DNA of 33,523 nucleotides, from positions 1 through 33,523 of the forward strand of contig NZ_JHBV01000028.1 of the NCBI RefSeq assembly GCF_000724545.1, given 5' to 3'. Position 1 is the stretch's first letter. Each line of letters opens with the position of its first letter. Shown in pieces: positions 1-33,523 of the stretch. The DNA is from Aureispira sp. CCB-QB1. Its GTDB lineage: Bacteria > Bacteroidota > Bacteroidia > Chitinophagales > Saprospiraceae. A program made the position numbers and the translations under genes. Below the pieces are notes generated by a model. It did not search any database. It worked only from the letters and a program-made list of their open reading frames with translations, and was not told where the DNA came from.

Positions 1-126
1 CACAGTCATGATGCTCACGACCACGACAGCCACGACCACGGCGATGGACACAGTCATGATGCTCACGACCACGGCAGCCACGACCACGGCGATGGACACA
101 GCCATGATGACCACGACCACGGAGAT
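1..126 (+). repeat. 48-bp tandem repeat encoding a His-rich tract
   Basis: Two nearly identical 48-bp units (1-48 and 49-96) and a partial third (97-126) encode HSHDAHDHDSHDHGDG and variants. The array may continue upstream of the window. The unit is a multiple of three, so gain or loss of copies would change only the number of histidines in the permease loop. Confidence 0.9.
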
Positions 127-732
127 AAAAAAGTTCAAAATTTACCTCCAATATCCAAAGAAGGAAAAGAAGTAACGGCTTATTTAGTACAATATAAAAA
201 GGATGGAGAAGGAAATACCTCCATGCGCGCCGTAGTAGAAGCTGCCCAGATTATTGAAGATAACAGCGAAAGCTTGGGCTATGCTAAACCTGCTATTCAG
301 TTGCAACGTTTGTTAGAAATGACAGGATTGGGGATGGATTTTTTAACTGCTTTAGCCTTTATTATCATCATTATTTCTGCATTTAGTATGTTCATTTCTT
401 TGTACAATTCTTTAAAAGAAAGACGCTATGAAATTGCCTTGATGCGCGTGATGGGGGCGACACCTTCTAAGCTGTTTATAATGATAGTTTTAGAAGGATT
501 GTTGGTTGCTGTTTTTGGTCTTTTGTTGGGCTTGTTGGTGAGTCATATAGGGGTAGAAGTTATGGCAGCGGATTTGGAAGAAACGTATAAATATACCTTT
601 TCAGGTTTTATCTTTTTGTGGGAGGAAGTATATCTGGGGCTTGGTGCTTTGTTAATTGGCTTTTTGGCAGCCATTATACCCGCTTTGCAAGCTTACAATG
701 CAGATATCTCTGAAACGCTTTCTAATTCTTAA
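1..732 (+). CDS. FtsX/MacB-type ABC transporter permease with His-rich loop (5' partial)
   Basis: The reading frame is open from base 1, so the start lies outside the window; 243 residues are visible. The first ~42 residues are an almost pure His/Asp/Gly/Ser tract built from a 16-residue repeat. A short extracytoplasmic stretch follows, then three hydrophobic segments (about residues 114-135, 155-180 and 207-230 of the visible part). The motif SLKERRYEIALMRVMGA after the first of these is the classic FtsX/MacB cytoplasmic signature. Permeases of this family work with an ATPase subunit in mechanotransmission or export rather than ordinary import. A His-rich periplasmic loop suggests binding of zinc or another transition metal; FtsX-like permeases are known in zinc-associated loci such as Vibrio zrg. 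The metal role is inference. It ends 20 bp before recF and may share its transcript. Only the C-terminal part can be judged. Confidence 0.85.
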   Translation, partial: HSHDAHDHDSHDHGDGHSHDAHDHGSHDHGDGHSHDDHDHGDKKVQNLPPISKEGKEVTAYLVQYKKDGEGNTSMRAVVEAAQIIEDNSESLGYAKPAIQLQRLLEMTGLGMDFLTALAFIIIIISAFSMFISLYNSLKERRYEIALMRVMGATPSKLFIMIVLEGLLVAVFGLLLGLLVSHIGVEVMAADLEETYKYTFSGFIFLWEEVYLGLGALLIGFLAAIIPALQAYNADISETLSNS

Positions 733-752
733 ATGACTTTTGTTGGTAGTGC

Positions 753-1865
753 ATGCATCTTCAAGAATTAACACTAAGTAATTTTAAAAATTACGATAAT
801 CAAGTATTGCAACTCTCTACAAAGCTCAATTGCTTTGTAGGAGAGAATGGTATGGGAAAAACCAACCTTTTGGATGCCATTCATTATTTGTGTATGTGCA
901 AAAGTCACTTTAGCTTGCCAGATCGTCAGGTTGTTCGACATGGAGAAGACTTTTTTAGGATAGAAGGATATTTAGAGCGAGGAGAAAAACGAGAACAAGT
1001 GGTTTGTAAGTATGCGCCCAAAATCAAAAAAGTGATGGAGCGAAATAAAGTCACTTACAAACGTTTGGCAGATCACATTGGCTTGTTTCCGATGATTATG
1101 ATTACGCCTGACGATACCTTGTTGATAACAGAAGGAAGTGAGAATCGCCGCCAGTTTGTGGATGTATTGTTAGTACAATTGGATGCGAATTACCTCAATC
1201 ATTTGATGGTTTATAATAAAGTCTTGCAACAACGAAATGCTTTTCTCAAAAGTTTTAAGCATCCTTTGGACATTAATTTTGAATTGTTGGAAATCTACAA
1301 CCAACAACTGCTTATTCCTGCCAATTATATTTATCAGGAACGTCAAAAAATTATTGCTAAGTTAAAGCCTATTTTTCAAACTTATTACAAAATCATATCG
1401 GGGGATAAAGAGCAAGTAGATTTGAGTTATCACTCGCAATTGTCAGAACAAAAATTAGAACGTTTGTTTGCTGAAAGTCAAGAAAAGGATACTTGGTTGC
1501 AACGAACAACAAAGGGTATACACAAGGATGATTTAAAATTATTAATTAATGATTATCCTGTAAAAAAGTTTGCTTCACAAGGTCAATTAAAATCTTATTT
1601 GCTGGCTTTAAAGTTGGCGCAATATGAGCTGCTGCGCCAAGAATCTGATGTTGCGCCGTTGGTTTTGTTAGATGATATTTTTGACAAACTAGACAAAAAG
1701 CGAGTGCAACAATTGTTGGAACTGCTTTTGGAGCGTGATTTTGGACAAATATTTATCACAGATACACACGAAAATAGAATCGCAAAGATTGTCACTGGAT
1801 TGGGAACCGATTTTAAACAATTTCATGTTTCTAATGGCATGGCTTCTGAAATGGTGCGCTTGTAA
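753..1865 (+). CDS. recF: DNA replication and repair protein RecF
   Basis: RecF is an SMC-like ATPase that binds gapped DNA and loads RecA through RecOR in recombinational repair. At 370 residues it matches the usual family length. It opens with the typical LQELTLSNFKNY strand, followed by Walker A GENGMGKTN (residues 30-38). The ABC-type signature region is ASQGQLKSYLLALKLAQ (from about 274), and Walker B is LLDDIFDKLD (305-314), followed by the ITDTH D-loop/H-loop region. The ATG at 753 gives the expected N-terminus directly at the first beta strand. It sits 20 bp after the permease and 25 bp before the TPR gene, away from the dnaA-dnaN neighbourhood it occupies in many bacteria. No promoter was recognised; it is probably part of a longer operon. 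Confidence 0.97.
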   Translation: MHLQELTLSNFKNYDNQVLQLSTKLNCFVGENGMGKTNLLDAIHYLCMCKSHFSLPDRQVVRHGEDFFRIEGYLERGEKREQVVCKYAPKIKKVMERNKVTYKRLADHIGLFPMIMITPDDTLLITEGSENRRQFVDVLLVQLDANYLNHLMVYNKVLQQRNAFLKSFKHPLDINFELLEIYNQQLLIPANYIYQERQKIIAKLKPIFQTYYKIISGDKEQVDLSYHSQLSEQKLERLFAESQEKDTWLQRTTKGIHKDDLKLLINDYPVKKFASQGQLKSYLLALKLAQYELLRQESDVAPLVLLDDIFDKLDKKRVQQLLELLLERDFGQIFITDTHENRIAKIVTGLGTDFKQFHVSNGMASEMVRL

Positions 1866-1890
1866 TTTTTTATCTATAAAATCCTATACC

Positions 1891-2901
1891 ATGAAATCAA
1901 TTATGTTATTCTTCCTACTTTTGGGAATGTTCTCTACGACTGTTGCTCAAACGCCTGAGTATTATTACGAGAAGGGAATTGAAGTAGCAACATCTGAACA
2001 ATATGAAAAAGCACTTCAGTTTTTTAAACGAGCGATAGAATTAAAGCCTAATTATTGGCAAGCCTATTTTTCGAAAGGTTCTGTAAAGTTCAGGCAGAAC
2101 GAATATGAAGCTGCTGTTGCAGCTTATGACAAGGCTATTCAAATAAAAAACAATGCACCTGAAATTTATTATGAACGAGGACGGGCTAAAGTAGAATTAA
2201 AGCAATATGAGTCTGCCTTGATGGACTATAATAAGGTGATTGAATTAGATAGGAATTATCAGTATATTTATAATGCTAGAGCAGTTTGTAAAAAATATTT
2301 GGATGATTTGGAAGGGGCAATTCGAGATTATAATAGTGCTATAAAGCAAGATCCCACGAATTACATAACTATTTATAATCGCGCTGTAATGAAACAATTA
2401 TTAGAAAACTATACAGCTGCTGTTAAGGATTTTGATATTGTAATAAAGCTAAAACCTGATGATTTTTATTCTTATATTCATAGAGGGAACTTAAACAGAA
2501 AATTAGGGCAATATGCTGCGGCTTTTGACGATTTGAATAAAGCAATCAAATTAAATCCTGAGTCGTGGTATGGATATAACAATAGAGGCATGGTCAAAGA
2601 TGCTATTGGAGATTACGAAGGAGCTATAGAAGATTTTAATAGTGCTATAAAGTTGGATTTGAGGCAGCCTTATCCTTATAATAACCGTGGTTACGCTTAT
2701 TATCACCTAAAGAACTATGAAACAGCCTTGAGAGATTGCACGTATTCTTTGGAGCTAGATGCCAATAACTCTTATGCTTATTATTATCGAGGATTAATTT
2801 TAAACGCATTGAACCGAACAGAAGAAGCTTGCCAAGATTTTCACAAGGCAGAAGAATTGGGGTATCCCAAAATGGGAGCAGAGTTGGAGGCTTGTCGTTA
2901 A
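1891..2901 (+). CDS. secreted tetratricopeptide repeat (TPR) protein
   Basis: This 336-residue protein is best started at the ATG at 1891. The frame is open upstream into recF, but only this start gives a signal peptide (MKSIMLFFLLLGMFSTTVAQ, cleavage after about residue 19). The mature part is almost entirely nine consecutive 34-residue TPR units of the form 'YNNRG-A---L-NYE-AI-DFN-AIKLDP'. TPR solenoids are protein-binding scaffolds; in Bacteroidota, exported ones are often periplasmic or outer-membrane-associated, so the partner cannot be named. The gene lies 25 bp after recF and 16 bp before the LRR gene, so co-transcription is likely, though a link to RecF function is not implied. Confidence 0.9.
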   Translation: MKSIMLFFLLLGMFSTTVAQTPEYYYEKGIEVATSEQYEKALQFFKRAIELKPNYWQAYFSKGSVKFRQNEYEAAVAAYDKAIQIKNNAPEIYYERGRAKVELKQYESALMDYNKVIELDRNYQYIYNARAVCKKYLDDLEGAIRDYNSAIKQDPTNYITIYNRAVMKQLLENYTAAVKDFDIVIKLKPDDFYSYIHRGNLNRKLGQYAAAFDDLNKAIKLNPESWYGYNNRGMVKDAIGDYEGAIEDFNSAIKLDLRQPYPYNNRGYAYYHLKNYETALRDCTYSLELDANNSYAYYYRGLILNALNRTEEACQDFHKAEELGYPKMGAELEACR

Positions 2902-2917
2902 AACAAAAATAGGAAGG

Positions 2918-5158
2918 ATGGAGTACGCTTATAAAATATTAGATTTATTAGCAACCGCAGAAGTAGAAAATATAGAGCTGGCTTATCAACTGTTGCAACC
3001 TTACGTGAGCGAAGATGCTTTGACAGAGATTTATTTAATGTACTTTGTCACAGATGACGAAACCTTGCGCCAAGAACTTCGTGGTTTGTTAGAAATCTAT
3101 GCTCCTAAGCAATTTTTTGACTTTTCAAGTCCTTCTAATCATTTGCAAGGGCGTTCGGTATGGTCTCCTAATTATATGTTTAGAGGCAACCTAAATCCAT
3201 ACATCGAAACAGGGGTTTTAGAGGCTAAAAAAGTACTGTACTTTTTTGAACACTTACTTCCTATTGAAGAAATGCACCCTAGTATCAAAGGCTTATTTTT
3301 GGAGCATGGAACCGACCAACAAATCGAAAAGGCAATTGAAGCGTCTAAAAAGAAAAATATTTTGATCTTAAATGCGTGCAATTTAACCAAAATCCCTTCC
3401 ATTGTTTTGACTTTTAAAGGTTTGAGGCGTTTGGAATTGCTGCAAAACTATATAGAGGAACTTCCTGAGCATTTCTTTGAGCGTTTACCAAGTTTGACAA
3501 CCTTGCTGTTGAAAAACAACCAATTAAAGACCTTGCCCAAAGGGTTGAATTATTTGCAAAAACTTCAATTGCTGGATTTAAGTGATAATGAATTGGAAGC
3601 ATTACCAAACGAAATTGGAGCCCTAACGCATTTGCGGACATTAAATGTCAAGAACAATCGTTTAAAAGAATTGCCAATCTCATTGGTCAATTGCCAGCAG
3701 TTGGAAAATTTGTATTTGCGTGGGAATAAGTTCAACCACATTCCTAAAATTATTTTGCATTTTAACCTAAAACAAGTCTCAGGAATTAAAGGCTTTGACC
3801 GAGCAAAAACGAGTACTGAATTTTTGAAATTTTTGCAAGCTCTACACAAGAGTTCTTTATCTATGGTCGATAAAGAAAAACAGTTTCATTTGTTTACAGA
3901 TCATAAAAAGGAAATTAAAGAAAATTTAGGGATTAAAGATTTATTGGCTTGTTTAAGTTTTCAAAATGAGGTGGTAAGAAGTAGAGCGCTGGGATATTTG
4001 TTAAATTGGCCAGGAAGTACGTTGGTTGAAAATCCAATTAAACAGGGAGACGAAGTATTACTGATTGGGGATACGAATTTAAAGAAAAAAACAATTAAAA
4101 CACGCCTAAAAAAAAGTGGAATTGCTTATACAACACAATTAACGCCATCAACAACACATGTTGTTTTGGGAATAAAGCCTAAAAATTTTGAGTGGGTTGA
4201 AAATCAAAAGATTACTTTTTTGACAGAGCAAGATTTAAATCAGTTTTTAAATCGAGAAGACACGCCTTATCTGTTGGAAAAGGAAGCGGATACGGCTCTG
4301 AACAAAGAAAATGTCAAACGATTGTTGTTGAGTAAAGACGAGGGAAGCATCGAATTAGGGGTAGAGTTGTTAAAAACAGGTGGTGTTCCTAGAGACTTGA
4401 TGACGGAACTGTTTTTTGTTGCTAAAACTGTCACGAATAAAAAAATCCGAGAACAGGCTAAAAAGATGCTCAAAGTTAATGGTTCTGCTACTGTACAAAA
4501 GGCATTGGCAGACCGTTCAAAGCTAGTTTCTACGGCACACAATGCAGAAAAAAATGTGCGCAAGAATTTAATCAAATTAGCAAAATTGAGCACTGAAATT
4601 AACTGGACTAGAATGGGTTGGTACTTGTATCAGAATTTTGGAAATGGTTTGCGATATACCTTTGACTACGAACCACAAGGTAGCGCCTTGCGTTATGAAA
4701 TTATTCGGAAATTAACTCAAGATAATAGCTTGAATTTTTACCAAGCATACGCTTCTTACATGCCCCTTTACGATTATTTTGGCTATGCTTATTATGAAAA
4801 AACAGAATTCCCAATTGAGATTTTGGAACAAACGAACTTGAAAAAACTAAATTGCGCAGGTTGTCGAATAGGAAGTATTCCTGAAGAAATTGCTCAATTA
4901 AAAGCACTAGAAGTACTAGACTTGAGTGCTAATTTTTTGAAGGAACTACCAAAGAGTTTTAATGAGTTGAAAGCGTTGAGGGTCGTTGATTTGAGTGATA
5001 ATGAATTGGTCGAATTTCCTATGGTGTTGTTAGAAATGCCTTGGTTAGAAAAAATTGTCTTGTCTAAAAACCGAAAAGGCCCAGAAGAATTTCCATTGCA
5101 ATTACCACCAACACTAAAAGATAAGTTGAAACACACTCAAGTTGTGGGCATAGAATAA
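2918..5158 (+). CDS. leucine-rich repeat protein with a possible central BRCT-like domain
   Basis: This 746-residue protein has no signal peptide and is probably cytoplasmic. Residues ~1-145 are helical. A first LRR block spans ~148-285 with units such as LQLLDLSDNELEALPNEIGAL, and a second LRR block spans ~635-720 (LEVLDLSANFLKELPKSFNEL). Between them, ~376-445 reads like a BRCT fold: GDEVLLIGD, a helix rich in Lys (KKKTIKTRLKKSGIAY), then STTHVVLG, and a terminal helix after ITFLTEQDLNQFL. This assignment is tentative. The regions around 340-365 and 460-560 are helical and could be HEAT-like. LRR proteins of this 'ELP' type mediate protein-protein contacts. It is the last gene of the recF-TPR-LRR run and is followed by a hairpin. 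No enzymatic motif was seen. Confidence 0.85.
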   Translation: MEYAYKILDLLATAEVENIELAYQLLQPYVSEDALTEIYLMYFVTDDETLRQELRGLLEIYAPKQFFDFSSPSNHLQGRSVWSPNYMFRGNLNPYIETGVLEAKKVLYFFEHLLPIEEMHPSIKGLFLEHGTDQQIEKAIEASKKKNILILNACNLTKIPSIVLTFKGLRRLELLQNYIEELPEHFFERLPSLTTLLLKNNQLKTLPKGLNYLQKLQLLDLSDNELEALPNEIGALTHLRTLNVKNNRLKELPISLVNCQQLENLYLRGNKFNHIPKIILHFNLKQVSGIKGFDRAKTSTEFLKFLQALHKSSLSMVDKEKQFHLFTDHKKEIKENLGIKDLLACLSFQNEVVRSRALGYLLNWPGSTLVENPIKQGDEVLLIGDTNLKKKTIKTRLKKSGIAYTTQLTPSTTHVVLGIKPKNFEWVENQKITFLTEQDLNQFLNREDTPYLLEKEADTALNKENVKRLLLSKDEGSIELGVELLKTGGVPRDLMTELFFVAKTVTNKKIREQAKKMLKVNGSATVQKALADRSKLVSTAHNAEKNVRKNLIKLAKLSTEINWTRMGWYLYQNFGNGLRYTFDYEPQGSALRYEIIRKLTQDNSLNFYQAYASYMPLYDYFGYAYYEKTEFPIEILEQTNLKKLNCAGCRIGSIPEEIAQLKALEVLDLSANFLKELPKSFNELKALRVVDLSDNELVEFPMVLLEMPWLEKIVLSKNRKGPEEFPLQLPPTLKDKLKHTQVVGIE

Positions 5159-5196
5159 AAAATCTATTGAGAATAATATAGGTAAGAATGAGCCTT

Positions 5197-5226
5197 GTTT
5201 CCTTTAGATATACAACTAAAGGAAAC
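5197..5226. terminator. candidate bidirectional terminator between convergent genes
   Basis: A perfect 11-bp inverted repeat, GTTTCCTTTAG / CTAAAGGAAAC, with an 8-nt loop lies between the converging LRR gene and the beta-lactamase-family gene. It lacks a long T-run immediately after the stem on either strand, so the terminator role is inferred from position. Confidence 0.5.
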
Positions 5227-5255
5227 CGATAGGCATCAATTGGTTACAGTAGGTC

Positions 5256-6326
5256 TTATTTTTGTGATTGTTTTGCTAGTGTTTTCATGAGTTCAAAAAC
5301 GATGGTATCTATATTTCCTGTCTTGGGATGAAAGGCGGAAACATTGGATAAGAGTACAACTCCTTTCTGATTTGAAACATCAATAGCCATAGATGAAGTA
5401 TAACCGCCTGTTCCTCCATTGTGCCAGTGCAGTTGGTGACCAGATTTGGTATGGATAATGTGCCAACCTAAGGCAAGATCCATCTGTTTATTGATGTTTT
5501 TGGTTTTGGTTTGTTGTAATTGAAAAACAGGGTTGGTCGCATCAAAATTAGCAATAATAAACTTGGATAAATCTTGGACTGAAGAGAGCACATTGCCAGC
5601 AGGAGCTAGAGCTTCTAACTCCCAATTACTAGTCACTTTTCCAGCAGGGTCCAAGCCTCTGACGAGTTGTTCTTGAACAAGACTTTGACGCGTTGTAGAT
5701 TGGGACATTTTTAGAGGTGTAAAAATAATCTCTTGTAGCAGCTCTTCATAGCTTTGATTGTTTTTTTGTGCAATAGCATATCCGAGTAGACCTGCTCCTA
5801 AATTGGAATAATCATACCGTTCGCCAACGGCAGTTTTGAGACTCAATTGTTGGGTGCAATATTCTTTTAATTTCGCTTCATCATATCCTTTGTAGGGATT
5901 GTCAGGATTGTTCACCATCATCGAAAATATATTATCAGGCAGTCGAGGCAATCCAGAGGTATGATTGGAAAGTGATTCTAATGTAATTTTAGGATTGCCC
6001 TTTAACCTAAAAGGCAATGATTTTTTGACCAATTCTTTTAACTGCATTTTTTTGTTCACGACTTGATGTGCCAAAAGGGTAGAGGTAAAAACTTTGGTAA
6101 TAGAACCAATTTCAAATATGGCTGTGTTGTTTTCCTTGGCTTCAAATATGCTGTCTTTTTTGATAAATCCATAATAAGAAACTTGATCTCCCTCGATGAT
6201 GGCAATAGCAACTTCCGTATATTCAGGAAAGGCTTTGCCGTATTTTTGAATTAGTTCGGGAGGCGTTTGGGCATGGTTGAACTCTATTGCAAATAGGGAT
6301 AATATAAAGGCAATAATACGTTTCAT
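5256..6326 (-). CDS. secreted serine beta-lactamase-family hydrolase (class C / AmpC-like fold)
   Basis: This 356-residue protein has a signal peptide (MKRIIAFILSLFAIEFNHAQ). It carries the three catalytic elements of the serine beta-lactamase/DD-peptidase fold (Pfam Beta-lactamase): S75-I-T-K78 in FEIGSITKVF, Y173-S-N175 in YDYSNLGAGL, and H302-N-G-G-T-G-G in place of the KTG box. Its length fits class C enzymes and the broader esterase/D-aminopeptidase relatives. These motifs are shared by true cephalosporinases, penicillin-binding-protein-like peptidases and esterases, so the substrate cannot be assigned; with HNGG instead of KTG, a non-antibiotic hydrolase is quite possible. It is monocistronic, convergent with the LRR gene and divergent from the TetR region. 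Confidence 0.88.
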   Translation of the reverse strand: MKRIIAFILSLFAIEFNHAQTPPELIQKYGKAFPEYTEVAIAIIEGDQVSYYGFIKKDSIFEAKENNTAIFEIGSITKVFTSTLLAHQVVNKKMQLKELVKKSLPFRLKGNPKITLESLSNHTSGLPRLPDNIFSMMVNNPDNPYKGYDEAKLKEYCTQQLSLKTAVGERYDYSNLGAGLLGYAIAQKNNQSYEELLQEIIFTPLKMSQSTTRQSLVQEQLVRGLDPAGKVTSNWELEALAPAGNVLSSVQDLSKFIIANFDATNPVFQLQQTKTKNINKQMDLALGWHIIHTKSGHQLHWHNGGTGGYTSSMAIDVSNQKGVVLLSNVSAFHPKTGNIDTIVFELMKTLAKQSQK

Positions 6327-6605
6327 AATTAAGAGTGATTAAGTGAGATAGTATTTTGTCAAGTATATTTCTATCTTTTTGGTTCAAACTGGGGAATAGG
6401 AACCGACAAAAGTTGTGTTTTCTTAGATGAATCTTTAAGAAGGGGCAGCGAAACAGAAGGAATAAAGGTTTTAAAAAAGAATAGCAGCAATAGTTTTACC
6501 CTATAATTATATTGAAAATGCTATTTAGGCAACAGAAATTTACTTTTTGTTGCCTTTTTTATTGTAACGATTACTAGTGATAGTTGCTACTTTATGATAT
6601 TCATT
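6327..6605. other. intergenic region upstream of the TetR gene
   Basis: This spacer lies between the starts of two divergent genes and contains no credible ORF. The only clear structure is the plus-strand intrinsic terminator at 6527-6560. A weak minus-strand promoter candidate for the hydrolase (CAAGTATA at 6360-6367 read on the plus strand, CAAA at 6385) has only a 17-nt spacer and was not called. Confidence 0.6.
6527..6560 (+). terminator. plus-strand intrinsic terminator with no obvious upstream gene
   Basis: The stem AGGCAACA / TGTTGCCT extends inward through one G-T and three A-T pairs to about 12 bp, has a 5-nt loop, and is followed directly by six T residues. The T-run exists only for plus-strand transcription. 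No plus-strand gene lies upstream, so it may end a small RNA or insulate the tetR promoter from read-through. Confidence 0.75.
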
Positions 6606-6624
6606 CAAACGAACGTTTGGTAGA
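6606..6624. promoter_or_regulatory. TetR operator copy 1
   Basis: CAAACGAACGTTTGGTAGA contains perfect 6-bp half-sites CAAACG and CGTTTG around a 2-bp centre. An identical 19-bp copy lies 42 bp downstream. Its position upstream of the -7 box suggests it covers the -33 region of the tetR promoter. Confidence 0.75.
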
Positions 6625-6634
6625 AAATTGCCTT

Positions 6635-6642
6635 TAAATTTG
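6635..6642 (+). promoter_or_regulatory. candidate -7 box of the tetR promoter
   Basis: TAAATTTG matches the Bacteroidota TAnnTTTG -7 consensus exactly and lies midway between the two operator copies. The nearest TTTG upstream is in operator 1 (6616-6619), giving a 15-nt spacer, shorter than the usual 19-20, so the -33 element is uncertain. Confidence 0.5.
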
Positions 6643-6647
6643 GTTTT

Positions 6648-6666
6648 CAAACGAACGTTTGGTAGA
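6648..6666. promoter_or_regulatory. TetR operator copy 2
   Basis: This is identical over 19 bp to copy 1. It begins about 6 bp after the -7 box, so it would overlap the transcription start, a classic place for autorepression. It lies 23 bp before the tetR ATG. Confidence 0.75.
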
Positions 6667-6689
6667 TTTGGCTAAAACAAAGAAATACT

Positions 6690-7250
6690 ATGCCAGTTCA
6701 AAAGACAACAAAAGATGAAATTATTGCAAAGTCTATAGAGGTGTTCCGAAAGCAGGGATACCACAAAACGTCTATGAGTGATTTGGCAGCGGCTTGCGGT
6801 TTGCAAAAGGGGAGTTTTTATTATCATTTTAAGAGCAAAGAAGAGTTGATGCAAGCTGTATTGCAAATGGTACATTCTTATTATAATAAAAAAGTATTTT
6901 CGATCGCTTACGAGAAGGACTTATCAGCAGAGGAGCGATTTATAAAATTATTCAAAAAACAAGAGCCAATTATTACACAAGACTTAGCAGGTTGTTTATT
7001 TGGGAATATGACCCTAGAGAGTATTAGTAATAAAATGGAGTTTAAAAATTTTTTGAAAGGCTTTTTCTCCGATTGGATTGCCACATTTCAACATTTGTAT
7101 CAAGAAAATCATGAGGAAGAAACTGCCTTGGAGCTCGCAAAGCAGAGTGTGATGGAAATAGAAGGTGCCTTGATGATGATGCGCTTATATGACGATAAGG
7201 AGTTGTTAAAGTCTGCTTGTTTGCGAGTCCTAGATCGATTGAAAAAATAG
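6690..7250 (+). CDS. TetR/AcrR-family transcriptional regulator
   Basis: This 186-residue protein has the N-terminal TetR helix-turn-helix at ~8-55: 'IIAKSIEVFRKQGYHKTSMSDLA' in outline, then CGLQKGSFYYHFKSKEEL, the family's most conserved stretch. The C-terminal ~130 residues form the usual helical ligand-binding domain, in which the effector cannot be read. The start at 6690 puts the HTH at the normal distance from the N-terminus. Two identical palindromes upstream indicate autoregulation. A degenerate third copy lies downstream, and the next genes encode beta-oxidation enzymes, so an acyl-CoA-responsive regulator is plausible by analogy with TetR-type FadR proteins. That link is inference. 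Confidence 0.92.
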   Translation: MPVQKTTKDEIIAKSIEVFRKQGYHKTSMSDLAAACGLQKGSFYYHFKSKEELMQAVLQMVHSYYNKKVFSIAYEKDLSAEERFIKLFKKQEPIITQDLAGCLFGNMTLESISNKMEFKNFLKGFFSDWIATFQHLYQENHEEETALELAKQSVMEIEGALMMMRLYDDKELLKSACLRVLDRLKK

Positions 7251-7730
7251 CCACGAAAGGGCTTAAATGTTTGTTAGATAAGATGCTGTTTAGATGAACA
7301 ATTGCTGGTCTTTATTGTCTTTAATGGTGTAACACATAGAATAAGGCTTTTGTAAAAAAAAAGAGAGTTTTAAGATAAAAAAAAGACTTGTTTCTTTTTT
7401 TGAAAATGAATCGAACAAACGTTTGATAAGATTATAAATTATTGTAATATTAAATAATATTAAAAAGAAAGAAGTTTATTGAATTGTTGTGTAATATGTA
7501 TTAATTTGAAGACTCGAGAAGACAGTAGAAATGAATCATAATCATTTCCCCGAATCTTCCAATTAGTATATTTTAATTAACAGCTAATTTTACATAGGAT
7601 GCTTTTTTGATGAGACACCCAAAGAAGCAATGAATAGAACGCCATATTGCTACAATATTACAAGTACGGGCAAGTATCTAATTTATTTGGATAAGTGGGG
7701 CGTTAATTCAATGAACTATTATTATTTCAA
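7251..7730. other. long non-coding stretch between tetR and the beta-oxidation genes
   Basis: This is the first ~480 bases of the 657-bp spacer and is strongly AT-rich. It holds a weak A/T hairpin around 7378-7406 (AAAAAAAGA / TCTTTTTTT) that might end tetR transcription, the degenerate operator at 7410-7427, and a small hairpin arm at 7709-7720 belonging to the structured element that follows. No convincing ORF was found: a 48-codon frame from 7630 to 7776 runs into the element and has no family resemblance. Confidence 0.6.
7410..7427. promoter_or_regulatory. degenerate TetR operator-like site
   Basis: GAACAAACGTTTGATA matches 13 of 16 positions of the operator core AAACGAACGTTTGGTA upstream of tetR, and contains the palindrome CAAACGTTTG with no 2-bp centre. 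It lies about 480 bp before the FadN-like gene, so it could allow the same repressor to act on that operon, with lower affinity. Confidence 0.4.
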
Positions 7731-7869
7731 TAGTTCGTTGAAAAACTTTATTAGTTTGATAATTAACAAGTTATAATTTTATTGCATTTTGCGTTAAAAA
7801 TTTGATTATCAAACTAATATAAGTGTGCTTTTTTGTCTTTTGGTAAAAAAGTAAAAAATCAACGAACTA
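7731..7869 (+). repeat. three-helix structured intergenic element, copy E1
   Basis: The outer helix P1 pairs 7731-7741 with 7859-7869 (11 perfect bp). Inner helix P2 pairs 7749-7766 with 7802-7819 (18 bp, one wobble) around a 35-nt loop. The A/T-rich helix P3 pairs 7829-7841 with 7846-7858 and abuts P1. This is a three-way-junction layout. Element E2 at 16574-16714 has the same architecture with compensated sequence changes. E1 ends 38 bp before the FadN-like ATG and would be in its 5' leader if transcription begins upstream. The strand is given relative to that gene. Confidence 0.8.
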
Positions 7870-7907
7870 CTAATTATTTAACACCATTCTAAAATTATTA
7901 AACAAGG

Positions 7908-10316
7908 ATGAGTAGAAGAATCAAAAAAGTAGCCGTATTAGGATCTGGAGTAATGGGCTCTGGAATTGCGGCCCATTTTTCTAACATTGGTCTTGAGGTA
8001 TTGTTGTTAGACATCGTACCATTTGATCTAAAAGAAGAAGAAAAAAACAACCCAGCAGCACGTAACCGTATTGTTAATGCTGCCTTAAAAACTGCTATCA
8101 AAAATCGTAAGCCTGTATCTGCATTTTATGATACGAAAACAGCAGCACAAATTACAACAGGTAACTTCACCGATGATTTTGAAAAAATCAGCGATTGCGA
8201 CTGGATCATCGAGGTCGTTGTAGAGCGTTTGGATATCAAGCAGCAGATTTTTGAAAAAGTGGATAAATATCGCAAACCTGGTTCATTGGTAACGTCTAAT
8301 ACATCAGGTATTCCAATCCATATGATGTCGGAAGGACGCAGTGAAGATTTCCAAAGAAATTTCTGTGGAACACACTTCTTCAACCCGCCACGTATCTTGC
8401 GTTTGTTCGAGGTTATTCCTGGTCCTAAAACAGACCCTGAAGTATTGGATTTCTTTATGATGTATGCCGATCGTTATTTGGGTAAACGTGCTGTAATGTG
8501 TAAGGATACACCTGCGTTTATTGCCAACCGTGTTGGGGTGTATGCGATGGCAAAAATTTTCCAATTAACAGAAGAATTGAATTTACCAATCGAGGTAGTA
8601 GATAAATTGACAGGAGATGCAATTGGTCGTCCTCGTACAGGAACATTTGCTCTAGGAGATTTGGTAGGTTTGGATACGGCCGAAAAAGTAATCAAAGGAA
8701 TTGTTAATAACTGTCCGAATGATGAGCAGGCTAGTGCCTTTAAAATGCCAGCTTACTTGAACTTCATGTTGGAGAATAACTTTTTGGGTAATAAAACCAA
8801 GAAAGGATTTTACGAACGTACCAAAGAAAAAGATGCGAGTGGTCGTAGAATTAAACTAGGATTGAACCTTAAAACATTGGAATATGCCCCAACACAACGT
8901 GTTAAGCTACCTGTGTTAGATGCTGTTAAGCAAGTAGATTCTTTGAAAGGGAAAATTCGTACGTTCTGTAGCGATAAATTCAAAGATTCTCCTGCTGCTC
9001 AATTGGTAAAACGCTCTTTGGCTGGATTGTTTGCTTATGTATCGAACCGAATTCCAGAAATTGCCGATCATTTGTATTCTATTGATGATGGTTTGCGCTC
9101 AGGTTTTGCTTGGAAAGTAGGACCATTTGAGTACTGGGATATGGTTGGTATCAAAGAAGGTATTGCAATGGCTGAGGAAGATGGTCAAACAGTGGCGCAA
9201 TGGGTAAAAGATATGGTTGCTGCTGGACACGACTCTTTCTACAAGTTGGAAAACAACGTTCAGAAATACTATGACATCGAATCTAAGTCTTACAAAGTAG
9301 TTCCAGGAACAGAAGAGTTTATTGTTTTGGACAACATTCGTTCTTCTTCTATTGTTTGGGAAAATTCAGACGCTGCTTTGCATGACATAGGAGATGGCGT
9401 TCTTTGCTTTGAGTTCCGTTCAAAAATGAACTCTTTGGGAGAAGGTGTTATTAGAGGAGTACACGAAGCAATTGAAATTGCTGAGAAGGGAGAATGGAAA
9501 GGTTTGGTAATTGGTAACAATGCTGAACATTTCTCTGTGGGCGCTAACTTGATGGCGATTGCGATGATGGCTTACGAGCAAGATTGGGATGAGTTGAACA
9601 TGGCGATTGATGTGTTCCAAAAAACAAGTATGCGTATTCGCTACTCTGCTATTCCTGTTGTTATTGCTACTCAAGGATATGTATTTGGTGGTGGCTGTGA
9701 ATTTTCGATGCACTCAGATGCTGTCGTTGCCTCTGCGGAGTCTTATATCGGATTGGTAGAAGTTGGTGTTGGTTTGATCCCTGGTGGTGGTGGAACAAAA
9801 GAGTTTGCTTTGCGTGCTAGCCAAGAATTTGGACCTGGCGATGTACAAATTCCTACCTTAATCGAGAAATTTAAAACCATTGCAATGGCTTCTGTTGCTA
9901 CTTCAGCAGGTGAAGCGTTCAAAATGGGGTACTTGCGCCCAGGTATTGATGAGGTGAGTATCAATGTTTCTAGAACATTGGGTGAAGCAAAGAAAAAAGT
10001 ATTAGAATTGGCTCCAAATTATACGCAACCTGCTCCTAAAAATGAAATTTTAGTTTTAGGTCGTGGAGGATTGGGTGCTTTGTATGTTGCTGCTGAAAGC
10101 CTTCGTTTAGGAAAATATGCTTCTGACCATGACATTTTGATTGCGAAGAAAGTGGCTAGTGTATTGTGTGGTGGAGACCTAACAAGTGCACAAAAAGTAT
10201 CCGAGCAATATTTATTGGATATTGAACGTCAAGAATTCTTGAGTTTGTGTGGTGAACAGAAAACATTGCAACGTATTCAGCACATGTTGGAGAAAAACAA
10301 ACCACTAAGAAACTAA
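7908..10316 (+). CDS. fadN: 3-hydroxyacyl-CoA dehydrogenase / enoyl-CoA hydratase, FadN type
   Basis: This 802-residue bifunctional enzyme catalyses hydration of enoyl-CoA and NAD-dependent oxidation of 3-hydroxyacyl-CoA in beta-oxidation. The dehydrogenase comes first, as in Bacillus FadN: the Rossmann loop is GSGVMGSGIAAHF (12-24), TSNTSG is at 129-134, and the catalytic pair is H156 (GTHFFNP) with E168. The hydratase module starts near 490 with oxyanion-hole segments HFSVGANL (541-548) and GYVFGGGCE (590-598), and catalytic glutamates are at E598 and E618 (LVEVGVGLIPGGGGT). This order is opposite to E. coli FadB. All key residues are present. The gene is followed by a thiolase 163 bp downstream and preceded by TetR, fitting a fatty-acid-degradation operon. 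The structured element E1 lies just before its start. Confidence 0.93.
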   Translation: MSRRIKKVAVLGSGVMGSGIAAHFSNIGLEVLLLDIVPFDLKEEEKNNPAARNRIVNAALKTAIKNRKPVSAFYDTKTAAQITTGNFTDDFEKISDCDWIIEVVVERLDIKQQIFEKVDKYRKPGSLVTSNTSGIPIHMMSEGRSEDFQRNFCGTHFFNPPRILRLFEVIPGPKTDPEVLDFFMMYADRYLGKRAVMCKDTPAFIANRVGVYAMAKIFQLTEELNLPIEVVDKLTGDAIGRPRTGTFALGDLVGLDTAEKVIKGIVNNCPNDEQASAFKMPAYLNFMLENNFLGNKTKKGFYERTKEKDASGRRIKLGLNLKTLEYAPTQRVKLPVLDAVKQVDSLKGKIRTFCSDKFKDSPAAQLVKRSLAGLFAYVSNRIPEIADHLYSIDDGLRSGFAWKVGPFEYWDMVGIKEGIAMAEEDGQTVAQWVKDMVAAGHDSFYKLENNVQKYYDIESKSYKVVPGTEEFIVLDNIRSSSIVWENSDAALHDIGDGVLCFEFRSKMNSLGEGVIRGVHEAIEIAEKGEWKGLVIGNNAEHFSVGANLMAIAMMAYEQDWDELNMAIDVFQKTSMRIRYSAIPVVIATQGYVFGGGCEFSMHSDAVVASAESYIGLVEVGVGLIPGGGGTKEFALRASQEFGPGDVQIPTLIEKFKTIAMASVATSAGEAFKMGYLRPGIDEVSINVSRTLGEAKKKVLELAPNYTQPAPKNEILVLGRGGLGALYVAAESLRLGKYASDHDILIAKKVASVLCGGDLTSAQKVSEQYLLDIERQEFLSLCGEQKTLQRIQHMLEKNKPLRN

Positions 10317-10479
10317 TAGGGGATTAGAATGAACATCAAGTGATGTTGTACTATTAGTTGAAAGATGTGTTTTGAGTCATCTAAAAGATGGCTTTAAAAT
10401 AGAAACAATCATTATCAAAAAAATAATTGTAAGTGTATAGGGCAAGACTTATGGCTTACAACTGAAAAATAAAATAAAA

Positions 10480-11649
10480 ATGGAAGCATATATTGTTGCA
10501 GGCTATCGTTCTGCAGTAGGAAGAGCCAAAAAAGGCGGTTTCCGTTTCTTCCGCTCTGATGATTTAGCGGTAGAAGTAGTGAAATATTTGGCAGATAAAG
10601 TTGATTTTGATCCACATACTGTGGACGATGTATTTGTAGGTTGTGCGAATCCAGAAGGGGAGCAAGGGCTACAAATTGGACGTCAAATTTCCTTGCGTGG
10701 ATTGGGCAAGCCAGTTCCTGGAGTAACGGTAAACCGTTATTGTGCCTCAGGTCTAGAAACTATTTCTATGGCTGTAGCAAAAATTAAAGCAGGCATGGGA
10801 CATTGTTACGTTGCTGGAGGAGCAGAAAGTATGAGTCTAATTCCAATGACAGGATACAAACTATCACCAAGTTACGAAGTAGGTTTGAATAATCCTGATT
10901 ATATCGTGGGAATGGGTTTGACAGCAGAAGCTGTTGCCAACAAATACGGTATTACTCGTGAAGCACAAGATGAATTTGCATACAATTCACACGTAAAAGC
11001 TGCTGCTGCTATTGATGGCGGAAAATTCAATGATGAAATCGTACCTGTCAATGTTAAAGAGGTAAAAGTTGTTGATGGCAAAAGAGTAGAAAGCGAGTGG
11101 ACTGTTAGTATGGACGAAGGTGTGCGTAGAGAGACAACGGTAGAAGGTTTGGGCAAGTTGCGTCCAGTATTTGCGCAAGGAGGTTCGGTGACGGCTGGTA
11201 ATTCTTCTCAAATGTCAGATGGAGCAGCATTTGTATTGGTTATGAGTGAACAAATGGTCAAAGATCTAAACTTAACACCAATTGCTCGTATGGTTTCTTG
11301 TTCGGTAGCAGGTGTCGATCCTTTGTATATGGGAATTGGTCCTTGTGCGGCTATTCCTAAAGCATTGAGCTATGCTGGTTTGAAACTAAGCGATATTGAG
11401 CAAATAGAATTGAATGAGGCATTTGCAGCTCAGTCATTGGCAGTTATTCAAGAGGCAGGCTTAAACCCTGACTTGGTCAATGTCAATGGTGGAGCAATTG
11501 CCTTAGGACATCCTCTAGGTTGTACTGGAGCTAAATTAAGTATTCAATTATTCAACGAAATGCGTCGCCGTGGTCAGAAATACGGTATGGTTACTGCTTG
11601 TGTAGGTGGTGGTCAAGGTATTGCGGGAATTTATGAGTTGTTGAACTAA
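10480..11649 (+). CDS. fadA: acetyl-CoA C-acyltransferase (3-ketoacyl-CoA thiolase)
   Basis: This 389-residue thiolase II carries out the final thiolytic cleavage of 3-ketoacyl-CoA in beta-oxidation. Acyl-carrying Cys88 is in NRYCASGLE; the active-site His344 is in NGGAIALGHPLGCTGA; proton-transfer Cys374 is in TACVGGGQG; the length is normal. It lies 163 bp after the FadN-like gene. That gap contains a short hairpin (AACATC/GATGTT near 10331) but no clear terminator, so the two are probably co-transcribed. An acyl-CoA dehydrogenase, often the third member of such operons, is absent here. A strong terminator follows. The symbol fadA reflects the role; FadI- or AtoB-like specificity cannot be excluded. 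Confidence 0.93.
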   Translation: MEAYIVAGYRSAVGRAKKGGFRFFRSDDLAVEVVKYLADKVDFDPHTVDDVFVGCANPEGEQGLQIGRQISLRGLGKPVPGVTVNRYCASGLETISMAVAKIKAGMGHCYVAGGAESMSLIPMTGYKLSPSYEVGLNNPDYIVGMGLTAEAVANKYGITREAQDEFAYNSHVKAAAAIDGGKFNDEIVPVNVKEVKVVDGKRVESEWTVSMDEGVRRETTVEGLGKLRPVFAQGGSVTAGNSSQMSDGAAFVLVMSEQMVKDLNLTPIARMVSCSVAGVDPLYMGIGPCAAIPKALSYAGLKLSDIEQIELNEAFAAQSLAVIQEAGLNPDLVNVNGGAIALGHPLGCTGAKLSIQLFNEMRRRGQKYGMVTACVGGGQGIAGIYELLN

Positions 11650-11681
11650 ATTCGTTTCGTTGTAAACAAACGTATAATATT

Positions 11682-11711
11682 AGAGCTGCTTCTTTTGGAG
11701 GCGGCTCTTTT
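11682..11711 (+). terminator. intrinsic terminator after the thiolase gene
   Basis: An 11-bp stem (AGAGCTGCTTC paired with GAGGCGGCTCT, including two G-T wobbles) closes a TTTTG loop and is followed by a T-run interrupted by one A. It lies 33 bp after the thiolase stop. Confidence 0.85.
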
Positions 11712-11766
11712 TATTTTGAAAGATTGCTTACCTTAGTGCAAACTATTTGATAAAGATGCTATTATA

Positions 11767-12504
11767 ATGAAATATATCAAAAAATCTTTAGTGGTAAGTA
11801 TGGTTGGATGTTTTTGGTTGTTGATAGCAACCAATTGTTCTAGTCCACCTTCTTCAAAAGAAAACACGTATCCCGATATTTTGAATTATGAAGTCGCTCC
11901 CAAGCACATTCAGTTTTATTATAAGAATAGTAAGGGGGTACGTTATAAAAACTACAAACGACTTCGAGAAGAATTGGCAACCAAAGGAGAGCGCCTTCTT
12001 TTTGCTATGAATGGTGGTATGTATAAAAAAGGGGGAGAACCAAAAGGCTTGTATATTGAGCAGGGCAACGAAATAACACCGATAGATCGAAAGAATCGAG
12101 GTTATGGCAATTTTTATTTGCAACCCAATGGTGTGTTTTATATTGACAAAGACAAGAACGGTTATATTTCTACAACCATAGATTTTAAAACGGACTCTAG
12201 CCTGATTTATGCTACCCAATCGGGACCGATGCTCTTAATTGATGGGCAGATACACCCTCAGTTTAACGCCACTTCTACTAATGTTAATATTCGGAATGGA
12301 GTAGGAGTTTTGCCTAATGGAAATTTACTTTTTGGAATGTCTACAAAGGAAATAAATTTCTATACCTTTGCCAAATTCTTTCAAAACCACGGTTGTAACA
12401 ACGCCCTATATTTGGATGGTTTTGTTTCTAAAATGTACTTGCCAAGCCAAGGTTGGATAGAGGAGGAGGGCGATTTTGGTGTTATTATTGGGCAAGTGAA
12501 TTGA
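11767..12504 (+). CDS. phosphodiester-glycosidase-like (NAGPA family) lipoprotein
   Basis: This 245-residue protein begins with a hydrophobic segment ending in LLIATNCSS, a relaxed lipoprotein box with Cys24 as the likely acylated residue. The body carries features of the NAGPA/phosphodiester glycosidase fold (PF09992): AMNGGMY, ATQSGPMLLIDGQIH, RNGVGVLPNG and the C-terminal ALYLDGFVSKMYLP with its conserved Asp-Gly. Family members cleave sugar phosphodiester bonds, or are exopolysaccharide-related proteins of unknown activity in bacteria. The substrate here is unknown. A strong terminator isolates it from the thiolase gene, and a small membrane-protein gene follows 23 bp later. The family call is from motif memory and is fairly confident; the lipoprotein call is moderate. 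Confidence 0.8.
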   Translation: MKYIKKSLVVSMVGCFWLLIATNCSSPPSSKENTYPDILNYEVAPKHIQFYYKNSKGVRYKNYKRLREELATKGERLLFAMNGGMYKKGGEPKGLYIEQGNEITPIDRKNRGYGNFYLQPNGVFYIDKDKNGYISTTIDFKTDSSLIYATQSGPMLLIDGQIHPQFNATSTNVNIRNGVGVLPNGNLLFGMSTKEINFYTFAKFFQNHGCNNALYLDGFVSKMYLPSQGWIEEEGDFGVIIGQVN

Positions 12505-12527
12505 CTTTTCTTATAAAAAAAATAAAA

Positions 12528-12722
12528 ATGCTCAGATCAATATTTACTTATGGACCACCTTTAATTTTTTCTTTGCTTCGAATACCAGCTTATCAAGAAG
12601 CACAAGGCATGATTTGGACAGATGCCTTGATTGCTGGATTTTTGGGATTGTTAGGTGGGTATACTTATAAATTGATAGAAAGAAAGCAACTTCAAAAAAA
12701 ACAAAAAGAGGAAAATCTATAA
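12528..12722 (+). CDS. small membrane protein of unknown function
   Basis: The frame is open from 12453, but that would overlap the lipoprotein gene; the ATG at 12528 gives a compact 64-residue protein. It has one or two hydrophobic stretches (~10-20 and ~33-47, the latter LIAGFLGLLGGYTYKL with Gly-rich packing) and a strongly charged tail (IERKQLQKKQKEENL), predicted to stay in the cytoplasm. No family is recognised. The close spacing (23 bp) suggests co-transcription with the upstream gene. Confidence 0.6.
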   Translation: MLRSIFTYGPPLIFSLLRIPAYQEAQGMIWTDALIAGFLGLLGGYTYKLIERKQLQKKQKEENL

Positions 12723-12754
12723 AATTAATGGATTGGGGATAGCTTAAAATACTA

Positions 12755-12837
12755 CCTACTGTATGTTAAATTAGTAATTGTTACCAACTAATTGGAGTTA
12801 AGACAGCGTTGTTAGTAAAGTGAGCTTATGCAGTAGG
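12755..12837. other. nested inverted repeats in the leader of the OmpA-domain gene
   Basis: CCTACTG (12755-12761) pairs with CAGTAGG (12831-12837) and encloses a second stem AATTAGT/ACTAATT (12769-12775 with 12787-12793). The stems are only 7 bp each. They could act as a terminator or leader structure; there is no T-run. No ORF lies in 12723-12936. Confidence 0.35.
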
Positions 12838-12936
12838 ATAAAAGGCAAAAGGCTCTTTGCTTAAGGTATTGAACTTGTGGTCTTTTAAATGTATTTAAGA
12901 GGTAATGAATTTTTCTAAACCAAATAATCCCCAACT

Positions 12937-15264
12937 ATGAAACAATATTGTTTAATCTGTTTTTTGTGCTGGTGTAGTGTTTTTTATACGGAGAGTGCCT
13001 TAGGGCAAAAGGCAGATGCCTTACGATTAAAAAAGTATAAGGATTGTGTCGTTTATTTTGCTTCGGGAAATGCTACATTGGATGCTGCTGCAATCCAAAC
13101 TTTAGAGACGTTTCTACAAGAAATACCGATTTCGGATGATACTCGATTTCGTTTACAAGGATTTACCGATGATGTAGGTAGCCCAACATTGAATGCAGCT
13201 TTGGCAAAAAGAAGGACGACTGAAGTTCAAGAATACTTAAAAACACAAACTGTTTTAACCGAGCAAATAGAAATTCAAGCTTTTCAACAGCTGCGTTTGA
13301 ATCCAGATAAAAATATAGCTATTCAACGAGCTGAGAATCGTCGTGTGGTAATAGAGTATTGGGCGTTGCCACTAAAAAATGATTCTAGTAAAGCAATTCT
13401 CAATGAACCTGCGTTTACGATTGAAAGCTTTTTTAATCGAAATCCTGTACAATTTCAACAACAGTTTACTATCAATGCTTCGGAAGGGGCGGTGATAAAG
13501 GGCAAAAAAGGAACAGTGCTGCAAATTCCTATGAACTGCTTTGTTGATCAAGAAGGAAATATCGTCAATGGAAAAATTTCGTTCTTGTTGCAAGAGGCTT
13601 ATACTTATAGCGATATGCTATTTCAAAATTTGAGTACCGTATCTGATGGAAGGTTATTAGAAACAGGAGGTATGCTTTTTATAGAAGCTAAAGATACAGC
13701 AGGCAACCGTTTAGAAATTCGTGAAGGGGCAGCAATTACAGCAGCGATGGCGAGCACAGCGGCAAGTTTGCCTGAAATGCAGACGTTTAATGGTATAGTA
13801 GATTCTTCGACCAATACGGTCAATTGGGTGGCTACGAATCAGCAAGTTTTATCCAATAATCAAGGTAATTTGTTGTGGAGTGGAAGAATGCTTGAAGGGG
13901 AATATAGTAGGTATCAAAAAAGTCTTTTTAACGAAAGTTTGACTGGGCTGAAAGAAGTACCTGTTTGGAATCGAAAATTGCCCAAAGAAATAGATCAACC
14001 ACGGTTTAGAAAGCGAATCCCTAAATATCCTCGTCTTAAAATAGTAGAGAAACCTAATAAAGAGGTTTTGAGTACAAAAATGCCTCAAACAACAAATATC
14101 TCAGATGTTAATTACAAGAAAAAGATTCGTAAAAAATACGTAGCCCTTCAAAAAAAATATCGTAAAAAAGTTCAGTACAACAAAAAGAAAAAAAAGGATT
14201 ATAGAAGGGATAGCATTCGTTACGAGCGAGCTTTGGCAACGCATGAAAAAAACGTCTTGAAATATCGTCTGTATAACGATAATATGCGTATAGTACTAGA
14301 AGAAATGTATGATCATTTGACGAATTTTGATCTTGCAGAGTATCTAGCGACCTATTATCAATTGCATAGCTTTAGTCGGCAATTTCGACAAAGAAATGGA
14401 AGGATGTCCGCAAGAAAAGCGTATATAAAACAAGAAATTAGTAGTACAACATACGATACAACTGCTGTTATTCAAGAACTACAGGAGACACTCCATAATA
14501 CAAGTTTGAGGAAATTTACAGAGGAAGAGGCTAGATTAGTGGAAATATGTTGGTCTGACAAGCTAGGAAAAAAAATATTAAAATATTCTGCTCATTGGAA
14601 TTTTAATCCTTCAAAATTTAGGACCAATCGTTACCGAGTAGCGAATATGTATAATCGAGTGAATAGTGAAGGTAATTTGCGACCTTATCAGTTGCGCCGA
14701 ATTCGAACGATGAAAACAATCGTTAAAAAACTTTATAATTACAATAAATTGGCAAAAGTTGATGAAGAGTTACAACACAAACAGATTAAAACGCTTCCTT
14801 TAATTACTCGCTTTTGCGAAAAAGAAAAGGCAACTTTAGAGATGGAGCAAAAATTCTTGGAAGCGAAAACGAAACTCAATATTTTGACTCCGAGCGATGT
14901 TGTTGATATTTATAGTAATGCCATGCGTATTCAAAACGTAGGATGGATTAATTGCGACCGATTTATAAATCAAAGCAATGTTATGGATTTAGAAATTGTT
15001 ACAGAGCATACGCAAAATACACGTGTACTTGTTCTGTTTGAAGGTGGATTTAGAGCTTTATTAGAAGCGTTTCCTATGCAAGAAAATTTTAAAGCCTTAC
15101 GAGTTCCCGCCAATAGAGCTATTAAATTGATTGGTTTTAGGGTAGTTGGAGATAGTATGGAGGTCTTTGTGGAAGAAGGAACAGTAAAGAGTTTGCAAGG
15201 GGTGAAACCTGTTTTTAAGAAAAAGACAGTAGAGGAAGTCGAACAAATGATGCAGGCTATTTAA
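12937..15264 (+). CDS. OmpA-domain outer-membrane/periplasmic protein
   Basis: This 775-residue protein has a signal peptide (MKQYCLICFLCWCSVFYTESALG). An OmpA-like peptidoglycan-binding domain lies at the N-terminal end (~33-140): VYFASGNATLDAAAIQTLETF, LQGFTDDVGS, LAKRRTTEVQEYL and NRRVVIEYW. These match the beta/alpha/beta pattern that contacts diaminopimelate. Residues ~165-300 look beta-rich (INASEGAVIKGKKGTVLQIP), and ~385-460 is a highly basic helical stretch rich in Lys, Arg and Tyr. The remaining C-terminal half is unassigned. The reversed order (OmpA domain first, large unknown part after) is unusual. It probably anchors an envelope structure to peptidoglycan. Its stop overlaps the stop of the convergent gene by 4 bases. 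Confidence 0.85.
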   Translation: MKQYCLICFLCWCSVFYTESALGQKADALRLKKYKDCVVYFASGNATLDAAAIQTLETFLQEIPISDDTRFRLQGFTDDVGSPTLNAALAKRRTTEVQEYLKTQTVLTEQIEIQAFQQLRLNPDKNIAIQRAENRRVVIEYWALPLKNDSSKAILNEPAFTIESFFNRNPVQFQQQFTINASEGAVIKGKKGTVLQIPMNCFVDQEGNIVNGKISFLLQEAYTYSDMLFQNLSTVSDGRLLETGGMLFIEAKDTAGNRLEIREGAAITAAMASTAASLPEMQTFNGIVDSSTNTVNWVATNQQVLSNNQGNLLWSGRMLEGEYSRYQKSLFNESLTGLKEVPVWNRKLPKEIDQPRFRKRIPKYPRLKIVEKPNKEVLSTKMPQTTNISDVNYKKKIRKKYVALQKKYRKKVQYNKKKKKDYRRDSIRYERALATHEKNVLKYRLYNDNMRIVLEEMYDHLTNFDLAEYLATYYQLHSFSRQFRQRNGRMSARKAYIKQEISSTTYDTTAVIQELQETLHNTSLRKFTEEEARLVEICWSDKLGKKILKYSAHWNFNPSKFRTNRYRVANMYNRVNSEGNLRPYQLRRIRTMKTIVKKLYNYNKLAKVDEELQHKQIKTLPLITRFCEKEKATLEMEQKFLEAKTKLNILTPSDVVDIYSNAMRIQNVGWINCDRFINQSNVMDLEIVTEHTQNTRVLVLFEGGFRALLEAFPMQENFKALRVPANRAIKLIGFRVVGDSMEVFVEEGTVKSLQGVKPVFKKKTVEEVEQMMQAI

Positions 15265-16109
15265 GTCAAAGCATCATCGGTTGCGCTCGAACGAGCTTTT
15301 TCCCAGCCCAATATAGAAGCTTTGCGTGTTTTGTTCCATTTGTAGGCACTAATAGCGCCTACAGACCGAATGACTCGATGACAAGGAATTAAATAGCCAA
15401 TATGGTTTTGACCAATTGCTGACCCTACGGCACGACTTGCCTTAGGATTGCCAATAAGGTGGGCGATTTGTTGATAAGATCGAACAGCTCCAAAAGGAAT
15501 TTTGAGCAAAGCTTCCCAAACTTTGATTTGAAAGGGAGTGCCAGAGAGTAAGATGGGCATGGATTGTTGAGGTTGGGGAGAAAAAATTTGCGTTATCAAA
15601 GGAGCTATTTGTTGCGGGGCTTCTTGAAACTTAGCCGCTGAAAAACGTTGTTGCAATTGGGCAAGTCGAAAGGTTTTGTCGTCATCTAAGAAATCTAATG
15701 CACAAATTCCTCGTTGCGTTATAGCTAAAAAACAATCGCCAAAGGGACTTGTATGAGTACCGTAAAAAACGGTTAATCCTTTGCCCTGTTGTTTATATTC
15801 TCCTGGTGTAACTGCTTCAAAATTAACAAACAAATCATAAGCTCTAGAGGGAGCAGACAAACCAATATTTTCTGTCAACTCTAGTATGTTTTTGGTGCTT
15901 TCGATTTCTTTCTTTAGACTTTGTATCGTTAAGTACTGCAAGAACTTTTTGGGAGAAATTCCCGCCCATGCTTTGAACATACGCTGGAAATGATGCTTGC
16001 TCAAGTGTATATGTGCAGCAATTTGTTCTATTTTGGGTTGCTCGTTTAGGTGCTGTACCATGTAATGCATGGCCTTTTCTATTCTTTGATAATTTATAGT
16101 TTCTTTCAT
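15261..16109 (-). CDS. AraC-HTH / methylated-DNA-protein-cysteine methyltransferase fusion (Ada-like)
   Basis: This 282-residue protein joins an AraC-type DNA-binding domain (~10-105, with HIHLSKHHFQRMFKAWAGISPKKF and a second helix pair around 77-107) to an O6-alkylguanine-DNA alkyltransferase domain (~112-275). The acceptor is Cys243 in IPCHRV, preceded by the conserved GTPFQIKVWEALLKIPFGAVRSYQQIA and SRAVGSAIGQN segments. It repairs O6-methylguanine by irreversible transfer to cysteine. Unlike E. coli Ada it lacks the N-terminal Zn-Cys4 methylphosphotriester domain, so it cannot be activated in the Ada manner, although its HTH may still regulate. AraC-MGMT proteins without that domain are common. 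It overlaps the convergent OmpA-domain gene by 4 bp. Confidence 0.93.
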   Translation of the reverse strand: MKETINYQRIEKAMHYMVQHLNEQPKIEQIAAHIHLSKHHFQRMFKAWAGISPKKFLQYLTIQSLKKEIESTKNILELTENIGLSAPSRAYDLFVNFEAVTPGEYKQQGKGLTVFYGTHTSPFGDCFLAITQRGICALDFLDDDKTFRLAQLQQRFSAAKFQEAPQQIAPLITQIFSPQPQQSMPILLSGTPFQIKVWEALLKIPFGAVRSYQQIAHLIGNPKASRAVGSAIGQNHIGYLIPCHRVIRSVGAISAYKWNKTRKASILGWEKARSSATDDALT

Positions 16110-16573
16110 AAAGTAAATTTAGGCGATAGTTTTGAAAACAACAACCCGAAACGTGCGCTATGGATTTTAGGCAGCAGTATTAATATCGTAGAATGTAGCT
16201 ATGATAGTATTTGCATATTCTAAATTAGAATAGTTTTTTTGCTGAAAAATGACTTTTAATTATTGGCTCTTATTAGTTTGATTGTTAGTTTTTTAGATTT
16301 GTTTCTTTTGTTCTGAACTTACAATTGATTTCTGATAAAGTTAAAAATATGTTTTTTTAGCTTATTAGTAATAAATGTATCTTAGCCTCAAGCTAGTGAT
16401 TTGAGACAAAGGGAAACTAAATTAGCGAATATAGAAGCATAAAAGCGTTAAAGTCGAGTCGTTTTAAGTTAAGTGGTGTTGATTATTGACTTCAAATCAA
16501 TAAATGTATATATTATTAAATTTGTTATCTAATAAATGAATTAGCATTTTTGTCTTTCAATTACATTTTACAT
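16110..16573. other. AT-rich non-coding stretch upstream of element E2
   Basis: This is part of a ~1030-bp gene-free region. It contains the palindrome TATTCTAA-A-TTAGAATA at 16216-16232, followed by GTTTTTTT, which could be an operator or a weak terminator, and a 5-bp hairpin near 16393-16411. No ORF or RNA gene was recognised. Confidence 0.5.
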
Positions 16574-16714
16574 TACTTCGTGGGGAAATCGCATTATTTT
16601 GATTATCAATAGAATATGTTTTTGCTGCTTGCTTCTTTAAAGAGTTGATAATCAAAATGATGTAAAGATGCTTTTTTAGTTTTTTACAAAAAAAACTAAA
16701 AAATCCACGAAGTA
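16574..16714 (+). repeat. three-helix structured intergenic element, copy E2
   Basis: P1 pairs 16574-16583 with 16705-16714 (plus one G-T pair inward). P2 pairs 16592-16609 with 16645-16662 (18 bp, one wobble) around a 35-nt loop. P3 pairs 16672-16685 with 16690-16703 (14 perfect A/T-rich bp) and abuts P1. Spacer and loop lengths equal those in E1 (7 nt and 35 nt). Both copies are followed by TACTAATT. E2 lies about 425 bp before the O-antigen-ligase gene and upstream of its likely promoter, so it is not necessarily in that gene's transcript. Confidence 0.8.
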
Positions 16715-17139
16715 CTAATTTTAATAACGTTTATATTGGTGGGAGTTGAAGCGGTATTTTCAGAAGGAATAAATTTAACATCTTCGACAACAAATAGACC
16801 TTGATTCTCCTATTAGAATAGATTATCTTTGTACTGTATTTTGAACACAGTATAAAAGCCTCAAATGTAGATAAATATAAGGTTTGTTAGCTCTTTTATA
16901 TTTTTGTAAATAAAATAATTTAGTAGCAAATCAATGATTTAACTAGAATGCAATTTCGAAATTGAATTATATTTTCTGTGTAGAACATCTATAAGTGCCT
17001 AGTAGTAACAAATGCCTATTAAAAATATCACAAGTTTATAGACTAAATAACATAGAACTGAGGCAATGTGTTTACTCCGTTTTGAGGCGTTTATGATGAA
17101 GAGGTACTTTTAAATCGTATTAACAATAATTTTTACTAC
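16715..17139. other. leader and promoter region of the O-antigen-ligase gene
   Basis: Apart from the promoter at 16801-16831 this stretch holds a small hairpin right after it (TACTGT/ACAGTA, 16832-16852) and then about 285 bases of AT-rich sequence without clear structure or ORF. Confidence 0.5.
16801..16831 (+). promoter_or_regulatory. candidate Bacteroidota sigma-A promoter upstream of the ligase gene
   Basis: TTG (-33) is followed after 20 nt by TATCTTTG, an exact match to TAnnTTTG. It would produce a 5' leader of roughly 300 nt that begins with a short hairpin. Confidence 0.5.
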
Positions 17140-19248
17140 ATGCTATTATCCCAAAGGGTTTGGGCTGGTATGCTACTTTTATTACCATTAATAATGACAT
17201 ATGGTAGTTTGGTAGATGCTGTGTCTATTCCTCGCGTCACATTTTTATTAATTTCAGTTGTTTGCACCAACCTATATTTGTTAATAAAGGAAAGACAGAC
17301 TTTTTTAGAACATACACAGCAATTTTTTTCTAATCCTTTAGGGATGAGCCTAACTGCCTATTTACTAATAGGGCTTTGTTCTTTGGGAGGAACACTTAGT
17401 TTATCCGAAGGAATTTGGGAATGGTTAAAGCTAGTTGGTTGGCTAAATGTTATTTGGTTAAGCTCCTTTTTGCTTAAAGAAAAAGGGAGCTTATTGTTAT
17501 TTATGAAAGCGAGTATTGTTGCTCTGCTGGTTGTAGAAGTTATAGGTCTAAAAGAATTTGCCTCGATTTTTAATCGCTTGGAGGAAGATAAGATTTTGTA
17601 TTTTGTTAATTCAACATTTGAACACAAAAACCTTTTGGCTACAGGCTTGGTGATGAGCCTACCTTTTAGTTTTATTGTTTTTCGGTTGGAAAATAGCCGA
17701 TTTTGGAAGCTACTAGCAGGATTAGTTTTTGGAGCAGGTATTCTCTTAATTTTGATTACACAAAGCCGAGCAGCATGGCTAGCTTTGGGAGGAGGCTTAT
17801 TTTTTGCATTGATTTGCCTTTTGTTAACGAGTGCTAAACGCAACCTAATTTTACAAGCACGCTATTGGTTAATGGGAGGAGCTGTTTTAGCTTTAAGTGT
17901 TGGGCTTGTTTGGTTCTTAAGCAGTCAAAATAATGTAGCCAATGCTCCCGTAGAGCGAATTCAGGCACTGTTTACCTATGAAGATACTAAAAATGAGCAT
18001 ACCGAAACCATCAAAGAGCGTTTGTTGCTATGGAATAATACCGTCGAGATGATTAAAGAACGTCCTTTTAGGGGCGTTGGTCTTGGAAACTGGAAAATAC
18101 ATTTTCCGAAATACAATATAGCAGGACTTCGATCAGAACAAGGGGAAGTCTTTTTTCAGCGACCTCATAATGACTATTTGTGGGTAGCTAGTGAGATGGG
18201 GATACTAGGGTTGGTTGCCTACTTATTAATTCTGTTGAGCGCTTTGTATTATGCCACTCAAGTATTAAAAAGAACCACAGAAGAGGAACATAGCACTACG
18301 TATGCCATAACCATAGCAATGGCAGCAGGGTTGGTTGCATTTATGTTATTTAGTTTATTTGATTTTCCTAAAGAACGCCCTATACATTTGCTATGGAGTG
18401 GCGTGATTATTGCATATATTATCAGCACCTACCAACAATTATATTCTAATCAAAATAATAAGAAAAAATCGTTTCAGTCTATAGGCAGTATTGCTTATGT
18501 GTTGCCATTGTTAGCCGTATTAGGAGTGGCTTTTTCAGCCAAAAGGTGGCAGTTTGAACGACAACTGAAAGTAGCGCTAGGTGCTAGAAGCCAACAACAA
18601 TATTTGAATGTATTGGCGACGCTAGAATCTATCAATCCTTGGGTGTATGAGTTGGATCCATCTGCAACGCCTATTGATTGTTATAGAGGAGAGGCTTTGT
18701 ACTTGCAAAAACGACTTCCAGAAGCTTTAGTAGCGTATCAAAATGCAAATGCGGTACATCCTTATCATATTCATACCCTTAATAATTTAGCGACTACTTA
18801 TTTTGGATTGCAGGATATTGAAGCATCTAAGAAGTACTTTGAACAAGTGCTGCACTTTGCTCCTCATTTTCCAGATGCCAATATGAATATGGCTGCAATA
18901 GCGTACAATCAAAAAGAAATTCAAAAAGCGATAAAATATATTGGTAATTGTGTGCCCAAGAATTATCAAGATAGTCAGTTTTTACAATTTTTGAAAGCAA
19001 TCAGTGCTAGTTATGCAAGTTTTTTGGCTGAGAAAGAAGCGTTGCAATCTCTTGTGCCGTTTATACAACAGTTTGGAAAAGACGAAAAGTGGCAAATAAG
19101 AATGCATGAACAGGCGCATCAATATAACAGAACTTACGAACAACAAATTCATCTAGATTTGCTTTTTGTGGCAAAAGAACAGCAGGCCATTACAGAAGAA
19201 GAATCTAATAGGTTAACCCCGATTTTAAACAAATTTTTAAACCATTAA
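17140..19248 (+). CDS. O-antigen ligase/polymerase-family membrane protein with C-terminal TPRs
   Basis: This 702-residue protein has about a dozen membrane-spanning segments in its first ~470 residues. The Wzy_C/WaaL signature (PF04932) is split as expected: ITQSRAAWLAL (S209-R210) just before the large periplasmic loop, then GVGLGNWK and RPHNDYLWVASEMG (H343), which follow it. This family transfers or polymerises glycan from an undecaprenyl carrier; ligation to lipid A or O-glycosylation of proteins are both possible. The C-terminal ~200 residues contain TPR units such as ALVAYQNANAVHPYHIHTLNNLATTYFG. A TPR tail is common in Bacteroidota members. It is followed 11 bp later by a T9SS cargo gene, so a role in surface protein or surface glycan assembly is an attractive but unproven guess. 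Confidence 0.85.
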   Translation: MLLSQRVWAGMLLLLPLIMTYGSLVDAVSIPRVTFLLISVVCTNLYLLIKERQTFLEHTQQFFSNPLGMSLTAYLLIGLCSLGGTLSLSEGIWEWLKLVGWLNVIWLSSFLLKEKGSLLLFMKASIVALLVVEVIGLKEFASIFNRLEEDKILYFVNSTFEHKNLLATGLVMSLPFSFIVFRLENSRFWKLLAGLVFGAGILLILITQSRAAWLALGGGLFFALICLLLTSAKRNLILQARYWLMGGAVLALSVGLVWFLSSQNNVANAPVERIQALFTYEDTKNEHTETIKERLLLWNNTVEMIKERPFRGVGLGNWKIHFPKYNIAGLRSEQGEVFFQRPHNDYLWVASEMGILGLVAYLLILLSALYYATQVLKRTTEEEHSTTYAITIAMAAGLVAFMLFSLFDFPKERPIHLLWSGVIIAYIISTYQQLYSNQNNKKKSFQSIGSIAYVLPLLAVLGVAFSAKRWQFERQLKVALGARSQQQYLNVLATLESINPWVYELDPSATPIDCYRGEALYLQKRLPEALVAYQNANAVHPYHIHTLNNLATTYFGLQDIEASKKYFEQVLHFAPHFPDANMNMAAIAYNQKEIQKAIKYIGNCVPKNYQDSQFLQFLKAISASYASFLAEKEALQSLVPFIQQFGKDEKWQIRMHEQAHQYNRTYEQQIHLDLLFVAKEQQAITEEESNRLTPILNKFLNH

Positions 19249-19259
19249 AATATGAAATT

Positions 19260-21233
19260 ATGAAACAAACACTGTTAATACTTTTCCTCTGTTGTTGGGG
19301 AGGAGTATTATTAAAAGGACAATCAATAACCTCGGTTGTTCCTAGCCAAAATCCAGTTCGAGGGGGGGAAGTGCTTACTGTGAATATCTCTGGAAGTGGA
19401 ACAAACTTTTCAGCAGGAAGTGCTAACTATATTGCTGCTATATTTGGTAGTACTAGTGTACATGGTATAGTAGATCTGAATACAGTTACGAATACCAATA
19501 TGGATGTTACTTTTTATGTGCCTTGTGGTGTATGTGGCAATGCAGATTTATCTGTTACTACTCCTGCAAATGGGCAAATGACTTATGCGAATGCATTTAG
19601 TGTTTCTTGTGGTCAGATTACGTCTGTTAACCCTAATGTAGGAACGGTAGGTCAAAACCTAACGGTAGGTATATCAGGTACAAATATGAATTTTGGTCAA
19701 GGAAGCAATGCTGCTTGGGTGTATTTTTACGACCCAGCTACGGGCAATTATTTGTTCCCTAGTACCAATCCAGGCGGTACATCGAATAGTATAACAGTTG
19801 ATGTAAATATACCTCAAGGGACTTGCAATGGTTCTTATGATGTGATTGTCTATCCGGGTAGTAATTCTTGTGCCATTACGATGCCCAATGCGTTTGATGT
19901 TATTGGAAATACGGGACAAATTACAATGGTCAACCCTGATACTATTACTCCAGGGCAAACATTACCAATTACTATTTCAGGAACAGGGGTTAATTTTCAA
20001 CAAGGAAGTTTACTTGTTTATTTTAGAAAATCTAATGGTCAACGATTCTATGCGACAGCTAGTAATGTTTCAGCCAATAGTGTAACCGTTAATTACACAA
20101 CACCTAATTATATGTGTGGTGGAAGTTATGATGTTTGTGTAGAGCAGACACCAAATACTTGCCCAGTTTGCTTTGAAGATGGTTTGTATGTAAATGCTCA
20201 AAATGTTCCAGCGGTTATTACGAATGTAACTTCTAGCCCGTCTCCAGCACAAGGTGGACAATCATTAGTCCTTAATATTTCGGGAACAGGAATTGATTTT
20301 ACTCAAGGATCGTCTATGTATTTCATGTTGAGAAATACGGTAACAGGAGCGGGAGTAGGATCTTCTTTCAGTGCACCAATTTCAACTAATGAAGTTATGG
20401 CGTACTTTAACTCAATGCCGTATGATTGTGGAAATTATGATTTGGAAGTTTATGTTCCAAATACTTGTTCAAATAATATTTTAACTTATAATAATGCTGT
20501 AACCGTAAGTAGTACATTGAATCCTGTATTGTATAGCGTCTATCCTTATCCATCACCGACAGCGGGTCAGTTGAGATTGCGTCTGTCTGGAGCAAATATT
20601 GACTTTACACAAGGTTCGTCTATGTTGTCTGTTCGTTTGGTTAGTCCTACAACAGGAACAGTGTTGACAGGTAGCAATATTATTCCAAGCAACTTTAGCA
20701 ATTCTATAGCAACAGTTGATTTCACTCCTTCGGTAAATGATTGTGGTTATTATAATCTAGAAGTAATGAATGTTCCTGTTGGATGTGGAGGAACGACAAC
20801 AGTTGGTTACCATAGACTGGTAGGGGTAAATATTCGTCATTGTGCTAGTAATGCTCCTTCTTCTCTTACGACTCATTCTGGCGGAAATAACAATTCGATA
20901 GTTTCTAAAGTGAATGATGGTCTTGATGGACTAGAAGGAGAGAATGATTTGCAGATATTGGATGCAACAGATGTTGGTAGTAATGGACTATTGGTTCAAG
21001 TATTTCCAAATCCAATGGACGAAGAAACTACTATTTTAGTAGAAGCAGAGGAACAAAAAGTGTTGAACTTTGCCCTTTATGATGTATTAGGTCAACAGGT
21101 AAAACAAGTAGAATTCAACTCGAATGAAAGACTTCAAGTGAATCGCGAAAATTTACCTGCTGGTATGTACATTTATAGAATTTTAGATGCGACAGGAAAT
21201 CCACTTCATGTAGGTAAGTTAGAGATGAAATAA
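19260..21233 (+). CDS. secreted IPT/TIG-like repeat protein with T9SS sorting domain
   Basis: This 657-residue protein has a signal peptide (ending near LLKGQ) and about five imperfect ~100-residue units. Each opens like ITSVNPNVGTVGQNLTVGISGTNMNFGQGS and ends with a 'CG/CNG-YD-V' strand; this is the IPT/TIG immunoglobulin-like pattern. The C-terminus is a type A T9SS sorting domain (VQVFPNPMDEETTILVEA, then LYDVLGQQV and LPAGMYIYRI), which directs export across the outer membrane and surface attachment. It starts 11 bp after the ligase gene and ends at a strong terminator, so the two form an operon. It is probably a surface fibre or adhesin; the ligand is unknown. Confidence 0.88.
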   Translation: MKQTLLILFLCCWGGVLLKGQSITSVVPSQNPVRGGEVLTVNISGSGTNFSAGSANYIAAIFGSTSVHGIVDLNTVTNTNMDVTFYVPCGVCGNADLSVTTPANGQMTYANAFSVSCGQITSVNPNVGTVGQNLTVGISGTNMNFGQGSNAAWVYFYDPATGNYLFPSTNPGGTSNSITVDVNIPQGTCNGSYDVIVYPGSNSCAITMPNAFDVIGNTGQITMVNPDTITPGQTLPITISGTGVNFQQGSLLVYFRKSNGQRFYATASNVSANSVTVNYTTPNYMCGGSYDVCVEQTPNTCPVCFEDGLYVNAQNVPAVITNVTSSPSPAQGGQSLVLNISGTGIDFTQGSSMYFMLRNTVTGAGVGSSFSAPISTNEVMAYFNSMPYDCGNYDLEVYVPNTCSNNILTYNNAVTVSSTLNPVLYSVYPYPSPTAGQLRLRLSGANIDFTQGSSMLSVRLVSPTTGTVLTGSNIIPSNFSNSIATVDFTPSVNDCGYYNLEVMNVPVGCGGTTTVGYHRLVGVNIRHCASNAPSSLTTHSGGNNNSIVSKVNDGLDGLEGENDLQILDATDVGSNGLLVQVFPNPMDEETTILVEAEEQKVLNFALYDVLGQQVKQVEFNSNERLQVNRENLPAGMYIYRILDATGNPLHVGKLEMK

Positions 21234-21264
21234 TTCGCATCATTTTCGTTTCCCAAATGCTGTT

Positions 21265-21306
21265 AAAAAAGAAAAGACTATCCTTGTGGATGGTCTTTTC
21301 TTTTTT
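21265..21306. terminator. strong bidirectional intrinsic terminator
   Basis: The stem is 19 bp: AAAAAAGAAAAGAC with GTCTTTTCTTTTTT, extended by a T-G pair and ATCC/GGAT, around a TTGT loop. T-runs are present for both strands. It separates the T9SS protein gene (ending at 21233) from the convergent membrane-protein gene (ending at 21352). Confidence 0.92.
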
Positions 21307-21351
21307 ATAATCATAACAGAAGTAGTAGTTTGCTAGTGTTTGGGTAGTTGT

Positions 21352-22560
21352 TTACAAGTCTAAAAACTTTAAATATTCCATAATCATAGGTAGATTGGTT
21401 TTGATAAAGTAACCTGCGCCAGCCAAAAGTGCAGCTAAAATTAAGCCTGCCCATACAAAGTCTACTTTTTTGTAGACAAAGAAATAGAATTTGTCACAAG
21501 AAAACCATATTGTAAATAACAATCCAATCCAGAACATACTACCAATACCGTATACCAATGCAATCGCTAAAACACTTAGGGCAGCAACCAAGGCAATGGT
21601 TTCAGTCACTATTTTTTTTATAGGGTTGTCTTTGTAATTATAAATATAATTAATATAGAAAAGTCCTAAAAAAGAAACCATAGGAATCAACGAAGTCATT
21701 CCTGTTTCAAAGACACGCAGGTGTGTTTTTAAAGCACTTAAAGTAGGAATGTACTGGGTGTAAAAAATTAACCATGATAAAAGTGTCAGTGCAAATGTGA
21801 ATAGTGTTAATTTTAAAACAAACGGAGTGTCGTCTTTTTTGAAACCTAACATAATCAGTCCCGAATCCATGAAAAAAAAGAAACCGATGCTTGAAATAAA
21901 TGAAGAAACACTCATGAATCCAACAAAAGCGTTGTTAAAAAAATAGGCAATCAACCCCCATAAAATGGTTAAAATCCAAGAGCCAATGGTGCGATATACA
22001 GTAGCTTTTGTTTTTCCTCTTCGTTTGTAAATGCTATAAGAAACCAAAGAACCCAATAGGAAAGAAGTAACCAAAACCGCATATTCGTTGTGAACAACAT
22101 ACAAAAAACACAAGAGGCTTAGATAAGCCAGTGGTTCCCATGTTTTTTGAACGAAAGTACGAATTACATGGATAAGTTGCTGAACTGTTTTGTGATCAAT
22201 AAGTGCTTTGATAATCTTCCCTAAAGGTGTTAAGATTATTTTTAGCAAAGGACCGAGAATAACCAGTAATAATAAAGCCGATATGACGTAAAACGCTGAC
22301 CCAATCCAGTCAATTCGTTGAGCAGGAACAATTTGCTGAAGTTCCAAACCTTCTATATCAACTTGAAACTTCTCTGTAGCCAAGCGTTCTAAATAAGCCG
22401 TTTTTTCTTCAAAAACACTTTCAGAGATACTTTGCTCATTGTGCAAATCAATTAGTAAGTTGTATTGAGCTTGTAGCTCGGTAACGTCTTTAGGCTCATA
22501 GTTATTGGCAAAAAGAGATAGAGAACTACAAAAAAAGAGAAATAGGAATAAGCGTTTCAT
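21352..22560 (-). CDS. polytopic membrane protein of unknown function
   Basis: The start is set at 22560, giving 402 residues; an upstream ATG (22593) would overlap the preceding gene and spoil the signal peptide MKRLFLFLFFCSSLSLFA. After the signal peptide comes a ~60-residue charged helical segment that would lie in the periplasm, then roughly ten transmembrane helices (first ~VISALLLLVILGPLLKIIL). Short loops contain KKRRGK- and KK-type positive charges. No transporter or enzyme signature is recognised. It is the last gene in a minus-strand run after the QueC-like and GNAT-decarboxylase genes (23 bp gap), so it could export or sense the product of that pathway. Confidence 0.75.
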   Translation of the reverse strand: MKRLFLFLFFCSSLSLFANNYEPKDVTELQAQYNLLIDLHNEQSISESVFEEKTAYLERLATEKFQVDIEGLELQQIVPAQRIDWIGSAFYVISALLLLVILGPLLKIILTPLGKIIKALIDHKTVQQLIHVIRTFVQKTWEPLAYLSLLCFLYVVHNEYAVLVTSFLLGSLVSYSIYKRRGKTKATVYRTIGSWILTILWGLIAYFFNNAFVGFMSVSSFISSIGFFFFMDSGLIMLGFKKDDTPFVLKLTLFTFALTLLSWLIFYTQYIPTLSALKTHLRVFETGMTSLIPMVSFLGLFYINYIYNYKDNPIKKIVTETIALVAALSVLAIALVYGIGSMFWIGLLFTIWFSCDKFYFFVYKKVDFVWAGLILAALLAGAGYFIKTNLPMIMEYLKFLDL

Positions 22561-22583
22561 AATGGGGTGTTTTGGTGTGGTTA

Positions 22584-23234
22584 TCAGAGCCAACTGTCTT
22601 GTAAAAAACGAAATTCGCCGGGGTGTTTTTTTAGCACAGCATCTATTGTCTCACAAGTAGAACACTTATGACAGCGTTTTAATTCCCAATTGGCAGCTCC
22701 TTCTGGATATCGACAAGACCAAGTTAGCTTTAAGATGTTGGGTGGAATGGCTTTCATAACTTCGTATTTAAACATATTTTTAAGAGGAAAAACTATTTTA
22801 AAATCCTCTTTTTTTCGTTCGCTAACCAAGTATAATATTTTTTCAATTTGATCCAATCGGTCTTGAAAGCCTTCTTGTAAATAATCGTCTGCAATCGCTC
22901 CTTCAACCATTTCTGAAATTTCTGGATGCGCACGCAAACAAGTTGCCGCTGCAAAATTCACGGCTTCGCTATCCCAAATAGGAGGAGGACCCAATTGAGA
23001 ATAGTCAAAAGAGAGTCGTTTGAATGTAAAATTCTGAATTCCCATCCTTCTCAACTCGTCAAGAATATGATGAACGGCTTGTTCTTCTTTTACGGTTCGG
23101 CTGGCACATTCGCCATTAATTAGATTTACTTTAAAAACAAGGAAATGTTCTTTAGGGTATTGTGTTAGGGTTAGGTACAAACCTGCTGTGCTGTCAATAC
23201 CGCCAGAGAATGGAATTAAAGCTTTGTAAGTCAT
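22584..23234 (-). CDS. QueC-like PP-loop ATP pyrophosphatase
   Basis: The start is set at the ATG at 23234 (216 residues); the frame is open 27 codons further upstream, but that part overlaps the decarboxylase gene and has no family resemblance. The PP-loop S10-GGIDS15 near the N-terminus is the ATP-binding signature. The C-terminal WSCRYPEG and C188-HKC191-STC194, with C174, form a zinc cluster like that of QueC (7-cyano-7-deazaguanine synthase). QueC turns a carboxylate into an amide and then a nitrile using ATP and ammonia. The central region differs from canonical QueC, lacking the usual GVNEEDYSGYPDC segment; GAIADDYLQEGFQDR stands in its place. No queD, queE or queF homologue is nearby. 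An amide- or nitrile-forming step on another carboxylate is therefore likelier than queuosine synthesis. Confidence 0.8.
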   Translation of the reverse strand: MTYKALIPFSGGIDSTAGLYLTLTQYPKEHFLVFKVNLINGECASRTVKEEQAVHHILDELRRMGIQNFTFKRLSFDYSQLGPPPIWDSEAVNFAAATCLRAHPEISEMVEGAIADDYLQEGFQDRLDQIEKILYLVSERKKEDFKIVFPLKNMFKYEVMKAIPPNILKLTWSCRYPEGAANWELKRCHKCSTCETIDAVLKKHPGEFRFLQDSWL

Positions 23235-23266
23235 TGTTTTATCGTCTTTGGTTTGTTGTGTTATGT

Positions 23267-25078
23267 TTAATTTTTTTGGTAAAGTATGTATTCTTTGAAA
23301 CCGCCCCTCATGCAATGATTGGAACTTGGAGAAGCGCCATAACCACCACTGTTTAGGAGTGCTAAATAATCCCCCTCTTCTACAAATGTTAGTGGCTTGT
23401 CTTCCGAAAAAAGATCAATAGGTTCGTTGATGTTTCCTGCTAGTGTGGCTTTAAACGTTTGGTTGCTTTTGGGAGCGATAAGAGGAACTGCCTCTAAGTT
23501 CATTTTATAGTAGGCGTATTCATTATTCATATTCATGCCTGTGTCAATGCCAACGAAGTATTTGCCCTTCTTTTCTTCAATGGTGTTTATTTGGGTAATC
23601 AATATCCCTGCATCTTTGACCAAAAAGTCACCAGGTTCAAAAGCTAATCGCAAGCCTTTTTGGGCGGCATAGCGGCAAATAATAGAAGCCCATTCGTCCA
23701 AATCTAGAATTTGATCGCCTTGATTTTGTGGAACACCCAATCCGCCTCCTAGATTTAAAACTTCAACAGTGGGGAAAAGCTCAATAAAAGCATCAATTAC
23801 ATCAAAAATACGCGGTAAACGTTGTAATTGATCACTTAAAAATCCAGAACCTGAATGGCAATGAACCGTTGTTACGACCAAATTGGAGGAATCAATAAGT
23901 GCTTTTAAAGCTGCCCATTGTTCTTGATAAATCCCAAATTTTACAATCTTGTTGCCAGAATATTCCAAATCTTGTTTGTAAGCCATGCCAATATCTGCGT
24001 TGATTCGAATACCAATTGCTCTAGTTTGATTAGAATTTAATTGAATGAAGCGTCGAATGGGGCTAATAGCATCAAAGTTTATTTTGATTTGAGGATGTTG
24101 TGTTAAAACAATTAAGTCTTGTTGTGACAAAGAAGTACCAGTATAAGTAATCTCTTGTTCTTGAAAGCCATGTTGAATCGCCCAGTCTAATTCATTGGGA
24201 GAACAAACATCAATCCCAATATTAGTTTGAGCTTTTAAATGACTTAATATGGCTGGGTGCCTATTGGCTTTCATTGCATAGTAAATGTTGTAAGCTATAG
24301 CATGGGGATTTAAAGCAGCAGATAGAGATTGGTATTTGTCTAAAATACGTTGAATGTTATAGACATAAAATGGAGTTGGCTTGTTCTTAACAAAATCCAC
24401 AAGATTGGTAGTAGCAAAATTTAAATAGCCTTTTTGATAATGCAAGTCCGAACGTTCCCACCAGTAGTTCTGTCTATTCTTATGGAGAGTATTGGTGTTA
24501 TTATTATCAAAAAAACGAGCGTAGATAATAGCAGTACATTGACAAGGAGGCGTACCACAAATACTACATTCGTAATTATGCTGAATGCTTTCCATTGCCC
24601 AAAAATGAGGAACTTCCTTTAGTGGTTGACAGGCATTTTTTTCTAAAATCGAACCAATATGAGTGTTTGCTGATTTCCAAGCATCGCAAACAACAACGGG
24701 TACTTTTTGTGATAAAAATTGTAAGCCATTTTTTACCAGAAAACTAGCAACTCCTTTGCCTTCAAAACGTCGATCCACAGCCGTTAGAGAACGATAACCA
24801 ATATAGTCGTAGTCTTTGAAGTAATCTAAAAACCATTGTTCTGCTTGTTTCATTTTTTGAGCCACTATCGTTCTATGGGAAATTTCCATTAATGAAAAGC
24901 CAATGACCTGATCGTTGTGTAAAACAACATGGCAGAATTGATTCGCTGCTTTTAAATAGGTTTCTAACAATATTGGGTCTAGAAAACCTACCCCTAGTTG
25001 TTGTTGACTAATAGCAAGCACAGTAGATAGGTGCTTTTTCTCTAAAAAGCTTAAAGAATATGAGATTGTTTGATGCAT
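23267..25078 (-). CDS. GNAT acetyltransferase - Cys4 linker - type III PLP decarboxylase fusion
   Basis: This 603-residue protein has three parts. Residues 1-165 read as a GNAT N-acyltransferase, with the acetyl-CoA loop R104-FEGKGVA. Residues 171-181 hold a compact cysteine set, CSICGTPPCQC (C171, C174, C179, C181), likely a metal knuckle. Residues ~225-603 are an alanine-racemase-fold (type III) PLP enzyme of the diaminopimelate/ornithine decarboxylase group: the Schiff-base lysine is K270 in YYAMKANRHP, with HCHSGSG (407-), LNLGGGLG (441-448), EPGD (481-484) and GIDTGMN (510-516). Canonical CESxD is replaced by NINEPID and EPGR by EPGD, so the substrate is probably not meso-diaminopimelate. 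It is the first gene of a minus-strand operon with the QueC-like and membrane proteins. The product is unknown. Confidence 0.85.
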   Translation of the reverse strand: MHQTISYSLSFLEKKHLSTVLAISQQQLGVGFLDPILLETYLKAANQFCHVVLHNDQVIGFSLMEISHRTIVAQKMKQAEQWFLDYFKDYDYIGYRSLTAVDRRFEGKGVASFLVKNGLQFLSQKVPVVVCDAWKSANTHIGSILEKNACQPLKEVPHFWAMESIQHNYECSICGTPPCQCTAIIYARFFDNNNTNTLHKNRQNYWWERSDLHYQKGYLNFATTNLVDFVKNKPTPFYVYNIQRILDKYQSLSAALNPHAIAYNIYYAMKANRHPAILSHLKAQTNIGIDVCSPNELDWAIQHGFQEQEITYTGTSLSQQDLIVLTQHPQIKINFDAISPIRRFIQLNSNQTRAIGIRINADIGMAYKQDLEYSGNKIVKFGIYQEQWAALKALIDSSNLVVTTVHCHSGSGFLSDQLQRLPRIFDVIDAFIELFPTVEVLNLGGGLGVPQNQGDQILDLDEWASIICRYAAQKGLRLAFEPGDFLVKDAGILITQINTIEEKKGKYFVGIDTGMNMNNEYAYYKMNLEAVPLIAPKSNQTFKATLAGNINEPIDLFSEDKPLTFVEEGDYLALLNSGGYGASPSSNHCMRGGFKEYILYQKN

Positions 25079-25117
25079 AAGGTTGAACAGACTATTCTAG
25101 TTAAATAGATGAGTTAA

Positions 25118-25125
25118 CAAATATA
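25118..25125 (-). promoter_or_regulatory. candidate -7 box for the GNAT-decarboxylase operon
   Basis: On the minus strand this reads TATATTTG, an exact TAnnTTTG match, about 40 bp before the start codon. The -33 region is weak (no clear TTTG 19-20 nt upstream), so the call is tentative. Confidence 0.4.
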
Positions 25126-25344
25126 AAAATTAAAAAATAGGAACAGCATTATTGAGCCATCTCTTGTCTTAAAGTGAAAGAATATGACTTTATGTATTTA
25201 AATTATTTGGTGATAATTTTGGAAGTGTTGTTAAAAGAAAAATATGGCTAAAAATATTTTATTTTGTCTTGTAAGTAGTTGTTTTTTATGGATTTGTGTT
25301 GTGAATTAGTTTGCTGAATCTTTTAAAATGCTCGAAAAGATGCT

Positions 25345-25375
25345 TTTGAGTTAAATAAGTAAAAGAATACTTTTG
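25345..25375 (+). promoter_or_regulatory. Bacteroidota sigma-A promoter of the giant adhesin gene
   Basis: TTTG (25345-25348) is followed after exactly 19 nt by TACTTTTG (25368-25375), a full match to the Bacteroidota consensus. The start codon lies about 45 nt downstream of the predicted transcription start. Confidence 0.75.
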
Positions 25376-25425
25376 CATCAAAATGTTTACTTTTATCTAC
25401 TAAATAATGTTTTTCTGTAATCAAA

Positions 25426-28400
25426 ATGATTGCAAAGCAATTAAAACTACTAAAAATGAAACTATTTTCTTTTCTTTTACTCTTTTGTACCCTGCAAATT
25501 AGTTATGGGCAGGGGGTAAGCTTAGCACAGGGAACTGCGCTTATCCATTCAGGGCAATCAACAGCCTTTGAGGAAAATAAAGGTCAAATTCGGGATATAG
25601 AAGGCAATAGAGCACCCTATGTTCATTATCGTTACAAACAGGGAGGAACGAGCGTTTTTATGCTATCGACAGGAATTGCTTATCAGTTTAGCAAGGTTAA
25701 CGATGTCAATGCTGCTAATTCAAATGATAATAAATGGAGGGAAGCCTCTCCGAAATCAGTTGATTTAGAAACTTACCGAATGGATATGCGTTTGGTTGGT
25801 GCTAATTCAAATGCTATTATTAAAGCGGAAGAGGAACAGGAGAATTACATCAATTATTACAATGAAAATAGACTAGACATTCATAGTTATGGTAAATTAA
25901 CTTACAAAGACATTTATCCTGGAATCGATTGGGTGATATACACAACAGATAAAGGGTTGAAATATGACTTTGTAGTACATCCAGGCGCTGATCCTGCGCA
26001 AATTCAGTTAGCGTTTGAGCACCATGAAGGACTACAGCTTAATAAAAATGGTAGTTTTACACTATCTAATTCTATGGGAACAATTACAGAGCAGGCTCCT
26101 GTTTCTTTTCAAGGCAAAAAAGAAGTGCGTTCTTCTTTTGAGTTGGAAGGAAATAGCATTCGATTTAAGCTTGGCAATTATGACCCCACCAAAGCCTTGA
26201 TAATCGACCCTAGCCTAATTTGGTCTACTTATTATGGAGGATCAGACTTAGACCGAATTACTGGTTGTGCTACCGATGCTAATGGAAATATTTTTGTATC
26301 TGGTTACAGTAGATCTACTAGTAATATCGCTTCAGGTGGTCATCAAAATACACATGGAAGTGGCACTGAAGATGCGTTTTTGGTTAAATTTAATAGCAAT
26401 GGCGTTCGTCAATGGGCAACGTATTACGGTGGTACAGGTAGTGATATAGGGAATGGTTGTGCTGTAGATCCCAGTGGCAATATTTACCTAGCAGGGTATA
26501 CCCGTTCTACGAATAACATCGCTTCAAGTGGTCATCAAAATACGTATGGAGGTGGCGAAGATGCGTTCTTGGTCAAATTTAACACAAACGGTACTCGTCA
26601 GTGGGCAACCTATTATGGTGGTATAGGCAGTGATGTTGGAGATGGTTGTGCTATAGATGCCAATGGCAATGTCTTTATAGTAGGAAGAGCACAGTCTACT
26701 AGTAGTATCGCTTCAGGTGGTCATCAAAATATACATGGAGGAGGGACTTCAGATGCTTTTTTGGTAAAGTTTAATAGTAATGGTACGCGTCAGTGGGCAA
26801 CCTATTATGGTGGTGCAGATACAGAAATATTTCTTAATTGTACAGCAGATGCTAATGGCAATTCGTATATAACGGGTATCACACGTTCTGCGAATAACAT
26901 TGCTTCAAGTGGGCATCAAAATACCTATGGAGGTGGCGAAGATGCTTTTCTCGTAAAGTTTAATAGTAATGGCGTTCGTCAATGGGGAACTTATTATGGT
27001 ACTGCTGGTGATGATAATGGTAATGCTTGTGTTGCAGATGCCAATGGAAATATCTTTTTGATAGGTTCAACAGAATCTACTACGAATATGGCTTCAGGCG
27101 GTCATCAGAATACTTATGGAGGTGGTAGCCAAGATGCCTTTTTAGTAAAGTTTAATAGCAGTGGTGTGCGTCAATGGGGAACTTATTACGGAGGTAGTTC
27201 TTCTGATGTTGGCGGATATGGGACGATACATACCAATGGAAATATATTCTTAGGAGGTTTTTCGGCATCTACTAGTAATATCGCTTCAGGTGGTCATCAA
27301 AATACGCATGGAGGTAGTCAAGATGCTTTTCTAGTTGAATTTAATACGAATGGTGTGCGTCAATGGGCAACTTATTTGGGTGGAAGTGCTAGTGATATAG
27401 GGAGAGGTTGTGTTGTCGATGCCAATGGTCATGTTTATTTGGCAGGACACACAAGCTCTACAAGTGGTATTGCATTAAGTGGTCATCAAAATACTTATGG
27501 AGGTGGTTTTGTGGATGGATTTTTGGCAAAATTAACAACAACTACAAGTACGGCTTGTAATCCAACAACCAACAGTATCTCTGCAACAGCTTGCGGTTCC
27601 TATACTTATAATGGACAAACCTATACCAATTCAGGAGTATATATGGATACCTTAACAAATGCTGGTGGGTGTGACTCTATCGTAACACTTAATCTGACGA
27701 TTGGAGGAGCTACTTATGATGTATCCGCTATTACTTACACTTCAATAAATGCTACTGGTGGAACATCCGTTAATTTAGGAGATGATGCTTTAAGTGCAAG
27801 TCTACCAATTGGATTTGATTTTAACTTTTTTGGAAACACATACAATGATTTTAGAATTAGCTCCAATGGTTTTATAACATTTGGAACGAATACGACTACT
27901 AGTGGTTGTTGTTCAGGGCAGGTATTGCCAAATACCAACCAACCTAATAACTTAATCGCTTTGTTTTGGGAAGATTTGTTGCCACCGAATGGAGGAACAA
28001 TTCGTTACCTTACAGCAGGAACAGCACCAAATAGAGTTTTGGTCGTAGAGTTTGTTGACATAGAACATCACCCTAGTGGAGACAGTGTACAAGGGCAAAT
28101 TCATATTTACGAAAGTACCAACATCATCGAAGTGCATGTTGCAAAACAACCGGCAGCAGGCAGACACACATTGGGAATTGAAAATGGAACAGGAGTATTG
28201 GGATATAGTGCGCCTAATAGAAATGGCATAGCATGGACCATTGCGACCCCTGAAGCTTGGCGTTTTGCTCCTGTTGTTGGTGGGGTAGACGTGCAAACGG
28301 CTTGTAGTAACTACACTTGGATTGATGGAAAAACGTATACAAGTAGCAATAATACAGCAACACACATTATACAAGGAGGTTCTTGGACTGGATGTGATTC

Positions 28401-31005
28401 TGTGGTGCAATTGGATTTAATTATTTATAATACACCAGGAGGCAATGGTACCCTATCCGAAAATATGGAAGGAGGAGCACTTATTTCAGGAACTGGTTAT
28501 TCACGAGAATTGACGAACGCTTACTTTTATAACCCTAATAATATATCAGAAGCCAATTTCTCTTCTTTAGAGGGTTCGTTGTACGGTTATGGACAAACAG
28601 GAGGATTTGTCAATTCAGACCGTTCTATTCGCTTTAGAACTTATGCGATACCTGCGGGCAATGAAATGGCTATTGTAATGAAGAAAGTCGATTTGGATTG
28701 TAATGCTCAAGTGTCTTTTTCTTACGCACATCAAAATTACTTAGGGAATGTCGATACCATGCAAGTAGAAGTTTCTACGGATTGTGGGGCAACATGGACA
28801 ACTGTATGGATGAAATCAGGAGCGGATTTAGCAACTGCGGGAGCAAGTACAAGCAACTTTCTTCCTCCATTTACGGCTTCTGATTGGGTGCGAGATACGG
28901 CCGACTTGTCAGCTTACAGTAATATGCCAGATGTGATTGTGAAATTTACAGTGTTGTCGGGATATGGCAACAACATTTATTTAGATGATATTAATATTAC
29001 TTCTTCTTTGGGGTATGCGACTAGAACCGTAACTGCTTGTAATAGCTATTCATTTAATGGGCAGGTGTATATGAATTCAGGTATTTATGTAGATACTGTT
29101 AGTACACCAGGGACTTGTGATTCGGTTATAACGTTAGATTTAACGATCAACAACTCTACAACAGGAACAGACGTACAAACGGCTTGCGATACGTACACAT
29201 GGATAGATGGGAATACGTACACGAGTTCTAATAATACAGCAACCCATACTTTGACGAATGCAGTAGGTTGTGATAGTGTGGTAACGTTGAACTTGACGAT
29301 CAATAACTCTACAACAGGAACAGACGTACAAACGGCTTGTAATACGTACACATGGATAGATGGAAACACGTACACGAGTTCTAACAACACAGCAACCCAT
29401 ACTTTGACGAATGCAGCAGGTTGTGATAGTGTGGTGACCTTGAATCTGACGATCAACACGCCAACAACAGGAACAGACGTACAAACGGCTTGTAACACAT
29501 ACACATGGATAGATGGGAATACGTACACAAGTTCTAACAACACAGCAACACATACTTTGACGAATGCAGTAGGTTGTGATAGTGTGGTGACCTTGAATCT
29601 GACGATCAACACGCCAACAACAGGAACAGATGTACAAACAGCTTGTGATACGTACACATGGATAGATGGGAACACGTACACAAGTTCTAACAACACAGCA
29701 ACGCATATTTTGACGAATGCAGCAGGTTGTGATAGTGTGGTAACCTTGAATTTGACAATCAATAACTCTACAACGGGAACAGACGTACAAACGGCTTGTA
29801 ACACATACACATGGATAGATGGGAATACGTACACAAGTTCTAACAACACAGCAACCCATACTTTGACGAATGCAGTAGGTTGTGATAGTGTGGTGACCTT
29901 GAATCTGACGATCAACACGCCAACAACAGGAACAGACGTACAAACAGCTTGTAATACGTACACATGGATAGATGGGAATACGTACACGAGTTCTAACAAC
30001 ACAGCAACGCATACTTTGACGAATGCAGCAGGTTGTGATAGTGTGGTAACATTGAACTTGACGATCAACACGCCAACAACAGGAACAGATGTACAAACGG
30101 CTTGCGATACGTACACATGGATAGATGGAAATACGTATACGAGTTCTAACAACACAGCAACACATACTTTGACGAATGCAGCAGGTTGTGATAGTGTGGT
30201 AACGTTGAACTTGACGATCAACAACTCTACAACAGGAACAGACGTACAAGCGGCTTGCGATACGTACACATGGATAGATGGGAATACGTACACAAGTTCT
30301 AACAACACAGCAACGCATACTTTGACGAATGCAGTAGGTTGTGATAGTGTGGTGACCTTGAATCTGACGATCAACAACTCTACAACGGGAACAGACGTAC
30401 AAACGGCTTGTGATACGTACACATGGATAGATGGGAATACCTACACGAGTTCTAACAACACAGCAACGCATACTTTGACGAATGCAGCAGGTTGTGATAG
30501 TGTGGTGACTTTGAATCTGACGATTACTACAGTAGATACAACCGTAAGTCAGAATGGTTTAACTTTAACAGCAAACCAAACTGGAGCTACTTATCAATGG
30601 GTAGATTGTAACAATGGAAATACAGCAATTGCTGGGGCGACTGGGCAAAGTTTTACACCAGTAGCAAATGGCGATTATGCAGTGATGATTACCTTTAATA
30701 ATTGTACTGGCACGTCAAGTTGTTTTAATGTAGTTGTGAATGCACTACCAACGGTAGAAGAGGGGATCAAACAGGTTCGTGTATATCCCAATCCAACAAC
30801 AGGACAGGTTAATATAGAATTAGAAGAGGTGTTAAAACAAGGCGTGGCTCGATTGATGGATGTAAATGGACGTTTATTGTTAGAGCAACCTATAGATGGT
30901 AAGCAGTTCATTCAATTGAATATAGAGGCGTTGCCAACAGCTGTTTATTTCTTAGAGTTGCAAAGTTTAAAAGGTGTTTATAGCCAAAAAATTATTAAAG
31001 AATAA
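25426..31005 (+). CDS. giant T9SS-exported adhesin with SBBP propeller and 51-residue repeats
   Basis: This 1859-residue protein may start at 25426 or, more in keeping with a signal peptide (MKLFSFLLLFCTLQISYGQ), at 25456. After an N-terminal beta-rich domain opening with ENKGQIRD (DUF7948-like) there are seven SBBP units of ~63 residues (~267-703; core ATYYGG-GSD...GNIYLAGYT...GHQNTYGGG-DAFLVKFN-NG-RQW), expected to close as a beta-propeller. Next come one TACGSYTYNG repeat, a NIDO-like domain (~763-950), a jelly-roll anchor-type domain (~1005-1190), nine tandem 51-residue TDVQTAC(D/N)TYTWIDG repeats (1248-1700), and a type A T9SS sorting domain (VYPNPTTGQ near 1786). It is almost certainly a surface adhesin; its ligand is not readable. 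A good promoter precedes it. Confidence 0.92.
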   Translation: MIAKQLKLLKMKLFSFLLLFCTLQISYGQGVSLAQGTALIHSGQSTAFEENKGQIRDIEGNRAPYVHYRYKQGGTSVFMLSTGIAYQFSKVNDVNAANSNDNKWREASPKSVDLETYRMDMRLVGANSNAIIKAEEEQENYINYYNENRLDIHSYGKLTYKDIYPGIDWVIYTTDKGLKYDFVVHPGADPAQIQLAFEHHEGLQLNKNGSFTLSNSMGTITEQAPVSFQGKKEVRSSFELEGNSIRFKLGNYDPTKALIIDPSLIWSTYYGGSDLDRITGCATDANGNIFVSGYSRSTSNIASGGHQNTHGSGTEDAFLVKFNSNGVRQWATYYGGTGSDIGNGCAVDPSGNIYLAGYTRSTNNIASSGHQNTYGGGEDAFLVKFNTNGTRQWATYYGGIGSDVGDGCAIDANGNVFIVGRAQSTSSIASGGHQNIHGGGTSDAFLVKFNSNGTRQWATYYGGADTEIFLNCTADANGNSYITGITRSANNIASSGHQNTYGGGEDAFLVKFNSNGVRQWGTYYGTAGDDNGNACVADANGNIFLIGSTESTTNMASGGHQNTYGGGSQDAFLVKFNSSGVRQWGTYYGGSSSDVGGYGTIHTNGNIFLGGFSASTSNIASGGHQNTHGGSQDAFLVEFNTNGVRQWATYLGGSASDIGRGCVVDANGHVYLAGHTSSTSGIALSGHQNTYGGGFVDGFLAKLTTTTSTACNPTTNSISATACGSYTYNGQTYTNSGVYMDTLTNAGGCDSIVTLNLTIGGATYDVSAITYTSINATGGTSVNLGDDALSASLPIGFDFNFFGNTYNDFRISSNGFITFGTNTTTSGCCSGQVLPNTNQPNNLIALFWEDLLPPNGGTIRYLTAGTAPNRVLVVEFVDIEHHPSGDSVQGQIHIYESTNIIEVHVAKQPAAGRHTLGIENGTGVLGYSAPNRNGIAWTIATPEAWRFAPVVGGVDVQTACSNYTWIDGKTYTSSNNTATHIIQGGSWTGCDSVVQLDLIIYNTPGGNGTLSENMEGGALISGTGYSRELTNAYFYNPNNISEANFSSLEGSLYGYGQTGGFVNSDRSIRFRTYAIPAGNEMAIVMKKVDLDCNAQVSFSYAHQNYLGNVDTMQVEVSTDCGATWTTVWMKSGADLATAGASTSNFLPPFTASDWVRDTADLSAYSNMPDVIVKFTVLSGYGNNIYLDDINITSSLGYATRTVTACNSYSFNGQVYMNSGIYVDTVSTPGTCDSVITLDLTINNSTTGTDVQTACDTYTWIDGNTYTSSNNTATHTLTNAVGCDSVVTLNLTINNSTTGTDVQTACNTYTWIDGNTYTSSNNTATHTLTNAAGCDSVVTLNLTINTPTTGTDVQTACNTYTWIDGNTYTSSNNTATHTLTNAVGCDSVVTLNLTINTPTTGTDVQTACDTYTWIDGNTYTSSNNTATHILTNAAGCDSVVTLNLTINNSTTGTDVQTACNTYTWIDGNTYTSSNNTATHTLTNAVGCDSVVTLNLTINTPTTGTDVQTACNTYTWIDGNTYTSSNNTATHTLTNAAGCDSVVTLNLTINTPTTGTDVQTACDTYTWIDGNTYTSSNNTATHTLTNAAGCDSVVTLNLTINNSTTGTDVQAACDTYTWIDGNTYTSSNNTATHTLTNAVGCDSVVTLNLTINNSTTGTDVQTACDTYTWIDGNTYTSSNNTATHTLTNAAGCDSVVTLNLTITTVDTTVSQNGLTLTANQTGATYQWVDCNNGNTAIAGATGQSFTPVANGDYAVMITFNNCTGTSSCFNVVVNALPTVEEGIKQVRVYPNPTTGQVNIELEEVLKQGVARLMDVNGRLLLEQPIDGKQFIQLNIEALPTAVYFLELQSLKGVYSQKIIKE
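26224..27535 (+). repeat. seven SBBP propeller repeats (coding)
   Basis: Seven units of about 63 codons share (S/A/G)TYYGG near the start and DAFLVKFN-NG-RQW near the end. DNA identity is moderate and uneven, so the array is older than the 153-bp array downstream. Confidence 0.9.
29167..30525 (+). repeat. nine tandem 153-bp repeats (coding)
   Basis: Nine head-to-tail units encode TDVQTAC(D/N)TYTWIDGNTYTSSNNTATHTLTNA(V/A)GCDSVVTLNLTIN. The spacer ends as either NNSTTG or NTPTTG. DNA identity between units is very high. Three degenerate relatives occur earlier in the same gene (near residues 720, 960 and 1205). Each unit holds a conserved cysteine pair, possibly a disulphide. Confidence 0.95.
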
Positions 31006-31200
31006 ATTGCTTGACGAATAACTAACCTTTGACTAGGAGTTTAATACTGTCTCTGGTAGGTTATTAGTAATATAAGAGTTGTTTTTATTAGTAGTTCGTT
31101 GATTACCTGCGGTGCTACTGAGTGGTTGCAACGAACTATTGTTTTATGTAAACGCAACTCTTATTAAGTATAAAAATTGTAAACAACAAAAATATACAAT
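31006..31200. other. spacer between the giant adhesin and the small gene
   Basis: This 195-bp region holds element E3 and little else. No other terminator is evident after the adhesin gene, so E3 may serve that role. Confidence 0.5.
31087..31141 (-). repeat. short reverse-oriented relative of the structured element, E3
   Basis: TAGTTCGTTG (31092-31101) pairs perfectly with CAACGAACTA (31129-31138) around a 27-nt insert. Read on the minus strand, its termini CAATAGTTCGTTG and CAACGAACTACTAAT are identical to those of E1 (7728-7740 and 7860-7874), but helices P2 and P3 are replaced by unrelated sequence. It lies 60 bp before the next gene. Confidence 0.65.
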
Positions 31201-31557
31201 ATGAATCAAGATACATGGGAAAATATTAATATGATCATCCAAGATGAAGATATTCAAGGAGCAGAATTTACAAGAGATTACATCAATGAAGGAAATGTAA
31301 ATTCTTGTGTAGATTTTTACTCTAGTGCCCTAAATAATAAGCAAAAAGCTATAGTTATAACCATTTTTTGTTCAGATTACCAAACGGAGAATACAAAAAA
31401 GATAGCTAAAGATTTCTTAAAGAATGTTCCAGTGACAATTTACAATGAGCATGTCCATAAAACCTGTTTGTGGAATCTTGATTCAACGTTGAATTTGGAA
31501 TCTCTAGAAGATATTGCAACAATAGAATTGGCAGTGAAAAAAGTATTAAACGAATAA
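31201..31557 (+). CDS. small cytoplasmic protein of unknown function
   Basis: This 118-residue protein has no signal peptide or membrane segment. It appears mixed alpha/beta: an acidic N-terminal helix pair (MNQDTWENINMIIQDEDIQG), a central strand KAIVITIFCSDYQ, then helix and strand KNVPVTIYNEHVHKTCLWN, and a C-terminal acidic helix. Three cysteines and two histidines are present, without a recognisable metal motif. It lies between two T9SS adhesin genes, has its own candidate terminator, and has no evident functional link to them. No family is recognised. Codon use and frame integrity look genuine; function is unknown. Confidence 0.65.
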   Translation: MNQDTWENINMIIQDEDIQGAEFTRDYINEGNVNSCVDFYSSALNNKQKAIVITIFCSDYQTENTKKIAKDFLKNVPVTIYNEHVHKTCLWNLDSTLNLESLEDIATIELAVKKVLNE

Positions 31558-31584
31558 AAGGCTGAAGATTTATTATTGTTTATA

Positions 31585-31635
31585 AAAAAGTCGTGTTGAG
31601 TACAGTTGGTAAAACAGTATTTGATGCGGCTTTTT
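31585..31635 (+). terminator. candidate terminator after the small gene
   Basis: AAAAAGTCG (31585-31593) pairs with CGGCTTTTT (31627-31635) with one wobble. The pair closes a 33-nt imperfectly paired interior and ends in a T-run. The loop is longer than usual, so confidence is moderate. Confidence 0.5.
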
Positions 31636-31962
31636 ATTTTTAGCATAAGGCGTAATTGGGAATAAAAAATTACTATTATGACGTTTAAATTATTTGCGAA
31701 TTTTTTTTATTTTGTAATCAAAAAAAATATGTTCCTGAATTTTTAGAATGATTGGGTCTAAATAATTGAATTGTAGTTGGTTATTTGTTTTTTGAACTTT
31801 TTGAAAGCCTAAAAAAGGGCTTAAAAGTGATTTGAGGTTATGAAACTAGTAGAGTACATTTGCATAATCAAAGTTATGACTAAAAAATAACTTTTATAAA
31901 CTCTTGTTATTCAACAGCCCAAGGAGGGCTACTATTATTTACAATAAACATAAAAAACACAA
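31636..31962. other. non-coding region before the second adhesin
   Basis: AT-rich. It contains a low-complexity T/A hairpin around 31703-31729, a 5-bp hairpin AAGCC/GGCTT around 31805-31823, and the promoter at 31831-31862. No ORF was recognised. Confidence 0.5.
31831..31862 (+). promoter_or_regulatory. Bacteroidota sigma-A promoter of the second adhesin gene
   Basis: TTTG (31831-31834), a 20-nt spacer and TACATTTG (31855-31862) match the consensus fully. The start codon is about 100 nt downstream. Confidence 0.72.
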
Positions 31963-33523
31963 ATGATTTTAAATCGACTATTAAAAGTAAGTCTTGTTCT
32001 TTGCTTGCTCATGAACAGTTTTGGAAGTTTTGCAACTTCTCACACTGTTACTAATTTGAATGATACAGGTAGCGGATCATTAAGGGATGTACTCGGTCTT
32101 GTTGCTACTGGTGATACAATTCTATTTTCTAGTACTATGCTTTCTAGCAGTAGCGATACTATAAAACTAAATTCACCACTTATTCTCAATCGGAGTCTTG
32201 TCATTTTAGGACCCAATATGCCTAATTATAAATTGTACCTTAGTGGTCAAACTAGTACCAATATCGCAGAGGTAAGTTTTTCACGATTTAGCCCCCCATT
32301 AGAAATACAAAACCTCGGTTTTATAAACGGATCTACAACACAATTTGGTAAGGGGGGAGCAATTGCGATCCTAGCTTGTAGTGGTATTACTTTAAAAAAA
32401 TGTGAATTCAAAAATAATTCAGCTAATTATGGAGGAGCCATCAATTCTAGCCTTTCTCAAACTTCTGATAAAGATGTTATTATAGAGGAATGTTTGTTTG
32501 ACAATAACTCTAGTACTTCTGGAGGAGGAGCGATTTATTTGACGAGTCATGATGCTTATGCGTTGACATGGAATATCTCCAAGACGACTTTTAGCAACAA
32601 TACAGCTGTTGGTTCTAGACATGGAGGAGCGATTTATTGTCGCAATGGGATTGATAACACCTCATTGCCAACCAAAGATATGACCATAAATATTACAGAA
32701 ACAACCTTTGCAAATAATACAGGGTACGAAGGTGCTGCCTTTTATTCATACCATGATCCTGATGGCACCTACTCAAATACGAATATTACCATTACAAAAT
32801 CTACTTTTACAGGGAATGTAAATACTTACCTAGGAATACATGGTGCCGCTCTTACGGTAACAAGTAGTATTTATGCTACCGCTGCTAGTTTAGGATATTA
32901 TTTAACGATGTATGGATGTAGTGTCGTTGATAATATAGGAAAGGGAATTTACTATGGTAATAGAGGAGGTAATGGCAATATAACAATAGGAAGTAGTATT
33001 TGGGCATTTAATACAAGAGGTGATTTTTATGTTTCTAGAACGTCAGGGGGTAATGGAGGCTCAGCTATATCATCGAGCGGATACAACCTTATTAGTGATG
33101 CTGGGCGGAGTGGAGCGTTGCCAACAGATCAAGTAGGAGTAACGGCTGCGAATGTTAATCTTGGACCACTTCAAAATAATGGAGGTGTAACGGAAACAAG
33201 AATGCCAGGGGTTGGTAGTATTGCGATTAATGCTGGAAATCCTAATGATATGTCAGATGCACAAAATGGCAGTATAGAAGGAGGTCGTAGAGATATTGGA
33301 GCAGCAGAATATGTTTCATGCTTAGTTAACTCCACAACGGGAACAGATGTACAAACAGCTTGTAATACGTACACATGGATAGATGGGAACACGTACACGA
33401 GTTCAAACAACACAGCAACACACACTTTGACGAATGCAGTAGGTTGTGATAGTGTAGTGACGTTAAATCTAACAATCAATAACTCTACAACGGGAACAGA
33501 CGTACAAACGGCTTGCGATACGT
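31963..33523 (+). CDS. second adhesin: beta-helix (choice-of-anchor Q type) plus 51-residue repeats (3' partial)
   Basis: The frame opens with ATG at 31963 and stays open to the window end (520 codons visible, no stop). A signal peptide (MILNRLLKVSLVLCLLMNSFGSFA) is followed by HTVTNLNDTGSGSLRDVL, the standard opening of choice-of-anchor Q/polymorphic outer-membrane-type right-handed beta-helix proteins. Repeated coils follow, such as TFSNNTAVGSRHGGAIYC and TFANNTGYEGAAFYS, ending at RRDIGAAEYVSC. Right after this the protein runs into the same 51-residue TDVQTAC repeat found in the upstream giant adhesin, with one full unit (33343-33495) and the start of a second. A T9SS sorting domain is expected downstream but lies outside the window. 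It is probably a surface adhesin; the ligand is unknown. Confidence 0.9.
   Translation, partial: MILNRLLKVSLVLCLLMNSFGSFATSHTVTNLNDTGSGSLRDVLGLVATGDTILFSSTMLSSSSDTIKLNSPLILNRSLVILGPNMPNYKLYLSGQTSTNIAEVSFSRFSPPLEIQNLGFINGSTTQFGKGGAIAILACSGITLKKCEFKNNSANYGGAINSSLSQTSDKDVIIEECLFDNNSSTSGGGAIYLTSHDAYALTWNISKTTFSNNTAVGSRHGGAIYCRNGIDNTSLPTKDMTINITETTFANNTGYEGAAFYSYHDPDGTYSNTNITITKSTFTGNVNTYLGIHGAALTVTSSIYATAASLGYYLTMYGCSVVDNIGKGIYYGNRGGNGNITIGSSIWAFNTRGDFYVSRTSGGNGGSAISSSGYNLISDAGRSGALPTDQVGVTAANVNLGPLQNNGGVTETRMPGVGSIAINAGNPNDMSDAQNGSIEGGRRDIGAAEYVSCLVNSTTGTDVQTACNTYTWIDGNTYTSSNNTATHTLTNAVGCDSVVTLNLTINNSTTGTDVQTACDT
33343..33523 (+). repeat. 153-bp repeat shared with the upstream adhesin (array cut by window end)
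   Basis: One complete unit (33343-33495) and 28 bases of the next have the same 153-bp period and nearly the same DNA as the units at 29167-30525, in direct orientation and the same reading frame. Confidence 0.93.

Follow-up and report, generated by a model that had tools for sequence, protein, structure and literature searches.

The stretch of DNA analysed here (the window; 33,523 nucleotides of Aureispira sp. CCB-QB1) contains two related three-hairpin elements, E1 and E2, and a third, shorter element with the same ends. E1 is a 145-bp element of subfamily A located at positions 7728-7872 of the plus strand (CAATAGTTCGTTGA...TCAACGAACTACTA; R1, 119.6 bits), and E2, with 147 bp, belongs to subfamily C and occupies positions 16571-16717 of the same strand (CATTACTTCGTGG...CCACGAAGTACTA), elements of this family measuring 145-147 bp with ends CAWTA...TAYTA. 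Both are bordered by perfect direct repeats corresponding to target-site duplications, which are 7 bp long for E1 (ATTATTT at 7721-7727 and 7873-7879) and 6 bp long for E2 (ATTTTA at 16565-16570 and 16718-16723). On the plus strand of E1, the outer helix P1 is formed by pairing of positions 7731-7741 with 7859-7869, whose arms constitute the terminal inverted repeats, and encloses the P2 hairpin (7745-7824), with an apical loop of about 37 nt representing the fast-changing region of the family, and the A/T-rich P3 hairpin (7826-7853), whose loop takes up a 34-nt module in other copies. The extents given in the earlier note (7731-7869 and 16574-16714) hold as the core of the elements and are slightly short of their ends. 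The third element (53 bp; 31089-31141, minus strand) has a different inside and lies between two ATAAAA words at 31083-31088 and 31142-31147. The P2 hairpin of E1 (7749-7819) itself starts and stops like degenerate element ends (TATTAGTTTGA...TCAAACTAATA), a resemblance hinting that the element may have originated by one palindrome nesting within another.

Other repeats are also present in the window. Ten repeat copies with a spacing of 153 bp, the inner ones being 87-92% alike, are found at 28962-30638 within a 1859-aa ORF (25426-31005), perhaps encoding a surface protein, with a further copy at the window end (33328-33523), and 48-bp repeats at positions 1-129 would in one frame read as a His/Asp-rich stretch.

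The three-helix fold described for both E1 and E2, consisting of an outer helix and two hairpins, the inner one long and the third one A/T-rich, was confirmed, as were all five base pairs reported to be changed on both sides between the two copies (G7733-C7867, T7739-A7861, T7749-A7819, G7754-C7814 and A7761-T7807 in E1). Predicted folding energies are -43.4 kcal/mol for E1 (z -7.8) and -46.8 kcal/mol for E2 (z -7.6), and in each case a fold as good was obtained in none of 200 shuffles. Across 25 diverse copies, this structure has 92.1% of cells paired and both-sided changes in 21 of 44 pairs, with 96 doubly changed cells as compared to a shuffled mean of 34.0 and to 9-15 in slid controls, in an alignment that is not structure-aware, that has P3 columns partly out of register and in which kinship alone can beat shuffles without any structure. 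Covariation is real but it separates subfamilies, which keep the three helices through paired changes. Young subfamily-A copies mostly carry one-sided changes: among 32 distinct copies drawn from the own genome and from the same-species genome G040, hence partly orthologous, P1 and P2 contain 17 cells with non-double changes (six G-T, five A-C and six other) and only one double change. Thus, single copies break pairs, and the lineages that continued to move are paired. Hairpin inversion was considered as the source of the swapped middle P2 base between subfamilies A and B and discarded, as the loops align in direct orientation.

The structural proposal of the earlier note depended on the existence of further copies, and these are abundant. 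A profile search of 1,227,042 bases (the window and parts of contigs C41, C16 and C30) revealed 79 loci at E values up to 1e-3, i.e. a density of 64 per Mb; extrapolated to the whole genome, this would amount to about 470 copies. A DNA search of the whole 7.37-Mb genome yielded at least 111 matches, corresponding to at least 40 near-full places, obtained upon scoring 40 of 371 first-look candidates, and 71 short palindrome echoes. A covariance model constructed from the 25 diverse copies, as had been proposed, found matches in four of eight genomes of the genus and in none of 32 genomes from elsewhere in the family and order, with up to 79 candidates scored in each, so that counts per genome are lower bounds. 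DNA matches revealed copies in G040 as well. Scanning with the right-end pattern gave 51 stretches among the matches listed, 48 of them from Aureispira, and the model-matching places in two genus genomes (G001 and G006) include the coordinates of such stretches; the other three, from Capnocytophaga, Bdellovibrionales and Ferruginibacter, have no model match and are attributed to chance. Among the listed open-licence PMC literature (Aureispira with genome or insertion sequence), no title deals with repeats of Aureispira.

Several features indicate that the elements move as DNA. For 50 of the 79 loci, both ends were located, the other 29 being left out, and exact duplications (5 bp or longer) flank 42 of these 50 copies, as compared to about 1.1 with shuffled flanks; the duplications are 5-7 bp long, mostly 6 bp, and the targets are A/T-rich. 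When the 50 own copies were compared with G040, 44 could be mapped by both flanks, of which 38 are shared and six correspond to empty sites in G040. At each of these six sites, G040 has the uninterrupted target with a single copy of the duplication, and five of these are also seen in the alignment at full length, although precise loss in G040 would look like insertion in the own genome. Conversely, unmodified full-length copies specific to G040 were not observed, since each of the eight detected in the G040 blocks has an ortholog in the own genome, which contains 21 unmodified full-length copies, three of them beyond the G040 blocks, with module-bearing copies at alignment breaks left out of this count. 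The ratio of six to none for unshared full-length copies comes from a small sample. An own-only 51-bp element is located at C41 131151, and a G040-only 44-bp palindrome with related ends at C41 255416 is a point against the explanation favoured here. Being short, lacking a transposase gene, having P1 arms as terminal inverted repeats and exhibiting target duplications and empty sites, E1 and E2 are very probably copies of a non-autonomous DNA transposon (MITE) family of the genus Aureispira.

Mobilisation of such elements would depend on a DDE transposase acting in trans and supplied by an insertion sequence (IS) whose left end is nearly identical and whose duplication is of equal length. The own genome contains three DDE_Tnp_1 loci, of which the one on contig C39 is the candidate. 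This IS looks intact (about 1365 bp with a 429-aa ORF), has one match in the own genome, and is delimited by 22-bp inverted repeats (CAATACTTCGTTGAAGTATTAA) with a 6-bp duplication, TTATGC, at its single copy. Its left end, CAATACTTCGTTGAA, shares 14 of the 15 terminal bases with the left end of subfamily A, but agreement with the element right end, TAGTAGTTCGTTGAT, drops to about 11 of 15, which counts against the proposal. The likeness is limited to the terminal 15 bp or so, the structured inside does not come from the IS, and P2 and P3 are not explained by the binding of a transposase to the ends. By its sequence, the transposase appears IS701-like at most: it scores 92.3 bits against NF049999, below the cut-off of 170, and its duplication is 6 bp long rather than the 4 bp of the IS701 family, as given for its member ISTth8 in the table of PMC6352166. 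Partial relatives with a stop are present in G003 and G006 (41% and 40% identity over about 140 and 90 residues, respectively), the decayed IS in G003 having the same kind of ends (CAATACTTCGTTGAAAAATT and CAATAGTTCGTTAAAAATTT), and G008 and G029, both outside the genus, contain matches that are short and weak. The transposase was not found in G001, G002, G004, G005 and G007, nor in G040, although the same query retrieves the own-genome transposase; G001, a draft genome, contains many element copies, which is a further point against the proposed mobiliser. The IS-bearing genome contains unshared full-length copies and the IS-less G040 shows none, which agrees with the mobiliser proposal on the basis of six sites. 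The other two DDE loci (L192 and L193) were rejected as mobilisers due to unrelated ends. An IS with ends TGAGTCATCCCGAATTT is found at L193, ISs with similar ends lie at three strain break points in G040 (L202-L213), and a 468-aa transposase occurs 12 times in G040, two of these by coordinates at those break points. L193 also contains, at about 660-740 on the minus strand, a simple near-perfect hairpin (CAATAGTTAGC...) that shares the end words of the E1 and E2 family and is bordered on either side by ATCCTC, which means that the end words also serve other palindromes.

Persistence of the helices may be explained if only copies with intact ends and intact internal inverted repeats keep moving, these repeats acting either double-stranded or as extruded hairpin DNA, so that the kept fold fits selection for movable copies and not for an RNA at each site. 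The earlier note had taken the conserved pairing as a sign of selection on structure. In one reading of this, the family is a dispersed structured RNA (an sRNA, attenuator, terminator or riboswitch-like element) and selection acts on the RNA fold at each site, mobility having merely spread it. Strong covariation across copies is in line with this, and a selected plus-strand RNA should give more G-T than A-C mismatches. In the 30 pairs of P1 and P2 from 72 copies, 68 G-T and 42 A-C mismatches were counted, of which one fixed pair, favouring the plus strand, supplies 26 of the G-T, leaving 42 against 42 without it; among 26 non-redundant copies the values are 36 and 26, with 11 G-T coming from this same pair. 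Since G-T and A-C are thus equal in P1 and P2 apart from one fixed pair, selection on an RNA of one strand is unsupported. Single-sequence folds of E1 and E2 are both better on the plus strand, and P3 changes in subfamily A comprise seven G-T and no A-C, which favours an RNA and goes against the DNA explanation, whereas alifold energies of the two strands are alike (-62.4 for plus and -64.5 for minus). Orientation relative to same-strand neighbouring genes is unbiased, with 20 copies with and 19 against the genes for the 79 loci using a simple ORF caller, by which 77 of the 79 also lie outside ORFs as compared to a random expectation of 15% intergenic. The comparison with Rfam that had been suggested gave no match at gathering for any of 4227 families over the window, and a permissive search of E1 gave two weak matches nearby, far below gathering. 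Furthermore, modules interrupt the helices in many copies, and the strains differ at 1.3% of element sites other than the loop, near the value of four-fold degenerate sites, so that the element is not clearly constrained in place. An RNA selected at each site is hence quite unlikely. Of the two possibilities that the earlier note had joined, a dispersed structured RNA or a MITE-like family, it is the second that is borne out by inverted repeats, target duplications, empty sites and intergenic location, and the fold, though confirmed, is apparently maintained at the DNA level.

Covariation could also arise by mutation without selection, if template switching between the palindrome arms copies changes across. 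The arms are indeed long near-perfect palindromes and complementary inserts occur at matching spots of both P2 arms, but the 17 non-double changes against one double change in subfamily A reveal that the arms are not quickly corrected, and one target word present in both arms also explains the same insert in both, making such copying improbable. The family further shares with the REPINs of Pseudomonas, described in PMC3116915, the character of mobile hairpin DNA with conserved ends, a variable spacer and compensatory changes. Movement as REP/REPIN-type single-stranded hairpins by a RAYT would be consistent with high-copy intergenic palindromes whose inner spacer is less conserved and which undergo compensatory changes, all as in the parts of PMC3116915 consulted. 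REPINs are moved by RAYT, and RAYT was not found in the own genome: Y1 transposase (PF01797) has no match there, the same search being positive in five of 14 control genomes, which argues against a REP/RAYT system. REPINs are not known to generate target-site duplications on insertion, whereas the Aureispira copies have such duplications, and this mode of movement is extremely unlikely.

One of the distinguishing features of this MITE family is the rapid change of the P2 loop. Among the 32 subfamily-A copies, variation per site is about 1% in the arms as compared to 17.7% in the P2 loop, and in five other small groups (4-7 copies, some from one genome) the pairwise contrast of loop versus arm is 4.8- to 35-fold. 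Comparison of 38 orthologous pairs between the own genome and G040, 30 of them with the loop, replaces an 8-pair count (loop 18/288) and revealed differences at 51 of 1111 loop sites (4.6%), as compared to 69 of 5385 sites outside the loop (1.3%), 241 of 30239 in the 400-bp flanks (0.8%) and, in C41 and C30, 905 of 74985 four-fold degenerate sites (1.2%) and 822 of 117467 intergenic sites (0.7%). The loop of E1 is identical in G040 and that of E2 has one change. At the same time, palindromic inserts of 20-38 nt are present in many copies at the P1/P2 junction, in either P2 arm, in the P3 loop or at the P3/P1 junction, and 12 of the 38 shared copies differ between the two strains in the presence of such inserts, at fixed places, the direction of change being unpolarised. 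These differences comprise nine longer G040 copies (20-58 nt) and three module swaps; for example, the 5' P2 arm of E2 is extended by 22 bases in its G040 ortholog. A thirteenth shared copy is split by an unrelated element. Two copies of an element of about 250 bp (CAGCGGTTCTAACGATAAACGG...) that is unrelated to the family, and absent from the own genome there, are seen near 6299100 and 6580200 of C1 in G040 (L244 and L259).

The loop and the inner modules would be dispensable for movement, and they may be altered in place by point mutation along with short exchanges among the hundreds of copies. Regarding the fast loop and the modules only, there is about an even chance that all of this change is due to ectopic gene conversion between copies without a raised mutation rate. 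Changes are clustered, with eight, eight and six in three copies (variance/mean 2.8 for the 30 loops), modules are found repeatedly at identical positions, accompanied by a linked base in the case of one kind, and the loop of copy 20 in G040 is exactly that of own copy 36, from which it follows that exchange between copies contributes. However, transitions account for 47 of the 51 loop changes between orthologs, as compared to 73% at four-fold sites (p 0.0015) and to 76% between non-orthologous copies (p 0.007, with differences treated as independent). Leaving aside the three copies with the most changes, 29 of 999 loop sites (2.9%) still differ, which is above the 1.2% of four-fold sites (p 3e-5). 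Moreover, copies 19 and 26 each differ by two modules, with the loop between them unchanged in copy 19 and changed only by a 2-nt T-run in copy 26. A more tentative reading, possible if rather doubtful, is that of a self-diversifying mobile palindrome, in which the central loop undergoes transition mutagenesis in place and mini-modules of 20-38 nt insert and excise at fixed target words (e.g. upstream of AAACT), thereby forming a second, smaller mobile tier.

In its general features the Aureispira family resembles bacterial MITEs such as Correia/NEMIS, ERIC, RUP, Nezha, Chunjie and QMITE in being short, non-coding, mostly intergenic, hairpin-rich and present in many copies, with inverted ends and target duplication, and RUP and Nezha are tied to ISs by common ends in the parts consulted of PMC2229807, PMC10969869 and PMC3049150. 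It differs from these MITEs by an interior of three hairpins in a branched arrangement, which covariation maintains across several subfamilies and species, by a loop faster than four-fold sites and by interchangeable 20-38-nt modules at fixed places, and such a branched fold, fast loop and modules are described for none of the MITEs in the same parts of these three articles. As a modular composite repeat it is also like BOX of Streptococcus pneumoniae, composed of boxA, a variable boxB and boxC, where according to a portion of PMC3049150 the inner module can be absent or multiplied with little disruption of the outer fold; BOX varies by the tandem number of boxB, whereas the Aureispira family varies by different palindromic modules at several separate junctions and loops. 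Given the compensatory changes and variable spacer of REPINs and the modularity of BOX, as far as described in those portions, each Aureispira feature has a parallel. Thus, the MITE family is of a known kind, and what is uncommon is the measurable, fast and localised internal change. Strong covariation over dispersed intergenic copies need not imply a functional RNA, as here mismatch symmetry, the lack of orientation bias and target duplications together point to DNA. With two genomes as close as these, the insertion of MITEs, changes in the loop and the gain or loss of modules can all be counted and set against the usual rate of mutation, so that the diversification of palindromic repeats becomes directly testable.
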